DNA of 64,000 bases. Origin: Candidatus Krumholzibacteriota bacterium (GTDB lineage: Bacteria; Krumholzibacteriota; Krumholzibacteriia; Krumholzibacteriales; WJIX01). The stretch covers positions 780,642 to 844,641 of the forward strand of contig JAXHNR010000002.1 of assembly GCA_034520215.1 (NCBI GenBank), in the 5' to 3' direction. A program made the translations under genes and the position numbers. Below are positions 1 through 64,000 of the stretch, piece by piece. A model generated the notes under the pieces. It was not told where the DNA came from. It saw nothing but the letters and a program-made list of their open reading frames with translations, and searched no databases. Every line of letters begins with the position of its first letter. Positions within the stretch are counted from its first letter, which is position 1.

Positions 1-1202
1 AGCTTTCCGTGTCACCTGATATTCTCGGAAGAATATTCAATGGACTGGGAACGCCTATAGATGACGGTCCGAAAATCATACCGCAGAAAAAGAATAATAT
101 AAACGGAGTTCCCATTAACCCCTACGCCAGGATTTACCCGGAAGAGTTTATTCAGACGGGGATATCGGCGATAGACGGACTTAACACACTTGTCAGAGGT
201 CAGAAACTCCCGATCTTTTCCGGCTTCGGACTGCCCCATTCAGAGCTGGCGGCTCAGATAGCGCGTCAAGCGACTGTCACGGGATCGGAAAGCTCTTTCG
301 CTATAGTCTTCGCCGCTATGGGGATCACATTTGAAGAGGCGAACTATTTCATCCGGGATTTTCAGGAAACAGGCGCTATGGAGAGAGTGGTGCTGTTTAT
401 CAACCTTGCAAACGATCCGACAGTTGAAAGAATCGCGACACCCAGAGCCGCTCTGACAGCCGCGGAATATCTGGCCTTTGAAAAAGGGATGCACGTTCTG
501 GTTATAATGACCGATATGACTAACTACTGTGAGGCCCTAAGGGAAGTGTCTGTTGCCAGGAAGGAGATACCCGGACGGAGGGGGTATCCCGGGTACCTGT
601 ACACGGATCTTGCTACTATATACGAACGCGCGGGTCTTCTGAAAGGTGAGAAAGAGGGAGAAGTGCTTGAAGGATCAATTACTCAGATACCGGTTCTTTC
701 AATGCCCGATGATGATAAGACTCACCCTATTCCCGATCTAACCGGATATATCACAGAGGGACAGATAATACTGGACAGAAATCTGCACCATAAGGGCATA
801 TATCCTCCTATTAACGTTCTTCCAAGTCTTTCGAGGCTGAGAGACAAAGGGATAGGTGAGGGAAGGACGAGGGAGGATCATTCGGAGCTCGCCAATCAGC
901 TGTTTTCCTCCTACGCGAAAAGCAAGGAAGTCGAGGAGCTCGCGGTTGTGCTCGGAGAAGCTGCTTTGACTGATACTGATAAGGCTTTCATGGCTTTTGG
1001 TAAGTCTTTCGAAGATAAGTTCGTCAAGCAGGCGTTAGACGAGAACCGTACAATTGAGGAAACCCTTGGTATAGGCTGGGAACTTCTCAAATCTATTCCG
1101 AAAACAGAAATCAAACGTATCAAGGACGAATTTATTGAAAAATACCTGGCGGGAGACGAAACAGACATTGAGAAAAGCACCGATGAGAACTCTTCCGATT
1201 GA
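1..1202 (+). CDS. atpB: V/A-type ATPase subunit B (5'-truncated by window edge)
   Basis: Non-catalytic nucleotide-binding subunit B of a V/A-type rotary ATPase, part of the soluble V1 head, which couples ATP to H+ or Na+ movement. The open frame runs in from base 3, and the first visible residues ([20 protein letters not shown]) match the middle of the family, so about 70 N-terminal residues lie upstream. Family blocks seen include [54 protein letters not shown] and [20 protein letters not shown]. The GQKLPIF segment replaces a true Walker A, as is normal for B subunits. The TGA stop lies 27 bases before the subunit D gene. The upstream A subunit is presumably outside the window. Identification is secure. 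Confidence 0.96.
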
Positions 1203-1229
1203 TGGATTGTTCTCTGGGGAGGTTATAGT

Positions 1230-1844
1230 TTGAAAAGGAAAGTAAATCCTAACAGAATGATGCTTCTTCGTATGCGGCGAAGACTTGAATTGGCCAGGAG
1301 GGGCCACAAGCTTCTCAAGAACAAACAGGAAAAACTGATGCAGAATTTCTTCAGTTTGATCGATGAAACAACAAAGCTGAGGCGCCGGGCGGAAGAAGAA
1401 TTTCTGAAAATAAGTTTGGATTATACTATGGCCCGTTCTTTTACGGGCCCTCAAGCTCTCAGCGACGCGCTGGAACTAAGTGATTGCAGAGGGCAGCTTG
1501 ATATTAAAACCCGCTATGAGATGGGTATCAGAATTCCGGAGTATGAAATGAGTTTTAATAGAGAAGCGCCCCTATATAAACACGCTTTATCTTCGCCTAT
1601 GCTTGATTCCGTTTTTGAGCGTTTATATGATTCCTTTCCTTCACTTCTAAAACTTGCTTCCAGAGAAAACGCGCTCTTTAAGATGTCTGAAGAGCTGGAA
1701 AAAACCAGACGAAGGGTTAACGCGCTGGAGTATGTTTTGATACCTGATTTGGAAACTACAATAAAAGGTATCGAGAGAAAATTAAGCGAAAATGAGAGAG
1801 CGACACAGACGCGTCTTATGAAAATAAAAGATATGGTACAGTAA
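1230..1844 (+). CDS. atpD: V/A-type ATPase subunit D
   Basis: Central-stalk subunit D, the rotor shaft that turns inside the A3B3 head. It is 204 residues, normal for the family, starting at a TTG placed 7 bases after GGGGAGG (1216-1222). The N-terminus (VNPNRMMLLRMRRRLELARR) and the paired long helices at residues 1-75 and 140-204 are typical of the antiparallel coiled coil. It follows subunit B in the same operon, the usual B-D order. No further ATPase subunit follows, so this is the end of the operon. Confidence 0.95.
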   Translation: MKRKVNPNRMMLLRMRRRLELARRGHKLLKNKQEKLMQNFFSLIDETTKLRRRAEEEFLKISLDYTMARSFTGPQALSDALELSDCRGQLDIKTRYEMGIRIPEYEMSFNREAPLYKHALSSPMLDSVFERLYDSFPSLLKLASRENALFKMSEELEKTRRRVNALEYVLIPDLETTIKGIERKLSENERATQTRLMKIKDMVQ

Positions 1845-1981
1845 CGGACCCTGTAATTTTCTTTTTTACTTTGACGAAATGAAAGAGTAAGACGGGTTGA
1901 GATATGCTTAAAGCACAGCCATTTGTGCGGGCGATTGAGAGATGACGGGGAAAAGATTTCCCCAGATATATTCCAAATTTA

Positions 1982-2010
1982 TTGACACGTATGTTTCTGC
2001 TAATTATATT
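1982..2010 (+). promoter_or_regulatory. Sigma-70-type promoter for the outer-membrane cassette
   Basis: TTGACA (1982-1987), a 17-base spacer and TATATT (2005-2010) match the vegetative consensus at 11 of 12 positions. It lies about 130 bases before the TonB receptor start, leaving a leader of roughly 125 bases. The 298 bases between subunit D and the receptor hold no gene; short palindromic stretches around 1950-1970 are of unclear meaning. Confidence 0.6.
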
Positions 2011-2142
2011 GACTTTGACGGGTTAGTAAGAGTGTTGGAGACCACACCTGACAAATTTTCCATTCAGGTTGGAATTGAATGATAAATATGAATCAGAATT
2101 GTAAAAGTGATGTCAGGAGCTAATTATTTAAGGAGTGACAAA

Positions 2143-5100
2143 ATGAATACCCGTTTTCATTCAGCGGAGTTAATTTCAATAGCAGTTGTTTTTCTGGTTT
2201 TGCTGTTTTCCACTTCAGCGGTATTTGCCGCGACGGGACTATTGGTTGGAAAAGTAACTGACGAGGAGACAGGAGAACCTCTCGCCTGGGTGAATATTGT
2301 TTTTGGAGACGGATACGGAGGATTTACTTTTGAAGACGGGACGTTCAAAATAAAAGGCCCTCCGGGAAAATATACCGTGAAGGCTATGATGATGGGGTAT
2401 GAACATAAGGAAAAAAAGGGTGTGGTTATAAAAGCTGGACAGACCACAAAAATTGATTTCTCTCTGAAAACGAAAATTGTTGACAAGACAGAGGAAATTA
2501 TTGTTGAGGCGGGAAGAAAACAGATTGATGTAAAGAGCAGTGATGTTCGTCACGCTGTCAGCGATGATGAACTTCAGGACCTCCCCGTCGACAATATCGA
2601 TGAAGCTCTTGCCCTTAAAACCGGTATTATCAAGACCGGAGATGAACTTCACGTACGCGGAGGACGAGGAGGCGAGGTCAGCTATCTTATTGATGGGGTA
2701 CCCGTGAATGATCCTTTAGGCGGCGGTAAGATTTCAGTTGGATTGATGGGATCCTCCGAGAGTGAAATTATTACCGGAGGTATGAGCGCTGAATATGGTA
2801 ACGCTCAGTCGGCCGTTGTTAACGTAAGTACGCGTGAAGGCGGAAGAACTTACGAAGGCCAATTTCGTTACATGACAGATGATTTTGGCAGAAAAGATAA
2901 AACTTATACTAATTATGATAGATTCAGTATCGGTTTTGGAGGGCCAACTCCAATTGAAGATCTGACATTTTATCTCTCCGGCGAGATGGCGTTCAGCGAC
3001 GGCGAATACTGGGCGGATATTAAAAGGGAAAAACACACATTTCTTAATGATATGTTCTCATTCACAGACAGAGCCATGCACAATTACAATTTACAGGGGA
3101 AACTGGCATATAAAGTTAAGCCGAACTTAAAATTGACTGGTCAGGCAATTTATACCAGGTCAAGGAGTAACGCTTTTGGAAACGGATACGCTAATAACTG
3201 GGATATTCAGGGATATGTGCAGAAAGTGTATCGATTTATGACTCTTAAGCCCTATTCCGGAGATCTGTTTGATGACCCTCCCCCTGACGCGAGGGATTTC
3301 AATTGGGTTGTGAGTGTTTATAAAGGTCCATGGATGGACAGAGAACTGGATCGAAAAGCGGAATATGTTGATGACAGGGATTTACAGAAGAAATATCTCT
3401 ATCCCGTAAGGGTATTTACAAAGGTAACGACCGGAGGCATTGAAAATCCGGAAGTAAATATTCTGAGTTATGAGAATTTCTATGCCAGGCGTGTGCGTGA
3501 CGTCTATGGTAATGAAGTAGAAATTATATGGGATGAGGCCGTGGTCAATCAGGATGGTGAAACGGAAAGTTACGAGGATAAGATACTCTTCGAGGGATTC
3601 AGAAATCCTGACTCGAAGTTCAGTCATTTCAGGGATGATTCAAGCTATGTTGAGTTTAATTCAGCTGAAAGACTCAGTACTAACGAAAATGAAAGTTTGA
3701 ATCTGAAAGTATCTCTAAACCATAATATAAGCGACAATATCTTCTACACTGTAAGAGCAAGCCGCTCACATTTTTATAGTTACAGTTCAGTTAACGGGAA
3801 AGATCCGGAAGAATTCGAGACTGGCGGTCTGGGAGTCGTTTTACCTAACGGGGCTTTCAACGCGAGGGGTGAATCGAATACAGTCTGGTATACTGATCCC
3901 GACAATCCATATTATGTAACAGCTTATGACGCTCCATACTACATGGATAGAAATACAGATGTATATACACTCAAAGCTGATATAACATCAAAAAAATGGG
4001 GCGGGCACACGGCAAAAGCGGGAGTTCAATTTTTATATAACGACTTGGATGAGTTCACCCTTTATTATCCCGGCAGTCTGCGCTGGCTTGAAGAAGAGAA
4101 CAGGTATATGCAGGGCCAGAGCAGTAACGATTTTCACAATTACAACCCGGAAGGATCCTTCTACGTTCAGGATAAATGGGATTATAAAGGAATGGTTGTG
4201 AATGCCGGTATTAGGCTGGATTTGTTTTCTCCCGGCAATTCAACTGAGATCGAGATTGTAAGCAGCGGGCTGGACTATACTGTCGACAGAGTAAAATATC
4301 AGGTCAGTCCGAGACTGGGCTTTGCTTTTCCAATTACAGACAAAGATAAATTCCATTTTCATTATGGAAGGTTCACACAGTGGCCTTCAAGATCCTACCT
4401 CTTTCATTCGCAGGATATGGTGGCCGGTTCGGGTACACTCGGGAATCCCAACCTGGATGAGCAGCTGACTGTTTCATATCAAGCGGGGATTTCACATCAG
4501 TTCAGCGAAACAGTTGCCGGAGAACTCGTGGTGTTTAATAAGGATATTTATGGATTGGTTTCTTCAACACGGGTAACGGACGAAGATCTCGGAGCCACTG
4601 GATATAGACATATTAATAGAGCCTACGCGAGTTCAAGGGGGGTTGAATTGAATGTCTCTAAGCGGTTGAGCTATCATTTCGCGGGAGAGATTTCATATAC
4701 ATTTTCATTCGCTGAAGGTGTGGCTTCCGACGCCAATTTCGGAGTAACGGCTGAAGGTTTGTCTCACCTGCCCACGCAGGAAATGCCTCTCGACTGGGAT
4801 CAGAGACATACGCTTAATATTAGATTAACACTTAATGACGAGAATAAGTGGGGCTCCACATTTATATATTCTTTTGGAAGCGGTCTTCCATGGACCCCGT
4901 ATGACAGGTGGGCCAGAAAGCAGGATCCCCTTTTGGAAAACTCTGAAAGACACGAAGTTACTCATAACGTGAGTTTACAGGGAAGAAAGATGTTTGATAT
5001 TTACGGACAGGAACTAACCTTCTATTTTGAGGGAAGGAACCTGCTCAATGAGGATATTCTTCAAAATATCGCCCCTGGTGTTTTCCCCGGGATGCCTAAC

Positions 5101-5265
5101 GCTATTATGGATAATGGATCCTATTTTACTGAAACCGGTAGAACGGGAGGGGCTTATCTGCAGGATATAAATGACGATGGAATAGAGGATTTTAATCCTG
5201 TACATGATCCGACGGTTTGGGCGTCAAGAAGGCAGTGGCGAATCGGATTTGGATTTGAATTTTAG
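2143..5265 (+). CDS. TonB-dependent outer-membrane receptor with N-terminal carboxypeptidase-regulatory-like domain
   Basis: Large outer-membrane receptor (1040 residues) that would import or bind a ligand using TonB energy. The chosen ATG has AAGGAG 7 bases upstream; an in-frame GTG at 2107 has no such signal. Order: signal peptide to about residue 30; a CarboxypepD_reg-like beta-sandwich (VGKVTDEETGEPLAWVNIVF, about 35-115); a plug domain (about 140-240, with DELHVRGGRGGEVSYLIDGV and EIITGGMSAEYGNAQSAVVN); then a beta-barrel ending in an aromatic C-terminus (RIGFGFEF). This is the architecture of SusC-like and related receptors in the FCB group. No SusD partner is present. The next two genes encode a secreted protein and a PorV-like protein, suggesting one outer-membrane unit. 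The ligand cannot be read from sequence. Confidence 0.88.
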   Translation: MNTRFHSAELISIAVVFLVLLFSTSAVFAATGLLVGKVTDEETGEPLAWVNIVFGDGYGGFTFEDGTFKIKGPPGKYTVKAMMMGYEHKEKKGVVIKAGQTTKIDFSLKTKIVDKTEEIIVEAGRKQIDVKSSDVRHAVSDDELQDLPVDNIDEALALKTGIIKTGDELHVRGGRGGEVSYLIDGVPVNDPLGGGKISVGLMGSSESEIITGGMSAEYGNAQSAVVNVSTREGGRTYEGQFRYMTDDFGRKDKTYTNYDRFSIGFGGPTPIEDLTFYLSGEMAFSDGEYWADIKREKHTFLNDMFSFTDRAMHNYNLQGKLAYKVKPNLKLTGQAIYTRSRSNAFGNGYANNWDIQGYVQKVYRFMTLKPYSGDLFDDPPPDARDFNWVVSVYKGPWMDRELDRKAEYVDDRDLQKKYLYPVRVFTKVTTGGIENPEVNILSYENFYARRVRDVYGNEVEIIWDEAVVNQDGETESYEDKILFEGFRNPDSKFSHFRDDSSYVEFNSAERLSTNENESLNLKVSLNHNISDNIFYTVRASRSHFYSYSSVNGKDPEEFETGGLGVVLPNGAFNARGESNTVWYTDPDNPYYVTAYDAPYYMDRNTDVYTLKADITSKKWGGHTAKAGVQFLYNDLDEFTLYYPGSLRWLEEENRYMQGQSSNDFHNYNPEGSFYVQDKWDYKGMVVNAGIRLDLFSPGNSTEIEIVSSGLDYTVDRVKYQVSPRLGFAFPITDKDKFHFHYGRFTQWPSRSYLFHSQDMVAGSGTLGNPNLDEQLTVSYQAGISHQFSETVAGELVVFNKDIYGLVSSTRVTDEDLGATGYRHINRAYASSRGVELNVSKRLSYHFAGEISYTFSFAEGVASDANFGVTAEGLSHLPTQEMPLDWDQRHTLNIRLTLNDENKWGSTFIYSFGSGLPWTPYDRWARKQDPLLENSERHEVTHNVSLQGRKMFDIYGQELTFYFEGRNLLNEDILQNIAPGVFPGMPNAIMDNGSYFTETGRTGGAYLQDINDDGIEDFNPVHDPTVWASRRQWRIGFGFEF

Positions 5266-5293
5266 AAACAATTATATTTTATGGAGGTTCCGT

Positions 5294-7783
5294 ATGGTTC
5301 GCAAAGGATTTCTTTTAGCAGTATCCATGGTAATATCTTTTACCTTGATTCCTCAAATGGCATCCGCGAAACCACGAAACAACAATGAAGATTGGATGGG
5401 GAAGCTCAAAGAGATAGAAAAGATATGGGTCCTTGACGGGTCGGGGATACATAACGTCGGTAATCTTCAGCTGCATGTTACGAATTGGGGTTGTTTCGGT
5501 TCTTACCCCGGGTCTAACTTTCCTACAGGTGATTATCCCTCCGCGCAATGGCCCGCTAACAGCGGAGTGGAGTATCTTTATATAGCTGGGTTGTGGGTTG
5601 GAGCAAAAAAGGGAGGACTTGCCGCTGTTTCAACCGCTGCTTATCAGCAGGAGTTCAGGCCTCCGGGCGTGAGTTCACCTGACGGTGATATTGCGATTAT
5701 TTATGAAGCTAATTCGAGCAAGGTCGGGGGCTCGAGGTTTCCACGCCCCGCCGATGATGATAAAGACGGTCTTATAGATGAAGATCCCCTTGACGGTAAA
5801 GATAATGACGGTGACGGGAAGATCGACGAGGATTTCGCGGGGATCGGTAGTCAGATGTTTTCAACCTGGTATATGGATGATGAAGAAACCGCTACAAGTT
5901 TATATCCCGACCATGTTCCTCTGGGACTTTATGTTCATCAGGAGAGTTATCAGTGGGAGGATGAAGATTACATGAATTTCGTCGGAATAGATTATCAGAT
6001 AATTCATTATCAAGGGACAACCAGCCTTGATAATGTATATGTCGGGTTCTTCGCCGATGGTGACGCCGGCGATCTGGAAACAGATAACTACTGGCAGGAT
6101 GATTGTACAGGACGGTATAATGGAGTTGTCTGTACAAAAAAGGGCAACACACCCTATCCGGTTATAGTGGATGCCGCCTATTTCTACGATAAGGATACGG
6201 ATGAGGGAGCTGTAACAGGGTATCTTGGGATTGTTTTCCTGGGGCATAAAACAGACCCTACCGGTTTTACCGCGCCTAAGGTTGTGGGGCTCACTTCCTA
6301 TCAGGCATTTTCAGGTGATCAGCCCTTTGAAGACGGCGGAGATCCCTCCAAGGACTCAGAGCGCTATCAACTCATGAGCGCTAACCAGAAGGATAAGAAT
6401 CAGGACGTACCCAGGGATTACCGGATGTTGATGGCAACGGGTCCTTTTGACGCTTTGATGCCGGGAGATACTTTATCGCTTCAGGTAGCTGTCGCTGTCG
6501 GACCGGGATTATCGGGATTGCTTACAGAAGCGGCAAGCGCTGTAGTTACATATGAAGGGAACTGGTTTGATCTGGACACCGATCCGGAAACAGGTATTAA
6601 CGGCAGGGAGACCAGGCTGCCGGGGCCTGTGACAATAGATCCTGATACATGTGACGCGGATGATTCAGAGACAGTTTCTGCCGGCAAAGACGGCTATGTC
6701 TGGGTCAACATGGATTGCGGGAAAGAGGATTGGCTGTATGAAGAAGGACAGAGACTCGGTTGTTCATCCGGTAATAAGGAAGATTATATGACGGGGACAA
6801 GGAGTAAATCGGGAAATGGAAGAGAGGCCCAGATTAAGTGGCTTGTCGGAACAGCTCCTCCTCCCCCGGGAATGAGAATCGTACCGGGACATAATAAAAC
6901 AACCCTTTACTGGGATAATTTCAGCGAAGAGGCGCTTGACGTGAGTACCCTCGAAAAGGATTTTGCCGGTTTCCGTGTTTGGCGCGCCGACGGATGGAAC
7001 CGTCCAGTAGGCACCACGGAATCCAGCGGCCCTTCAAAAGAATTGTGGAAGTTGATATTAGAGAGAGACTACGCCGGCGACGGGTATGGTCAGGACAGGG
7101 AATATCGTATGCCCTATTCGGAAGGCGGGTTGATCTATGAACCCCTGCAGGATTTAGGAAATAAGGAAAAACTTATAACCATGTTTGAAGAGAATCTGTA
7201 TTATTTTCCTCTTGATCCGGTTCCATGTCCTCCCGGTTTGTCACAAGTTGAATGTGATACTCTGGAATCTCTCGCGAGATACAATCTGAATTTTAATGGC
7301 GGTAAAAGATATTATAAATATGTTGATGCTGAAGTAACAAACGGACAGTATTATTTCTACTCTGTTACTGCTTTTGACTACACGGATAAATATGGGGAAC
7401 CAACGAGCAACTTTATTCTTACATCGCCTGTTTCCAAATTCGGTACAGGAGAAAATACCGAGGGTGATGAAATATTCGTTGTGCCTAATCCCGTAACGAA
7501 GGAATCAGTTGAACCCTGGAAGCTCGGGAAAAATATGGATGACCCGTCGGGAATCAAAATTGAATTCCGGAGGCTTCCCCATTGTCCTAACACGATAAGA
7601 ATCTACACTTTAGCGGGTGACCTCGTTGAGACAATATTGCATAAGGGGGAAAGCGGAACAGCAACCTGGGATCTTATTTCGAGAAATGGACAGGAAATTA
7701 CCAGCGGGATTTACCTCTATTCTGTAGAACCTGAAAACACCAATTACGATACATTTGTTGGAAAGTTTGTAGTTATCAAATAA
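5294..7783 (+). CDS. Large secreted protein with Asp-rich repeats and T9SS/FlgD-like C-terminal sorting domain
   Basis: Predicted exported 829-residue protein of unknown function. The ATG at 5294 follows GGAGG (5283-5287) and starts a clear signal peptide (VRKGFLLAVSMVISFTLIP, then ASA). Around residues 150-180 is an Asp-rich calcium-binding-like stretch (DDDKDGLIDEDPLDGKDNDG) of the thrombospondin-3/dockerin kind. The middle contains a fibronectin-like segment. The last 90 residues (starting FVVPNPVTKE, then IRIYTLAGDLVETI and SGIYLYSVE) resemble the Por-secretion/FlgD-like domain used as a T9SS type A sorting signal in FCB bacteria. It follows the TonB receptor by 28 bases and precedes the PorV-like gene by 23, so the three are co-transcribed. 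Cell-surface attachment or secretion is inferred from this domain. Confidence 0.75.
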   Translation: MVRKGFLLAVSMVISFTLIPQMASAKPRNNNEDWMGKLKEIEKIWVLDGSGIHNVGNLQLHVTNWGCFGSYPGSNFPTGDYPSAQWPANSGVEYLYIAGLWVGAKKGGLAAVSTAAYQQEFRPPGVSSPDGDIAIIYEANSSKVGGSRFPRPADDDKDGLIDEDPLDGKDNDGDGKIDEDFAGIGSQMFSTWYMDDEETATSLYPDHVPLGLYVHQESYQWEDEDYMNFVGIDYQIIHYQGTTSLDNVYVGFFADGDAGDLETDNYWQDDCTGRYNGVVCTKKGNTPYPVIVDAAYFYDKDTDEGAVTGYLGIVFLGHKTDPTGFTAPKVVGLTSYQAFSGDQPFEDGGDPSKDSERYQLMSANQKDKNQDVPRDYRMLMATGPFDALMPGDTLSLQVAVAVGPGLSGLLTEAASAVVTYEGNWFDLDTDPETGINGRETRLPGPVTIDPDTCDADDSETVSAGKDGYVWVNMDCGKEDWLYEEGQRLGCSSGNKEDYMTGTRSKSGNGREAQIKWLVGTAPPPPGMRIVPGHNKTTLYWDNFSEEALDVSTLEKDFAGFRVWRADGWNRPVGTTESSGPSKELWKLILERDYAGDGYGQDREYRMPYSEGGLIYEPLQDLGNKEKLITMFEENLYYFPLDPVPCPPGLSQVECDTLESLARYNLNFNGGKRYYKYVDAEVTNGQYYFYSVTAFDYTDKYGEPTSNFILTSPVSKFGTGENTEGDEIFVVPNPVTKESVEPWKLGKNMDDPSGIKIEFRRLPHCPNTIRIYTLAGDLVETILHKGESGTATWDLISRNGQEITSGIYLYSVEPENTNYDTFVGKFVVIK

Positions 7784-7806
7784 GTGCCCTTTTAGGAGGT
7801 CTGGCG

Positions 7807-8763
7807 ATGAAAGGCAATAAACATTTACTTACTGGGATTGCGTTGATTTTTACTGTTGTGACGGCGTTTCCCCTGGTTGCGTATGGTACTTCACCATTCG
7901 AAAAAGTTGGAACATACTCCGCTCAATTTCTAAAAGTCGGAGTATCGGCACGCGCGACTGGTATGGGCAGCGCCTTTACTGCCGTGGCAGATGATGCCTC
8001 GGCTCTATATTGGAATCCTGCCGGACTTGTGGAATTGGAACGCACAGAGGTAACAATGAATTCAGTATCCTGGCCCGCCGACATTGACCTCTACTTCGTA
8101 GGCACGGTTTTCAGGACACCCTATCTTCCCGGAACTTTCGGAGTTTCAGCGCGGGCTTTGACTATGGATCCTCAGATAGTCCGAACTATATACAGGCCGG
8201 AGGGCACGAACATGCATTTTGATGCCGGTTCGCAATCTTACGGTTTATCCTACGCGACTTACTTCACAGACAGGTTTTCAGCCGGCATTACGGCGCATTT
8301 TCTTCATATGGGTCTTGCTGAACGCAGCGTTGAATCACTTTCATTTGACTTCGGGCTTCTTTACAGGATAGGCATACGCGGCATGACGTTAGGTATGATG
8401 GTTCAGAGCCTGGGAAGTGAATTTACTTACGATGAGCGTTCTTCGAAACTTCCGACCGTATTCAACGTTGGGCTTGCTATGGATCTGTTGAGACTTGGAT
8501 CCAGCGTTTTAACTGCTTCTTCAGGCTTTTCTCACCCTTCAGACAACGCGGAGAGAATGAATGTGGGATTCGAATATTCATACAATCAGTTTTTCTTCGT
8601 CCGCGGAGGGTATAATATCAACTATGACAGCCAGGGGATGGCTTGGGGTGTAGGGTTCAAGATAGATTCAAGCCAGACTTCCGATATCAAATTTGATTAT
8701 TCCTGGCAGGATCTTAATTTCCTTGGTTACTCTAACCGAGTATCTCTCGGCTTTAGTTATTAA
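7807..8763 (+). CDS. PorV/PorQ-family outer-membrane beta-barrel protein
   Basis: 318-residue protein with a signal peptide (to about residue 27) followed by the family hallmark FLKVGVSARATGMGSAFTAV and DDASALYWNPAGL. It ends in an aromatic residue as barrel proteins do (RVSLGFSY). PorV in T9SS organisms shuttles secreted cargo to the cell-surface attachment machinery; many FCB and candidate-phylum genomes encode paralogues of unknown role. Its place right after a sorting-domain protein fits a cargo-handling role, but that is inference. AGGAGG lies 6 bases before the ATG. It appears to be the last gene of the cassette. Confidence 0.85.
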   Translation: MKGNKHLLTGIALIFTVVTAFPLVAYGTSPFEKVGTYSAQFLKVGVSARATGMGSAFTAVADDASALYWNPAGLVELERTEVTMNSVSWPADIDLYFVGTVFRTPYLPGTFGVSARALTMDPQIVRTIYRPEGTNMHFDAGSQSYGLSYATYFTDRFSAGITAHFLHMGLAERSVESLSFDFGLLYRIGIRGMTLGMMVQSLGSEFTYDERSSKLPTVFNVGLAMDLLRLGSSVLTASSGFSHPSDNAERMNVGFEYSYNQFFFVRGGYNINYDSQGMAWGVGFKIDSSQTSDIKFDYSWQDLNFLGYSNRVSLGFSY

Positions 8764-8863
8764 GAGTAATAGGAAGAAAGAGGCTCTGCCGTGCCGGATA
8801 TAAAAGAGAGTAATGGTTTGCTAAATAACAGCTTAGGCTGTGTTTACGGGAGTTAGTTTTTGG

Positions 8864-8892
8864 TTGACAAGGTTTAGTATATAACTTATTTT
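8864..8892 (+). promoter_or_regulatory. Sigma-70-type promoter for the exb/ton operon
   Basis: TTGACA (8864-8869), 17-base spacer, TATTTT (8887-8892). It sits in the 284-base gap between the PorV-like gene and exbB, giving a leader of about 150 bases. The separate promoter means the energy-transduction operon can be controlled apart from the receptor cassette. Confidence 0.55.
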
Positions 8893-9047
8893 AAATGAGT
8901 TATAAAGGTTTCGTTAACCCGGATTTTGTGCCCGGGCTATGAAGAATTTATAAATGATTGAGAATTGTAAAAGGTGAAATTTCAGTTACTTTGTTAAGTT
9001 AGCAACGCTTAGCGCGTCAATTGTAATTTACAGAAGGAGCTAGGAGC

Positions 9048-9911
9048 ATGAGAAGTAAGTGTGTGGTAAAAGTTATGTTGTTTGTTATTATTCCGGTTTT
9101 TATGGCTATTGTACCCGCCGCAGTATATTCTCAGCAGGGGCAGGAAGAAGCAACGGCTGAGATAACCATGCAGTCGGAAAATGATTCCCTGGCTACTGCT
9201 AAGAATGACTCGGCAGCTGTAGCTCAAGATCTTGCCGATATGGCTGAGCGTGAAAGTCTTGGACCGATTCTTTATAATCTCAAAAATAGCGGAATTGGAG
9301 AGAAATATGTCAAAGGGGGCAATTTTATGCATGCCCTCCTTCTGGCTTCGATAGTATTGTTTGTTTTTATAATAGAAAGATTCGTCACTCTTTTTAGAGC
9401 GCGTGTTAATGTGCGTAAGCTTATGAATAATGTTATCAAGAGCATGCGTTCTGAAGGTGTAGAAGGGGCAATGCGCGTTTGTGAAGGAACAAAGGGTCCC
9501 ATTGCCGCCGTTTTGCATTCGGGACTCCTGAGAAGTGACCGAGGTCCGGATGCTGTCAAAGAGGCAATTGAGACATCCGGAAGTATTGAGACTTCGTTTC
9601 TCGAAAGAGGACTGGTAGTTATTGCTACGGTAGCTCAGGTGGCTCCGCTGCTTGGATTCCTCGGTACTGTATCCGGTATGATCAGCGCTTTTGCATCAAT
9701 AGCTGCCGCTGAACAGGTTAGCGCGAAAGTTGTCGCTTCAGGTATTGAAGAGGCTTTGATTACAACAGCAACAGGTCTTATAATTGCTATACCGGCAAGT
9801 ATCGGCCATTCTTACTTTGTCTCACAGATCGACCGTTTTGTTCTGGAAATGGAAGAAGCATCCGCCGAACTTGTTAACGAACTTATTGAAAGTGGTAGAA
9901 TAGAAAATTAA
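9048..9911 (+). CDS. exbB: ExbB/TolQ/MotA-family proton channel with extended N-terminus
   Basis: Inner-membrane proton-channel subunit of the TonB energizing complex. The 287-residue protein begins with a signal-peptide-like segment (about 1-30), then an Asp/Ala-rich periplasmic stretch (about 30-95), a first membrane helix (LLASIVLFVFIIERF), a cytoplasmic loop, and the conserved MotA_TolQ_ExbB block with two helices (VAQVAPLLGFLGTVSGMISAF and ALITTATGLIIAIPASI). The extended N-terminus is seen in the FCB group and in marine ExbB forms. The ATG follows AAGGAGCTAGGAGC closely. First gene of exbB-exbD-exbD-tonB. Confidence 0.92.
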   Translation: MRSKCVVKVMLFVIIPVFMAIVPAAVYSQQGQEEATAEITMQSENDSLATAKNDSAAVAQDLADMAERESLGPILYNLKNSGIGEKYVKGGNFMHALLLASIVLFVFIIERFVTLFRARVNVRKLMNNVIKSMRSEGVEGAMRVCEGTKGPIAAVLHSGLLRSDRGPDAVKEAIETSGSIETSFLERGLVVIATVAQVAPLLGFLGTVSGMISAFASIAAAEQVSAKVVASGIEEALITTATGLIIAIPASIGHSYFVSQIDRFVLEMEEASAELVNELIESGRIEN

Positions 9912-9926
9912 TCGGAGTTTGATAAG

Positions 9927-10337
9927 ATGATAAAAAAGTCGAGCAAAGTAACTTCAGAATTCAGTACTTCGTCTATGTCTGACATTAATTTCCTGCTCCT
10001 TATATTCTTCCTTGTCAGCACGATGTTTGCCGTAGACAGAGGACTGCCTATGTCTCTGCCGGGCGAGAGCTCCAGTACTGTTAAGCTTAAAACCGAGGAT
10101 GTTCTAAAGATAAGAGCCTTCTCGAACGGAGCTATAGAAGCTAAAGGTAAAGGCCCTATAGTTCTGAGTGATATAGAACCTTTCGTTAGAGCGAAACTTA
10201 AAGTTAATCCAGAATTAGTGATAGTAATCGAAACACATCCGGACGCCCAATACAATATTATGATTGATATCTTAGATGAGCTGAGAAATGCCGATGCTAA
10301 AAAGATATCCCTGAGAACCATGAAATCCGGACAATAG
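9927..10337 (+). CDS. exbD: ExbD/TolR-family biopolymer transport protein (first copy)
   Basis: 136 residues: short cytoplasmic N-terminus, one membrane helix (MSDINFLLLIFFLVSTMFAV) with the proton-path Asp in SMSDINFLL, and a periplasmic ExbD domain. It works inside the ExbB pentamer to use proton motive force. It starts 16 bases after exbB. A second, divergent ExbD follows; two ExbDs next to one ExbB are common in FCB genomes and may form a mixed dimer. Confidence 0.92.
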   Translation: MIKKSSKVTSEFSTSSMSDINFLLLIFFLVSTMFAVDRGLPMSLPGESSSTVKLKTEDVLKIRAFSNGAIEAKGKGPIVLSDIEPFVRAKLKVNPELVIVIETHPDAQYNIMIDILDELRNADAKKISLRTMKSGQ

Positions 10338-10350
10338 AGGAGAACCTGCT

Positions 10351-10758
10351 TTGAAAATATCAAAAAAACAGGGTGTTCAGAATACTATACCGACAGGCTC
10401 GATGGCAGACATAATATTTCTGCTTCTCATTTTCTTTATGGTTACAACGATTTTTAAAATGGAGTCGGGACTTCCTATTTCATTGCCGAGGGCTGAATCC
10501 GGCGGGGAATTGCAGAGAGAAAGACTGATTTCAGTATGGGCAGACCGCTTTAACAGGATAAGTATTAACGATAAATTAATGCGTGTTGATGATATAGATA
10601 AAGTTGTCGGGGCTAAACTGGAAGAAAACTCTAATCTTATTGTCGCTTTTAAAGTTGACCGTATAGCAAGATACCAGCTTGTTTCTGATATCATCGAACA
10701 GCTTAAACACGCGAATGCTATTAATGTAACGTTTGTTTCTGTGGCGGAAGAAAGTTAA
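10351..10758 (+). CDS. exbD: ExbD/TolR-family biopolymer transport protein (second copy)
   Basis: 135 residues, TTG start with GGAGAA upstream. Same layout as its neighbour: SMADIIFLLLIFFMVTTIF carries the helix and the essential Asp, followed by a periplasmic domain ending VTFVSVAEES. It shares the LPISLP-type motif after the helix with the first copy, so the pair arose by duplication but has diverged in the periplasmic part. It lies 13 bases after the first exbD and 11 before tonB. Confidence 0.91.
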   Translation: MKISKKQGVQNTIPTGSMADIIFLLLIFFMVTTIFKMESGLPISLPRAESGGELQRERLISVWADRFNRISINDKLMRVDDIDKVVGAKLEENSNLIVAFKVDRIARYQLVSDIIEQLKHANAINVTFVSVAEES

Positions 10759-10769
10759 AGGTACGATCT

Positions 10770-11396
10770 GTGGCTACTGTCGCATTAGAAAATGTGGAAT
10801 TCAAAAAGGGTTACAAGAGGTATCTTCGTAATTCTTTCTACGCGGCTATAGTGCTTCATTTTCTGGGGTTTTATTTCAGCCCGCAATTTGAATTTAAGCC
10901 ATACGTACTGGAAGAAAAGGAATTTATCGCGATTGATACCGCGGAAGAATTTGTACTTCCTCCTCCTCCTAAAGAAGTAAGCCAGCCCGTTATTCCAATG
11001 GCCGCGGAAGAGGGAGAAGAGGCACAGGACGCGGCTGATGTTGCTGCCACAAGTTTTGACAAAATTGAAAATCTTCCGCCTCCGCCGCCTCCCGATAGTG
11101 ATAAGGCGAGTAAGTTCTTCGCGTTTGATGAACCCCCGGTTTTAATTAAACGGGTAGCTCCGAGATATCCGGAGCTGGCCAGGCAGGCCGGCATCGACGG
11201 AACTGTCATGTTAAGAGTGCTTGTAAGCGAGAAGGGGAAAGTAATAAGAGTATCGGTTCTGCATTCGGAAGTAACACCCGCAATGGAGCAGGCGGCAATG
11301 AAAGCGGTAAAAGAGTTTAGATTCAAACCGGCGAGGCAGAGAATGAAACCGGTTAAGGCTTATATGGCGATTCCGATTGTGTTCAGACTACATTAG
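10770..11396 (+). CDS. tonB: Energy transducer TonB
   Basis: 208 residues, GTG start. The single N-terminal membrane anchor (RNSFYAAIVLHFLGFYF, about 20-36) is followed by an acidic and Pro-rich periplasmic linker (FVLPPPPKEV, ENLPPPPPPD) and a TonB C-terminal domain (about 125-208) with APRYPELARQAGIDGTVMLR and KEFRFKPA. It carries proton-motive energy from ExbB/ExbD to outer-membrane receptors such as the one at 2143. Last gene of the operon; a good terminator follows 40 bases later. Confidence 0.93.
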   Translation: MATVALENVEFKKGYKRYLRNSFYAAIVLHFLGFYFSPQFEFKPYVLEEKEFIAIDTAEEFVLPPPPKEVSQPVIPMAAEEGEEAQDAADVAATSFDKIENLPPPPPPDSDKASKFFAFDEPPVLIKRVAPRYPELARQAGIDGTVMLRVLVSEKGKVIRVSVLHSEVTPAMEQAAMKAVKEFRFKPARQRMKPVKAYMAIPIVFRLH

Positions 11397-11436
11397 AAAT
11401 CAGAATAGGTGTTTTTTGTTAAGAATATTTATATGA

Positions 11437-11462
11437 GCCCGGTTGTCATGCCGGGTTTTTTT
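11437..11462 (+). terminator. Rho-independent terminator of exbB-exbD-exbD-tonB
   Basis: Stem CCCGG (11438-11442) with CCGGG (11451-11455), 8-base loop, followed by seven T (11456-11462). Confidence 0.8.
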
Positions 11463-11763
11463 ATAGGGTTTGAATTTTCTCCGGTAGTTATTATTTATAG
11501 TTTTGGCAGTCGATTTATAATAGATCATTGTATATAATTTTATGTAACTAATTTAGCTTAAGAGGCGTATAGTAATATAAGGCGCCTTGTTTGAGGTTGT
11601 TAAAGATGGTGAAATAAGGTAAAAGGAATCTCACCATTCTTTTTGAGAAAGCATAATGTATTCACTCTAAACTACTGTTTGAGAGACGTTTATGCGCAAG
11701 TTATATATTAAATGTAAATACACAACCGGAATATTTACCTGATAAGATGAAAAGAGGGCGACA
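11463..11763. other. Intergenic region before the efflux operon
   Basis: 301 bases, AT-rich, no gene seen. It contains TATAAT at 11533-11538 without a convincing -35 box, and an inverted repeat ATGGTGA (11606-11612) / TCACCAT (11631-11637) followed by a T-rich run, which could be a weak terminator or leader hairpin. The promoter of the tolC operon is probably in this stretch but I cannot place it firmly. Confidence 0.4.
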
Positions 11764-13116
11764 ATGGATAAAACTTTATTATTTAAAGTAAAAAATTTAT
11801 TTTCAGCTCTTTTAATTTTAGCTTTACTTTCCGGAGTAACGCGATCTTCTGAAGTTAAAGTATTATCCCTCGAAGATTGCGTTAGTATAGCTCTGAAAAA
11901 CAATCCCGATATTGGTATAAGTTTTCAATACATTAAAAAGGCGGAGAGTAGCCTTCAGGCTGAATACGGAAGCTTGATGCCCGATTTTTCTCTCGGTTTT
12001 TACACGGGTCATAACTACTATGGCCCCTCCTCGGTTCAGTATGATTCACAAGGAAGACCGATACAGCGAGACGGGTTTGATTATGAAAATTATACGTTGA
12101 GATTATCATCCAGCATGATGTTGTGGCAGGGAGGAGGTAATTACAGCAGGATTAGTTCAGCGAAGAGCAGGAACGACGCCGCCAGGGAGGATTATAATTA
12201 TAGTAAAGATATTATGATAGCGAAAATAATAAGAGCATATTACAATCTCTATAGAAACAAAATGTTATATACTGTTCAGGTGGAGAGTAAAGAGCAAGCC
12301 AGTAAGAACTTAGACAGAGCAAAGGCTCTGCTTGAAGCCGGATCGGCAACAAGGGTTGATAAGCTGAAAGCCCAAGTCAGATATTCGAACACGAAACTTA
12401 ATGTAATAAAGACGAGAAATTCCATGGAGATGGCTAGGGAAGAATTAAGGAATTTAATGAACAGGAGTGAGAACAGGACTTTTTCTATCGATACATCGAT
12501 GACAATCGAATACAGCGAACCTGAATATCAAAATGTGATCGAATTTGCTTTAAAGAACAGAGCGGACCTCAAAAGTGTGAGGTACAATCTAAAAGCCGCC
12601 GAGTCGAATGTTTCGGTAGCTAAAGCCGGATGGTGGCCTTCTCTGGGGATAGGTTTTGATTATTACTGGAATGACCGTAAATTAGTGGACAATCCTCTGG
12701 ACGTATTCCGTGAAGAGTATCAGTGGAATGTTACCGGATTTCTTACATTTAATATATTTGACAGGATGTCGACCAGCACTAAGGTTAAATCAGCTAAAGC
12801 TGATCGCAGAATAGCCGAGTATGATCTGGAAAAAAGAGCACTCGAGGTTTCGAAAGAGATCAAGAACCTGATTTTCGGAATGAATGAAGCGCGTGAAAGG
12901 ATAGCCGTCGCGCGAGAGATCATCCGGCAGGCAAAGGAGGAAGTGAAGTTGGCGGAAGAACGTTACCGTATCGGAGCGGGAACGATGCTTGAAACTATCG
13001 ACGCCCATGTAGCGCTGACTACCGCGAAGGCCGATTTAATTGAGGCGAAGTGCGACTATCTTATAGCTGAAGCAGATCTCGCTAGAGCGGCGGGGAAAAT
13101 GAGAGATAAGATGTAG
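11764..13116 (+). CDS. TolC-family outer-membrane efflux protein
   Basis: 450 residues. A signal peptide (about 1-28) is followed by two OEP repeats rich in long amphipathic helices; [20 protein letters not shown] and [20 protein letters not shown]-like segments are typical of TolC-type channels, and the internal repeat starts near [16 protein letters not shown]. It forms the outer-membrane duct of a tripartite pump. Next come an ABC ATPase, a MacA-like adaptor and two permeases, making a complete MacAB-TolC-type system. Substrate unknown. Confidence 0.9.
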
Positions 13117-13130
13117 AGAGGGAGCAAAAG

Positions 13131-13811
13131 ATGTTAATAAGAGTAAAGGGAATAAAAAAAATATATGAGGTAGGAATACAGAAGATCGAAGCAGTGGCCG
13201 GAGTGGATGTAGAGATAGAAAAAAATGAATATGTTTCGATTATGGGACCTTCCGGTTCCGGTAAATCGACATTGATGAATATTCTGGGATGTCTCGATAC
13301 TCCCAGCGAGGGTGAATATTATCTTAATGGAGCGGAAGTAAGCAATCTCAACGACGACAAACTCGCTTATATCCGCAACCGTGAAATAGGATTTGTTTTC
13401 CAGACATTCAACCTTCTTCCGCGCGCCAACGCTCTTCAGAACGTTGAGCTTCCCCTCGTTTATGCCGGCCTGTCAACCCGCGAGAGAAAGCAGATCGCGA
13501 TGGAAGCTCTTGACTCAGTCGGCCTCGTCGATAGAGCTACTCATCGCCCGAATGAACTCTCCGGCGGGCAGAGACAGAGGGTAGCCATAGCAAGAGCCCT
13601 TGTAAATAAGCCCTCGATAATACTGGCGGATGAACCCACCGGAAATTTAGACAGCAAAACAGGCGAGGAGCTTATGGCCCTTTTCAATAAAATTCATCAG
13701 TCCGGAAATACCATTATTATGGTTACACACGAAGAAGATGTTGCCAGGCATTCGATGCGCGTCTTAAGATTGCGGGACGGGAAAATAGAGTCTGATAAAA
13801 ATATAAATTAA
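13131..13811 (+). CDS. ABC transporter ATP-binding protein, MacB/LolD type
   Basis: 226 residues. Walker [10 protein letters not shown] (39-47), Q-loop [15 protein letters not shown], signature [15 protein letters not shown], Walker [13 protein letters not shown] and switch His (MVTHEE) are all intact, so it should hydrolyse ATP. It is most like the free-standing ATPases of MacB/LolD/FtsE-type mechanotransmission transporters, and would power the two FtsX-like permeases at 15284 and 16522. RBS AGAGAGGGAGC lies before the ATG; the gene follows tolC by 14 bases. Confidence 0.94.
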
Positions 13812-13841
13812 AGCTGTAATAAAACACGGGGTATATTTTAG

Positions 13842-13894
13842 CGGTCTTCAGGCAAAATTTCTCTGAAGTATCCGATGAGACCGTTTCTTTTTAT
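13842..13894 (+). terminator. Possible attenuator hairpin between ATPase and adaptor genes
   Basis: CGGT (13842-13845) pairs with ACCG (13880-13883), and CTTCAG (13846-13851) with CTGAAG (13863-13868), leaving an 11-base bulge; a T-rich tail follows (TTTCTTTTT). It lies in the 192-base gap inside the efflux operon, so it may reduce read-through to the adaptor rather than end transcription. Confidence 0.3.
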
Positions 13895-14003
13895 AATAAA
13901 GATTTATGGACGGGATTGGATTATTAATAGGTGTGTTTATCTGGTAAGGCGTTTTTGTTATTAGATTTATCTCAGTTTTTAGCAGCTTGTCAGGGGAGGA
14001 TAC

Positions 14004-15215
14004 ATGAAAAGGAAATACTGGATTCTTATAGGTGTTGTGATAGTTATAGCGGTTCTGATCATTATTAACCTGAAGGCAAAGAGAGGTAAATCGATCGAAG
14101 TTCAGGTCGATAAAGTTCAGCGCAGGAATTTGAAGATGGTTATTACGGCCTCCGGAAGTATAAGACCTAAGAGGAAGATCGACATAAGCGCCAGCACTAT
14201 TGGAAAGATTACGAGTGTCTCCGTAAAAGAAGGGGATTACGTTGAGAAGGGACAATTCCTTATGCAGATAGATCCGGAGCAGCTCGAGTCGAGTGTTATG
14301 AGGATAGAGGCATCTCTTCAATCGGTAAAAGCGGCGAGTAAAGAGGCAAGTTTTAGAATGAAGCAGAGGAAAAATGAACTGGATAGGGTCAAGAGTTTGT
14401 TCGAAAAGGGGTTTAGAACTGAGGAGGATATTGAAACAGCTCAGACGGCCTACAATGTTGCGGTAGCCAACTTAGACGCCAGCATTCAAAGGGTTGCCGA
14501 ACAGAAAGCCCTGCTTAAGAGCGCGAGACATGACCTGAAAGAGGTTACGATTAATTCGGGGATGAGCGGGGTTGTTACCAGACTGAACGTCGAGGAAGGG
14601 GAAACGGCGATAATGGGGACTATCAATAATCCGGGAACTGTTCTTATGACAATTGCCGATCTGTCGCAAATAGAGGCTGAAGTCGAAATTGACGAAACTG
14701 AAGTAGTATATGTCAAGATAGGGGACAAAGCAGGAGTTACACTGGATGCCTTTCCGGACACGACTTACAGCGGAGAAGTCACCGAGATAGGAAACAGCCC
14801 CGTACTTTCTTCATCCGTTTCCGGCCAGCAGGGGGTCGATTTTAAAGTAGTGATAACTTTGAACGATACAATTCAAAATGTTCGGCCGGGATTATCCGCT
14901 GACGCGGAAATAGTAGTAGCCGAGCGCGACAGCGCACTTAGTATTCCTATTCAGAGCCTGACAGTGAGGGAAGAAAATGAAATAAATGATTATGAAGTTC
15001 CTGACACACTGAGTGCTGAAAGAAAAGAAATTGAAGGTGTTTTTGTCATTTCCACGGAGAAGGCTGAATTCAGAAAGGTAGAAGTCGGTATATCGGGAAG
15101 TAAATATTTTGAAGTGGTATCGGGTCTTGCCGAGGGTGAAGAGGTTGTAAGCGGAAATTACAAAGCTATACGAGATTTAAAAGATGATCAGAGAGTTGAA
15201 ATCAAGGGAAAATAA
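14004..15215 (+). CDS. Periplasmic adaptor (membrane-fusion) protein, MacA/HlyD family
   Basis: 403 residues. An N-terminal membrane anchor (about 5-24, ILIGVVIVIAVLIIINL) is followed by a split lipoyl half-motif (SVKEGDYVEKGQFLMQIDPE), a coiled-coil hairpin (about 95-170), the second lipoyl half (VVTRLNVEEGETAIMG) and beta-barrel domains (AEVEIDETEVVYVKIGDKAG). The C-terminal GISGSKYFEVVSGLAEGEEV is the membrane-proximal domain. It links the inner-membrane permeases to TolC. The ATG follows GGGGAGG. Confidence 0.92.
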   Translation: MKRKYWILIGVVIVIAVLIIINLKAKRGKSIEVQVDKVQRRNLKMVITASGSIRPKRKIDISASTIGKITSVSVKEGDYVEKGQFLMQIDPEQLESSVMRIEASLQSVKAASKEASFRMKQRKNELDRVKSLFEKGFRTEEDIETAQTAYNVAVANLDASIQRVAEQKALLKSARHDLKEVTINSGMSGVVTRLNVEEGETAIMGTINNPGTVLMTIADLSQIEAEVEIDETEVVYVKIGDKAGVTLDAFPDTTYSGEVTEIGNSPVLSSSVSGQQGVDFKVVITLNDTIQNVRPGLSADAEIVVAERDSALSIPIQSLTVREENEINDYEVPDTLSAERKEIEGVFVISTEKAEFRKVEVGISGSKYFEVVSGLAEGEEVVSGNYKAIRDLKDDQRVEIKGK

Positions 15216-15283
15216 AATAATAGAATAACAACTTGTTAACGTACACCGGGGAGAGCCGCGGTTATTTTCTGGGAGTATCGAAT

Positions 15284-16510
15284 ATGGTTCTAGAGGGTGT
15301 TCGAATAGCGCTCAAAGCCTTACTTGAGAATAAACTCAGGACTTTTCTGACTCTGTTGGGGAATATAGTCGGGACTATGTCCGTAATAGCTGTCGTTTCT
15401 CTTATCGGGGGGATAGATGATTATATAAGAGAAGAAGTTGCAAATGAAGGCAGCAATGTGTTTACGGTGGAAAGAGTTAATTTTCTGGAAGCAATAACAG
15501 ACCTGGACGAATTTCTGGAAGCTCTTGCCAGGAATAAGAGGATTCTCCTCGAAGACGCCGATTATCTCAGGAAAAATATCCCTTCTGCTTCATCTGTGGG
15601 GGCTGCCGCGGATAACAGATCTTCAATGTCGTACCGGGACAACTGGGTAGACCGCGCTGAAGTACGGGGAAGGTCGGTCCAGTATCCTGTCATAGAAAAT
15701 GTAAAACTCTACGCGGGAAGGCATCTGTCGCGGCTGGAAATTAAGAGGAGCAATAAAGTAGCTGTAATAGGGTGGGATGTATATAAGAATCTTTTTGACG
15801 GCAGAAGCCCGATCGGTAGAACGCTGAAAATAGGAAGGGAACATTTTGAAGTAATTGGTATTGCCGAGGATCGGGGAACTGTATTTGGTGAATCAAGAAA
15901 CAGATTTGTTTATATTCCCGTTACAAGATTTCTAAAAATGTACGGATCGAGAGAATCTATTTCAATAAAGGTAAAAGCCGCCGATGTAGAGCTGCTGGGC
16001 AACGCGGTTGAACAAGCCGAAATAGCCATGAGAATAAGGCACGGGCTTCATCCGACGGAAAGGAACGATTTCAGTATATCGACTTCAAAACAGCTCGTTT
16101 CTCTCTGGGAAAACATTTCCTCTTCGATATTCAAAGCTCTTATTTTTCTGGTTTCAATAGCTCTTGTAGTAGGAGGGGTAGTATTGATGAACGTGATGCT
16201 GGTCTCTGTAACTGAAAGAACAAGAGAGGTTGGCATACGAAAAGCGATCGGAGCAAGAAGACTGGATATCATCTGGCAGTTTATAGTTGAATCAATAACA
16301 CTTTCTCTTTTGGGAGGGATTATAGGTATTGCTCTGGGCTTTACTATCGCGGCTGTAATTTCGCTCTTATCACCACTGCCGTATTTGATTGCTCCGTGGT
16401 CAATCGCGGCCGGTCTCACGGTAACATTTCTTATTGGTGTTATTTTCGGTACATATCCGGCAAGTAAGGCTTCCAGACTTGATCCTGTTGTAGCCCTTCA
16501 TCACGAGTAG
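15284..16510 (+). CDS. ABC transporter permease, MacB/FtsX type (first copy)
   Basis: 408 residues from the ATG at 15284, which has GGGAG 8 bases upstream; a longer frame to TTG at 15233 lacks a ribosome site. Layout: helix 1 (FLTLLGNIVGTMSVIAVVSL, about 18-45), a large periplasmic MacB_PCD-like domain (about 45-280), then three C-terminal helices with MNVMLVSVTERTREVGIRKA, the FtsX signature. The ATPase domain is separate, unlike E. coli MacB. The second permease starts 11 bases downstream. Confidence 0.9.
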   Translation: MVLEGVRIALKALLENKLRTFLTLLGNIVGTMSVIAVVSLIGGIDDYIREEVANEGSNVFTVERVNFLEAITDLDEFLEALARNKRILLEDADYLRKNIPSASSVGAAADNRSSMSYRDNWVDRAEVRGRSVQYPVIENVKLYAGRHLSRLEIKRSNKVAVIGWDVYKNLFDGRSPIGRTLKIGREHFEVIGIAEDRGTVFGESRNRFVYIPVTRFLKMYGSRESISIKVKAADVELLGNAVEQAEIAMRIRHGLHPTERNDFSISTSKQLVSLWENISSSIFKALIFLVSIALVVGGVVLMNVMLVSVTERTREVGIRKAIGARRLDIIWQFIVESITLSLLGGIIGIALGFTIAAVISLLSPLPYLIAPWSIAAGLTVTFLIGVIFGTYPASKASRLDPVVALHHE

Positions 16511-16521
16511 GTGAATATTTT

Positions 16522-17814
16522 ATGAAAGATGTGGAAAGCAATATAAAAAGGGCGGACGAAGTCACCTTACGGCGTTCGGCAGCCAGCGTCTGGTATGAGA
16601 ATCTGAAACAGGCGGTTGATGTTCTTCTCAGTCATAAGATGCGTTCGGGACTTCTTATTCTTGGTGTGGCTATCGGCGTGACAACTGTTCTGACTATAGT
16701 TACAGTCATGTCAGGTCTCGGGAAGAGGGTCCAGCAGGATATCCTTTCGGTTAACAAGCCGTATTTAATAGTGAGCAGGTTTGATCCATTCTCAAATTCA
16801 CAGGACAGGCGCGATCTGATGAGGCGTAAGAAGTTGACAAGCGGTGACGCGACCGCGATAGCAGAGGAATGTTCAACGGTAGACAAAGTTGATCTTCAGG
16901 TTAATTCTGAAGGATCGATGAGTGTTCTTCGCTACGGGAATGAGAGGACCAACCTTATTCAGATACTGGGCGCTTCGTATAACTTCGGTTATATGTTCAA
17001 TTTTACGATCGGCAGGGGAAGATTCTTTTCTCGGTTTGAACAGGATCACAAGACTAGAGTTATTGTTCTTGGTTATGGCCCGGCCAAGGATCTCTTCCCC
17101 AACAGGGATCCTATAGGGAAAACGATTAAAATAGGTGCCAACAGGTACAGGGTTGTCGGCACCATGGAATCAAGAGAGAATATAATGGGAAGTATAAGCG
17201 ATAATTACGCGGTGATTCCATATACTGTCTATGAAAAGGATCGTTCAAGCAGGCGGGATGAATATCAGATTGCGGTAACAATGCGCTCCGGCTATACACT
17301 TGAGGAAGGAATGGAAGAAATCACTGCTTTACTCCGGAAAAGAAGAGGGGTTAATCCGGGGGATAGAAACAATTTTCATGTAACCACATCTGAGACATTC
17401 AGAGAGATGCTGGGGAATATAACAAAATACATAGGATTGATTCTGGTTGTGATTTCATCGATTGGATTGATGGTCGGCGGGATTGGAGTAATGAATATTA
17501 TGCTGATTTCGGTTACCGAGCGGACCAGGGAAGTTGGTATAAGAATGGCGATGGGGGCCAATAAAAAGGATATTCTTCAGCAGTTTCTTATTGAAGCGGC
17601 GACGCTGACCGGTCTTGGGGGAATTATAGGGATCGTTATGGGGTTGTTCGCGGCGCGGGGAGTAGCAACTCTGATACGTTTTCCCTACTCGGTTCCTTTT
17701 ATCTGGATAGTTATAGCATTTATTTTCTCGGCGTCTATAGGACTGATTTTCGGTTTGTATCCAGCTAACAAAGCGGCGAGAATGGACCCTATTGACGCTC
17801 TGAGAGTTGAGTGA
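16522..17814 (+). CDS. ABC transporter permease, MacB/FtsX type (second copy)
   Basis: 430 residues, same topology as its neighbour with a longer cytoplasmic N-terminus (about 1-38). Signature GGIGVMNIMLISVTERTREV near residue 325, and the C-terminal FGLYPANKAARMDPIDALRVE is typical. Two different permeases with one ATPase suggest a heterodimeric transmembrane part. Last gene of the efflux operon; no clear terminator follows. Confidence 0.9.
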   Translation: MKDVESNIKRADEVTLRRSAASVWYENLKQAVDVLLSHKMRSGLLILGVAIGVTTVLTIVTVMSGLGKRVQQDILSVNKPYLIVSRFDPFSNSQDRRDLMRRKKLTSGDATAIAEECSTVDKVDLQVNSEGSMSVLRYGNERTNLIQILGASYNFGYMFNFTIGRGRFFSRFEQDHKTRVIVLGYGPAKDLFPNRDPIGKTIKIGANRYRVVGTMESRENIMGSISDNYAVIPYTVYEKDRSSRRDEYQIAVTMRSGYTLEEGMEEITALLRKRRGVNPGDRNNFHVTTSETFREMLGNITKYIGLILVVISSIGLMVGGIGVMNIMLISVTERTREVGIRMAMGANKKDILQQFLIEAATLTGLGGIIGIVMGLFAARGVATLIRFPYSVPFIWIVIAFIFSASIGLIFGLYPANKAARMDPIDALRVE

Positions 17815-18004
17815 AAGGGGCGACTTCAACTTCGAAATTACCTTCAGATAAATAAAGCCCGCTTCTTGAGACATTAAAGACCCGATAAATAAACGCCGGA
17901 AAACTCCCGTATAAATCCACGCTTGCTCTCTATGCGGCACTGGCGCTATACTTGAAATCGACGGACTGATTCAGATGAAAACAGTCTGTTAAGATATGTC
18001 TGTC

Positions 18005-18033
18005 TTGCAAGTACATATGTTTAGAGATAATTT
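18005..18033 (+). promoter_or_regulatory. Candidate sigma-70 promoter for the GWxTD/peptide-importer operon
   Basis: TTGCAA (18005-18010), 17-base spacer, TAATTT (18028-18033), about 36 bases before the GWxTD start. The rest of the 254-base gap from 17815 shows nothing convincing. Confidence 0.35.
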
Positions 18034-18068
18034 AAGAGTGAACCTCTTTCTTTAGAATCTATAATTTT

Positions 18069-19394
18069 ATGATCTCTCTTTTGATGAATAGAAAACTCTT
18101 TTTCGCGGCCGCTTCAGCGCTCCTTCTTACCATTATCCCGTGCCGGTTAATAATGGGTGAGGATTACAAAGGTCAGAGGCCCTTTGAGCTCTCCGCGTTT
18201 TATGCCTATGACGACAGCGCGAAAGTGTATCTGGACCTTGGTATATCCATAGAGTACAGGCGTTTGGTCTTCTTTAAACAGCAGGACCGGTTTAAAGCGG
18301 ATTACAGGGTTTATATACAGATCTTCGAAAGGGGCCGGGACAGGTCTGTTTGGGGTGACGTATGGGAAAATAATGTGAAGCTGCCAACCTACAGGGCTAC
18401 TAAATCCCCGTCCGGAATAACCAGAATTAACAGAAGAATATATTTGCGGCCGGGCAGATACAGAGTCGAGGGAACTATAGAAGTAATTGGTACGAATATA
18501 AAGTATAAACGTGAAACAGACATAGAAATACCCGGAGTTTCAGAAGGCGCCGTCAGTTTATCAGAACCCCTTTTATCAATTCCGACAGAGAGCAGAAAGG
18601 CGGAAAAACCCCCCCGCGGCGAAATTGAGGTTTTAACTTGCGCGGCTCCCGTAACAACCGGTTTCAAAATCAGCTCCGAGGACACTTACGCTGATTTTAA
18701 TATGTGGCTCAGAGCCTCTTTTAATCTTTCCGTCTCTTCGTATGATGAAAAGAGTGAAAAGTGTTCAGTCTCTATTAAAATATCCGATTACAGAGGCGGG
18801 ATTATTTTATACAACAGGCAGCAAGTTTATCTCGATGAGACAGGACACTCGATCGTTTGTTTTGACTTTAACGTTGATAATTATCATATAGGTGTTTACC
18901 TAATGGAAATAAGCGCTGAAATTGAAGAAACTGAGCGTAAGGATCTTGTTAGGAAGGAATTCGCGGTTCTTTTTAACAGAGGGTCGCTGCGTCAGCATTT
19001 CGAAGAAACAGAGGATCTGCTTTTGCTTGTAGCGTCCGAGGATGAAATAAAACCTATCGTTACAGCCTCTCCCGAGGATAGAATAGATGAGTGGAAAGAA
19101 TTCTGGAGTGACAGGGTGGCGGAGAGGGGCAGAGGATCTTATAATTATCAGGAATTTCTGAGGAATATCAATTATGTGTTAAAACATTATTCAGATAGCT
19201 CCGGCGGATGGAAGACTGATATGGGGAGGATATTTATCAGCAACGGCAGGCCCGACAAGATTGTTACGAGGCGAAGCGTGCAATCCGGCGGGTATTATCA
19301 GTTCTGGTATTATTACTCAAGAGGGGTTATTTATATATTCACAGATAAGTTCGGAACGGGTGATTATAGATATTTAAGTACGAGGAATTTCTGA
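18069..19394 (+). CDS. GWxTD-domain exported protein
   Basis: 441 residues with an N-terminal signal segment (NRKLFFAAASALLLTIIP). The C-terminal GWxTD domain is clear: GGWKTDMGRIFISNGRPD with GWKTD at residues 380-384, then a Tyr/Trp-rich end (YYQFWYYYSRGVIYIFTD). This domain occurs in exported proteins of FCB-group, acidobacterial and related genomes; function unknown. Neither the ATG at 18069 nor the one at 18084 has a good ribosome site, so the start may be five codons further in. Its stop is 5 bases before the peptide-binding lipoprotein gene, so the two are translated together. Confidence 0.82.
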   Translation: MISLLMNRKLFFAAASALLLTIIPCRLIMGEDYKGQRPFELSAFYAYDDSAKVYLDLGISIEYRRLVFFKQQDRFKADYRVYIQIFERGRDRSVWGDVWENNVKLPTYRATKSPSGITRINRRIYLRPGRYRVEGTIEVIGTNIKYKRETDIEIPGVSEGAVSLSEPLLSIPTESRKAEKPPRGEIEVLTCAAPVTTGFKISSEDTYADFNMWLRASFNLSVSSYDEKSEKCSVSIKISDYRGGIILYNRQQVYLDETGHSIVCFDFNVDNYHIGVYLMEISAEIEETERKDLVRKEFAVLFNRGSLRQHFEETEDLLLLVASEDEIKPIVTASPEDRIDEWKEFWSDRVAERGRGSYNYQEFLRNINYVLKHYSDSSGGWKTDMGRIFISNGRPDKIVTRRSVQSGGYYQFWYYYSRGVIYIFTDKFGTGDYRYLSTRNF

Positions 19395-19398
19395 ATAT

Positions 19399-20946
19399 AT
19401 GAAAAAGGCATTCCCAGAAGTCGTTTTAGCTTTTGTTTTTCTCCTGTTATTTTCCTGCGCGGATAGGGATAAGCCGCCTATCCTGAGAAGGGCGCTTCAG
19501 ACAGAGCCCTCGACTCTTGATCCCGCCTACGCCGTTGATTACAGCTCGGGGCTTATAACTTCACTTATACACTCCAATCTTGTCAGAATTGACCCGAAGG
19601 GAAAGGTTTGTCCAGACCTGGCTGAAAGCTGGGAAGTTATAAACGGCGGGAAAGGTTATATCTTTCACCTTGGCCGCGGCCGTTTCTCAAACGGTACGAG
19701 AGTAGGAGCGCGCGACGTGCTCTTTTCTTTCAAGCGGCTTCTTTCCCCTTCAACTCTTTCTCCCAGGTGGTGGGTGCTTGCCCCGTTGCAAGGCGCCCGG
19801 AATTATCATGAAAATGGTGAATGGAACGCCGAATCTGTGGAAGTTATTAATGATTCCACAGTGGCCCTCCGGCTTGAAAAAAGAGCCTCGCATTTCCTGA
19901 GTCTTCTCTCTATGCCCGCCGCCGGAATCGTCTGCCCCGGGCAGATTGGGGAAGAGGGTAAAAGGTACGGCGTTGAACCCCGTGGAAGCGGGCCCTGGCG
20001 CCTTTCGCGGTGGGTCCGGAGTGAAAAGATGATTCTCAAACCGAACGATTTTTATGCCGGCGGAAAGGCAGGCATAGAGGGGATATTATTCAGGTTTATT
20101 CCGGAAGCTATGACGAGGATAGCTGAATTCGAAGTTGGTAATCTGGATATCTTAAAGATACCCCACGCGGAACTTAAAAGGTGGCGCTCCGCCGGTATGA
20201 ATCTGGAAAAAACAGAAGAGCTCCGTATTGTATATATAGGATTCAATACACAAAGATATCCATTCGACGACGTCCGTGTAAGAAGGGCTCTCAATATGGC
20301 GGTTGATGTGGAAGCTGTAATCGCGAAAGTACTCTTCGGCGCGGGCAGAAAGGCGGTTGGCGTCATTCCTCCCATGCTGAGAAGCGAGCCCCTCGAGTCT
20401 GATATCTACAGATACAATCCACAGAAGGCGGAAAGCCTTCTTTGTGAAGCAGGGCTTGAAAACGGCTTCTCAATGGAAATATGGCAGAGGGAAAGTCCCG
20501 AGGGAGGGAGAATCTTAGAATGTGTGCAGGCCTATCTGGGGAATATCGGCGTTGACGTAGAGATTGTAACAAGGGATTGGAGCGCTTTCAAGCAGGCTGT
20601 GGATCACAAGACCCCGGACGCCTTCTATCTTGACTGGTTTGCCGACTACCCCGACGCGGAAAATTTTATTGCTCCTCTTTTTCATTCTTCCAACACCGGC
20701 GGAGGGGGCAACAGAACAGGTTATAAAAATCTTCGTGTGGATTCTCTCATTGACAGAGCTTCCGGCATGCTTGACAGAGATAAGAGGATGAAGCTCTACC
20801 ATGAAGCTGAAGGGATTATCTACGGCGACGCGCCGTGGATATTTTTGTGGTTTCCTGTCAGGTATGAGGCTGTCTCTGACAGACTGAAAGGATATCATAT
20901 TCCGGTTATATTCAATGGGCAGCGGTTTCTGGAAGTTTCCCTCTAA
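19399..20946 (+). CDS. Peptide ABC transporter substrate-binding lipoprotein (SBP_bac_5)
   Basis: 515 residues. A lipoprotein signal (VVLAFVFLLLFSC, lipobox Cys about 21) anchors a DppA/OppA-type solute-binding protein: ALQTEPSTLDPAYAVDYSSG, VCPDLAESWEVINGGKGYIF and PFDDVRVRRALNMAVD are family blocks. It captures di- or oligopeptides for the permeases that follow. With an NlpC/P60 endopeptidase gene downstream, cell-wall peptides are a plausible substrate (inference). No cognate ATPase is encoded nearby. Confidence 0.92.
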   Translation: MKKAFPEVVLAFVFLLLFSCADRDKPPILRRALQTEPSTLDPAYAVDYSSGLITSLIHSNLVRIDPKGKVCPDLAESWEVINGGKGYIFHLGRGRFSNGTRVGARDVLFSFKRLLSPSTLSPRWWVLAPLQGARNYHENGEWNAESVEVINDSTVALRLEKRASHFLSLLSMPAAGIVCPGQIGEEGKRYGVEPRGSGPWRLSRWVRSEKMILKPNDFYAGGKAGIEGILFRFIPEAMTRIAEFEVGNLDILKIPHAELKRWRSAGMNLEKTEELRIVYIGFNTQRYPFDDVRVRRALNMAVDVEAVIAKVLFGAGRKAVGVIPPMLRSEPLESDIYRYNPQKAESLLCEAGLENGFSMEIWQRESPEGGRILECVQAYLGNIGVDVEIVTRDWSAFKQAVDHKTPDAFYLDWFADYPDAENFIAPLFHSSNTGGGGNRTGYKNLRVDSLIDRASGMLDRDKRMKLYHEAEGIIYGDAPWIFLWFPVRYEAVSDRLKGYHIPVIFNGQRFLEVSL

Positions 20947-20962
20947 GGGGCGGACTCTGATA

Positions 20963-21901
20963 ATGTTTAAATTTATAACAAGAAGAGTAATTCAGCTTAT
21001 TCCGATCCTCTTCGGAGTAATAACCGTGACATTTCTTATAATGTATATCATACCCGGCGATCCGGTACTTTCGCTTGTAGGAGAAAGATACGATGAGGCG
21101 ACGATAGAGAAAATGAGGGAGGAGTTCGGGCTTGATAAGCCCCTTCCTCTACAATATGCCGATTATATAGGCAGAGTGGCAAGACTGGATTTCGGCAGGT
21201 CATTTATGACAGGCCGGCCCGTTATTGAATCGATAAAGGAATATTTCCCCCGCACACTGGTTTTAGCTTTCACCTCCATGCTGATTGCCGTTGCGGCGGG
21301 CGTAGTTATCGGAGCTGTTTCTTCTTTGAAGCGCTTCAGGTGGCTGGGGCGGGGCCTTATGACATTTTCTCTCGTTGGCGTCTCTATTCCGGTATTCTGG
21401 CTGGGTCTGCTGCTGATATATCTTTTTGCCATCAAACTTTCGCTCCTTCCGCCCTCGGGATACGGAAATGGTTCACTGAGATATCTGATTCTTCCCGCCG
21501 TAACGTTATCTTTTGCCTCTATGGCGACGGTGGCCAGAGTCTCGCGCTCAAGTTTTCTTGACATCTCCTCCGAGGAATTTATAAAGACCGCGAGAGCCAA
21601 GGGGCTGAATGAATTTGTCGTTTTCGCGAAACATCTTGTAAGAAACGCGCTTATTCCCGTTATTACTATAGTTGGAACGGATTTCGGGAGTTATCTCGGC
21701 GGTTCGGTCCTCACCGAGTCCATATTCGGATGGCCGGGACTGGGCAGACATATAGTACAGGCGATTCTCAAGCGTGATTTTCCCGTTATTCAGGGAGCGG
21801 TGCTTTTTATGGCCTTGCTTTTCGTGCTTGTAAATCTCTTGGTGGATTTAAGTTATGGATTTATAGATCCCAGGGTCAGAGTAGAGGGAAAGAGAGGATA
21901 G
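20963..21901 (+). CDS. dppB: Peptide ABC transporter permease, DppB type
   Basis: 312 residues from ATG 20963. The frame also stays open upstream across the end of the binding-protein gene, but homology begins at FKFITRRVIQLIPILFGVIT. Six membrane helices; PGDPVLSLVGERYDEATIEK is the DppB N-terminal block, and the permease EAA loop is near KTARAKGLNEFVVFAKHLVR. The C-terminal WPGLGRHIVQAILKRDFPVI is typical. It pairs with the DppC-type protein at 22011. Confidence 0.93.
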   Translation: MFKFITRRVIQLIPILFGVITVTFLIMYIIPGDPVLSLVGERYDEATIEKMREEFGLDKPLPLQYADYIGRVARLDFGRSFMTGRPVIESIKEYFPRTLVLAFTSMLIAVAAGVVIGAVSSLKRFRWLGRGLMTFSLVGVSIPVFWLGLLLIYLFAIKLSLLPPSGYGNGSLRYLILPAVTLSFASMATVARVSRSSFLDISSEEFIKTARAKGLNEFVVFAKHLVRNALIPVITIVGTDFGSYLGGSVLTESIFGWPGLGRHIVQAILKRDFPVIQGAVLFMALLFVLVNLLVDLSYGFIDPRVRVEGKRG

Positions 21902-22010
21902 AACCCTTTTTTAGTTTAGCGGATTTTTGAATGCGGGCGGCGTGAATGCCGAAAGAAAGGCAGTAATAATTGATAAAATAATATTTGACATATTCAGCAG
22001 GACGGAATAG

Positions 22011-22865
22011 GTGAGTAATCTGAAAGCTTTTTACAGAAGGTTTTACGGTAATCGTATCGCGTTCGCGGCGCTTATCGTTCTCGCGCTTATAATTACAGCT
22101 GGATTGCTCTCCGACGTTATCGCTCCGGCAGGTACGGCGCGTATAGATCTTGACAACTCTCTTCAACCACCATCTCTTGAGCATCCCATGGGGACCGATT
22201 CTTTCGGCAGAGATCTTTTCTCCAGGGTTACTCGCGGTTCACGGGTTTCACTCGGGGTGGGCCTTGCCGCGAGAACTATTTCTCTTTTTATCGGTCTTGT
22301 AATGGGTGTAATAGCGGGTATTTACGGGGGCAGAATCGATTCAGTAATTATGCGCTTTGCCGATATCACTTTTGCTTTTCCGACACTGCTTCTTCTTGTG
22401 GCGATTATGGCTGTCGTAGCACCTGGGATTTCCACACTTATTACGGTTCTGGGGATAGTAGGATGGGCCGCGATAGCCAGATTGGTAAGAGCCCAGGTTA
22501 TGACTGTAAGAGAAAGGGAGTATGTTCAGGCGGCGGAATCATCCGGAGCGGGCAATCTGTCTCTGGTAATAAGGCATATTCTCCCGCAGTGCTTATCCCC
22601 CGTAATAGTCGTATATACGATGGGCCTCGGAATGACGATTATGGCTGAATCGAGTTTGAGCTTTCTCGGTCTGGGAGTCCAGCCCCCTTCGCCGAGCTGG
22701 GGCAGAATGATATCGGATGGTATTATATTTATGCGTTCCGCCTGGTGGCTTACGATATTTCCGGGGATCATTCTCTCTTTAACAATTTGCTCGCTGAATC
22801 TGGTCGGCGATGGGTTAAGAGACGCGTTTGACCCGAAATATATTTACTCTAAGGGTAAGGAATGA
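22011..22865 (+). CDS. dppC: Peptide ABC transporter permease, DppC type
   Basis: 284 residues, GTG start with only a weak ribosome site. Family blocks: HPMGTDSFGRDLFSRVTRGS, the EAA loop EREYVQAAESSGAGNLSLVI and SSLSFLGLGVQPPSPSWGRM. Forms the membrane channel with the DppB protein. The usual DppD and DppF ATPase genes do not follow; instead a mobile repeat (22907-23209) and an NlpC/P60 gene are found. Confidence 0.93.
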   Translation: MSNLKAFYRRFYGNRIAFAALIVLALIITAGLLSDVIAPAGTARIDLDNSLQPPSLEHPMGTDSFGRDLFSRVTRGSRVSLGVGLAARTISLFIGLVMGVIAGIYGGRIDSVIMRFADITFAFPTLLLLVAIMAVVAPGISTLITVLGIVGWAAIARLVRAQVMTVREREYVQAAESSGAGNLSLVIRHILPQCLSPVIVVYTMGLGMTIMAESSLSFLGLGVQPPSPSWGRMISDGIIFMRSAWWLTIFPGIILSLTICSLNLVGDGLRDAFDPKYIYSKGKE

Positions 22866-22893
22866 ATGGTTGAAGCTGGGTTTTTCTGATCTC

Positions 22894-22906
22894 AATGGTT
22901 ATAGCA
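22894..22906 (+). repeat. Left copy of 13-bp direct repeat bordering mobile repeat A
   Basis: AATGGTTATAGCA, identical to 23212-23224. The two copies border a 303-bp element whose ends resemble each other in inverted orientation. This is what a target-site duplication would look like. Confidence 0.65.
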
Positions 22907-23209
22907 GGACATTCCCCGGAAATTGGTAAGTATTTTGCTAACAATTCGAGATACAATCAGTTATCAGGATTGGTAAGTGGAATAGGGCTTTCATTGCTGA
23001 TGAGTGCGGCTGATTGATATTTTCAAAATCCTGGTCAATTCCCCCGGCGAGGGAATTGTACGCTCTGCACCTCGGGCTCGCTCTTTCTGCCCCTTCGGGC
23101 CAGAAATCCTTGCCCGCTCGCCCTCCGGAGGGTTTTGAAAATATCAATCAGCCGCATACTGTTACAAATCATCGACTACCTTATAGGTTATAAAAATTGG
23201 GGAAACTCC
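22907..23209 (-). mobile_element. MITE-like element, copy A (303 bp)
   Basis: Non-coding element in the dppC-NlpC/P60 gap. Ends GGACATTCCCC (22907-22917) and GGGGAAACTCC (23199-23209) are imperfect inverted repeats (9 of 11). Inside is a 150-bp core bounded by a perfect 23-bp inverted repeat (23006-23028 and 23133-23155), with a 99-bp arm to the left and a 54-bp arm to the right. The right arm matches the short arm of copy B over nearly its whole length (ATACTGTTACAAATC, ACCTTATAGGTTATAAAAAT). The core is inverted relative to the arms when compared with copies B and C. No transposase; it would need one supplied elsewhere. The strand label is arbitrary. Confidence 0.75.
23006..23155. other. 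Structured palindromic core of copy A
   Basis: Outer stem: 23006-23028 with 23133-23155, beginning GCGGCTGATTGATATT, 23 bp perfect. Inner stems: CAATTCCC (23036-23043) with GGGAATTG (23051-23058), its loop, read on the complement, UCGCCGG; a TTTCTG...CAGAAA stem capped by CCCCTTCGGG (23085-23107); and a GCCCGAGG/CCTC+GGGC helix read on the complement. The same stems and loops recur in copies B and C with changed pairs, so the fold rather than the sequence seems to be kept. It may act as RNA or as single-stranded DNA. Confidence 0.6.
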
Positions 23210-23211
23210 AA

Positions 23212-23224
23212 AATGGTTATAGCA
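23212..23224 (+). repeat. Right copy of 13-bp direct repeat bordering mobile repeat A
   Basis: AATGGTTATAGCA, the partner of 22894-22906, two bases after the right end of copy A. Confidence 0.65.
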
Positions 23225-23321
23225 GTTGACAAACCGGAGCATTCGAGGTTATTTATTGATTTTACAGGAGATATTCCGCCGGGCATGGGGATTATCGAAA
23301 AAGAGAGGGAGCTGTCAGGCG

Positions 23322-24428
23322 ATGTCCGGTAATAGTTTCAAGTTACAGGGGATTATGAAAAAACTGCTGTATGATATAAAGGAACTTGTAAATGAAGCTT
23401 GCGAGGAACTCGGCGCTGACGACAGCAGGTTTTACTACCTGTCAGTTGAGCCCGGACCGGGAGAATCGGCAAATATAGATGTAAGCAGCGAGAGGGTCTT
23501 CGGCCGTGTCATGGAAAAGATGGGTGACGCAAGGGTTTTATCGAGGAGTTTTAATAAAATTGTTTTCAAGACATCATCCGGCATTAAGGTAGCGCTTAAG
23601 GTTATAGGAGGCAGGGAAGAAACTCTGTTTTTAGTTGGAGGCAGCGTGGCGAATATCAGGAACGTTCCTTCCCACGGGGGGGAACTTATTACTCAGGCAT
23701 TAGCCGGAGAGCAGCTTGAGGGATTGATGAGGCGGGGGGACTGGGTTCTAGTAAGACTTCCCGACGGCTATATCGGATGGGTTTATTCGTGGAGTCTTTT
23801 GCGGGCGGACCGCCGTGAGATTGAAGAATGGAAGCGCAGCGTTAACGGTATGGTGGAGAGAAATACAGCTGTAGTATATTCACAGGCAGGAGGCGAAGGC
23901 GTTAGAGTCTGTGAGCTTGTCGCGGGAAGTTTAGTCAGGATTGACGGGACGGGGAATAACTCTTACAGCGTTACGCTCGCGGACGGGAGAAGAGGATTTG
24001 TTGGAATATCAGATATTTCCGATCCTCCGGGCGCGAAAGCTGACAGAGGAAGGTTAATATCCAGGGCCCGGGTCTTCCTCGGTATTCCATATCTATGGGG
24101 AGGGACTACTTCCAGGGGATTTGACTGCTCAGGTTTTATAAAGAGGGTTTTTCAGATGGAGGGCGTATCGCTTCCCAGAGACAGCGACCTTCAGTATGAA
24201 GTTTCAGAGAAAGCAGTTCCCGGAGAAAGCAGGGGGGCTGAGCCCGGTTCTCTCTTTTTCTTCCGCGAGGCGGGCAGAATATCTCATGTAGCCCTTTCTA
24301 CAGGCTCCGGGAGGTTCATTCACGCTAGAGGAGAGGTAACCCCCGGAAGCCTGATAGAGTCCGATAAATACTTTGACAGAGAGTTGGCGGAGTCTTTTTT
24401 CTCCTCGAGGAGCGTTATTTCTGATTAA
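23322..24428 (+). CDS. NlpC/P60-family murein endopeptidase with two SH3-like domains (YkfC-like)
   Basis: 368 residues from ATG 23322 (GGGAG 10 bases upstream); the frame is open further 5' but without family support. After an N-terminal region come two SH3b-like modules (NIRNVPSHGGELITQALAGE to GWVYSWSL; MVERNTAVVYSQ to GFVGISDI), then the C40 peptidase domain with Cys in RGFDCSGFIKRVF (Cys269), His in ISHVAL (His322) and a third polar residue in RFIHA (His334). B. subtilis YkfC-type enzymes with this architecture cleave gamma-D-Glu-diamino acid bonds in murein peptides and are encoded near dpp genes, which matches this context. No clear signal peptide, so a cytoplasmic recycling role is likely. 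Confidence 0.9.
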   Translation: MSGNSFKLQGIMKKLLYDIKELVNEACEELGADDSRFYYLSVEPGPGESANIDVSSERVFGRVMEKMGDARVLSRSFNKIVFKTSSGIKVALKVIGGREETLFLVGGSVANIRNVPSHGGELITQALAGEQLEGLMRRGDWVLVRLPDGYIGWVYSWSLLRADRREIEEWKRSVNGMVERNTAVVYSQAGGEGVRVCELVAGSLVRIDGTGNNSYSVTLADGRRGFVGISDISDPPGAKADRGRLISRARVFLGIPYLWGGTTSRGFDCSGFIKRVFQMEGVSLPRDSDLQYEVSEKAVPGESRGAEPGSLFFFREAGRISHVALSTGSGRFIHARGEVTPGSLIESDKYFDRELAESFFSSRSVISD

Positions 24429-24443
24429 AATAATTTTAAGTCA

Positions 24444-24487
24444 GTTAAAAAAAAGTTAAGAAAAAATTAAAAAAAAGTTAAAAAAAG
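24444..24487. promoter_or_regulatory. A-tract array upstream of promoter
   Basis: Runs of six to eight A separated by GTTA or TTA at roughly helical spacing, directly before a TTGACA box. Such tracts bend DNA and can act as UP elements. Could also simply be low-complexity sequence. Confidence 0.4.
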
Positions 24488-24489
24488 GG

Positions 24490-24518
24490 TTGACAGAGTT
24501 CATTTACTGGTTTAGCTT
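24490..24518 (+). promoter_or_regulatory. Candidate sigma-70 promoter for the outer-membrane protein gene
   Basis: TTGACA (24490-24495), 17-base spacer, TAGCTT (24513-24518). Preceded by the A-tract array and followed by a leader of about 295 bases. Confidence 0.45.
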
Positions 24519-24820
24519 TGCCTGCAAATTAATAGAGTAGCAGTTTGCGGGGTTTTGGAAGGGGGTATGCAGTAAGAATTTTGATGGTTTTTACCATCAG
24601 GAGTTGAAAGAAGGGTGTTCGCGCGGTCGCGCGGGCGATCCGGTTTAAACAGACTATTGAAAGGAGGGATGAATTAAGTAGCGTTTCTAAACGCATCTTA
24701 GAATCTCAAAAATGAATTCGCGTTAATTGTATGTAGCTAACCGTTTGCTGAAAACGGTGATATAGAATCTTTTTTAGCTTGGAATTTTCCGAAAGGGAAA
24801 AATCCTTACAGGAGGCTAAA
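24519..24820 (+). other. Long structured 5' leader of the outer-membrane protein gene
   Basis: About 300 bases without a gene. Visible hairpins: GATGGT-TTTT-ACCATC (24583-24598), CGCGC-GGTC-GCGCG (24620-24633), GCGTTT-CT-AAACGC (around 24683-24696). A perfect AAAGGAGGG (24660-24668) sits one base before a two-codon ATG-AAT-TAA frame, too close to be a normal start. The leader may be a cis-regulatory RNA or simply stabilise an abundant mRNA; I do not recognise a known riboswitch. Confidence 0.4.
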
Positions 24821-26047
24821 ATGAAAAAGTTTTTCAAGATTACTCTGGCCGCCATCATGATTGCTGCTGTAGCAGTACCCGCGATGGCAACAGAAAGCAG
24901 ACTCAACGCCTTAGGTGACGTTGACAATTATATAGAGGATGATGCTAACATCTTTAAATGGCCCGCCACACTGCCCTCTTACGCCAATCTCGTGATAGTC
25001 GATTTGGAAGCCGGAGAAGGCGTCTACGGCACGTATGGTTTTATCTATGGCCTCGGCGAATACGGAGATTATGGAACCATAGGACTGTTCTTTATGGAAA
25101 ATACACACGGTCCTAATGATATCATGGGTGGTATGTCTTTATGGTTTAACTCCGATGTTTTTAGTTCTACCCTTGACAACAAGTATAGCCTCGTCTATGC
25201 CTATGAGATGGATAAGATGGCCCTTGGTTTTAAATTCAGCAGGGCCAGCGCAAGCATGCTTTACGATGACGGCACGAATGAAATGGATGAAACCCAAGCT
25301 TATACCACAATAGGCGCGAGTTTCCGCATGGACATAAACGATGAGATGTACGCCGATATCGGTTTTGACTACACGATGGCTTCTTGGACGGTTGAAAATG
25401 ACCCCGCAGAACCATATGGCGATCTCAGCGCTGACCCAGGTAGAAAGATGGAGTTTAACGGCAGGCTCTTCTATGAGTATAGTGAAACTATTACATTTAT
25501 TCCATACATAGGATTTACTACTCAGGAATACAATCTGGAAGCGGATGACAACGATCTTTACATTTCGGGTGAAGAAATGACAGGTATAAAGGCTATGAGT
25601 TTCGATCTCGGTATGGCCGCGAACTTTGAAGTCAACGAAGACAATATGTTAATCTTCGGTATCGAGCCGTTCAAGTATATGAAGGTTGAGCCTTCAGTTT
25701 ATGAAGATGGTTTTAACGGAAGCTTTGAACTGACTGGGACTATCATGCCCCGTTTCCTTCTGGCTCTAGAAACTGATGTAAAGGAATGGCTGACAGTACG
25801 TACAGGATGTTATAAATCATTAGGCAAGATGAAGTATACGTATGATGATGGAACAAATGAAGAGACATATGAAGCTACCGAGGCGCCTTTCGACTGGCAT
25901 CTCGGTCTCGCTTTTCACGTAAGCGATTTTGATATCGACTGCGTGCTTGCCAAGGAGACACCTTTTGTTCTTGGTAACTGGCTGACAGGTTATGATGAAT
26001 ACGACCAGCATGTCATTACCAAAATGACCGCTGTATATCATTTCTAA
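24821..26047 (+). CDS. Predicted outer-membrane beta-barrel protein, unknown function
   Basis: 408 residues from the ATG at 24821 (AGGAGG 6 bases upstream). Signal peptide KKFFKITLAAIMIAAVAVPA ends in AMA. The rest is made of alternating Tyr/Asp/Glu-rich strands (YEYSETITFIPYIGFTTQEY) and closes on aromatic HVITKMTAVYHF, as barrel proteins do. The strong ribosome site, promoter, long leader and clean terminator suggest an abundant porin-like protein. I do not recognise the family. Confidence 0.7.
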   Translation: MKKFFKITLAAIMIAAVAVPAMATESRLNALGDVDNYIEDDANIFKWPATLPSYANLVIVDLEAGEGVYGTYGFIYGLGEYGDYGTIGLFFMENTHGPNDIMGGMSLWFNSDVFSSTLDNKYSLVYAYEMDKMALGFKFSRASASMLYDDGTNEMDETQAYTTIGASFRMDINDEMYADIGFDYTMASWTVENDPAEPYGDLSADPGRKMEFNGRLFYEYSETITFIPYIGFTTQEYNLEADDNDLYISGEEMTGIKAMSFDLGMAANFEVNEDNMLIFGIEPFKYMKVEPSVYEDGFNGSFELTGTIMPRFLLALETDVKEWLTVRTGCYKSLGKMKYTYDDGTNEETYEATEAPFDWHLGLAFHVSDFDIDCVLAKETPFVLGNWLTGYDEYDQHVITKMTAVYHF

Positions 26048-26074
26048 TCGGACGGTCAGTTTAGCTTAAAAGAG

Positions 26075-26106
26075 GCGGGGGGCATTTTTTGCCTCCCGCT
26101 TTTTTA
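26075..26106 (+). terminator. Rho-independent terminator of the outer-membrane protein gene
   Basis: Ten-base stem GCGGGGGGCA (26075-26084) with TGCCTCCCGC (26090-26099), one G-T pair, five-T loop, then seven T (26100-26106). Confidence 0.88.
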
Positions 26107-26410
26107 TTCTTCCGCAAAATAAACTAAAGCTTCCCCTCAGGCGGAAGAACTTACAGCGCCCGCTGTTTATAAGAAGAATATTAGTAACTGAAAACCTTTT
26201 ATCCGGTTTTTTCAGCCGTGTTTTTTAATGATAAATATCACACCCCCTTTTGACCTTGCAGCCCTTGTGGCCTGTAACTTGCTTGGTTTCATAGGCAGTT
26301 TAGCGTTGATGCGCTGCCGTCACGTTGACTTCAGTCGGCATATGACATGCCTTAAGGTCCAGAGTGGGGCAGCGGCGCCGGGTGGAAGCTGTTGAGCCAG
26401 AGGTAATACA
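26107..26410. other. Intergenic region before the rhomboid-TPR gene
   Basis: 304 bases with no gene. It holds an inverted repeat TCTTCCGC / GCGGAAGA (about 26108-26146), the sigma-54-like site at 26268, and downstream hairpins (GGCAG...CTGCC at about 26296-26320; GGCAT-ATGAC-ATGCC near 26334-26351) that would lie in the leader. Confidence 0.4.
26268..26283 (+). promoter_or_regulatory. Candidate sigma-54 promoter upstream of the rhomboid-TPR gene
   Basis: TGGCCTGTAACTTGCT: GG and GC exactly ten bases apart and TTGC intact, differing from TGGCAC-N5-TTGCW at two positions. It lies 128 bases before the predicted start. Confidence 0.45.
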
Positions 26411-27652
26411 TTGTATTTTTTCTACTATATTCCGGTCGGCCTTGATATACAGGTTACAAAAAGGGTGTTTGTTACCAGGTTTTTTGTGGCAATATCTCTT
26501 ATTATATTTATTATCTCGAAGTATGTGCCGTATGGCGGCGTCTGGAATCCGGCAAACCTGCTCTTTTTTCCCTCAAACCCGTCAATTGCCTCGGCTGTAA
26601 CACACGCGTTTGTGCATCTCGGGTGGATGCATATCGCTGGAAACATGGTTTATCTCGTTATCTTCGGAAGACCGCTTGAATCTAAGCTTGGAGCGGGAGG
26701 GTTTTTCGCCGTTTTTGTTCTCTCGGCCGTGGCGGGTGCGTATACACATCTGGCCCTCGCGAGGCATTTTATGCCTTCACTACTGGTCAACCCTGTGGGC
26801 GGGGCCTCCGGGGCTACTTCGGGGATTCTGGGGGCGTTTATGATACATTTCTATTACAGCCGTATAAAAGTCGCCTATTGGGTTTTTATGCCGCTTCAGC
26901 TTATAAATAAAGCCGGAAAGACAGCTGTCCCCGTGGTTTTAGCCGTTATGTTCTGGCTGCTTTATCAGGGGGTATACGCGCTCTTGCAGTTTGGTGCCGG
27001 CAGTGCGGCTGTAGCCTACGGCGTGCATATAGGGGGATTTATCTGTGGTATGGGAGTGGCCGTCCTGTTCGGGGGTTTGCGGTCCGCCCGCTGTGAGAGA
27101 CACCTCGTGAAGGCGAGAAGACACTTTCGCAGAGCAGAGTGGTTTTCCTCGCAGGGTGAATATCTAAGCTATCTTGAAGATTCCTCTTCCGACCCGGCGG
27201 TTCAAGCTGAGGCCGCGAGAGCTTTTCTGTGCACAGGCAGCAGAGCTGAAGCCGCCGGTCATTTTGCCTCCGCGGTTAAGTTGTTCAAGGAAAGAGGGGA
27301 AAGAGATATCGCCGAAGAAACCTTTGTTCAGGCCGCGAAAAGTATACCATTGTTTAGAATGGAGGAAAAGTTCTACCTGGATATGGCATTCAGCCTTGAA
27401 AGGTCGCTTAAATTCTACAGCGCCAGCAAGGTTTACAAAAAATTTATCGATATATATCCATTATCCGAGAGTGTCCCTCTGGTCCTTATGCGGCTGGCCG
27501 GGATATACAAGGGGAGACTCGAGGAGCCCGGCAAAGCGCTGGAGTATTATAAAAGGATTCTGAAAGAGTACCCCGGGTCGGAATGGACAGGTTTCGCGGG
27601 ACGTGAGCTTGAAAAACTGTGTAGGGGTAATCTCGTCAGCGTTTTGCCGTGA
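26411..27652 (+). CDS. Rhomboid-family intramembrane serine protease with C-terminal TPR region
   Basis: 413 residues, TTG start with AGAGG 7 bases upstream. Residues 1-220 are a rhomboid: HAFVHLGWMHIAGNMVYLVI (loop-1 and helix-2 block), catalytic Ser133 in GASGATSG, and catalytic His206 in GVHIGGF. Residues about 225-413 are helical repeats; LEEPGKALEYYKRILKEYPG and SASKVYKKFIDIYPLSESVP are TPR-like. It would cut transmembrane substrates, with the cytoplasmic repeats recruiting partners (inference). It stands alone, and a second rhomboid is at 42977. Confidence 0.87.
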   Translation: MYFFYYIPVGLDIQVTKRVFVTRFFVAISLIIFIISKYVPYGGVWNPANLLFFPSNPSIASAVTHAFVHLGWMHIAGNMVYLVIFGRPLESKLGAGGFFAVFVLSAVAGAYTHLALARHFMPSLLVNPVGGASGATSGILGAFMIHFYYSRIKVAYWVFMPLQLINKAGKTAVPVVLAVMFWLLYQGVYALLQFGAGSAAVAYGVHIGGFICGMGVAVLFGGLRSARCERHLVKARRHFRRAEWFSSQGEYLSYLEDSSSDPAVQAEAARAFLCTGSRAEAAGHFASAVKLFKERGERDIAEETFVQAAKSIPLFRMEEKFYLDMAFSLERSLKFYSASKVYKKFIDIYPLSESVPLVLMRLAGIYKGRLEEPGKALEYYKRILKEYPGSEWTGFAGRELEKLCRGNLVSVLP

Positions 27653-27814
27653 ACTGAATGTTAGAATATTTACAGAAGGCGGGGGCTAATATCTGTCAGC
27701 GGCAGAGCTGTCAATTAGAATAGGCGGTTAATTTCTATACGGAAAAAATTTTTAATCCCGGTGAAATTTCAGATAAATAGTTCTTCACAAATTCCTGAAA
27801 TTAATTTAGATTAG

Positions 27815-27858
27815 ACTGTATAAAACAGTTTGAATCAGCCTTGTTGTTCTGATAATGT
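27815..27858 (+). promoter_or_regulatory. Palindrome and candidate promoter before radC
   Basis: ACTGT-ATAAA-ACAGT (27815-27829) abuts TTGAAT (27830-27835), followed after 17 bases by TAATGT (27853-27858), which ends 25 bases before the ATG. The palindrome could be an operator; its spacing does not fit the E. coli LexA box. The rest of the 231-base gap holds nothing clear. Confidence 0.3.
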
Positions 27859-27883
27859 GTAGGTAGTGACCGGGAGGTGCGGA

Positions 27884-28561
27884 ATGGGAAGTTCTGGGTC
27901 GTCACTAAGGGAACTTAGAATAAAAGGTTATCTCAGGGGTATGGAGAGAATGGGGGATATTGATCTTCTTTCTCTTGTTCTCGGGAATCGGGGAGGATGT
28001 TCGGGCGGAATGACGGCTCAGAGACTCTTCGACCGTTTCGGCGGTCTTCGGGACATTGAGAAGACCGGAGTGAAAGAGCTAATGGGGATTATGGGTATCG
28101 GCAGGGTAGCCGCTATCCGGCTGAAGGCGTCTTTCGAACTTGGCCGGCGGTGTTTGATATCCGTAAAAGAGAAGGAGATACGGAGAATAAGTTCCCCCGC
28201 GGATGTCGCGGAATTGATGATCCCCGAGATGAGTTCTTTTGACAGAGAGCATTTCAGAGCGCTTTTGCTCAACACGAGGAATGGAATTCTCAAAATAGTA
28301 ACAGTAGCGGTAGGTTCTCTCAATGCCGCTCTGGTTCATCCGAGAGAGATATTCAAAGAGGCAGTGATATCAAGCTCCGCGGGGATAATAGTAGTGCATA
28401 ATCATCCAACGGGCGACCCGGAGCCCAGCTGTGAAGACAAAGATCTGACAGAAAGGTTCGCGCGGTGCGGTAAATTGATGGGGATAGAACTTATAGATCA
28501 CGTGATTATAGGCGGAACCGATTTTGTAAGTATGAAGGAAAGAGGATTTATATCTTTTTGA
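27884..28561 (+). CDS. radC: RadC/YeeS-family JAB-domain protein
   Basis: 225 residues from ATG 27884 (GGGAGG 6 bases upstream). N-terminal helix-hairpin-helix region (LMGIMGIGRVAAIRLKASFE) and a JAB/MPN metalloprotease fold with HNHPTGDPEPSCEDKDLT, giving the JAMM ligands His, His and Asp. Named for DNA repair, but its biochemical role is not settled. The C-terminus (ELIDHVIIGG) is canonical. Just 12 bases before mreB. Confidence 0.94.
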   Translation: MGSSGSSLRELRIKGYLRGMERMGDIDLLSLVLGNRGGCSGGMTAQRLFDRFGGLRDIEKTGVKELMGIMGIGRVAAIRLKASFELGRRCLISVKEKEIRRISSPADVAELMIPEMSSFDREHFRALLLNTRNGILKIVTVAVGSLNAALVHPREIFKEAVISSSAGIIVVHNHPTGDPEPSCEDKDLTERFARCGKLMGIELIDHVIIGGTDFVSMKERGFISF

Positions 28562-28573
28562 AAGGAAAAAAAA

Positions 28574-29611
28574 GTGTTTATCAATAATATAAGCCAATAT
28601 TTTTCAAACGATCTGGCAATTGACCTGGGTACGGCAAACACTCTCGTATTTCTGAAGGGAAGCGGAATTGTATTGAATGAACCTTCAGTCGTGGCTATGG
28701 ATCAGAAGACCGGTAAAGTATACGCCGTAGGCATCGAAGCCAAATCGATGCTCGGCAAGACACCCGATCATATCGTTGCCGTAAGACCGATGAAAGACGG
28801 CGTTATAGCTGATTTTGAGGTTACCGAAGTGATGCTTCGGGAGTTTATACGGAAATCCCTTAAAAAGCGATTCTTTATAAGACCCAGAATAGTAATAAGT
28901 GTCCCCTCCGGGATTACAGAGGTGGAGCGCCGCGCGGTAATAGATTCAGCTAAGAACGCCGGCGCGAGAGCGGTATACCTGGTTTCCGAGCCCATTGCCG
29001 GCGCTATAGGAGTCGGGCTGCCTGTTGATAAGCCCTCGGGCAATATGGTGATAGATATCGGCGGGGGTACAACGGAGATAGCTGTTATAGCACTTAACGG
29101 AATCGTTACCGACATATCGATACGTATCGGCGGAGATAAGATGGATGAAATGATAGTTCAGCATATAAAAAAGAAGTACAACCTTCTGATAGGTGATCAG
29201 ACAGCTGAAAATATCAAGAAAGTTATAGGTGCCGCAACAGATGTAAGTGAGGAGAAGAAGATGGAAGTGAAGGGGCGTGATCTTGTCTCTGGCATTCCCA
29301 AGACACTCAGTATTTCCAGCCTTGAGATATCGGGAGCCCTTTCAGAACCGCTCGGCAGGATTATTTCCGCTCTCAAAACAGCTCTTGAAAAAACTCCTCC
29401 GGAGCTCGCCGCCGACATCGTGGACAGAGGGATCGTAATGATGGGAGGGGGAGCGCTCCTTAGAGATCTTGGAATAATGCTTAAGAAAGAAACTAATTTG
29501 CCTATAAATACAGTTGAGGACCCGCTAACCTGTGTTGTTCTGGGGAGCGGCAAGATACTAAGTAATCTACAAAAGTATGAAAAGATCATAATGAAGAGTT
29601 CCCGGTTTTAA
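28574..29611 (+). CDS. mreB: Rod-shape determining protein MreB
   Basis: 345-residue bacterial actin, GTG start after GAAAGGAAAA. Actin phosphate loops: AIDLGTANTLVFL (near residue 15) and MVIDIGGGTTEIAVI (near 160); GIVMMGGGALLRDL is the adenosine motif. It guides lateral cell-wall synthesis along the inner membrane. First gene of mreB-mreC-mreD-mrdA-rodA, so the cell is probably rod-shaped. Confidence 0.97.
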   Translation: MFINNISQYFSNDLAIDLGTANTLVFLKGSGIVLNEPSVVAMDQKTGKVYAVGIEAKSMLGKTPDHIVAVRPMKDGVIADFEVTEVMLREFIRKSLKKRFFIRPRIVISVPSGITEVERRAVIDSAKNAGARAVYLVSEPIAGAIGVGLPVDKPSGNMVIDIGGGTTEIAVIALNGIVTDISIRIGGDKMDEMIVQHIKKKYNLLIGDQTAENIKKVIGAATDVSEEKKMEVKGRDLVSGIPKTLSISSLEISGALSEPLGRIISALKTALEKTPPELAADIVDRGIVMMGGGALLRDLGIMLKKETNLPINTVEDPLTCVVLGSGKILSNLQKYEKIIMKSSRF

Positions 29612-29612
29612 A

Positions 29613-30458
29613 ATGGCTATTTTCTCATTTCTTTTTAATAAACATCTCGACAAGTCCATTCTTGTTATATCAATTGCCGCTTCGCTCTTACTGCTTGGCC
29701 TGGAAGAGGACAACAAAGTTAATTCCGCCCGAAAGATAAGCTCATTTCTGCTTGCTCCTGTTGAAGAAATTGATAAATACTTCGTTGATATTGCCAGGTT
29801 GAGGGATGAGAACGACAAACTGCGTGAGATTCTCGCCGCTCTCTACTACGAGCGCGGTAAACTGCTCCAGTTTGAGAGAGAAAAGAAGAGGATGAGAAAA
29901 TTACTGAATTTTAGAATGGAATCACACTACAGATTTCTTCCGTGTGAAATAGTTTCAATGTCTTCCAACAGGTTTCATCATTCTGTTACGATTGACAGAG
30001 GAAGTGGTGATGGAGTCGTAAAGGGTATGCCCGTATCGGGTTATAGGGGTATTGCTGGAAGGGTGACGCAGGTATTTCCCTCTTCATCCAGGGTTATTCT
30101 GATTAATAACAGATCTCTCTCCATCAGCTGTCGTGATAGAAGAAGCAGAGTTGTCGGAATTCTGAAATGGGATCGCGGCAGGTATTTCAATCTCGATTTT
30201 ATAGGAAGCGAAGAGGACGTTATTGTTGGAGACACACTTGTGACAAGCGGTCTCGGCAAGGTTTTCCCCCGGGGGTTTCAGGTGGGGGTTGTGCGTCAAG
30301 TAAGAAAGGGAAAAGGGCGGATCTCAAAAGATGTAACCGTAGTCAGCATGGTAGATCCCGGCAGACTTGAAGAGCTGTTTGTAATAATGAGCGGCAAGGA
30401 ATGGGATTACAGAAGAATTTCGCGGGAACTGGGAAAATTGAAGAATGGTGCTGAATGA
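29613..30458 (+). CDS. mreC: Rod-shape determining protein MreC
   Basis: 281 residues: N-terminal membrane helix (about 14-32), a coiled coil (about 55-95, VDIARLRDENDKLREILAAL), then the MreC periplasmic beta domains with VTIDRGSGDGVVKGMPVSGY and DTLVTSGLGKVFPRGFQVGV. It links MreB to the wall-synthesis enzymes. It starts one base after mreB and overlaps mreD by 4 bases (ATGA). Confidence 0.96.
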   Translation: MAIFSFLFNKHLDKSILVISIAASLLLLGLEEDNKVNSARKISSFLLAPVEEIDKYFVDIARLRDENDKLREILAALYYERGKLLQFEREKKRMRKLLNFRMESHYRFLPCEIVSMSSNRFHHSVTIDRGSGDGVVKGMPVSGYRGIAGRVTQVFPSSSRVILINNRSLSISCRDRRSRVVGILKWDRGRYFNLDFIGSEEDVIVGDTLVTSGLGKVFPRGFQVGVVRQVRKGKGRISKDVTVVSMVDPGRLEELFVIMSGKEWDYRRISRELGKLKNGAE

Positions 30459-30967
30459 AAGAAGGATGGCTTTACATACTGAGGATAGTTTTTGTCTCGA
30501 TTGTCGCTTTTGTCCTTCAGGTGACCATAGTAAATGAAGTCTGGCCGGGCAAAGCCTCTCCCGACCTTGTTTTTATCGTACTCCTGCTCATTATTATCGA
30601 CAGAGGGCCGGTTACAGCTGTGGTGGCGGGTTTCCTGCTCGGCTTCCTGCAGGATCTGGGGAACGCTTCTTTTTTAGGTATGAACGCTCTCGCCAATTCA
30701 GTTGTCGCCTATGGTGTTTCACGACTTGGGCGTGATTATTTACCCGAAGCGGTAGTCTTTAGAATGTTTCTCTTTTTCTCGGCTTATCTTGTCAAATCGA
30801 TTATCGTTCTCAATATAACAGAATCTTTTTCTTTTATACGGGTGATCTCGTTTTTCTTCAGATTTTCTGTTCTTTCCGCGGTATATACGGCCTTGATAGC
30901 AGTTTCCCTGTGGAAGTTTATACAGCTTGTAAGCGAAAGGGTGGTGCGCCCAGGTGGCGGGTATTGA
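30455..30967 (+). CDS. mreD: Rod-shape determining protein MreD
   Basis: 170 residues, five or so membrane helices. The conserved SPDLVFIVLLLIII and GFLLGFLQDLGNASFLGMNA segments mark MreD. It overlaps mreC by 4 bases and mrdA by 14, so translation is coupled. Inner-membrane member of the elongasome. Confidence 0.92.
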   Translation: MKEGWLYILRIVFVSIVAFVLQVTIVNEVWPGKASPDLVFIVLLLIIIDRGPVTAVVAGFLLGFLQDLGNASFLGMNALANSVVAYGVSRLGRDYLPEAVVFRMFLFFSAYLVKSIIVLNITESFSFIRVISFFFRFSVLSAVYTALIAVSLWKFIQLVSERVVRPGGGY

Positions 30968-32783
30968 TTTTAAGTCCGGATCACTTCCGGAGTATCGGAA
31001 AAAAGTAATCTATTTCATCGTTGCGGTTATTTTCGCGATATTTACTCTAAAGCTTTTCTATATGCAGGTAAGCAGGCACGATTATTACAGAAAACTTACA
31101 GTGTCAAACAGAATCCACAGAGAGCGTATTATCGCTCCGCGGGGCGTTATAAGAGATGAAGAAGGGAAAAAACTCGTTGTTGATATACCACGTTATCAGA
31201 TCAGCGTTTCTCCCGGCAGAGCGGCCGGGAAAACCCCAGAACTTAAACTTGCCTGCGGGTGGTTCGGAGTAGATGAAGAGCTCTTTTTCAAGCAATTTTC
31301 AGCATGGAAAGAGAAATATCCTGACGGCAGGGAGATGATTTTCATCAAGGTTGCCGACAAAGAACAGATTTCCATTCTGATGGAAAACAGAGAGCTTTTT
31401 CCTTTCTTCAATCTCGTGATGAAACATCATCGGCAATATCCTCATGGGAGTCTCGCGGCGCATATTCTTGGACATATCGGGGAGGTAACAGACAAAGAGG
31501 TTAGCAAATCAAAAGAACTGTTATCCGGTGATGTGATGGGAAGAATGGGTGTGGAAAAAGTCTATGATGATTATTTGAGAGGCAGGGACGGGGTCAGACT
31601 AATTGAGAAGAGCGCCGGAGGCACCCGCGTAAGCGAATATGCCGGGCAAATGGAAGGATGGGGAAATATCAGCCCCCGCATGCCGATACCCGGAGATGAT
31701 CTCTACCTTACCATAGGTATGGATATGCAGAATAAAGTGGAAGAACTTCTTGATGGGAGGAAGGGAAGTATAGTTGTCATGAACCCCGGGAATGGCGAAA
31801 TTCTGGCGGCCGCGAGTTATCCGACTTTCGACCCTAATCTTTTTTCCTCAGGGGTTTCAGGTAAGAGATGGCGGCAGTTAAACGATGATCCCGACAAACC
31901 TCTCTTTAACCGCTCCGTTCAGGCCGAATATCCGCCGGGTTCCGTGTTCAAGCCGGTGGTTGGTTACGCGGCTCTTAATAATAAGTTGATTTTTAACGAT
32001 ATAGACTTTCAGCCGTGCGGCGGCGGTTATCAATTCGGAAATAGATACTTCAAATGCTGGAAGAGGGAAGGGCACGGAAGATTAAATCTGACAGAAGCAA
32101 TTATGTACTCTTGCGACACCTATTTTTATCAGCTTGGAGAGGCTCTTCCGGTTGACGAAATTGCCACAGCGTCGAGATTGTTCGGGCTCGGCCGGAAATG
32201 CGGTGTGGATTTACCGGGAGAAGCGAGGGGGATAGTCCCTGACAGGAATTATTATAACGGACGTTTCGGCAAGGGAAAATGGACCAGGGGCCATCTATTA
32301 AATTTAGCTATAGGGCAGGGCGATCTTCTGTCCACTCCTGTTCAGCTCTGCCTTATGACCGCGATTATAGCAAACGGCGGGAAAAAGGTGTTTCCTCATT
32401 TTGTTAAAAAAATAGTGGATAATGACGGTGAAGTTGTCTACCGAGGCGACGGGAGGTCTATCCAGCTGAAAGAGATCAATCGCCGGCATTTAAACAGAAT
32501 AAGGGAGTCTTTGGAAAAAGTAGTGTCGGCTCCTGAGGGGACGGGGAGGTTTTCGCGTGTGCCGGGGGTAAGGTCCGCCGGTAAGACAGGGACCGCTCAG
32601 AATCCTCACGGTGAAGATCACGCGGTTTTTATCGCTTACGCGCCGGTTGAATCTCCTCGTTTGGCCATCGTGGTAATCCTTGAGAACGCGGGACATGGAG
32701 GCGTTGAAGCAGGGCCGATTTCCAGGGAAATAATGTCATTCTATTTTGGCTTATCAGCTGAAAGAGAAGAGGATGGTAAATAA
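30954..32783 (+). CDS. mrdA: Penicillin-binding protein 2 (elongation transpeptidase)
   Basis: 609 residues, GTG start inside mreD. Membrane anchor (about 18-37), dimerization domain (about 60-230), then a transpeptidase domain with catalytic S330-K333 in PPGSVFKPV, the SxN-type motif as SCD (YSCDTYFYQ) and KTGTAQ near residue 546. It crosslinks side-wall peptidoglycan together with RodA. All catalytic motifs are intact; SCD instead of SxN is common in PBP2. Confidence 0.96.
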   Translation: MAGIDFKSGSLPEYRKKVIYFIVAVIFAIFTLKLFYMQVSRHDYYRKLTVSNRIHRERIIAPRGVIRDEEGKKLVVDIPRYQISVSPGRAAGKTPELKLACGWFGVDEELFFKQFSAWKEKYPDGREMIFIKVADKEQISILMENRELFPFFNLVMKHHRQYPHGSLAAHILGHIGEVTDKEVSKSKELLSGDVMGRMGVEKVYDDYLRGRDGVRLIEKSAGGTRVSEYAGQMEGWGNISPRMPIPGDDLYLTIGMDMQNKVEELLDGRKGSIVVMNPGNGEILAAASYPTFDPNLFSSGVSGKRWRQLNDDPDKPLFNRSVQAEYPPGSVFKPVVGYAALNNKLIFNDIDFQPCGGGYQFGNRYFKCWKREGHGRLNLTEAIMYSCDTYFYQLGEALPVDEIATASRLFGLGRKCGVDLPGEARGIVPDRNYYNGRFGKGKWTRGHLLNLAIGQGDLLSTPVQLCLMTAIIANGGKKVFPHFVKKIVDNDGEVVYRGDGRSIQLKEINRRHLNRIRESLEKVVSAPEGTGRFSRVPGVRSAGKTGTAQNPHGEDHAVFIAYAPVESPRLAIVVILENAGHGGVEAGPISREIMSFYFGLSAEREEDGK

Positions 32784-32864
32784 AGATAGATTTATTAAGA
32801 TAGCGTTCGATGCGCGCGTTTTGATGGTCGGTAGTAAGGCGTCGAGGCAAGAGGGAAGGCAGCT

Positions 32865-34133
32865 TTGAACAGTAAATTTGTTGAAAATATAGATTGGATA
32901 TTGATAGTTGTAACTCTGGTTCTTATAGGTTCGGGGCTTCTGAATCTCTATTCAATAGGATATATCCCCGCTGACCTGCAGGATACCATGGCTTCCGGGG
33001 AATCTCATTTTTTCGAAAAGCAATCCTTGTGGGCCCTGCTTGGCGTTGTTGTTTTGATTCTTGGCGTGCTTATACCCTTTAAATATTACGAGGTAATGTC
33101 TTACCCGATCTATTTTGTAAGTTTGGCGCTGCTGTTATTTGTTCTGTTCTTTGATCCCTCCAGAGGATCGAGCCGGTGGATAACAATAGGAGGCATGAGA
33201 CTTCAGCCGAGTGAGATCATGAAAATAGCGGCAATCTTTCTTCTCGCGAAATACCTTTCCGCCAAGGGGAAGGACCCGAACCGCTTGCGTGTTATTGCCG
33301 TAGCTGTAATGATAATTGCTGTCCCGTTTTTTATTATAATCAAACAGCCCGATCTTGGGACGGCTCTCGTTTTTCCGGCTCTGCTTCTTCCGGTATTATA
33401 CTGGCGCGGTCTGGATGAGGGTATAATGCTTCTTTTTATTACCCCCGTTGTGAGCGCGTTTCTGACTGTTTACAGTGAATCTTCCCTTAGCAGCGGTGAT
33501 TATCCTTTCCCGCTTTTGGTTTTCTTTTTGATAATACTGGTGATTGCGTACAGGAGGAGGCACAGGATTTTTCAGAGTATTATGCTTGTCGGGATCAACC
33601 TTTTTGTTATGCTTACAGTTCCCGGCATAATAGGGCGCCTCGAGATATATCAGCAGAAGAGGATACTGGCCTTTTTCCGTCCTGAATCTGACATACTGGG
33701 AATGGGCTGGCAGGTCTACCAATCAAAACTGGCGATTGGTTCGGGTGGATTTACGGGGAAGGGGTTTCTTGAAGGAACGCAGAAGATGCTTGAATTTCTT
33801 CCCGAAAGGCATTCTGATTTTGTATTTTCAGTACTCTCCGAGGAGTTGGGGTTTATTGGCAGTGTTGTAATAATAGGGCTTTTCGGGATTATGATTTACC
33901 GTATTCTGTTTTTAGCGGTTAAGACAAAGAGCAGGTTTGGATCCCTCGCGGCGGTTGGAATTTCAGCGTACTTTATATTTCATTGTGTTATAAATATAGG
34001 GATGACAATAGGACTTGCCCCGGTAACGGGTCTTCCGCTTCCTCTTATAAGTTACGGAGGAAGCTCTATGCTGACAAGTTGTTTTCTAATAGGAGTCGCT
34101 TTGAATTTTGGAATGCGTTTTAACGAGTATTAG
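32865..34133 (+). CDS. rodA: Rod-shape determining protein RodA (SEDS glycosyltransferase)
   Basis: 422 residues, TTG start preceded by GAGGGAAGG. About ten membrane helices. SEDS blocks: FDPSRGSSRWITIGGMRLQP, GWQVYQSKLAIGSGGFTGKG, LPERHSDFVFSVLSEELGFI and GLPLPLISYGGSSMLTSCFL. The catalytic Asp lies in the RHSDFVF loop. It polymerises glycan strands with PBP2. An 81-base gap separates it from mrdA. Confidence 0.96.
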   Translation: MNSKFVENIDWILIVVTLVLIGSGLLNLYSIGYIPADLQDTMASGESHFFEKQSLWALLGVVVLILGVLIPFKYYEVMSYPIYFVSLALLLFVLFFDPSRGSSRWITIGGMRLQPSEIMKIAAIFLLAKYLSAKGKDPNRLRVIAVAVMIIAVPFFIIIKQPDLGTALVFPALLLPVLYWRGLDEGIMLLFITPVVSAFLTVYSESSLSSGDYPFPLLVFFLIILVIAYRRRHRIFQSIMLVGINLFVMLTVPGIIGRLEIYQQKRILAFFRPESDILGMGWQVYQSKLAIGSGGFTGKGFLEGTQKMLEFLPERHSDFVFSVLSEELGFIGSVVIIGLFGIMIYRILFLAVKTKSRFGSLAAVGISAYFIFHCVINIGMTIGLAPVTGLPLPLISYGGSSMLTSCFLIGVALNFGMRFNEY

Positions 34134-34143
34134 AAAGGATCTT

Positions 34144-35472
34144 TTGAAAGAATCTACTAATTATATTCTTGACCTTGCCTCCGTACGGAGCGTTCAGTGC
34201 GATGTTTACGTAGAGGATTCTGCCGGCATTGAAATTGAAACGCACAGGGGAAACGTCGAGTCTGTGGATAAATACAGAGAGAGAGGAATAGCGATACGCC
34301 TCGTTAAAGACGCCGGGGCCGGATACGCGTTTACAAGTGACCTTTCATTCTCTTCTTTAGACTCCATGTTCGAGGAAGCATTAGTTATAGCGCGGAACAG
34401 CACTCCTCTTGATGAAGATATTCTGGCGGACCCGCAGCCTTCGGAAGCAGACGGGAATTTGGATCAGGATGACCTTTCTCGAGACGCGGTAGAGGGGAGA
34501 ATCGAAGATGTAATAAAGATGGAAGAAGCGGCCTTTGATTTCAGCGGTTCTATAGTAAATACCGACCGGGCTGGATATTTTGAAGAGAGCAGTATAATAA
34601 CTGTCAGCAGCAGCCGCGGATTTACAAGAGAAGAGAAAAGAGGCAGCTGCTCAACTTTTATTTCGGCTATTTCAAAACGGTCCGGAGAGACACGCAGCGG
34701 CTGGGCCTGGGGACAGTCGCCGAGCCCGGATGGAATTGACTTTGCCGGTATCGGCAGGAAGGCCGCCGAAAGATCTTTAAATCTACTGGGTAGCAGGAAA
34801 ATACCCGGCGGAAGGTATCCGACCCTGTTCAGTCAGCTGGCTTTTATAGATATCCTCGGATTTCTGGGGGATATTCTTTCAGCGGAAATGGTGATTAAAG
34901 GTATTTCCTGTCTTTCCGGGAAATTGAACAAGATGATCGCCCCGAAATTTCTATCTATTGTTGATGATCCGTTCTTGAAAGGGGGATGTTTCAATTCACG
35001 GTTCGATGACGAAGGGGTGTCGCGGAGAAGATATGAAATCATAAAATCGGGCAGATTGAAAGGGTATTTACATACTGTTATGACATCGAGAAAAATGAAA
35101 GTAACTTCAGCCGGGAACGCTTTCCGTTCCTCCTTTAAGGCTGTACCCGGGCCCGGCGTGACCAATTTCTATATTGAACCCGGGGATAAGAGCAGCCGTG
35201 ATATTATGTCGGGATTATCAGAGGGAATATATGTTCAGAGCATTATGGGAATTCACACGGCGGATTCGATATCGGGTGATTTTTCAGTCGGTATCAGCGG
35301 GAGTTACATAAAATCGGGAAATGTCCACTGTCCAATATGCGAAATGACAGTCAGCGGTAATATTCTCGACGTCTTATCAGGTATTACATGTATTGCGAAT
35401 GATCTGGTATTTGCGGGGTCTTCAGGGTCGCCCTCGATACTTGTAAGCGGGTTAAGCGTGAGCGGAAAATAA
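34144..35472 (+). CDS. pmbA: TldD/PmbA (TldE)-family metalloprotease component
   Basis: 442 residues from TTG 34144 with AAAGG just upstream; the frame also reaches TTG 34108 inside rodA. Family blocks: SVDKYRERGIAIRLVKDAGA near the N-terminus, then ARDAVEGRIEDVIKMEEAAF-like and GISGSYIKSGNVHCPICEMT near the end. TldD/TldE proteins form a heterodimeric protease whose zinc site (HExxxH) lies in TldD. No HExxxH is visible here, so this is the TldE/PmbA-type partner. No tldD lies in the window. Confidence 0.85.
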   Translation: MKESTNYILDLASVRSVQCDVYVEDSAGIEIETHRGNVESVDKYRERGIAIRLVKDAGAGYAFTSDLSFSSLDSMFEEALVIARNSTPLDEDILADPQPSEADGNLDQDDLSRDAVEGRIEDVIKMEEAAFDFSGSIVNTDRAGYFEESSIITVSSSRGFTREEKRGSCSTFISAISKRSGETRSGWAWGQSPSPDGIDFAGIGRKAAERSLNLLGSRKIPGGRYPTLFSQLAFIDILGFLGDILSAEMVIKGISCLSGKLNKMIAPKFLSIVDDPFLKGGCFNSRFDDEGVSRRRYEIIKSGRLKGYLHTVMTSRKMKVTSAGNAFRSSFKAVPGPGVTNFYIEPGDKSSRDIMSGLSEGIYVQSIMGIHTADSISGDFSVGISGSYIKSGNVHCPICEMTVSGNILDVLSGITCIANDLVFAGSSGSPSILVSGLSVSGK

Positions 35473-35487
35473 GAAAGGGAGAAATAA

Positions 35488-36270
35488 ATGCATCCGGTGT
35501 TGATAGAAATTGGATTTCTTAAAATTTATTCATACGGATTCATGCTCGCGCTGAGCTTCTTCGCGGGCATACTTCTGGCCGCGGCGAGAGCGAGAAGAAG
35601 GGGAGTCTCATCCCATTTGATATACGATCTGAGTATAGTCCTGATAATAGGAGCTGTGGTGGGATCAAGGGGGCTGTACATTATTACTCATCTGGATAAT
35701 TATAACGGTATTCTTGATATGTTTGCTCTGTGGGAAGGGGGCGCTGTATATTACGGAGGGTTGATACTGGCGGTAGCGGGCGCGTTGATATATCTCAGGA
35801 TCAAGAAAACCTCTTTCCTTAAAGTAGCTGATATTATATCTCCCTCGATAGGTATTGGAATATTCTTTACAAGGATCGGCTGTTTCTTAAGCGGCTGTTG
35901 TTTTGGGCATCCAACTACCTGCTCTGCGGGTGTTGTCTTCCCGCATCATTCTCCGGCCGGTTATCAATATCCGGATATTCATATTCATCCCACCCAATTG
36001 TATTCTTCCGCCTATGGGCTTATAATATTTATTCTGCTTATCCTCGTTGAAAAAATAAAGTTGGCGGAGGGTTCACTTTTCGGTTTCATGTTTGTTTTTT
36101 ACGGAATAGCGAGGTTTTTTATAGATTATTTCAGGTATTATGAAGAGTCTGCCATGGTTGGTCCATTTACATTCAATCAATTGATAAGTATAGGGCTTGT
36201 TGCGGCCGGGGCGGGTTTCATAATAGCTGTTAACTCGAGAAATAAAAAAAGGGTTGAGAGCTATAATTAG
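35488..36270 (+). CDS. lgt: Prolipoprotein diacylglyceryl transferase
   Basis: 260 residues, about seven membrane helices. Lgt signature region RIGCFLSGCCFGHPT (the Cys-rich variant seen in several phyla) and the start MHPVLIEIGFLKIYSYGFML. It attaches diacylglycerol to the lipobox Cys of lipoproteins such as those at 19399, 45941 and 50332. It follows the pmbA-like gene by 15 bases. Confidence 0.95.
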   Translation: MHPVLIEIGFLKIYSYGFMLALSFFAGILLAAARARRRGVSSHLIYDLSIVLIIGAVVGSRGLYIITHLDNYNGILDMFALWEGGAVYYGGLILAVAGALIYLRIKKTSFLKVADIISPSIGIGIFFTRIGCFLSGCCFGHPTTCSAGVVFPHHSPAGYQYPDIHIHPTQLYSSAYGLIIFILLILVEKIKLAEGSLFGFMFVFYGIARFFIDYFRYYEESAMVGPFTFNQLISIGLVAAGAGFIIAVNSRNKKRVESYN

Positions 36271-36383
36271 AATTGGTTTAATGATCTCAGTGTGAGCGGC
36301 GATTTCCGCGCGATGTTCACATAAAAGAGTTCTAAACGGGTTTTAATCGGAGTATTTCAAATAATACTTTGATTTCGGAGGGG

Positions 36384-37205
36384 ATGGGTCGGGACGTGAA
36401 GGGAACAGGACTTTTTAAAGATTTTATCTCATTTGCTGCTTCTTCTGTATTTATCAACAGATGTCTCGTCTGTGAGAGGCCGGTTAATCAAGAGGACCAT
36501 TCTTTTTATCTTCCCGGCCCTATCCCGCGGGGATGGCCCCGAGAGACCCTGTCTTTCTTTCAGAATCAATTCATTTTCAAGACGATTGGAGGCATATGCT
36601 TATCAGCCGGGGTGTTATGTGACGATTGCTGGTTGAAACTAATTCCCGCCGCGGAGTATCCAGTTGCCGCTATAGACGATATTCCGATAATTGCTCCATT
36701 CAGAACCTGTGAAATCCTTCTTAAAATTATAAGGTATTTGAAATTCTCGGGCGGGAAATCAGCCGCGGAACCTCTTTCATGGTGGATGGCAAACGCGCTT
36801 AAAAACTACTTTCACGATGTTGCAGATTCTGCTCTGACTGAACTGCTTGTCGTGCCCGTGCCTCTTCATAAATCAAGAAGAAGACGCAGGGGTTACAATC
36901 AGGCGTCTCTTCTGGCTTCCAGGGTAAGCGCGGATTTAAGATGCTCTTTCAGAACCGATCTTCTTGTGAGAGTAAAGAATACTAAAAGCCAGTCAAGACT
37001 CAATGCCTCGAGCCGGAAAGAAAATGTGCGCGGCGCTTTCTATATGACGGATAGAGTGGAAAGGGGCAGTGTGGACCTTGTTCTTGTAGATGACCTTGTC
37101 ACTACAGGCGAGACCGTTCGGGAATGCGTAAAGGTTCTCAGAAGAAACGGGGTTTCGGCCGTAAGCGTGCTTTCCGCCGGGGCCTCCAAGGCATGTTTTA
37201 AATAG
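36384..37205 (+). CDS. comF: ComF-family phosphoribosyltransferase-like protein
   Basis: About 273 residues. N-terminal zinc-ribbon Cys pairs (CLVCERP; CDDCW) and a C-terminal PRTase domain with VDLVLVDDLVTTGETVRECV. Middle block VPLHKSRRRRRGYNQASLLA is typical. ComF/GntX proteins are linked to DNA uptake in naturally competent bacteria. The start is uncertain: ATG 36384 abuts GGAGGGG, while GTG 36396 has that motif at 12 bases. Confidence 0.9.
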   Translation: MGRDVKGTGLFKDFISFAASSVFINRCLVCERPVNQEDHSFYLPGPIPRGWPRETLSFFQNQFIFKTIGGICLSAGVLCDDCWLKLIPAAEYPVAAIDDIPIIAPFRTCEILLKIIRYLKFSGGKSAAEPLSWWMANALKNYFHDVADSALTELLVVPVPLHKSRRRRRGYNQASLLASRVSADLRCSFRTDLLVRVKNTKSQSRLNASSRKENVRGAFYMTDRVERGSVDLVLVDDLVTTGETVRECVKVLRRNGVSAVSVLSAGASKACFK

Positions 37206-37214
37206 ATTAGAAGG

Positions 37215-37314
37215 GCCGGATAGAAACTAAATATCAATTCCACTTATCAATATGGGTAATTACTTAATAGTTATGCCGTTACTAAAATGTTGCCCTGATT
37301 TTTTGGGAAAGTCC
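37215..37314 (-). repeat. Partial copy D of the mobile repeat (long arm only)
   Basis: About 88% identical on the opposite strand to 58819-58918, the long arm of copy C. It starts at the core-stem end (GCCGGATAG) and finishes at a terminus-like GGGAAAGTCC. The structured core and short arm are missing, so this is a remnant or solo arm. It lies in the comF-fba gap. Confidence 0.7.
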
Positions 37315-37398
37315 TGTAAATATTTTGTTGAAGATAGAAGGCGGTTATGTTTCAATACTCTATATGACCTGCCGCCCGTATTATTCGGCCGGATTCTG

Positions 37399-37426
37399 TT
37401 GAATATTTTAGCGGGTTTTTTATAAC
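37399..37426 (+). promoter_or_regulatory. Candidate promoter of the glycolysis cluster
   Basis: TTGAAT (37399-37404), 16-base spacer, TATAAC (37421-37426), 81 bases before fba. A second TTGACG at 37443 lacks a well-spaced -10. Confidence 0.35.
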
Positions 37427-37507
37427 ACGGGTGGCTTCATAGTTGACGGGGTTGTAGAGAGTATAGATTTGTGATATTTGAAAGATTTAAGAGGAAGGGG
37501 GATAGAT

Positions 37508-38431
37508 ATGCTGGTAACGAACAAAGAGCTTCTTGAAGAGGCCAGTAAAGGAAAATATGGAGTTGGCGCTTTCAACATTAATAACATGGAGTTTGTTCAG
37601 GCTATAACTGAAGCTGCCGCGGAACTAAACAGCCCGGCGATAATAGCAGTTTCGGAAGGCGCCATAAAGTATGCCGGTTTTGAGAATTTGGTTGCCATGG
37701 TAAATATAGCGGCTAAGGGGGATAATACACGATTCTCGCTGCATCTCGATCACGGTAAGGATATGGATGTAATTGAAAGATGTATTGAAAACGGATTTAC
37801 CTCTGTAATGATTGACGGATCGCATTTGCCGTACGAAGAAAATGTCGCGGTTACCCGTGAAGTTGTTAAGAAAGCCGGTTCAAGGGGGATTTCCGTGGAG
37901 GGCGAACTCGGTCAACTGGCCGGTGTGGAGGATAATGTTTCTGTTTCTGAGCAGGACGCGAAATTCACCGATCCTGATGAAGCCGCCCGGTTCGTTGAGA
38001 GCACTGGTGTCGGTTCTCTGGCGGTAGCGGTCGGCACTTCCCACGGCGCCTATAAATTCAAAGGTGAGCCGAGACTCGGGATGGATAGACTGAGCGATAT
38101 AGCGTCAAAGGTGTCTGTTCCGCTGGTTCTTCACGGAGCGTCCGGAGTTAACAGAGAGCATGTGGAAATCGCGAACAGGTTCGGGGCTGATATCGGGGAC
38201 GCGAGAGGTGTCCCGGATGACGCTATAAAAGAGGCTGTGAAGAGGGGGATATCCAAGGTTAACATAGATACCGATATGAGGATCGCTTTTACAGCTTTTA
38301 TTAGAAAGAAGTTTTCTCTGGATCCCGACATTTTTGATCCAAGAAAGTATCTCGGAGCGGGAAGGGACGCCATAGCAGAGGTTGTAAAAACGAAAATCAG
38401 GTTGTTCGGCAGCGAAAATAAGATAGGGTAG
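37508..38431 (+). CDS. fba: Class II fructose-bisphosphate aldolase
   Basis: 307 residues from ATG 37508 with GGAAGGGGG upstream. Splits fructose-1,6-bisphosphate into two triose phosphates. GVGAFNINNMEFVQAITEAA starts the barrel; zinc and active-site block SLHLDHGKDMDVIERCIENG; then SVEGELGQLAGVED, VGTSHGAYK with a second zinc His, VLHGASGVN with a third, and KVNIDTDMRIAF. First gene of fba-gap-pgk-tpiA, lower glycolysis in order. Confidence 0.96.
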   Translation: MLVTNKELLEEASKGKYGVGAFNINNMEFVQAITEAAAELNSPAIIAVSEGAIKYAGFENLVAMVNIAAKGDNTRFSLHLDHGKDMDVIERCIENGFTSVMIDGSHLPYEENVAVTREVVKKAGSRGISVEGELGQLAGVEDNVSVSEQDAKFTDPDEAARFVESTGVGSLAVAVGTSHGAYKFKGEPRLGMDRLSDIASKVSVPLVLHGASGVNREHVEIANRFGADIGDARGVPDDAIKEAVKRGISKVNIDTDMRIAFTAFIRKKFSLDPDIFDPRKYLGAGRDAIAEVVKTKIRLFGSENKIG

Positions 38432-38459
38432 TATTTAATTTTAATCTGAGGAGGATAAA

Positions 38460-39467
38460 ATGGCGATTAAAGTAGCCATAAACGGCTTTGGAAGAATTGG
38501 AAGGTTTGTCATGCGCGGTCTGGCAAATGACAAGCGGTTCAATCTTGTTGCTGTTAATGATCTTACTGATAATAAAACTCTTGCTCATCTTTTAAAGTAC
38601 GATTCCATGCACGGAAGGTTCCCCGGTAACGTAAAGGCTTTGAAGTCCGGTCATATCAGGGCTGGAAACAGGAAGTTCAAGGTTTATTCAGAACCCGATC
38701 CAGCTGACCTGCCTTGGAAGAAACATGGAGTTGATGTGGTTATTGAATCAACCGGACTGTTCAGAAAGAGGGAAGCCGCCGCGAAACATCTTAAGGCGGG
38801 AGCGAAAAAGGTTGTCATTTCAGCACCTTCCAAAGATCCGGATATAATGATAGTGATGGGAGTAAATCACAAATCTTACAGAAAAAGCCGGCATCACATA
38901 ATTTCCACCGCTTCCTGTACTACAAATTGCCTTGCTCCCATAGCCAGTGTTTTGAACAATAAATTCGGTATATCAAACGGATTGATGACGACTATACATT
39001 CCTATACAACTGATCAGAATATCTTGGACGGCCCCCACAAGAAGGATTTGAGGAGAGCCAGATCCTGCGCCGTGTCCATAATCCCGACCAGTACGGGCGC
39101 CGCTGAAGCGGTCGGAGTTGTTATGCCTGAACTTAAAGGGAAACTGGATGGTATGGCTGTGCGTGTTCCAACCGCCGACGGTTCTCTTGTGGATCTGACT
39201 GTAACTCTTAAGAAAAGAACTACAATCGCGAAATTAAATCATGCCGTTAAGCTTGCCGCCGCAAGATCAATGAGAGGTATAATTGAATACTGTGAGGATC
39301 CGATTGTATCTGCTGATGTTATAGGTAATCCTCATTCTTCAATCTTTGATCCGGGCGCCACAATGAGCGTGACGCCGAAGGTGTTTAAGATTCTTACCTG
39401 GTACGATAACGAGATCGGCTACGCGATGCGTATGGTTGACATGATAAGATTGATAGGGAAGAAATAA
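38460..39467 (+). CDS. gap: Glyceraldehyde-3-phosphate dehydrogenase
   Basis: 335 residues, GAGGAGG before the ATG. NAD-binding start IKVAINGFGRIGRFVMRGLA and catalytic Cys in ISTASCTTNCLAPIA; substrate-binding STGAAEAVGVVMPELKGKLD; C-terminal WYDNEIGYAMRMVDM. Oxidises glyceraldehyde-3-phosphate to 1,3-bisphosphoglycerate. It follows fba by 28 bases. Confidence 0.97.
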   Translation: MAIKVAINGFGRIGRFVMRGLANDKRFNLVAVNDLTDNKTLAHLLKYDSMHGRFPGNVKALKSGHIRAGNRKFKVYSEPDPADLPWKKHGVDVVIESTGLFRKREAAAKHLKAGAKKVVISAPSKDPDIMIVMGVNHKSYRKSRHHIISTASCTTNCLAPIASVLNNKFGISNGLMTTIHSYTTDQNILDGPHKKDLRRARSCAVSIIPTSTGAAEAVGVVMPELKGKLDGMAVRVPTADGSLVDLTVTLKKRTTIAKLNHAVKLAAARSMRGIIEYCEDPIVSADVIGNPHSSIFDPGATMSVTPKVFKILTWYDNEIGYAMRMVDMIRLIGKK

Positions 39468-39491
39468 TTGTAATTTTATGGAGGAAACATT

Positions 39492-40697
39492 TTGAATCTC
39501 AAGACATTAGCCGATTTGGATCTTCGCGGCAAAAGAGTCCTTATGAGAGTTGATTTCAATGTTCCCCTTTCAAAGGATGGAGATGTGGCCGATGATACAA
39601 GGATACGGTCGGCACTGCCCAGCATTGAATATGTTGTTGATAACGGAGCGTCCCTTGTATTAATGTCTCATCTCGGCAGGCCGGGCGGCGAGAAGAATCC
39701 CTCAATGAGTCTGAAGGTTGTAGCGTACCGGCTTGCGGAGCTTACGGATCATCCTGTAAAATTTGTGGAAGATTGTATTGGAGACTCCGTTGTCAATAAG
39801 ATTTCCGGTCTGAAAGAGGGAGAAATACTTCTGCTGGAAAATATGAGATTCCATAAGGAAGAAAAAGAGAATGACCCCATGTTCGCGAAACGGATTGCCC
39901 GCTGGGGTGATCTTTACGCTAATGATGCTTTCGGTACAGCGCACAGAGCCCATGCTTCGACTGTAGCGGTGCCGCGGAATTTTGTAAGTAGAGTGGCGGG
40001 GTTTCTCCTTGAAAAGGAACTTACGGTTCTTGAGGGGCTTATCGATAATCCCGCTTATCCCTTTGTCGCCGTGCTCGGAGGAGCAAAAGTATCCGGAAAG
40101 ATCGGCCTTGTCAGCAATCTTCTTAATCATGTTGACCGTCTTATTATAGGCGGAGGAATGGCTTTTACCTTTTTAAAAGCTGTCGGACTTGAGATTGGGA
40201 ATTCGCTCCTGGATGAGGAGTATCTTCCCCTTTGCAGGGATCTTATGGAAAAAGACAGCAAAGCGCGGGAGAAAAAAATATATCTGCCGGTCGATTGCCT
40301 CGTCGCGAGGGAGATTCATGAAGATAGCGAAGTTAAGCTGGTTTCCACCGGGGATATCCCGAAAGGATGGACGGCCGTGGACATTGGCGAGAAATCAGTA
40401 GATCTGTTTTCGGAGGAATTGAACAAAGCCCGCACGGTTTTCTGGAATGGACCTATGGGGATCTTCGAAATAGATAATTTCGCCCGCGGGACCGAAGGGA
40501 TTGCCAGAAAGGTGGCGGAAATAACTGATTCCGGGGCGAAGACTGTTGTGGGCGGCGGGGATACTGTTTCAGCCCTGAACAAGAATCATCTTTCCGACAG
40601 GATATTTCATATTTCCACCGGCGGCGGCGCTTCACTCACTTTACTGGAAGGAGGTGAGCTGCCGGCCGTAGAAGTACTGGAGAAGAAAAATAATTAG
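39492..40697 (+). CDS. pgk: Phosphoglycerate kinase
   Basis: 401 residues, TTG start with GGAGG upstream. RVDFNVPLSKDG near residue 20, GGAKVSGKIGLVSNLL near residue 200, VFWNGPMGIFEI and VGGGDTVSALN near the C-terminal ATP site. Makes ATP from 1,3-bisphosphoglycerate. It starts 24 bases after gap. Confidence 0.97.
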   Translation: MNLKTLADLDLRGKRVLMRVDFNVPLSKDGDVADDTRIRSALPSIEYVVDNGASLVLMSHLGRPGGEKNPSMSLKVVAYRLAELTDHPVKFVEDCIGDSVVNKISGLKEGEILLLENMRFHKEEKENDPMFAKRIARWGDLYANDAFGTAHRAHASTVAVPRNFVSRVAGFLLEKELTVLEGLIDNPAYPFVAVLGGAKVSGKIGLVSNLLNHVDRLIIGGGMAFTFLKAVGLEIGNSLLDEEYLPLCRDLMEKDSKAREKKIYLPVDCLVAREIHEDSEVKLVSTGDIPKGWTAVDIGEKSVDLFSEELNKARTVFWNGPMGIFEIDNFARGTEGIARKVAEITDSGAKTVVGGGDTVSALNKNHLSDRIFHISTGGGASLTLLEGGELPAVEVLEKKNN

Positions 40698-40911
40698 AAT
40701 CAACCGCGTGTAATCATGCTTATGTTCCGGTTACGCGCTGATTTCAAGGGTGAACGGGATTTAAACCCTATATAGTATGTAAGGAGTTAAAAAAGTATAC
40801 CTTGCCCTTAGGCTTGCAGCCGGTGTTTTCCGGAGAGTTGAAAGATAATTTAACAACATTCTATTTAAACATTGAAATTTAGTTTGCGTAGTATTTGTCG
40901 AGGGGGATTTG

Positions 40912-41670
40912 ATGAGAAAGAGCGTAGTTGCCGGTAATTGGAAAATGAACATGAATAACAAAGAGGGCGCCCGGCTCGCAGGTGAGATTGTAAACGGACT
41001 TAAGGACGGGTTTGATTGTGAAGTTGTTCTTTTCCCATCTTTTACAACTATTCCTTCAGTTCTCGATGTCGTCCGGGGATCTTCGGTGTCTGTTGGCGGG
41101 CAGAACCTCTATTCTGAAAGCAGCGGGGCTTTTACGGGTGAAATATCCGCGGATATGCTTAAAGCGCTGGGCTGCGAATATGTTCTTGTAGGTCATTCCG
41201 AAAGAAGGCATATTTTCGGTGAGGATTCAGCAGTACTTTCGAAGAAATTAAGAATTGCCCTCAAATACGGGCTGTCGCCCTTCTTTTGCGTGGGGGAGCT
41301 CCTTGAGCAAAGAGAAAGCGGTATAGCGGATGATGTGGTGGAGAAGCAGCTGCGGGAAGTATTAGAAGGGTTGGATGACAGTGAGATCTCAAGGGTTAAA
41401 ATAGCTTATGAGCCTGTCTGGGCAATAGGGACCGGAAAGACAGCAACAGCTTCTGACGCGGCGGATATGCATTCACTTATAAGAGAAGTGGTAGAGAATA
41501 TTTTCAGCAGTGTGATTTCACAGCGGATGATTATCATGTACGGCGGAAGCGTTAAACCCGCAAACGCCGCTGAACTAATCAAAGAAAAAGATATTGACGG
41601 TGCCCTCGTTGGCGGCGCGGCTCTGAAAGCCGATTCATTTCTTGAAATTATTCGTCAGTCGGTAAGATAA
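40912..41670 (+). CDS. tpiA: Triose-phosphate isomerase
   Basis: 252 residues from the ATG at 40912 (GAGGGGG upstream); a TTG one codon earlier is unlikely. GNWKMNMNN, VGHSERRHIFGEDSAVLSKK with the catalytic His, AYEPVWAIGTGKTATA with the catalytic Glu and loop 6, and IMYGGSVKP. A 214-base gap separates it from pgk; that gap holds a GC-rich inverted repeat (GCGTGTAA/TTACGCGC, about 40706-40738) without a T-run, and no clear promoter. Confidence 0.97.
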   Translation: MRKSVVAGNWKMNMNNKEGARLAGEIVNGLKDGFDCEVVLFPSFTTIPSVLDVVRGSSVSVGGQNLYSESSGAFTGEISADMLKALGCEYVLVGHSERRHIFGEDSAVLSKKLRIALKYGLSPFFCVGELLEQRESGIADDVVEKQLREVLEGLDDSEISRVKIAYEPVWAIGTGKTATASDAADMHSLIREVVENIFSSVISQRMIIMYGGSVKPANAAELIKEKDIDGALVGGAALKADSFLEIIRQSVR

Positions 41671-41762
41671 AGACAGAGTGCTTTCTTTTTCTCAAATTGA
41701 TAATTTAATTGACTGAAGCCCTTCTATTAATTAAAATACAGTTGAGAGAAAGTTGGTGAATA

Positions 41763-42164
41763 ATGCTTTTTAGTTTATTTGTTGGAATTCATGTCATAGC
41801 ATGTGTATTGCTTATTATTGTTGTGCTTATGCAGTCGAGTAAGGGAGGCGGGCTCTCCGGAGCTTTTGGCGGTATGGGCAGCCAGGCTGTTATGGGCGGA
41901 CGGGAAACCGCGTCCTTTCTGAGTAAGGCAACTACTTATCTGGCAGTAATTTTTATGGTAACTTCTCTTTCGCTTGCTTTTCTTTCTGCCGGAAGGGGCG
42001 GCAAGCAGCAGAAGAGTGTTCTGAAAAATGCCGCGAAGCAGAACCAATGGGGAACAGTTGTTCCCGAGGAACAGAAGAAGATTGACGATATTCTCGGGAA
42101 GGTTCCGGAAGGCACGGAAGATAATAGCGAGGGAGAAAGTACAGAGAAAAAACCTTCCGAATAA
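41763..42164 (+). CDS. secG: Preprotein translocase subunit SecG
   Basis: 133 residues: two membrane helices (about 1-24 and 52-74) and the hallmark LMQSSKGGGLSGAFGG. A hydrophilic tail of about 55 residues, rich in Lys and Glu, is longer than in E. coli. Accessory subunit of the SecYEG channel. The tpiA-secG-tRNA-Leu order is common in bacteria. Confidence 0.94.
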   Translation: MLFSLFVGIHVIACVLLIIVVLMQSSKGGGLSGAFGGMGSQAVMGGRETASFLSKATTYLAVIFMVTSLSLAFLSAGRGGKQQKSVLKNAAKQNQWGTVVPEEQKKIDDILGKVPEGTEDNSEGESTEKKPSE

Positions 42165-42180
42165 CTTATTTTATCTGATT

Positions 42181-42265
42181 GCCGAGGTGGTGGAATTGGT
42201 AGACACGCCACTTTAAGGGGGTGGTGAGCGAAACGCTTGTGCGGGTTCAAATCCCGCCCTCGGCA
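42181..42265 (+). tRNA. tRNA-Leu, anticodon AAG
   Basis: 85 bases. Acceptor GCCGAGG (42181-42187) pairs with CCTCGGC (42258-42264), discriminator A42265, CCA not encoded. D arm GTG...CAC; anticodon stem CCACT (42208-42212) with GGTGG (42220-42224); loop TTAAGGG puts AAG at 42215-42217. Long variable arm AGCG-AAA-CGCT, T arm GCGGG-TTCAAAT-CCCGC. The long arm and GGAATTGGTAGAC D loop are leucine-type. A34 is rare in bacterial tRNA-Leu; an alternative UAA reading would break the anticodon stem and leave G37 where A37 is expected. Confidence 0.93.
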
Positions 42266-42274
42266 TTACTTGTT

Positions 42275-42297
42275 GAGACCTTAAGGTCTTTTTTTTA
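42275..42297 (+). terminator. Rho-independent terminator after tRNA-Leu
   Basis: AGACC-TTAA-GGTCT (42276-42289) followed by a run of T to 42296. It ends the secG-tRNA transcript 10 bases past the tRNA. Confidence 0.85.
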
Positions 42298-42451
42298 TGG
42301 TTTCTACCTGCTTGGGGTCCGGCATTACCGATCGGCAGTTGCCGTGATTATAAAATATTTTTGAGGATTTTTATTTACAATTTCTCTTGCAGGGGATAAT
42401 CTCCTTCCTGTTGAGTATTTATTTAGCTGATACACGCGGGAGGTAACTAAA

Positions 42452-42949
42452 TTGAGCGGGCTTATTAGTTCTAACAGCAGTTTACTTATATCAATTTCTA
42501 TGATTTTAGGAATTGCCGCTTTTTCCTTATCTATAGTTTTGTTGATTAATGTCAGAAGAATGCGCAAACCCTTCACTGACATGGCTCAATTACATGACGA
42601 TAACGGTACTGAAGAGTCCCTTCTGGAACTTATGAAGGGTGTCGGTGAGAACAGGAATTATATCCGTGAACATGCCGACCGTCAGAAAGAAATTATGGAA
42701 AGACTTGACAACTGTTACTCCGGCATGGGAATAGTCCGATATAATGCCTTCGAAGATATTGGAGGTAATCAGAGTTATTCGGTATGTCTTCTGTCGCCCA
42801 AAAGGAATGGAATAATATTATCTAATCTTGTCGCCAGGGATTCCACCCGAGGGTATTCAATTGAAATAAATAACGGCAACCCTTCGCGCGAATTAAGTAA
42901 CGAGGAAACAGAGAGTTTCAAGGATGCTCTAAGCTCTCTCGGTTCCTGA
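42452..42949 (+). CDS. DUF4446-like membrane-anchored protein
   Basis: 165 residues, TTG start after GGGAGG. One N-terminal helix (SLLISISMILGIAAFSLSIV), a short coiled-coil stretch, then the DUF4446 hallmark GIVRYNAFEDIGGNQSYSVC with NGIILSNLVARDSTRGYSIE. Function unknown; widespread in bacteria. No tight neighbour on its strand, and it converges on the rhomboid gene. Confidence 0.82.
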   Translation: MSGLISSNSSLLISISMILGIAAFSLSIVLLINVRRMRKPFTDMAQLHDDNGTEESLLELMKGVGENRNYIREHADRQKEIMERLDNCYSGMGIVRYNAFEDIGGNQSYSVCLLSPKRNGIILSNLVARDSTRGYSIEINNGNPSRELSNEETESFKDALSSLGS

Positions 42950-42976
42950 TCTTCGCGCCTTCTGAAGTGGTATTTT

Positions 42977-43792
42977 TTAATTGTGTTTATTGTCGTCAGA
43001 GTACTGTTCGAGGATTCTTTTTTCAGTTTCTGTTAGATTTCCGTAACCCTTTCTTGATATTTTATCCAGTATGGAATCTATCTTTTTCCTGCTGTTTCCA
43101 TCAGAAGTCTCAGCGTCATCCTCATTTTTAATTTTTATTTTGATCGGGAATGAATCCAAAAGAGATTTTATTTTTCTCCAGAATATGCTGGTTCTATGAT
43201 CTGAATGTATGTAGATCAATCCGGCCGCCAATCCTCCCAGATGAGCAAAGTGCGCTATTCCGTCCTGACCGCCCATGCCTCTTAAGAATTCCAAAACGGC
43301 TAATATTATTACGAGTGTTCTGGCCCGGATAGGGAATAATCCCAGAATATATATCTGATTGTACGGAAAGAGAACGGCATAGGCCAGAAGAATTCCATAA
43401 GCCGCGGCAGATGCTCCAAGTATTATCGAATGATAGGAGAATATAAAACTGAACAGGGCGCCGCCGAGTCCGCACACAAAGTAATATTTGAGAAATTGCC
43501 TGCTTCCCCACATCCTTTCGAGTTGCGTTCCGAACATCCATATTATCAGCATATTAAAACCGATATGAAGTATACCTCCGTGAATGAACATATATGTGAA
43601 TAATTGCCAGATATATCCCCTGGTGAGTACTTTTTCCGGATGCAGAACCAGCCATTGTTCGAAGTTGGTCTTATAGAGGATGATCTGCAGAAAAAAAATT
43701 ACCACATTAGCCGCTATTATTTTATTCAGGACGTTTTTGCCCAAGAAGTTCTTAATACCGTTTGATGAGCTCCCGCCGTAGAAATCGTTCAT
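42977..43792 (-). CDS. Rhomboid-family intramembrane serine protease (second copy)
   Basis: 271 residues. Rhomboid core with YMFIHGGILHIGFNMLIIWM, catalytic Ser128 in ILGASAAAYG (GASA rather than GASG) and catalytic His184 in IAHFAHLGGLAAG. The C-terminal 70 residues are hydrophilic and cytoplasmic; RKGYGNLTETEKRILEQYS resembles the tail motif of many bacterial rhomboids. Different in architecture from the TPR-fused copy at 26411. GGAG lies before the ATG on the minus strand. Confidence 0.9.
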   Translation of the reverse strand: MNDFYGGSSSNGIKNFLGKNVLNKIIAANVVIFFLQIILYKTNFEQWLVLHPEKVLTRGYIWQLFTYMFIHGGILHIGFNMLIIWMFGTQLERMWGSRQFLKYYFVCGLGGALFSFIFSYHSIILGASAAAYGILLAYAVLFPYNQIYILGLFPIRARTLVIILAVLEFLRGMGGQDGIAHFAHLGGLAAGLIYIHSDHRTSIFWRKIKSLLDSFPIKIKIKNEDDAETSDGNSRKKIDSILDKISRKGYGNLTETEKRILEQYSDDNKHN

Positions 43793-43898
43793 TACTATAC
43801 TCCACTGTTGAATCCTGTTTATAATAACTACTGAAGTTTAAATGAGCAACTTTGATAATACAACATACACGGTTTTTTTCAAGCTTAGAATAATTTTT

Positions 43899-44200
43899 GG
43901 AATTCCCCCAATTTTTATAACCTATAAGGTAGAGGGTGATTTGTAACAGTATGCGGATGATTGATATTTTCAAAATCGTGGTCGATTTCCCCGGCGAGGT
44001 AATCGCCACTCCCGCCTCGGGCTCGCTCTTTCTGCCCCTTCGGGCCAGAAATCCTTGCCCGCTCGCCCTCCGGAGGGTTTTGAAAATATCAATCATCCGC
44101 CTTAAGTAACGTTGACCGACTTATTCCAGCTGGTTATTCTTGTAACTGATACCCATTACATAACTTAGTGGATTTATTGCTAAATTTTTGAGCAAACTCC
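43899..44200 (-). mobile_element. MITE-like element, copy B (302 bp)
   Basis: Termini GGAATTCCCCC (43899-43909) and GAGCAAACTCC (44190-44200) are weak inverted repeats. Short arm 43899-43952, core 43953-44100 bounded by a perfect 23-bp inverted repeat (43953-43975, 44078-44100), long arm 44101-44200. Arm lengths match copy A almost to the base, and the long arms share an ATCAGTTA...TGGAATA segment. The core runs in the same direction on the + strand as in copy A although the arms are reversed. A 13-base target repeat, if present, has decayed. Confidence 0.72.
43953..44100. other. Structured palindromic core of copy B
   Basis: Outer stem begins GCGGATGATTGATATT; compared with copy A one pair has changed on both sides (C-G to A-T). 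The TTTCTG/CAGAAA hairpin region and the CCTCCGGAGGG helix are identical to copy A. The second hairpin has changed to CGATT...AATCG while keeping the TCGCCGG loop (read on the complement). Pair-wise changes point to selection for structure. Confidence 0.6.
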
Positions 44201-44242
44201 CGGAGAAAAATTACTCTTTCAGCAAATATTCATTAATAGAGT

Positions 44243-44258
44243 ATTCTATCGGTAGAAT
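44243..44258. promoter_or_regulatory. 16-base near-perfect palindrome before the amidohydrolase gene
   Basis: ATTCTA-TCGG-TAGAAT, 57 bases before the start at 44315. Looks like an operator for a dimeric regulator; no -35/-10 pair could be placed with confidence. Confidence 0.35.
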
Positions 44259-44314
44259 AATCTTCCTTTATAAATAAGATCATTTGGTAGATAATAATCC
44301 AAGGTGAGTGATAT

Positions 44315-45925
44315 ATGAAAAAAGTATTTTATAATGGCAGAATAATAACAATGGATTCGGGCTGCCCGCGGGCTGAGGCTTTACTGGTTGAGGGGAATAA
44401 GATTTCCCGTGTTGGAAATTCCGAAGATATGCTCTCGCTGGCGGAAAAGTCAGCCGAAAGGTACGATCTTGAAGGGAAAACAGTAATCCCAGGGCTGATA
44501 GATGCTCATACACATCTGTTCAGCTACGCCATGGCAAAAAACCTTCTCGATTTGAGTGATATGAATTCATTCGGTCAGGCTCTAAGCCTGATAAAAGAAA
44601 GAGCGGATAATTGCAAGAAAGGTGAATGGATAGTCGGAAGAGGATGGGATCAGAATAGAATGCGGGGGTTTAACGGATCTGTTATTGGAAAACTTGACAA
44701 GATCTTTCCGGAGAACCCCGTATTTTTAGAGAGGGTTTGCGGGCATGCAGCGCTAGTTAATTCGGCAGCTCTAGGGAAAGGGTCTATAGAGAGCGCCGCG
44801 GCGGATCCGGCAGGCGGAGAGATTAAGAGGGATCCCGCGGGAAGGCCGACCGGATTATTGATCGACAAGGCCGCGGATATAATAAGGAGGATTATCCCCC
44901 GGATAACTCCGGAGAAAGAGAAAGAACTTGTCGGGGAGGCTGTTAATGATTGTCTGGCAGCGGGAGTAACCTGCGTACATGATATGAGTGTTAATCCGGA
45001 ATCAGCCGCCGTTTACAGAGAGCTCCAAGAACAGCGGAGATTCCCGTTTCGTCTTTACGGATACTATCTCGAAGATAAGATTGATTTTGATAATATTGCT
45101 GATAACGATCTTCTGCCCGAAGGAGGGGATGAAAATTTCTCCGTGCAAGGTGTAAAATTCTTCACCGATGGTTCACTTGGCGCCCGCAGTGCCGCTCTTC
45201 TCGAGGATTATTCAGATGACAAAGGCAACAGGGGGATTCTTACAGAAGATCCGGAAACTCTCTCAGAGAAGATTCTTTCATGCCAAAGGGCCGGTTTGCA
45301 GGCGGCCGTTCATGCTATAGGTGACAGAGCCAACCGCGTTGTCCTTGATATATTCGAAAAAGTAAATCTCTTTTCACCCGTTGCGGGTAGAAGGCACAGG
45401 ATAGAACACGCGCAGATTATAGCTCCCGAGGATATTGACCGTTTTCACGCTTTATCGCTTATACCTTCTATGCAGTTTGTCCACTGCAGCTCGGATATGC
45501 CGTGGGCGGAAAGCAGGATTGGATTCGAACGCCTCGCCGGAGCATATCCCTGGAAAAGCCTGGTTTCAAGCGGCTGCAGGATCGCCGGAGGATCGGATAT
45601 GCCGGTTGAATCGATAAATCCTTTTAGAGGAATATATTCCGCTGTTACCTGTCGGATAAGGAAGGGGAAAAGATCAAAGGCGGGCGGTGATTGCGACCGC
45701 AGATTGAGTCTCCCGGAAGCCTTAGAGTCTTTCACTCTGAACGCCGCTTACGCCTCGTTCAGGGAAGATCTTCTGGGTTCTCTGAAAGCCGGGAAGTTCG
45801 CCGATTTTATTATTATTTCTGATAATATCCTGGAGATGCCAGTCGAGGAAATACCTATGACCGCGGTTCTGGGAACAGTTCAAAACGGCAATATTGTTCA
45901 TAATTCAGCTGATTGGCCCTTTTAA
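44315..45925 (+). CDS. Amidohydrolase, YtcJ-like (amidohydrolase_3)
   Basis: 536 residues. Metal-dependent hydrolase of the imidazolonepropionase/urease superfamily: VIPGLIDAHTHLFSYAMAKN (first His pair), VKFFTDGSLGARSAALLEDY, AVHAIGDRANRVVLDIFEK, RHRIEHAQI and AGGSDMPVESINPFRGIYSA (metal Asp), ending in the KAGKFADFIIIS strand. Cytoplasmic; substrate not predictable. It converges with the lipoprotein gene 15 bases away. Confidence 0.88.
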   Translation: MKKVFYNGRIITMDSGCPRAEALLVEGNKISRVGNSEDMLSLAEKSAERYDLEGKTVIPGLIDAHTHLFSYAMAKNLLDLSDMNSFGQALSLIKERADNCKKGEWIVGRGWDQNRMRGFNGSVIGKLDKIFPENPVFLERVCGHAALVNSAALGKGSIESAAADPAGGEIKRDPAGRPTGLLIDKAADIIRRIIPRITPEKEKELVGEAVNDCLAAGVTCVHDMSVNPESAAVYRELQEQRRFPFRLYGYYLEDKIDFDNIADNDLLPEGGDENFSVQGVKFFTDGSLGARSAALLEDYSDDKGNRGILTEDPETLSEKILSCQRAGLQAAVHAIGDRANRVVLDIFEKVNLFSPVAGRRHRIEHAQIIAPEDIDRFHALSLIPSMQFVHCSSDMPWAESRIGFERLAGAYPWKSLVSSGCRIAGGSDMPVESINPFRGIYSAVTCRIRKGKRSKAGGDCDRRLSLPEALESFTLNAAYASFREDLLGSLKAGKFADFIIISDNILEMPVEEIPMTAVLGTVQNGNIVHNSADWPF

Positions 45926-45940
45926 TCCGTTTTGCGAAGC

Positions 45941-47716
45941 TCAGTTTAAATACTTATTGTTCAGAAGTGAGATTGGAAGAGGGGGATTTGATTTTAGAAA
46001 TTCAAAAGCGCCCATTCTTCTTAGTTTTATGTCATCAGAGCTTTTTAATCTGTCATTGATATTATTCAGCAGAATTCTCGTAATACCCGGGTAAGCTGCC
46101 GCGGGCGAGATAAGAAGACTTTCAACGCGGTATGTAGATTCCTTCTTGTCGAATCCGCATCTTTCCATGAAAAAATCTCTTGCCATCTTCTTGGAATAAT
46201 TTCCGCTGTGGAGTTTAAAAACGGTCATCGCTCCAGCTAAATCAAGCATACGGGCATTAATAAGATGCAGGCGCATTTGTAGATTTCTTTCTGTATATCG
46301 TTTAAGTGTGTTATCTATGCTATTAAAGAGTAACCCTAATCTGTAGGTTTCGCTGCATAGGAGTGTCCTCAGGGTATCTCCGGTAAAGAGATACTCTGAA
46401 GATATATTTTTATCCGACAGGGCTCTTATTATGGAGAAAACCGCGAATGATTCGCCGCTCAGGTGGTCCGGGAGATAGTCAGCTGATTCTTTCAATCTGT
46501 TCATAGACACTAAAAGGTGCCCATTTCTTGGGGGTGGGGAGTTGAGAGGGGGCGGTATCCAAACAACGGGAAATTTCTGAGGGTATGGTATCGACAGATA
46601 TGGGTTTTTTATGTAGAAGGCGAATCGTCCCGGATTATCCGTGAAGATTACTTCCGGCATTTCACGCGGTGACTGGCTGAAACCCGCGCCGGAAAAGGAT
46701 ATATCTTTGTTTATTTCTCCTATCATTTCCAGTATCCGGGATTTACTTATTTTGTCTATCGGAATTTCTGATTCGCCGGGCTTTTTATCCTCGGATTCCC
46801 GGTCGATCATGATTTTGAGAGACCTTCTGCTTGACAGGAGCTTTTGTGTTTTCTTTTCAACTCTTTCTATAATCATATTTGGATTGGATAAAATCTGCTC
46901 ATCATAGTCAAAAATCTTTGTGATATTTTCTAAACCGAGGATCATTTTGCCGTATGACCTTTCCGAGAGGTCTTCGTTAATATACTTCTGAAAATCCTCT
47001 ATATATTTAAGAGTTGAATCAAGCTCGTTAAAGCCTCTCTCATAACGTGTTGAGACTAGAGCTTTGAGGTTGTCGAATTCGCTCAAAATATCTTTTACCA
47101 TATTACGTGAAATTTTAGTATGAAGTTGTGACGGTTTGTCTATAGTCTCTTTGGCGGTACTCAGGAGCCGGGGGATCTTCATAAGCCGTTTTCTGTAATT
47201 TTCCATCTCATTATCCTCCGGCGGGCTCAGCCTCGAAGGAATTCCCCATAGGGTTTCATTGATCATCCAGCAGTAAATAACAGGGTTGTTCTTGTGATAA
47301 GAAAGCCTGTTCAGAGCGAATCTTTCTCCGTAAAGCCAGTTGAGGATTAATACCGAGTTGTCGATCTCCTCTTCTGTCAATCCTTCTGTAGTCAGATTAG
47401 ACAGGTTGTCCAGGATAGAAGTGATATTTTCTTCCGCTTCGGACAACTCTTCTTCTGAGAAGGTAAATAGAGCGGAGTCGGCGCGCTGAATTCCGATTCT
47501 GGAACTCCGCAGGGGATGGAGTCTGAAGTATAATTCAGTTGAATTATTCTTTATTTCGCGATATCTCTTTGAATTTCCGCTTGACTTATTATCCTTCTCA
47601 CATCCGGCAAAGAGAATTAATACCGCTGTGATAATAATTATAAGTCGATTAAGCAGAAATCTTTTTTCGTTCACTGCCGATAGCATTGTATTTTCCCGAT
47701 CATCCGGATTCTTCAT
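45941..47716 (-). CDS. DUF885-like lipoprotein lacking the zinc motif
   Basis: 591 residues. Lipoprotein signal IIIITAVLILFAGC (lipobox Cys about 38). The helical body and the end segment (YRVESLLISPAAAYPGI then TRILLNNINDRLK) resemble DUF885 putative metallopeptidases, which normally carry HExxxHH. No HExxH is visible here; the corresponding region reads HLSGESFAVFSIIRALSD. So it is probably a non-catalytic relative, or a distinct family. ATG 47686 (MLSAVNEK) is an alternative start. Assignment is tentative. Confidence 0.5.
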   Translation of the reverse strand: MKNPDDRENTMLSAVNEKRFLLNRLIIIITAVLILFAGCEKDNKSSGNSKRYREIKNNSTELYFRLHPLRSSRIGIQRADSALFTFSEEELSEAEENITSILDNLSNLTTEGLTEEEIDNSVLILNWLYGERFALNRLSYHKNNPVIYCWMINETLWGIPSRLSPPEDNEMENYRKRLMKIPRLLSTAKETIDKPSQLHTKISRNMVKDILSEFDNLKALVSTRYERGFNELDSTLKYIEDFQKYINEDLSERSYGKMILGLENITKIFDYDEQILSNPNMIIERVEKKTQKLLSSRRSLKIMIDRESEDKKPGESEIPIDKISKSRILEMIGEINKDISFSGAGFSQSPREMPEVIFTDNPGRFAFYIKNPYLSIPYPQKFPVVWIPPPLNSPPPRNGHLLVSMNRLKESADYLPDHLSGESFAVFSIIRALSDKNISSEYLFTGDTLRTLLCSETYRLGLLFNSIDNTLKRYTERNLQMRLHLINARMLDLAGAMTVFKLHSGNYSKKMARDFFMERCGFDKKESTYRVESLLISPAAAYPGITRILLNNINDRLKSSDDIKLRRMGAFEFLKSNPPLPISLLNNKYLN

Positions 47717-47806
47717 ACTTTTGTTGCCTACCTGCTCTATATATGTATATAATTCCTTTCAGGAAGTCTGTAAACAGGTTTATAGAATTCGGGTGTTTAA
47801 TTTATT

Positions 47807-49282
47807 ATGATCTTTAATAGAGAAAAGCGGAAAGGTTTGATAAGTGGCCGCGCGGCGGTTCTGGTTATTATAGTTCTGACCGCGGCGAGCGCCGCGGGCT
47901 GGATCTGCACTGAAGTTATTCCTAGAGATATTAATTTTAATGAAGAAGCCTACAGGCTCAGATGGGGGGATTTTACATTCAATCTGGTTAGTTATTTAAG
48001 GCTTTATGACCCTTTCCATTCTTTCTGGTACCGTGGAGTTCTTGCTTTCTTTACCCTGTCGCTGACCCTATGTGTTATTACGGGTTGGAAGGGATTGATT
48101 GTGAACTCTTTCAATTTCTCTCCTCCCGCCTCTGCGGATGAGTTTGCGGGGCGGAAAGCCGCCGTTTTGATTAAGTGGACTGATTTAGCCCGTAAGGACC
48201 CTCAAAGAGGAGACATATTAGGTTATTATGAAAAAGAATTCGGCAGGGAAGTGGAAATAGGGGCGAAGAGGATATCACCAGTTTACTCGAAGATAGCCGG
48301 TTATCTTAAAGGCGGGGGGTATCGTGTTAAATCAAGGGAAACAGATGAGAGCATACTCTTTTCCGCGTTGAGAGGGCGGTGGCATTATCCGGGGAATTTG
48401 CTTTTTCACATCGCCCTGCTCGTTATTACAATCGGTGGGATGATAGGGAGTTTTAAGGGTAACAAAGAGATAATGTACGGCAGAAAAGGTGATGTCCTCA
48501 ATCTTTATGACAGCCCTCTTTCCATACGGGTTGACAGGTTCAAAATTATCCATACGAATACGGGGCAAGTAAGTAAATATATAACCGATCTTTCTTTTCT
48601 TGACGTTGAAGGGGACAGTGTGGGTTCCGAGAGATTAGAGGTTAATGATCCCGCGCGTTACAGCGGGTATGATATTTATCAGAGTTCCTATTATATAGAT
48701 ACTGAAGAATTTTCATGGGCGCTTATAAAATGCCGGTTCAATGAAAAGCGGAGGGAGGAATCGATTACCGTAAGACCCGGTGAAGAAATAAGTCTAAAAT
48801 CAGAAGATTGGACAGTAAAGGTGAAGGATTATAAACCCGATTTCAGAAAAGGGGCTGAGGTGTATAACGCCAGCAGGAGAATGAATAATCCGGCTGTAAA
48901 TATAGAGGTCAAAGGGCCTTTCGGGCGTAAGTCGGGATGGCTTTTTCTGAAACATCCGTCCTTTAATTCGGATTTTGATCTTCCGGCAGAGTTTTCGTTA
49001 AGTTATATAGAGCCGGTTTACTACACGGGATTGCAGATAAGTTCAAACCCCGGGACGATTTTCATAGTCACCGGGATAGCAGTCGCGGCCGTCGGGCTTC
49101 TTTTCCTCTTCGGCACGAGCTATCGGCTGATAAAGATAAAGCTGGATGGAAAAGGTTTGTCGATCATAATCGAAGCGGAAGGCGGAGGGAAAATGGATAG
49201 CCGTCAAATCAGCCGAATGAAAAAGGATCTAAGCGGGATATTACGCGGTTGTATAATTGATAACGCCGAGGAGGAATTTTAG
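47807..49282 (+). CDS. resB: Cytochrome c biogenesis protein ResB
   Basis: 491 residues, System II haem-export component. Membrane helices at about 15-33, 72-90, 190-210 and 415-435, with a large periplasmic domain between the last two. RWHYPGNLLFHIALLVITIG is the haem-facing helix block, GDVLNLYDSPLSIRVDRFKI and YDIYQSSYY are ResB-typical. It works with the CcsA protein encoded 2 bases downstream to attach haem to periplasmic c-type cytochromes, so this organism probably respires with cytochrome c. Confidence 0.9.
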   Translation: MIFNREKRKGLISGRAAVLVIIVLTAASAAGWICTEVIPRDINFNEEAYRLRWGDFTFNLVSYLRLYDPFHSFWYRGVLAFFTLSLTLCVITGWKGLIVNSFNFSPPASADEFAGRKAAVLIKWTDLARKDPQRGDILGYYEKEFGREVEIGAKRISPVYSKIAGYLKGGGYRVKSRETDESILFSALRGRWHYPGNLLFHIALLVITIGGMIGSFKGNKEIMYGRKGDVLNLYDSPLSIRVDRFKIIHTNTGQVSKYITDLSFLDVEGDSVGSERLEVNDPARYSGYDIYQSSYYIDTEEFSWALIKCRFNEKRREESITVRPGEEISLKSEDWTVKVKDYKPDFRKGAEVYNASRRMNNPAVNIEVKGPFGRKSGWLFLKHPSFNSDFDLPAEFSLSYIEPVYYTGLQISSNPGTIFIVTGIAVAAVGLLFLFGTSYRLIKIKLDGKGLSIIIEAEGGGKMDSRQISRMKKDLSGILRGCIIDNAEEEF

Positions 49283-49284
49283 AA

Positions 49285-50091
49285 ATGCAAACTACCCTTG
49301 ATATTTCATTATTCTGGATTGCCTTCTGGGTCTATCTTGCCTCATTCCTTCTTTTTGTAATCTTTTTCGGAGTAAAAAAAAGGCTGCTTGGAAAGATAGC
49401 GGCAATTGTTTTTTTTGCCGCCATCGCCCTGCATACCGGGGGCATTATAGAAAGGTATCGGCTTACAGGCCACCTTCCGCTTGCTACGATGTTCGAATAT
49501 TCTCTATTGCTTTCCTGGTTTATTGCTGTTTCATTTTTTGTGGTTATTTCAAAATACGGCCTCATGATTTCAGGACTTGTTATATCCCCGGTCATAATAA
49601 TTGTGATGGTGATCGCGGCCTTTCTTCCAAAGGAAGGATCAAAGCATATGATGCCGGCGCTTCAAAGCTATTGGCTTTATATTCATATTACCTTAGCGGC
49701 TCTTGCTGAGGGGGCTTTTTTTACCGCCGCGGGCGCCGGTGTTTATTATCTCTTCGGTTCAGTGAGAAAAGGGATTGATTTTAAAAACCGCGAGGCTGTA
49801 GAGGGGCTTATAATCAAATCGATCAGGATTGGATATCCCCTCTTTACCATCGGAGCTCTCTTTGCCGGATCGCTGTGGGCCTGGAAGGCGTGGGGAAGTT
49901 TCTGGAGTTGGGATCCAAAGGAAACGGGAGCTCTCGTTGTATGGTTGTTTTACACACTTTTGCTTCATCAGCAGAGCAGAGGAAGGTGGCGGGGCCGCCG
50001 GCTCGCGATACTGTCTATAGCGGGATTTCTGATTATTATAATTTCATTTCTGGGAACTCTCTTTCTGGGCGGGCTCCATGCTTATATATAA
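49285..50091 (+). CDS. ccsA: Cytochrome c biogenesis protein CcsA/ResC
   Basis: 268 residues, about eight membrane helices. The tryptophan-rich haem-handling motif WKAWGSFWSWDPKETGALVV is intact, with flanking His residues (HMMPALQSYWLYIHI; GGLHAYI). It forms the System II synthase with ResB, 2 bases upstream. Confidence 0.95.
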   Translation: MQTTLDISLFWIAFWVYLASFLLFVIFFGVKKRLLGKIAAIVFFAAIALHTGGIIERYRLTGHLPLATMFEYSLLLSWFIAVSFFVVISKYGLMISGLVISPVIIIVMVIAAFLPKEGSKHMMPALQSYWLYIHITLAALAEGAFFTAAGAGVYYLFGSVRKGIDFKNREAVEGLIIKSIRIGYPLFTIGALFAGSLWAWKAWGSFWSWDPKETGALVVWLFYTLLLHQQSRGRWRGRRLAILSIAGFLIIIISFLGTLFLGGLHAYI

Positions 50092-50195
50092 CAAGGGATT
50101 CTGAGCTTATGATAATTGCTGAGATATTCTAATTGATATTTCCCCCGGGGTTAACCGTTTTCTAACTGTAATGAAAGCCTTGGGGCCTTTAGTTC

Positions 50196-50211
50196 TGGCA
50201 TGTTAAATGCT
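50196..50211 (+). promoter_or_regulatory. Candidate sigma-54 promoter of the second peptide-importer operon
   Basis: TGGCATGTTAAATGCT: TGGCA intact, GG and GC ten bases apart, with A in place of the first T of TTGC. 121 bases before the binding-protein start. The 240-base gap otherwise shows no clear element. Confidence 0.45.
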
Positions 50212-50331
50212 TTGTATTCATGCGGATAGTAAGCATTCATTTATTAAGAAAATCGTTTATTTCAACGAAACATACGCCGCGGTGAAATTTCACAGGTGCT
50301 CAGAGATGAACAATAATAACTGGAGAGGATA

Positions 50332-51984
50332 ATGAGGCGCATCAAAACCCTTTTAATATATATTCTATCTATATTTATATTGTTATCCGGATGCGCGGAC
50401 AAAGATGATCCGGGGAGTAAAGACAAAAATCCTGATAAATCCGGCGGCACGCTGGTTATAGGAATGCAGCAGGAGCCGGAGATATTGAATGAATCAATAA
50501 GCAGTATGTTTTCAGGGATTTATCTATGTAATCTGATTTTCAGTAAATTCGTAAAGCATAATGACAGTATGGAGCTGGTGCCTGATTTGATAACGGAGAT
50601 TCCAACAGTAAAGAACGGTGGAATTTCAGAAGATTATCTTACATACACCTATCATCTCAAAGAGAACGCGTTCTGGCACGACGGCAGACCTGTTACATCA
50701 GCAGACGTAAGATTCACTTGCGACATTATGAGAAATCCCGAAATAAACGTCAGTACAAGACAGGGCTGGGATATTATTGAAAGTGTCGATACCCCTGATT
50801 CTCATACTGTAGTTTTCCACTTGAGTGAAGTATATACAAATTTCGTCGGTGACTGTTTTTATGATGAATCTGTTCTGCCCCGGCATCTGCTTAAAGAATT
50901 TCAAAGTTCCGATTTTACGAGCGCGGACTTTCATAAAGATCCAGTGGGAAGCGGACCATTTATCTTCGAGGAATGGGAATCCGGTTCGCACATGATGTTC
51001 AAAGCAAACAGAGATTATTACGGCGAGGGGCCGTATCTGGACAGGATTATAATAAAATTTATACTCGACGGGAATTCACTTATGTTTCAGCTCGAGAGCG
51101 GTGAGATAATGGGCGCCGACAATGTTCCAAACGCCCTTCTTGAGATAGTTTCAGAGATTAAAAAAATAAAAATTTATAAAACACCCGCTTTGTTTCTTGA
51201 ACACATCGATTTAAACTGCAGCAGGTATCCATTAGATGACAGCCGCGTGAGAAGAGCTCTTTCGCTGGCGATTGACAGAGAAGAGATATCTAATAAAATC
51301 TATAACGGAATATGGCTGCCGGCTTATAGTGATGAGCACCCCGATTCTCCGTTCCACACGGGTTTTGGCAGAGAATTTAACGGTTATAATCCCGAGCTTG
51401 CCAGAGAGCTTCTTAGAAAAGCCGGCTGGAGAGACAGCGACGGAGACGGTGTGAGGGAAAAAGGCAAACGCGAATTGAAGTTTGAAATCTCGACAGTGAC
51501 GGGAAGAGTGAACAGAAGACGCACACAACTTGTGCTTAATAAACAACTTGGCGAGATAGGGGTGAATCTCGAGATAAAGAATTATCATCCAAGTGTCCTG
51601 TTTGCCGGATTTGATGATGGCGGTATCCTCAGCGGGGGCAAATATGATATGGCTCTTTACGCTTTTATGGCTCCTCCGGATCCGTCAACGAAGGAAACCA
51701 GTTATTCGGCTGATTTTCTCCCCCCTGCAGGTCAGAATTATTCATATTTTAAGAATGCCGCCCTGACAGATCTTCTCTCTGTGGGAAGCAGCGCTATTTC
51801 TTTCGAGAGGAGAAAGATACTTTATTCCGAAATATTAAAGATACTCGCGCGGGAAGTTCCTATAATACCTCTTCTATGGATCACTCAGGTGGACGCGATG
51901 CCGGAAGCGTTGAAAAATTACAGGCCGAACCCTACTCAGTCGGGTGACAGTTGGAACGCGAATATGTGGCGGCTCGATAAATAG
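50332..51984 (+). CDS. Peptide ABC transporter substrate-binding lipoprotein (SBP_bac_5), second copy
   Basis: 550 residues. Lipobox in LIYILSIFILLSGC (Cys about 20). Solute-binding blocks: GGTLVIGMQQEPEILNESIS, YHLKENAFWHDGRPVTSADV, DPVGSGPFIFEEWESGSHMM, YPLDDSRVRRALSLAIDREE. Captures peptides for permeases at 53504 and 54521. Unlike the first importer, a beta-CASP hydrolase gene is inserted between it and the permeases. Confidence 0.92.
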   Translation: MRRIKTLLIYILSIFILLSGCADKDDPGSKDKNPDKSGGTLVIGMQQEPEILNESISSMFSGIYLCNLIFSKFVKHNDSMELVPDLITEIPTVKNGGISEDYLTYTYHLKENAFWHDGRPVTSADVRFTCDIMRNPEINVSTRQGWDIIESVDTPDSHTVVFHLSEVYTNFVGDCFYDESVLPRHLLKEFQSSDFTSADFHKDPVGSGPFIFEEWESGSHMMFKANRDYYGEGPYLDRIIIKFILDGNSLMFQLESGEIMGADNVPNALLEIVSEIKKIKIYKTPALFLEHIDLNCSRYPLDDSRVRRALSLAIDREEISNKIYNGIWLPAYSDEHPDSPFHTGFGREFNGYNPELARELLRKAGWRDSDGDGVREKGKRELKFEISTVTGRVNRRRTQLVLNKQLGEIGVNLEIKNYHPSVLFAGFDDGGILSGGKYDMALYAFMAPPDPSTKETSYSADFLPPAGQNYSYFKNAALTDLLSVGSSAISFERRKILYSEILKILAREVPIIPLLWITQVDAMPEALKNYRPNPTQSGDSWNANMWRLDK

Positions 51985-51999
51985 ATAAAAGGGAACAGG

Positions 52000-53451
52000 A
52001 TGAATAACCGATTCAAATTACTGTTAGCGGCGCTGACAGTTACAGCGGCAATATCTTTTCTGAAAATATCAGGGGTGATGGTCGGCTCTGATAATTATCC
52101 CGCTTTGCGTTTCTGCGGGGGCGCGGGAGAAGTTGGAGGTTCATGCTATCTTGTTGATACCGGAGAGACGAGATTCCTTGTGGATTGCGGGACATTTGGA
52201 AGCACCGGGAACGATATTATACCCGCCCACCCTGAAGATATATCCTTTCTGCTTTTAACACACGCGCACAGCGATCACTGCGGAAGACTGCCGGAGCTTT
52301 ACGCCGGCGGGTTCAGGGGGAAAGTTTTCTGTACTTCTCCGACGGCGGAAATTGTTCCGGTTATGCTTGAAATGTCCAGGAACTTCAAAGAAAAGAGGGT
52401 TGCGGGGGAGGATTACGCGAGAGCCCTGGAGGGATTAGAAGCAGTAAACTTCAGAGACGAAAAAAGATTAAAAGATGTATCATTCAGATTCAGAAGGGCC
52501 GGGCATCTGCTTGGCGCGGCTTTTATCGAAATATCCATTATACAGCCCGAAGATACGGTGAAGATTGTCTTCTCCGGTGATCTCGGAAGCGGGAATTCAG
52601 TCCTTACTCCCCCTCTTGGGAGGTGCAGAGAGGCTGATTTTGTGGTCATGGAATCAACTTACGGCGCCGTAAAAAAGGATTACGAGGGTGATATACCGAT
52701 TGAGAGACACAGGGGTTTTGCTGAATCTGTTGGAAATGCCTTAAGAGGCGGCGGCGATGTTCTTATTCCGGCTTTTACACTTGGAAGAACTCAGAATGTT
52801 ACAGCCGTTATAGACTGGTATATTGACAAAGGAGTAATCCCTTCGGGAACAATCGTATACGCCGACAGTCCGACGGCGGAAAGAATAACATCTATATATC
52901 GTAATTTCCCCGGCCAACTCAGCGGGTGGGCGAACACTTTTTACGGAGACGCGATCTTGAGTAAGCCCGGATTCAGGGAAACAGGCAGTTCTTCCTCTAT
53001 CGTAGTTCATGACAGAATCCACAGGCCGTCAATCTTCGTGTCATCGAGCGGCGACCTTGAGCACGCGTCATCTCCCAGGCACCTGATGAAGATGTTCGGC
53101 GACGATAAGAATTTGTTGTGTATTGTGGGGTGGCAGCCTCCGGGTTCCCTGGGAAGAAGACTCGTTGAAGGCGAGGAAAGGGTTCTGGTAAGTTATTGGG
53201 GGAGTGGCAAGAACAGGAAAGAATGGGTTTCACCGCTGATCCGGATAAAGGAGTTTCATTGTTTTTCCGGACATGCTGATCAGAGCGGACTCTTAGAATG
53301 GGTCAAGAACATAAAGGGAGTCAGGAAGGTGTTTCTCGTACATGGAGAATATGATCAGTCAAGTGTTCTCGCGGAAAAGATAAGTAATAAGTTTGGCGTG
53401 GAAGCATACATTCCCCGCTTGGGGGAAAATGTCACGCTGAGTGGAAATTAA
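52000..53451 (+). CDS. Beta-CASP-family metallo-hydrolase with N-terminal membrane segment
   Basis: 483 residues. The N-terminus (FKLLLAALTVTAAISFLKIS) looks like a signal or anchor, then a metallo-beta-lactamase/beta-CASP fold: FCGGAGEVGGSCYLVDTG, motif 2 HAHSDHCG (near residue 90), FSGDLGSG, motif A VMESTYG, FVSSSGDLEHASSPRHL and the C-terminal FSGHADQSGLLEWV. Such enzymes are usually cytoplasmic RNases. An export signal and a place between peptide-importer genes are unusual. The signal could instead be a poorly chosen start, but no good internal start exists before the fold. Confidence 0.82.
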   Translation: MNNRFKLLLAALTVTAAISFLKISGVMVGSDNYPALRFCGGAGEVGGSCYLVDTGETRFLVDCGTFGSTGNDIIPAHPEDISFLLLTHAHSDHCGRLPELYAGGFRGKVFCTSPTAEIVPVMLEMSRNFKEKRVAGEDYARALEGLEAVNFRDEKRLKDVSFRFRRAGHLLGAAFIEISIIQPEDTVKIVFSGDLGSGNSVLTPPLGRCREADFVVMESTYGAVKKDYEGDIPIERHRGFAESVGNALRGGGDVLIPAFTLGRTQNVTAVIDWYIDKGVIPSGTIVYADSPTAERITSIYRNFPGQLSGWANTFYGDAILSKPGFRETGSSSSIVVHDRIHRPSIFVSSSGDLEHASSPRHLMKMFGDDKNLLCIVGWQPPGSLGRRLVEGEERVLVSYWGSGKNRKEWVSPLIRIKEFHCFSGHADQSGLLEWVKNIKGVRKVFLVHGEYDQSSVLAEKISNKFGVEAYIPRLGENVTLSGN

Positions 53452-53503
53452 TAGTTAATTCCGCCGCGGTGCTCTATAAGTAAGGGAGGAAGCAGGGATA
53501 GAT

Positions 53504-54493
53504 ATGAAGAAATATCTGTTATTTAGAATTACGCGGGCTGTTCCGCTGGTAATTCTTATTTCTATATTGATATTCAGCTTGCTTCACATTGCGCCGGGCG
53601 GTCCCGTGGGTATATTTTCGAAGAGTCCCCGCATGACAGAGGAGGATGTCGTCAGGGCTAAAGAAAATCTGGGGCTCAATAGACCTCTTCCGGTTCAGTA
53701 TCTGCGCTGGTTCAAATCGACCTTTTTGCAGCTTGATTTTGGAAAGAGCTATATAACCGGCAGGCCTGTCTCTGAAATGATAATTGAGCGTTTGCCGGCA
53801 ACGCTGGAGCTTATGGGCACGGCTTTTATTATAGCGGTTCTGGCAAGTTTACTCTTCGGAATTATTTCCGCTCTTAACAGGGGGCGCTTCGCGGATCAAT
53901 TATTTTCCGTAATTTCAGTAGCGGGTATGTCAATCCCTGTTTTCTGGTTCGGGCTGATGGCGATACTTGTTTTTTCAATAAAATTCGGGGTTTTACCTTC
54001 GGCCGGCCGTGTCAGCGTCGGGGAAACTTTTTCTTTGAAGGATCATCTGTCGCATCTCGTTTTGCCCGCTTCGGTACTCGCGTTTGCTTATTTTTCAATG
54101 TGGAGTCAATATATCAGGGAAGGATTTATTGAGGCTTTAAGCGGAAGTTTTATTCAAACCGCTAAAGCAAAGGGGTTGAGAAGAGAAAAGGTTATATTTA
54201 AACACGCGATGCGTAACGCCCTGCTGCCGACAGTAGCCGCTGTTTCTATGCGCGTTTCTACTCTCTTTACCGGGGCTGTAATTACAGAAACTGTATTTTC
54301 CTGGCCCGGAATGGGGAGACTCTTTTATGAAGGGCTTCAGAGACACGACTATACGAGAGTTCTTGGTATTGTAGTAATAGCTTCTCTCTGCATAATTATA
54401 TTCAATATTATAGGCGATTTTATATGTGTAATTCTCGATCCAAGAAGCCAGACCGGTATGAAAAAGTCATACTCCGCAGATCGCAATCCTTGA
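53504..54493 (+). CDS. dppB: Peptide ABC transporter permease, DppB type (second copy)
   Basis: 329 residues, six helices. Blocks: RITRAVPLVILISILIFSLL, HIAPGGPVGIFSKSPRMTEE, the EAA loop FIQTAKAKGLRREKVIFKHA and FSWPGMGRLFYEGLQRHDYT. About 22 kb from the first dppB and clearly diverged from it, so the two importers probably differ in substrate. Confidence 0.93.
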   Translation: MKKYLLFRITRAVPLVILISILIFSLLHIAPGGPVGIFSKSPRMTEEDVVRAKENLGLNRPLPVQYLRWFKSTFLQLDFGKSYITGRPVSEMIIERLPATLELMGTAFIIAVLASLLFGIISALNRGRFADQLFSVISVAGMSIPVFWFGLMAILVFSIKFGVLPSAGRVSVGETFSLKDHLSHLVLPASVLAFAYFSMWSQYIREGFIEALSGSFIQTAKAKGLRREKVIFKHAMRNALLPTVAAVSMRVSTLFTGAVITETVFSWPGMGRLFYEGLQRHDYTRVLGIVVIASLCIIIFNIIGDFICVILDPRSQTGMKKSYSADRNP

Positions 54494-54520
54494 AGATAAT
54501 AATTTAATAAGAGGGTGCCG

Positions 54521-55411
54521 ATGAGAAAGGATAAACAAAAACTATGGAAGATTGATCCCGCTAAACTGCCGGTTCAAAGCGGGAAAGAAGGGTTTTTTAA
54601 GCGGTTTATGTCAAACAGGGTTGCTGTAGTTGCTCTTATTTATATAATTCTTATTTCGATTGTATCGCTGCTGGCCCCTTTCCTGTCGACTTACGGGAGG
54701 GATGAAATTGATCTGCAAAACATTTCAGGTTCTCCGTCAGCCGTTCATTTACTCGGAACAGATCTTCTGGGGAGAGATACATTTACGAGATTAATATACG
54801 GAGCGCGGTTTTCCCTCTTTGTCGCTCTGGGGTCGATTACCGTCGCGACTCTGATAGGGGTTGTATTAGGATCGCTCGCCGGTTTTTTCGGGGGACCGAT
54901 AGATCACTTTGTAACGGCTATAGTTGACGTTTTTCTTTCGATACCGGTTTTTCTTGTACTTCTTGTCGCCGCTTCCGCTTTTTCCGGCGGATTGATTGTA
55001 ATCCCTTTTGTTATAGGTTCTGTCTCATGGATGGAGACGGCGCGTATCGTTAGAGTCCAGATTAAATCAATAAAGGAGAGGGGATTTGTCGAAGCATCTT
55101 TTACCGTAGGCGAACGCGGTTGGATAGTCGCCTTGAAACATATTCTTCCCCACGTAGCATCATCAATAGCTGTTTCAGCTACCATAGGATTCGCGAATGT
55201 CATGCTGATCGAAAGCGCGCTCAGTTTCCTGGGATATGGAGTTCAGCCTCCGGTTCCCACCTGGGGGAACATGCTTGACAGCGCGAGAAGCGTTCTCAGG
55301 ACAGCCCCAATGGCCGCAATCGTTCCGGGGTTTATGATTTTCGTGACATGCCTTTGTTTTAACCTGTTGGGAAAAGGTTTAAAAAACACACTTGCCTATT
55401 CAAGAGATTAA
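54521..55411 (+). CDS. dppC: Peptide ABC transporter permease, DppC type (second copy)
   Basis: 296 residues from ATG 54521 (GAGGG 5 bases upstream); a GTG two codons earlier overlaps that site. Hydrophilic N-terminus of about 30 residues, then six helices with LLGTDLLGRDTFTRLIYGAR, EAA loop ERGFVEASFTVGERGWIVAL and SALSFLGYGVQPPVPTWGNM. No ATPase gene follows. Confidence 0.93.
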   Translation: MRKDKQKLWKIDPAKLPVQSGKEGFFKRFMSNRVAVVALIYIILISIVSLLAPFLSTYGRDEIDLQNISGSPSAVHLLGTDLLGRDTFTRLIYGARFSLFVALGSITVATLIGVVLGSLAGFFGGPIDHFVTAIVDVFLSIPVFLVLLVAASAFSGGLIVIPFVIGSVSWMETARIVRVQIKSIKERGFVEASFTVGERGWIVALKHILPHVASSIAVSATIGFANVMLIESALSFLGYGVQPPVPTWGNMLDSARSVLRTAPMAAIVPGFMIFVTCLCFNLLGKGLKNTLAYSRD

Positions 55412-55467
55412 TTATAGTTTCCAATCGTACGTAAACAGTAAATTCTGCTGAGAGGTATTGTGGCGGT

Positions 55468-56502
55468 ATGAAAAAGGCAAAAGCTATAGGGCTTGTTTCG
55501 GGGGGGCTGGATAGCATAATCGCTGTCGAAATAATGAAAAGACAGAATGTCGATCTTGTCGGATTTCATATTATTAACGGGTTTGATCAGGAAACTATGC
55601 GTGTTAGATCAGATGTAACCACTGACGAGAAAGAATGGCTCCGCGGGAAAAAAGCTGATATGAGCAAGCTGTTCGGGATAGATGTTAAAATAAAAGATGC
55701 TACAGAGGAATTTCTTCAGGTCATGCTGGAGCCGAAATACGGATACGGCAAAAACTGCAACCCGTGTATTGACTGCAAGATATTTTTTCTTAAGGAAGCG
55801 GCCGAGCTTATGAAAGAGATCGGAGCTGACTTTGTCTTTACCGGAGAAGTTGTAGGGCAAAGGCCTATGTCACAGCGTAAAAAGGCGATAGACCTTATCG
55901 CGGTTAGAAGCGGTCTGGAAGGATTACTGCTTCGCCCCTTATCCGCTAAAGTCATGGCGGAAACTGAAGTGGAAAAAAGAGGCTGGGTTAAAAGAGAGAA
56001 CCTCGAGAGTATTCAGGGCCGTTCAAGAAAACGGCAGATAGCTCTCGCTGCTGAATTCGGCGCCGCGGATTATCCCGAGCCCGCCGGAGGCTGTATCCTG
56101 ACTGACGAAAATTATTCGCTGAGACTTAAAGATTTTTTGAGTCATGAAAAGAGTGCGCGCTTAAGGACTGAAGATATTGTTCTGCTCTCTGTAGGGAGGC
56201 ATTTCCGCCTGAATGAAAAATTGAAAATTGTGGTTGGAAGAGATGAACACGAGAATGAATATATCGAGGAAAAATGGAATTACGGTTGGCTTCTTTTCGC
56301 GGCAGACGTGCCGGGACCCACGGTGTTGGTCCAGGGGAGTTCAGACCGGAAAGAACTCGAAAAGATTGCTTCTGTTACGGCAAGATACAGCGACGCGAAA
56401 TATTCGTCTGAGGTCGAGATTATCGCGAGGAGAAAGGATGAGAAGCTGATCTTCAGGGTTGCGCCGATAAGAGACAGCGAACTTGAATCTTACCGCCTTT
56501 AG
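55468..56502 (+). CDS. PP-loop tRNA-thiolation-like protein (MnmA/TrmU-related)
   Basis: 344 residues. PP-loop SGGLDS near residue 13 for ATP-pyrophosphatase chemistry, CNPCIDCK (about residue 91-98) and AGADFVFTGEVVGQRPMSQR-like active-site block, then PEPAGGCILTD. The C-terminal part (about 230-344) resembles the NFACT-R-like domain found fused to this family. Likely inserts sulfur in a tRNA base; the exact target is uncertain, and it is not a canonical MnmA. Its stop overlaps the stop of the convergent NUDIX gene. Confidence 0.65.
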   Translation: MKKAKAIGLVSGGLDSIIAVEIMKRQNVDLVGFHIINGFDQETMRVRSDVTTDEKEWLRGKKADMSKLFGIDVKIKDATEEFLQVMLEPKYGYGKNCNPCIDCKIFFLKEAAELMKEIGADFVFTGEVVGQRPMSQRKKAIDLIAVRSGLEGLLLRPLSAKVMAETEVEKRGWVKRENLESIQGRSRKRQIALAAEFGAADYPEPAGGCILTDENYSLRLKDFLSHEKSARLRTEDIVLLSVGRHFRLNEKLKIVVGRDEHENEYIEEKWNYGWLLFAADVPGPTVLVQGSSDRKELEKIASVTARYSDAKYSSEVEIIARRKDEKLIFRVAPIRDSELESYRL

Positions 56503-57014
56503 GAAGAATCTACCTTTGCCCTGATAAACTTTTCTATTAATTTCATATGACTTGTGAAGGCTAATTTCGGAAGGTCCTCCGGAGCAAAGAATCCGGCGTT
56601 TTCAGCATCGTCTCCTGCTGTAAGTTCTCCGGAATATTCAGCAAAATGGTAACCGATAATCATAATGGATGTTTTATAGAAAATGCTTTCCTGAAATTCA
56701 ATATCTATCAGAGCAGGTTTAGAGGCGATAATCGAAGTTTCTTCAAATACTTCCCTTTTTGCCGCTTTTACAGGAGCCTCGTCTGTTTCTACAAATCCTC
56801 CGGGAAGACACCATTTGTTCTTTCCCGGATTTCTGGCTCTTAAAACTAACAGTATTCTTCCATTTTCATCAAATATCAGCCCCGTAGCCGCCGGAATGGG
56901 GTTTTGATATACATATCTCTCCCCCGGTTTGCAGTATAAACGTGTTCTTCCCTCATTCTTTTTAGATGTAAGTCTGTTTCCGCAGTAAGGACAGAATATC
57001 ATACGGTCCTGCAT
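56499..57014 (-). CDS. NUDIX hydrolase with N-terminal zinc ribbon
   Basis: 171 residues. FCPYCGNRLTSKKNEG starts a zinc-ribbon-like segment whose second Cys pair is incomplete (LYCKPG). The Nudix box GGFVETDEAPVKAAKREVFE-ETSI keeps all metal-binding acidic residues but has Ser where the terminal Gly is usual. Similar to NudC-like or ADP-ribose pyrophosphatase families; substrate unknown. The 248-base gap upstream also contains the palindrome GGCTTGCAAGCC (57061-57072). Confidence 0.85.
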   Translation of the reverse strand: MQDRMIFCPYCGNRLTSKKNEGRTRLYCKPGERYVYQNPIPAATGLIFDENGRILLVLRARNPGKNKWCLPGGFVETDEAPVKAAKREVFEETSIIASKPALIDIEFQESIFYKTSIMIIGYHFAEYSGELTAGDDAENAGFFAPEDLPKLAFTSHMKLIEKFIRAKVDSS

Positions 57015-57194
57015 TTTATCTACCCGCTTTCATTTCTCACAAGATAACAATAGCCGGGGAGGCTTGCAAGCCGGTTTAAAGTATAATAATCATCTAAAAA
57101 TGTACTTTTTACCAGCGCTGACGCAAGTTTGAATATATTCAGTTTTTACATTTCACCCCGGATACGCAAGTTTTCCTTTCATGTCTCTAAGGCC

Positions 57195-57256
57195 TGTTAT
57201 AATGTAGTAATGATTACAACATATTCGGGGTCAGTTCATTACAATAAGAGTGTAAT
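57195..57256 (+). promoter_or_regulatory. Extended -10 promoter with two operator-like palindromes
   Basis: TG-T-TATAAT (57195-57203) is an extended -10. Overlapping it, 57202-57222 is an imperfect palindrome with halves GTAAT and ATTAC in ATGT...ACAT. A second inverted pair ATTACA (57238-57243) / TGTAAT (57251-57256) lies just before the kinase start. Shared ATTAC half-sites suggest one repressor binding twice. Confidence 0.45.
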
Positions 57257-57262
57257 AATTAG

Positions 57263-58216
57263 ATGAAGAAGGAAAATAATACGGAAAAAGGATATAAGGC
57301 GGTTGCTCTGGGCTATTCAGCTCTCGATTATCTGGGTGTAATACCGTCATTCCCTGTCGAGAACAGGAAGATGCGGCTTAAGGAGTTTGATATCCAGGGA
57401 GGAGGCCCTGCGGCCACCGCGGCTGTTACAGCGAGCAGGCTGGGACTTAATACTTCCTTTATCGGTATTGTCGGTGATGATTCTTTCGGCCGCAGGATAC
57501 TTGATGAAATGCGGAAAGAACGGGTTGACGTTTCATCTGTCATTATTGTGAGGGGAAAAGAATCTCAGTTCGCGTTCATTATGGTGGATGAAGTGACGGG
57601 TGACAGGACGATATTATGGACAAGGGGATCTCTGCCGTTTATAAAAGAGGAGCAGGTTGATACCGATCTTATACTGTCAGCCGACATTCTGCTTATAGAC
57701 AGCCTGGAGCCTCAAGCCGCGGCTTATGCCGCGGAAATAGCGGGGAAAAAGGGAATCCCGGTTGTAATCGACGCCGGCACACTTCGAGACGGAGTGACAG
57801 AACTGCTTCCTCTCTGTGATTATATAATAGCGAGTGAGGTTTTCGCGGATCAGATCTCTCGCGGTGGCAGCGTGAAGGAAGCTCTCGATATTCTTCATTC
57901 ATACGGCCCTGAGGCTTCCGTAGTCACACTTGGCGAAAACGGCTGTGTCGCTCTTGATGCTGACGGTTTGATCAGTGTTGAAGGATTCAATGTGGATGTT
58001 GTTGATACGACCGGAGCCGGAGACGTCTTTCACGGAGCCTTCCTTTTCGCGGTACTGCAGGGATGGGACCTCTACAGGATGTGCGTATTTTCAAACGCCG
58101 TCGCGGCTCTGAAGTGCAGAAAGCTTGGCGGCAGAGAGGGGATATGTGATATTGAGAAGACGATAGAGTATCTTTCAGAGACAAAACCGGGACTAAAGTT
58201 CGAGATATCAGAATAA
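57263..58216 (+). CDS. PfkB-family carbohydrate/nucleoside kinase
   Basis: 317 residues, ribokinase fold. FDIQGGGPAATAAVTASRLG is the first PfkB signature (GG with substrate-binding residues), and VDVVDTTGAGDVFHGAFLFA the second, with catalytic Asp in GAGD. Phosphorylates a sugar or nucleoside; substrate not evident. No good ribosome site is visible before the ATG. Preceded by an operator-like region, so probably regulated. Confidence 0.9.
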   Translation: MKKENNTEKGYKAVALGYSALDYLGVIPSFPVENRKMRLKEFDIQGGGPAATAAVTASRLGLNTSFIGIVGDDSFGRRILDEMRKERVDVSSVIIVRGKESQFAFIMVDEVTGDRTILWTRGSLPFIKEEQVDTDLILSADILLIDSLEPQAAAYAAEIAGKKGIPVVIDAGTLRDGVTELLPLCDYIIASEVFADQISRGGSVKEALDILHSYGPEASVVTLGENGCVALDADGLISVEGFNVDVVDTTGAGDVFHGAFLFAVLQGWDLYRMCVFSNAVAALKCRKLGGREGICDIEKTIEYLSETKPGLKFEISE

Positions 58217-58223
58217 ATAACCG

Positions 58224-58712
58224 CTAAATATCATGATATTTGAAGCCGCAATCATCTGTGTTGAATGACAGCCAGGAGGGATTTTCCTCCAAACCTAGAA
58301 TCTCACCCGGGTTGATCAGCCACGTGTCGTTTATCCTTGAATTCTCGCGTCTGTGTGTATGACCGAAGAAAACTGCGGCGTATTCACCCGTAGATGCCAG
58401 TCCCCTCGCGAATTCAGGCCTGTGTGTGACCGCGATATCTATACTGCCGATTTTCAGAAAAGCAATATCTCCATGCAGAGTAATATTGGGAAACTCCGCT
58501 GCCGTTCTGCTTATTGTAAAACGGTCTCCCTCATTATTCCCGAATACAATATCAACTGAGCCGTTGAACTGAGAGAGAGATTTAATCACAAATGGCGAGC
58601 AGAGATCGCCGCAGTGCAGAAGTTTTTCCGCCCCTGAGCTGTTTATTTCGGTTACGGCCTTATCAATGTTTGCTGTATTATCGTGAGTGTCGCTCATCAC
58701 GGCTATTTTCAT
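58224..58712 (-). CDS. YfcE/MJ0936-family metallophosphodiesterase
   Basis: 162 residues. Calcineurin-like motifs: AVMSDTHDN, HCGDLCSP, VFGNNEGD, VTHRPEF and GHTHRREN supply the metal ligands. Family members cleave phosphodiesters with Mn or similar metals; the cellular substrate is unknown. It converges with the PfkB gene, 7 bases apart. Confidence 0.91.
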   Translation of the reverse strand: MKIAVMSDTHDNTANIDKAVTEINSSGAEKLLHCGDLCSPFVIKSLSQFNGSVDIVFGNNEGDRFTISRTAAEFPNITLHGDIAFLKIGSIDIAVTHRPEFARGLASTGEYAAVFFGHTHRRENSRINDTWLINPGEILGLEENPSWLSFNTDDCGFKYHDI

Positions 58713-58790
58713 GATTTAACCTCTCTATTTAATGCTTAAAATAAGCTTATCACAGTATCATTATAAGGGAAAGCTAATTTGCGTTACAGT

Positions 58791-58805
58791 ATTGGAGAAA
58801 CTCCA
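58791..58805. repeat. Extra terminal motif left of copy C
   Basis: ATTGGAGAAACTCCA, identical to 59088-59102 at the right end of copy C, and a small palindrome (TTGGAG-AAA-CTCCAA). Either part of the target duplication or a leftover end of another insertion. Confidence 0.55.
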
Positions 58806-58818
58806 AAATATAAATATT

Positions 58819-59101
58819 GGAGTTCCCTCTGAAAATCCGGGCAATATTTTAGTAACGGCATAACTATCGAGTAATTACCCATAATGATAAGGGAATTTAT
58901 ATTTAGTTTCTATCCGGCTATTGGTATTGCAAAACCCTCTCGGAAGACGAGCGGGCATGGTTTTCCCATTTCCTTTAAGGAAATGGGAAAGAGCGAGTCT
59001 GAGAGCGGGAGACGCTATTTCCTCGCAGGGGAAATAGACGGCGTTTTTGACAATACCAATAGCCGGATATACAAAGAATATGTAAAAATTGGAGAAACTC
59101 C
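58819..59101 (+). mobile_element. MITE-like element, copy C (283 bp)
   Basis: Ends GGAGTTCCCTC (58819-58829) and GAGAAACTCC (59092-59101). Long arm 58819-58910, core 58911-59069 bounded by 19-bp inverted repeats (58911-58929, 59051-59069), short arm to 59101. The core stems have different sequences from copies A and B, but the conserved strings CGAGCGGGCA, GAAAGAGCGAG and CCTCGC-GGGGAAAT occur in the same order. The long arm is repeated at 37215-37314. It lies between the yfcE-like and DUF62 genes. Confidence 0.72.
58911..59069. other. Structured palindromic core of copy C
   Basis: Outer stem starts TATCCGGCTATTGGTATT and is unrelated in sequence to the A/B stem. Second helix CTCTC+AGAC with GTCT+GAGAG (58937-59006 region) replaces CCTC+GGGC with GCCC+GAGG. 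The hairpin is TTTCCCATTTCC / GGAAATGGGAAA instead of TTTCTG / CAGAAA. The last hairpin CTATTTCC / GGAAATAG keeps the TCGCAGG loop. Four separate stems have changed compensatorily. Confidence 0.65.
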
Positions 59102-59115
59102 ACCCAAATATATTT

Positions 59116-59145
59116 TTGACATTACATATTTTTTTCATGTAACAT
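59116..59145 (+). promoter_or_regulatory. Possible promoter upstream of the DUF62 gene
   Basis: TTGACA (59116-59121), 18-base spacer, TAACAT (59140-59145). An inverted repeat TTACAT / ATGTAA (59122-59142) lies between. The rest of the gap to 59355 shows no other feature; leader would be about 200 bases. Confidence 0.3.
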
Positions 59146-59355
59146 TTATAATATTGTATCTATGATATTGGCGTGGATATATTTTTATTCAGCGGTTTGC
59201 GGGAGCTGACTGAATTTAAGAAAAAAAGAGCGCTTGCAATGGACCTGGCGTTTGCGAAATGCCGGCGAAAGGGATGATTTTTACGGGGAACATATCGAAG
59301 TTTCCTGCCCCCTGTTTATCCGCCCTTTGCAATTAGATTGAGTTTTGGTTTAGCT

Positions 59356-60210
59356 ATGCCTGAAAATAAAAGAATAGAGAAGAGGATAATAGCCGTACTT
59401 ACAGATTTCGGAACAGGAAGCTGGTATCCGGGTGTGATGAAAGGCGTGATTCTCGGCATCAACCCCGAAGCTGTAGTTATCGACCTCTGCCACGATATAT
59501 CCCATGGAGATATTTCCGAGGGTGGTTTCGTTCTAGGGGCAAGTTTCAATTATTTTCCCCCCGGCACTGTTTTTTTATGTGTTGTTGATCCGGGGGTTGG
59601 AGGAGATAGAAAGAATATTATAGTTCAGACAGAAGATTACCTGTTTGTCGCTCCTGATAACGGTCTTATTACCCGGGTTTGTGAAAGGAGCCGTATTGAG
59701 GGCATATTTTCGGTTAAACAGGGGAGGGTCGCGGAGAAGAGGCGCGGAGCTACTTTTCTCGGGAGAGATCTCTTCGCCCCTCTTGCAGCTCATCTTTCTC
59801 TTGGCGTCAATCCGGACGAAATTGGGGAATCTATTCCTTCAATTCTGACCATTCCCCGGGAGGAACCGTTCATAAATAAAAATAATGAAATATCAGGCAG
59901 AGTAGTTCACGTAGATACATTCGGGAATATTATTACGAATATAAGCGCAGATTACTTAAGAGAACTGTTCGGGGGGACTATTCCCCGGAAAGAATGTGTA
60001 ATAAAGGCCGCGGGGAGAGAAACTAAAGGTCTGAAAAGATATTATGCAGAAGGGGAAACAGGAGAATTAATAGCGCTTGAGAACAGCTGGGGGTATATTG
60101 AAATTGCCGTAAACGGAGGAAGCGCTTATGAGTATCTTGGATATGAAGACAAGGAATCTATTGAAGTTTATCTCTTTTCTCTCAGATTACCGGATAAGGG
60201 TGTAAAATAA
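59356..60210 (+). CDS. SAM hydroxide adenosyltransferase (DUF62 family)
   Basis: 284 residues from ATG 59356 (TTG 59338 is possible; neither has a clear ribosome site). Family blocks: VLTDFGTGSWYPGVMKGVIL (SAM-binding Asp), VIDLCHDISHGDISEGGFVL, FLCVVDPGVGG and DTFGNIITNIS. Known members hydrolyse S-adenosylmethionine to adenosine and methionine using water-derived hydroxide; relatives are fluorinases and chlorinases. It overlaps the following gene by one base. Confidence 0.9.
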   Translation: MPENKRIEKRIIAVLTDFGTGSWYPGVMKGVILGINPEAVVIDLCHDISHGDISEGGFVLGASFNYFPPGTVFLCVVDPGVGGDRKNIIVQTEDYLFVAPDNGLITRVCERSRIEGIFSVKQGRVAEKRRGATFLGRDLFAPLAAHLSLGVNPDEIGESIPSILTIPREEPFINKNNEISGRVVHVDTFGNIITNISADYLRELFGGTIPRKECVIKAAGRETKGLKRYYAEGETGELIALENSWGYIEIAVNGGSAYEYLGYEDKESIEVYLFSLRLPDKGVK

Positions 60211-60983
60211 TGGGTTATAGAATTACTGTTCTCGGCTCAGGTACAATCATACCTTCTGCGAGAAGAAAACCGACCGCTATCATGTTTGAAACAGATAGTG
60301 AGGTTATCCTTTTCGATTGCGGTCCCTCCATTCCCCAAGCAATTGTAGTGAACGGGTTCTCGCTAAGTGAGCTGGACCGCATTTTTATTACGCACTTTCA
60401 TCCTGACCACACCCTGGGCCTGGGACATATCTTCTCTGCGGTCATAAACGATGCCGGTTTTCCTGAAAGAAAAGAATTTCATCTATACGCCCCCGAGGGA
60501 ATAGGGGAGTTTATCAGAAAATGGCACGATCTGTATCCATCCAATCGTAAAGCGACCCGTTTTTTCAATGTAAACGAAGTTCATGCCGGTGATAGAATTG
60601 AATTTTCAGATCTTGTCATTTCAACTGGGCGGGCTGAACACGGCGCACAGAAAGCGCTTATGTACAGGGCGGAATATAAAGGTTCAACTTTTGTTTTTAC
60701 CGGAGATACGGAATTTAATCAGTCTGTTGTTGAATTCGCGAAAGGGGCGGACATACTTGCCGCCGAGTGTTCTTTTCCCGATGATAACCCCGCCGCGGGA
60801 CATATGACCCCCTCTGATGTAGCGCTTCTGGCTTCCAGGTGCGGAGCTCTGAGACTGCTTATTCTGCATATGTATCCGTCCCAGAGGGAAGAAGATATGA
60901 AGAGGTCAATAAGGCGCAGATATGATGGAGAGATTATAGTGGGAGAAGATGGAATGACCCTTGAGACAGATAATACGGAATGA
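60210..60983 (+). CDS. MBL-fold metallo-hydrolase (RNase Z-like)
   Basis: 257 residues. ITVLGSGTIIPSARRKPTAI is the RNase Z/ElaC-like start; FITHFHPDHTLGLGHIF supplies the HxHxDH motif; FTGDTEFNQSVV and LLILHMYPSQRE the later metal ligands. It lacks the exosite arm of true RNase Z, so tRNA 3' processing is uncertain. Its ATG overlaps the DUF62 stop (TAATG), so the two are translationally coupled. Confidence 0.88.
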   Translation: MGYRITVLGSGTIIPSARRKPTAIMFETDSEVILFDCGPSIPQAIVVNGFSLSELDRIFITHFHPDHTLGLGHIFSAVINDAGFPERKEFHLYAPEGIGEFIRKWHDLYPSNRKATRFFNVNEVHAGDRIEFSDLVISTGRAEHGAQKALMYRAEYKGSTFVFTGDTEFNQSVVEFAKGADILAAECSFPDDNPAAGHMTPSDVALLASRCGALRLLILHMYPSQREEDMKRSIRRRYDGEIIVGEDGMTLETDNTE

Positions 60984-61026
60984 TCTTAAATATTCAATGT
61001 CAGTTTGTTTTGAGTTCCTCGGCACT

Positions 61027-61055
61027 TTGAAAGAGGTTTTGCCCTGTCTGATAAG
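61027..61055 (+). promoter_or_regulatory. Candidate promoter of the DUF4097-like gene
   Basis: TTGAAA (61027-61032), 17-base spacer, GATAAG (61050-61055), 49 bases before the start. Confidence 0.3.
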
Positions 61056-61103
61056 GGGAAGGATGAGATTTACTTAAAAGATCTGTAGTCTGGGAGTTTT
61101 TGT

Positions 61104-61907
61104 ATGAGAATTTATAGAACCCTGTTTATTTTCATTTTTCTTGTATCTGTTTTTGTCTCTTCGGCGCCGGCCTATATACTCAGAAAGGATGTTAGGAGAA
61201 GCTTCGAAGCCGGCAGCTCCATGAAGTTAAGACTGAAAAACAGGGCGGGGTCAGTTTATCTTAAAGGTTATAAGGGGGATTCATTAGAAATTAACGCGGC
61301 TGTTAAGGTGAGAGCGCCTTCAAAATCGAAGGCAATAGAGATTTTCCGTGAAATTGTGTTCGATATGTCGAAGAAGAATAAAGAAATATCTGTAGAAACT
61401 GATCTTCCGAGGTTGCGCCTGAGCGGGTTGTTCAGCTATAGGCTGGGAGTGAGAACCAGCATCCTGATAGATTATAGAATTTTAATTCCCTCAGGTGTTA
61501 ATATTGAAATTTTTACATCGGCAGGTGATATCGCCGCGGAGACTCTTAAAGACACATTTCTGCTTAAAACAGACGTCGGTGACATTGACATCAGAAACTC
61601 TCTCTGTGAAAACGGAAAAGCTGAAGTCTCAAGGGGCGAGATCCGGTGTGAGCTGTCTGCTCCCGAGTGGAAAGGTAAGCTGGATCTCCGGGTTGGGTCA
61701 GGGGAAATATATCTTTTTCTTAATGAAGAGATAAGCGCGGTATTAACAGCCCGGTCGGATAAGGGCCGTGTCGAGCTCGACATCGGCGATACTGTAAAAC
61801 CGGATATAGAAGAGTACGACCGCGCGGTAGTGAAATTCGGAAGCGGCCAGGGGAGAATTAATCTCTCAAACATAAGAGGAAAAATCATTGTGGAATCTGT
61901 TAAATAA
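61104..61907 (+). CDS. Exported DUF4097-like beta-helix protein
   Basis: 267 residues with a signal peptide (YRTLFIFIFLVSVFVSSAPA). The rest is a series of short beta strands alternating charge and hydrophobicity (SMKLRLKNRAGSVYLKGYKG, GDIAAETLKDTFLLKTDVGD, SGEIYLFLNEEISAVLTARS), the pattern of DUF4097/DUF4098 putative adhesin or head-domain folds. Periplasmic or surface; function unknown. AGCTGGGAG-type ribosome site is weak. Confidence 0.7.
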   Translation: MRIYRTLFIFIFLVSVFVSSAPAYILRKDVRRSFEAGSSMKLRLKNRAGSVYLKGYKGDSLEINAAVKVRAPSKSKAIEIFREIVFDMSKKNKEISVETDLPRLRLSGLFSYRLGVRTSILIDYRILIPSGVNIEIFTSAGDIAAETLKDTFLLKTDVGDIDIRNSLCENGKAEVSRGEIRCELSAPEWKGKLDLRVGSGEIYLFLNEEISAVLTARSDKGRVELDIGDTVKPDIEEYDRAVVKFGSGQGRINLSNIRGKIIVESVK

Positions 61908-61975
61908 TAGTAACATAATTGAGTAATCAGTCGTATATTGTATAACCGGCAGAAAGATTAACGAGGAGGCAGAAA

Positions 61976-62353
61976 ATGGAAGAAGACAAGAAAATTAATG
62001 ACACGGGTGAAGAAGTAAACATTGACACAGATCTCGACATTCCCGTTCCAATCGGTATTGCCTGTATGCTGGCTTATTTCATTCCTGTCATAGGCGGGCT
62101 CTTCTTTCTATTCGCTGAGAAAAGGAATAACCTGCTCCGGTTTCATTCGGTTCAATCGATTCTCTTCTGGGTCTTTTTCGGGGTGGCTTTCGTTGTAGCG
62201 GCAATTATCTCCTGGATTTCGTTTCTGGATGAACTTGTAGCCCTTGTTCTTGTCGTATCGTGGATATATATAATGTATCAGTCGATTCATAGAAGGGTAT
62301 GCAGGCTTCCTGTAATTGGCGATATTGCTCACAGTCATATCTACGGAGGTTAA
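61976..62353 (+). CDS. DUF4870-like small membrane protein
   Basis: 125 residues. Acidic N-terminus (about 1-24), then helices: IGIACMLAYFIPVIGGLFFL, FHSVQSILFWVFFGVAFVVA and VALVLVVSWIYIMYQSI. RFHSVQSILFW matches the R(F/H)HA-QS-L pattern of the DUF4870/Tic20-like family. Function unknown. GAGGAGGCAG precedes the ATG. Confidence 0.8.
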   Translation: MEEDKKINDTGEEVNIDTDLDIPVPIGIACMLAYFIPVIGGLFFLFAEKRNNLLRFHSVQSILFWVFFGVAFVVAAIISWISFLDELVALVLVVSWIYIMYQSIHRRVCRLPVIGDIAHSHIYGG

Positions 62354-62657
62354 GAAGGTTATATTTCTCTATACTCTATTTAGACCTTGAATCCAGGGAT
62401 TTCTATTATGATAATTGAAATCTCCAAATAGATGCAGAATATTTTTAATTCCCCATTGGATCTGTCCCTGAAGTATATATAGTTCTGTACCATACGGCGG
62501 ATTACAGCCGCCTGTCCGGCCTGTTCTTTGCAATTTTACATTAAAATCGCAAAAAAACTCTCTTTTTGCATTATTCGTCTATCTTCGATTATCTCCAATA
62601 CGGCACAGTCTATACGTATTCACTGTTAAAAATAAGGTTAAAGGATCGGTAACTCCG
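62354..62657. other. Regulatory gap before the pseudopilin operon
   Basis: 304 bases without a gene. It contains the hairpin GGCGG-ATTACAG-CCGCC (62498-62514) and the long palindrome 62527-62553 described separately. It leads into a sigma-54 promoter, so the palindromes are candidate enhancer-binding-protein sites. Confidence 0.45.
62527..62553. promoter_or_regulatory. 27-base inverted repeat, candidate activator site
   Basis: TTTGC-A-ATTTTA-CAT-TAAAAT-C-GCAAA, perfect apart from one A/C mismatch and the centre. Centred about 145 bases upstream of the start predicted from the sigma-54 promoter, the usual distance for an enhancer-binding protein such as PilR. Confidence 0.5.
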
Positions 62658-62673
62658 TGGCATTGAAATTGCA
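62658..62673 (+). promoter_or_regulatory. Sigma-54 promoter of the pseudopilin operon
   Basis: TGGCATTGAAATTGCA matches TGGCAY-N5-TTGCW fully, with GG and GC ten bases apart. Transcription should begin near 62684, 15 bases before the ATG. Pilin genes in many bacteria are sigma-54 dependent through PilSR. Confidence 0.78.
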
Positions 62674-62698
62674 AGCGCTTTTTACAGGGTGAGTATGT

Positions 62699-63184
62699 AT
62701 GAAAATAAATCAGCGTTCATATTTTTGCGGAAGAGGCGGTTTTACTCTTGTAGAACTGATGATAGTCATATCTGTTATGGGGCTTATCGCGATCATGGCA
62801 CTTCCTAACATTAATGGATTCCTGCAGTCATGGAAGCTCAACGGAGAGACACAGGAGTTTATAAGCACACTCAGATGCGCACGTTCCGCGGCGGTCAAGA
62901 ATAATACAAGCGTGGTATTTTCATTCGATTTGAGTAACAACACATACTTCTACTTCGAAGACGATGACGGGGATGGAGGTAGAGACACGGACGAGTACAT
63001 GAGCGGAACAAAGGAAATGGCGCCGGGAATAAGAATCGCGGCACACACCCTGTCCGGAAATACTCTTACATTTGAAAGTAAGGGAGAAACAGGAAACAGC
63101 GGTACTATCACTATAAAGAATGATCGAAACAGCGTAAAGAATATTCGAGTTATGGGGGGCAGCGGAAATATTGAAATTGATTGA
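62699..63184 (+). CDS. Type IV pseudopilin, GspH/FimT-like
   Basis: 161 residues. Class III prepilin leader ending in G: CGRGGFTLVELMIVISVMGL, with cleavage before Phe and Glu at +5. After the helix comes ETQEFISTLRCARSAAVKNN, the GspH/FimT hallmark, and a beta-rich head with DDDGDGGRDTDEYM, an acidic loop that could bind Ca2+. First gene after the sigma-54 promoter. It would prime a type IV pilus or type II secretion pseudopilus. Confidence 0.9.
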   Translation: MKINQRSYFCGRGGFTLVELMIVISVMGLIAIMALPNINGFLQSWKLNGETQEFISTLRCARSAAVKNNTSVVFSFDLSNNTYFYFEDDDGDGGRDTDEYMSGTKEMAPGIRIAAHTLSGNTLTFESKGETGNSGTITIKNDRNSVKNIRVMGGSGNIEID

Positions 63185-63197
63185 GAGGAATCAGGAT

Positions 63198-63581
63198 ATG
63201 TTTAATTCAGAAGAGGGAATAGGGCTTATAGAGATTATAATGGCGATCTTGATATTCGCCATAGGTATAACAGCCGCGATGCGGATACTTCCCGTAAGTA
63301 ATTTCTCAACTACAAAATCAAGAAATATTACATTTGCTACTAATTTAGCCAGGGGAAAAATAGAGGAGCTTTCAGCGGTTCCTTTCGATCACTCCGACCT
63401 TGCTTCAGGGAGTCACACAGATCCGCAGAATCCTCTCCAGAACCACTTTACGCGAAGCTGGAATATTAATGACAACGTTCCGGTTAGCGGCATGAAAGAA
63501 GTGAATGTTACTGTAAGTTTTAATTCGAGAAGTTCTGACAGCTCCGCGACATTAACCACGTACATTACATCGAGGCGTTGA
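63198..63581 (+). CDS. Type IV pseudopilin, PilV/GspI-like
   Basis: 127 residues from ATG 63198; the frame is open back to 63171 inside the previous gene. Leader NSEEGIGLIEIIMAILIFAI: cleavage after Gly with Glu at +5 and Ile in place of the usual Phe. Then NLARGKIEELSAVPFD, which is typical of PilV. Minor pseudopilin in the same operon. Confidence 0.85.
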   Translation: MFNSEEGIGLIEIIMAILIFAIGITAAMRILPVSNFSTTKSRNITFATNLARGKIEELSAVPFDHSDLASGSHTDPQNPLQNHFTRSWNINDNVPVSGMKEVNVTVSFNSRSSDSSATLTTYITSRR

Positions 63582-63587
63582 TTTACT

Positions 63588-64000
63588 ATGACTACTTTCA
63601 GAGAATTGAATGTCCAGAGAGGTTTCACGCTGGTAGAATTGGTTATAAGTATTCTCGTTACGGGAATTATACTTATTGCCGTTACGGGTATATTCGCTCT
63701 TTTCATTAAGTCCTCGGGCCGCACTTCCGAATACGCGTCCGCTCAGCAGAATTCAAGGATAGCTCTTGACTGCATAACCGAACATCTGAGGCAGGCAGGG
63801 TCGGACCTGGATTATTTCAGAGGACAGCAGCCGATAATACACGCCGGTCCGTATCAGATTGTTTTTAACGCTGATATTGACAATGGTGAGGTCAAGGGCG
63901 GAAAAGCTCCCCTGGAATCGATAGACATATCGGGCACTCCTCACACTGTGCCTTATTCGGGAAGCATTCTTTATGCCCCCTCTGAAAGTTACGACTCTGA
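63588..64000 (+). CDS. Type IV pseudopilin, PilW/GspJ-like (3'-truncated by window edge)
   Basis: At least 137 codons, open to the end of the window. Starts ATG at 63588, 6 bases after the previous stop. Leader VQRGFTLVELVISILVTGII gives a canonical prepilin site and helix. QNSRIALDCITEHLRQAGSD is the PilW/GspJ block. Third consecutive minor pseudopilin; more pilus genes probably follow. Confidence 0.88.
   Translation, partial: MTTFRELNVQRGFTLVELVISILVTGIILIAVTGIFALFIKSSGRTSEYASAQQNSRIALDCITEHLRQAGSDLDYFRGQQPIIHAGPYQIVFNADIDNGEVKGGKAPLESIDISGTPHTVPYSGSILYAPSESYDS

Follow-up and report, generated by a model that had tools for sequence, protein, structure and literature searches.

A family of short elements in the genome of an uncultured Krumholzibacteriota bacterium appears to insert at a near-fixed distance upstream of sigma70-type promoters. 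We interpret its members as MITEs that were mobilized by an IS4-type transposase and that carry a core behaving as a DNA hairpin, and we place the probability of this whole model (mobilization, promoter-upstream targeting, and DNA-hairpin core taken together) at roughly 80%. Using a covariance model of the core built from 34 cores, we located at least 86 core-like sites in the 2.6-Mb genome, of which 75 score above 130 bits; core-less or truncated copies exist in addition to these 86. The copies lying in the window (i.e., the whole 64,000-nucleotide stretch of DNA that was analyzed), and their parts, are as follows.

22905..23211, + strand: MITE copy A, with A-type arms, its long (L) end to the left and its short (R) end to the right.
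22894..22904, + strand: left target-site duplication (TSD) of copy A, sequence AATGGTTATAG.
23212..23222, + strand: right TSD of copy A.
23006..23155, - strand: folded core of copy A, including a bounding palindrome of ~24 bp (covariance model, 174.8 bits).
23226..23231, + strand: -35 box TTGACA of the promoter apparently targeted by copy A, 16 bp past the R end.
43897..44202, - strand: MITE copy B, with its R end to the left.
43953..44100, - strand: folded core of copy B (covariance model, 166.7 bits).
43877..43882, - strand: -35 box TTGAAA of the promoter on the R side of copy B.
58817..59103, + strand: MITE copy C, with C-type arms and a C-type core.
58914..59066, + strand: folded core of copy C (covariance model, 156.9 bits).
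59116..59121, + strand: -35 box TTGACA of the promoter on the R side of copy C.
37215..37316, - strand: arm-only C-type copy, core-less and truncated; a TTGAAG word is found 13 bp beyond the L end.
58792..58804, - strand: older R-end remnant adjoining copy C.

Coordinates of copies A, B, and C count two nucleotides outside the GGA...TCC termini. An earlier, sequence-only reading of the window had reported three copies of about 300 bp, and these are present at positions that it gave correctly to within about 2 bp. It had missed the arm-only copy and the R-end remnant, the TSDs, the opposite orientation of the core in copies A and B relative to their arms, and the sigma70-type promoter that lies at a near-fixed distance from the R end of each of the three copies. 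The R end of copy B faces a gene at 42977-43792 (- strand); a clear TSD was not found at the flanks of this copy.

The elements are 275-311 bp long and non-coding, and nearly all genomic copies keep the common plan of repeats, long arm, core, and short arm that had been proposed from the window alone. Written with the short arm to the right, they comprise a left terminus (YWGGAGTTYCC or CAGGACATTCC), a long arm of ~95-101 bp, a palindrome-bounded core of 148-154 bp, a short arm of 54 bp in A-type and 35 bp in C-type copies, and a right terminus (GGGGAAACTCC plus two bases); the terminal repeats are imperfect, 11-12 bp in length, and the outer ends can be written GGAGTTYCC/GGACATTCC...GGGGAAACTCC. 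TSDs of at least 8 bp flank 43 of 65 copies, with a mode of 9 bp, while flanks paired at random yielded a mean of 0.1 such copies and a maximum of 1; these duplications are anchored best when the element is taken to extend two bases beyond the GGA/TCC termini. At the site orthologous to that of copy A, two congeners lack the element and the two flanking genes are nearly adjacent, with flanks too diverged to define a base-exact empty site. Short, non-coding, bounded by TIRs and TSDs, and sharing their ends with an autonomous element that is intact in other genomes and present here as relics, these repeats are MITEs, as the sequence-only reading had suggested. A protein-coding role for the core was considered and dropped, as inspection revealed that copy lengths differ by non-multiples of three.

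Some copies depart from the plan. Six left-truncated copies in the same genome (L127, L129, L130, L133, L136, and L138) retain the R arm beside a promoter, and in several of them what is left starts close to, or exactly at, the outer boundary of the core palindrome, as if the base of the core hairpin were a deletion end point. Another small repeat type (L141, L142, and L143), ending in CCCCTTAGAAAAATGGGGAAACTCC or a similar sequence, faces a good promoter at the same distance in two of three cases. The host is placed in Candidatus Krumholzibacteriota through its kinship with named relatives. Beyond this genome, the covariance model detected about 15 core sites in one genome from a second genus of the same family, but no match in 56 other genomes, several of them fragmentary; neither the core nor the transposase was found in the viral contigs searched.

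The window itself indeed contains no transposase, as had been stated earlier, but relics of one lie elsewhere in the genome. The core-less right ends L132 and L145 close transposase relics: the former relic ends in the R-end sequence of the MITEs, and the R end of the latter is near-identical. A protein search further revealed a broken IS4-like transposase gene split by an IS3-like element (L148; G000:C2:36414-38790), as well as intact relatives of the transposase in three other genomes. The intact protein has 421 amino acids, the C-terminus from the relics matches it, and the ends of the intact IS are GGACATTCCCC...GGGGAATGTCC; a TSD was not seen at the two intact IS copies. Further R ends were sought in four genomes (G001, G003, G010, and G016), where full ends occurred only at intact IS copies and the other matches to the R-end pattern look like chance. 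Because only relics, and no intact transposase, were found in the MITE-rich genome, we infer mobilization in trans from the matching ends and the relics; the MITEs would thus be non-autonomous elements moved by an IS4-superfamily DDE transposase that now survives there only in broken form.

Assignment of the transposase rests on Pfam DDE_Tnp_1 (PF01609), which it matches with 35.7 and 39.5 bits (cut-off 23), and on an alignment that identifies the IS4 signature Y-(2)-R-(3)-E-(6)-K as Y306, R309, E313, and K320. The curated IS4/IS701 cut-offs of NCBIfam were not reached (best score 49.7 bits versus 150), and scores this far below every curated cut-off point to a lineage outside the assigned families. 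Models for Mutator, ISLre2, and ISKra4 gave no match at E<=1; a search for UPF0236 (PF06782) returned nothing in this genome, but nothing in the control genomes either. No relative was found by a sequence search of the PDB, and a structure prediction was set aside (mean pLDDT 39). Among the plasmids and phages searched, only relatives with 27% identity to the transposase appeared. One of these, with a broken frame, is encoded on a gut 'phage' scaffold (L163; MT838322.1), in which TTGACA-17-TATAAT lies ~12 nt outside the left repeat; since no TSD was seen there, this proximity to a promoter is only suggestive.

The core of ~150 bp folds into a branched structure whose conserved loops are shared across subfamilies and two genera. 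In a set of 32 non-redundant cores, pairing holds in 92% of pair cells, compared with 34-49% when the pairing is slid, and at least two Watson-Crick types occur at 28 of 40 pairs; the conserved pairing at many loci that the earlier reading had named as support for its claim is therefore present. The loops are nearly invariant, and the loop motif GAGCGGGCA[AT]GG-N-GAAAGAGCGAG, singled out earlier as kept, matches exactly three times in the window and not at all in 100 shuffles of it. Between the two genera, identity amounts to 72-78% in the inner core columns, 64% in the bounding stem, and 56% in the long arm. The conservation of the inner loops suggests that the folded core is under selection.

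The orientation of the core relative to the arms varies. Cores of A-type and other copies are found 50 times in '+' and 5 times in '-' orientation, and those of C-type copies 8 times in '+' and 19 times in '-'; that of copy A is itself inverted relative to its own arms when compared with most A-type copies. Arm trees indicate at least three changes of orientation in each family, and cores differing by 1 bp were found in opposite orientation. These trees ignore recombination between copies, which does occur, so that some of the apparent flips may be exchanges: hybrid L040 has two R arms and a C-type core, and hybrid L117 joins, inside the core, core halves from two subfamilies. Template switching between the arms of an inverted repeat is described as homogenizing those arms and inverting the spacer (PMC8604942). 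Such a process fits both the inversion of the core and the strand-symmetric character of its pairing, which is evident in the paired columns of 63 good cores, where 27 GU cells stand against 30 AC cells.

What the core does is the least certain step of our model, in which it is most likely a cis-acting hairpin that works either way round, rather than a dedicated trans-acting RNA. A serious competitor, although not the one we favor, is that the fold has no function at all, its stems being matched by template switching and its loops being alike through recent spread and exchange. The strand symmetry of the pairing, the homogenizing effect of template switching, and the existence of hybrid and module-swapped cores all agree with such a functionless fold; it sits poorly, however, with loops that are kept between genera whose long arms are only 56% identical, and across subfamilies with different stems.

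It seems unlikely to us that the MITE instead carries the core as a gene for a functional non-coding RNA. The branched fold of the core, the conservation of its loops, and the compensatory changes seen between subfamilies and between the two genera are what such a gene would display, but the 63 cores lack the preference for GU over AC that one functional RNA strand would be expected to show, the orientation of the core varies relative to the arms and the promoter, and no promoter was established inside the core. Rfam likewise offered no family at its gathering score, and permissive thresholds gave no usable match. With no RNA-strand bias in the pairing, covariation alone does not mean a functional RNA; the conserved fold noted earlier holds as pairing, and the stems are probably kept paired in DNA, by template switching, and not as one RNA strand. 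The same caution applies more widely: covarying base pairs in a palindromic repeat are not in themselves proof of a functional RNA.

A still less probable alternative holds that the core is a second mobile unit, which moves into hairpins independently of the MITE arms. Two cores in the related genus prompt this suggestion: L093 (G004, 894-1036), which has a different, perfect bounding palindrome and no MITE arms and lies between two convergently transcribed genes that seem to belong to a sugar ABC transporter, and L099, which has no recognizable arms. In the MITE-rich genome, however, nearly all cores lie inside arms at the same place, and the few armless exceptions may have lost theirs.

We return to the overall model and to its better-supported component, the position of the elements relative to promoters. 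Past the 82 right ends examined, TTGA occurs at offsets of 13-17 bp in 50 copies (51 occurrences), but only about 0-1 times at each other offset, placing the R end 13-17 bp upstream of a -35 box. A second signal, TA...T, peaks at offsets 36-38, i.e., ~17 bp beyond the -35 box, and the spacing between -35 and -10 in the TTGA copies peaks at 17-18 bp. When flanks were scored for promoters, 43 of 82 reached at least 9 of 12 on the R side (control mean 1.3, maximum 6), and 52 of 82 did so on either side (control mean 2.3), the controls being 1000 random-window sets from the same flanks. Among copies lacking TTGA, a -10 box with at least 5/6 matches is present in 16 of 32, as opposed to 2-5 of 32 in controls, which suggests that the whole promoter, and not the word TTGACA alone, is targeted. 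The R-side genes are transcribed away from the element in 58 of 82 cases, with a median start at ~100 bp by a rough ORF call.

The same distance recurs in other settings. The outward left flank has a second TTGA peak (17 of 75, in windows at 10-19), 10 of these 17 cases being copies without TTGA on the R side, so that a promoter faces away from the left end in about one-fifth of copies. A promoter at the matching distance also accompanies 9 of 10 copies in the second genus and 13 of the 20 copies that lack a core. The two intact IS copies whose R end could be read agree as well, each with a -35 box matching at 6/6. Conversely, TTGA is missing from the 13-17 bp interval at about 40% of R ends, and in ~37% of copies neither side reaches a promoter score of 9, from which it follows that the targeting is either a strong preference or one whose old sites have decayed.

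At the level of pattern, targeting is well supported by the sequence comparisons, and the fixed distance together with the L-facing cases argues for it over selection, although selection against insertions elsewhere could contribute to the pattern. The idea that there is no targeting, and that elements survive only where they are harmless or helpful, just upstream of promoters, draws on the copies without a recognizable promoter, on the generally better tolerance of intergenic insertions, and on the slightly higher frequency of TTGA where no clear TSD is seen (27 of 36 copies) than where one is (23 of 46), as gradual purging could give. We nevertheless consider it highly improbable: tolerance alone does not produce a peak only a few bp across at a single distance, copies that keep intact TSDs and are probably younger already have TTGA in those 23 of 46 cases, and the same distance is seen both for promoters faced by L ends and for autonomous IS copies from other genomes within the phylum.

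Insertion duplicates ~9 bp just upstream of a sigma70-type -35 box, usually with the short (R) end toward the promoter, and the interval from the R end to the -35 box, which holds the duplicated target, corresponds to the UP-element region. In the mechanism that we propose, the transposition complex would recognize the promoter as a unit, possibly in the form of promoter-bound RNA polymerase, and docking there may provide a harmless landing site. The palindrome-bounded core would act as a DNA hairpin whose bounding repeats drive its recurrent inversion, and template switching during replication may preserve the match between the arms of each stem. A bolder extension is that a separate IS4-superfamily lineage evolved polymerase-docked integration independently of Mutator-type elements, and that the selected, orientation-independent hairpin of its MITEs acts on neighboring transcription or transposition; this remains a tentative proposal, which we regard as rather doubtful in its entirety. 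In practical terms, the copies mark promoters in an uncultured phylum, and the family is a rich source of information on small inversions at palindromes.

The features that appear to be new are promoter-distance targeting with an IS4-like transposase and an invertible palindromic core. Structured bacterial repeats such as BOX/RUP and ERIC are likewise short, intergenic, high in copy number, and foldable; to our knowledge, neither promoter-distance targeting nor an invertible core bounded by palindromes has been described for any of them. The Correia (NEMIS) elements of Neisseria are also high-copy intergenic MITEs with a stem-loop and a location near genes, but they carry promoters of their own, whereas the Krumholzibacteriota MITEs land beside an existing one (PMC10969869; PMC2229807). 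Inversion of Correia elements is known for the whole element (PMC10969869), while here only the core flips, and we found no earlier description of core inversion within fixed arms in the open-access literature. With the IS4 superfamily, the transposase has in common DDE_Tnp_1, the YREK spacing, and duplications of roughly 9-12 bp, but it scores far below the curated cut-offs, and promoter targeting by IS4 members was not reported in the open-access literature that we found.

In that literature, only some Mutator-related transposases are known to insert upstream of bacterial promoters at a constant spacing. TnGBS and ISLre2 (p-MULT 3) and some ISKra4 elements (p-MULT 4) insert a fixed distance upstream of sigmaA promoters, with a predicted -35 box 13-17 bp from the repeat end, duplications of 8-9 bp, and an orientation set by asymmetric end repeats (PMC3942029). 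The elements described here have the same distance upstream of the -35 box and similar duplications, but most of their copies are MITEs with a folded core, and their transposase matches only DDE_Tnp_1 in Pfam, has the IS4 YREK spacing, and is not Mutator-related. They work like p-MULT elements yet fall outside that group, failing on the type of transposase. That a second type of transposase behaves in this way suggests that the two have converged on one cue, perhaps RNA polymerase, and makes the nature of the promoter cue testable by comparison of the two.
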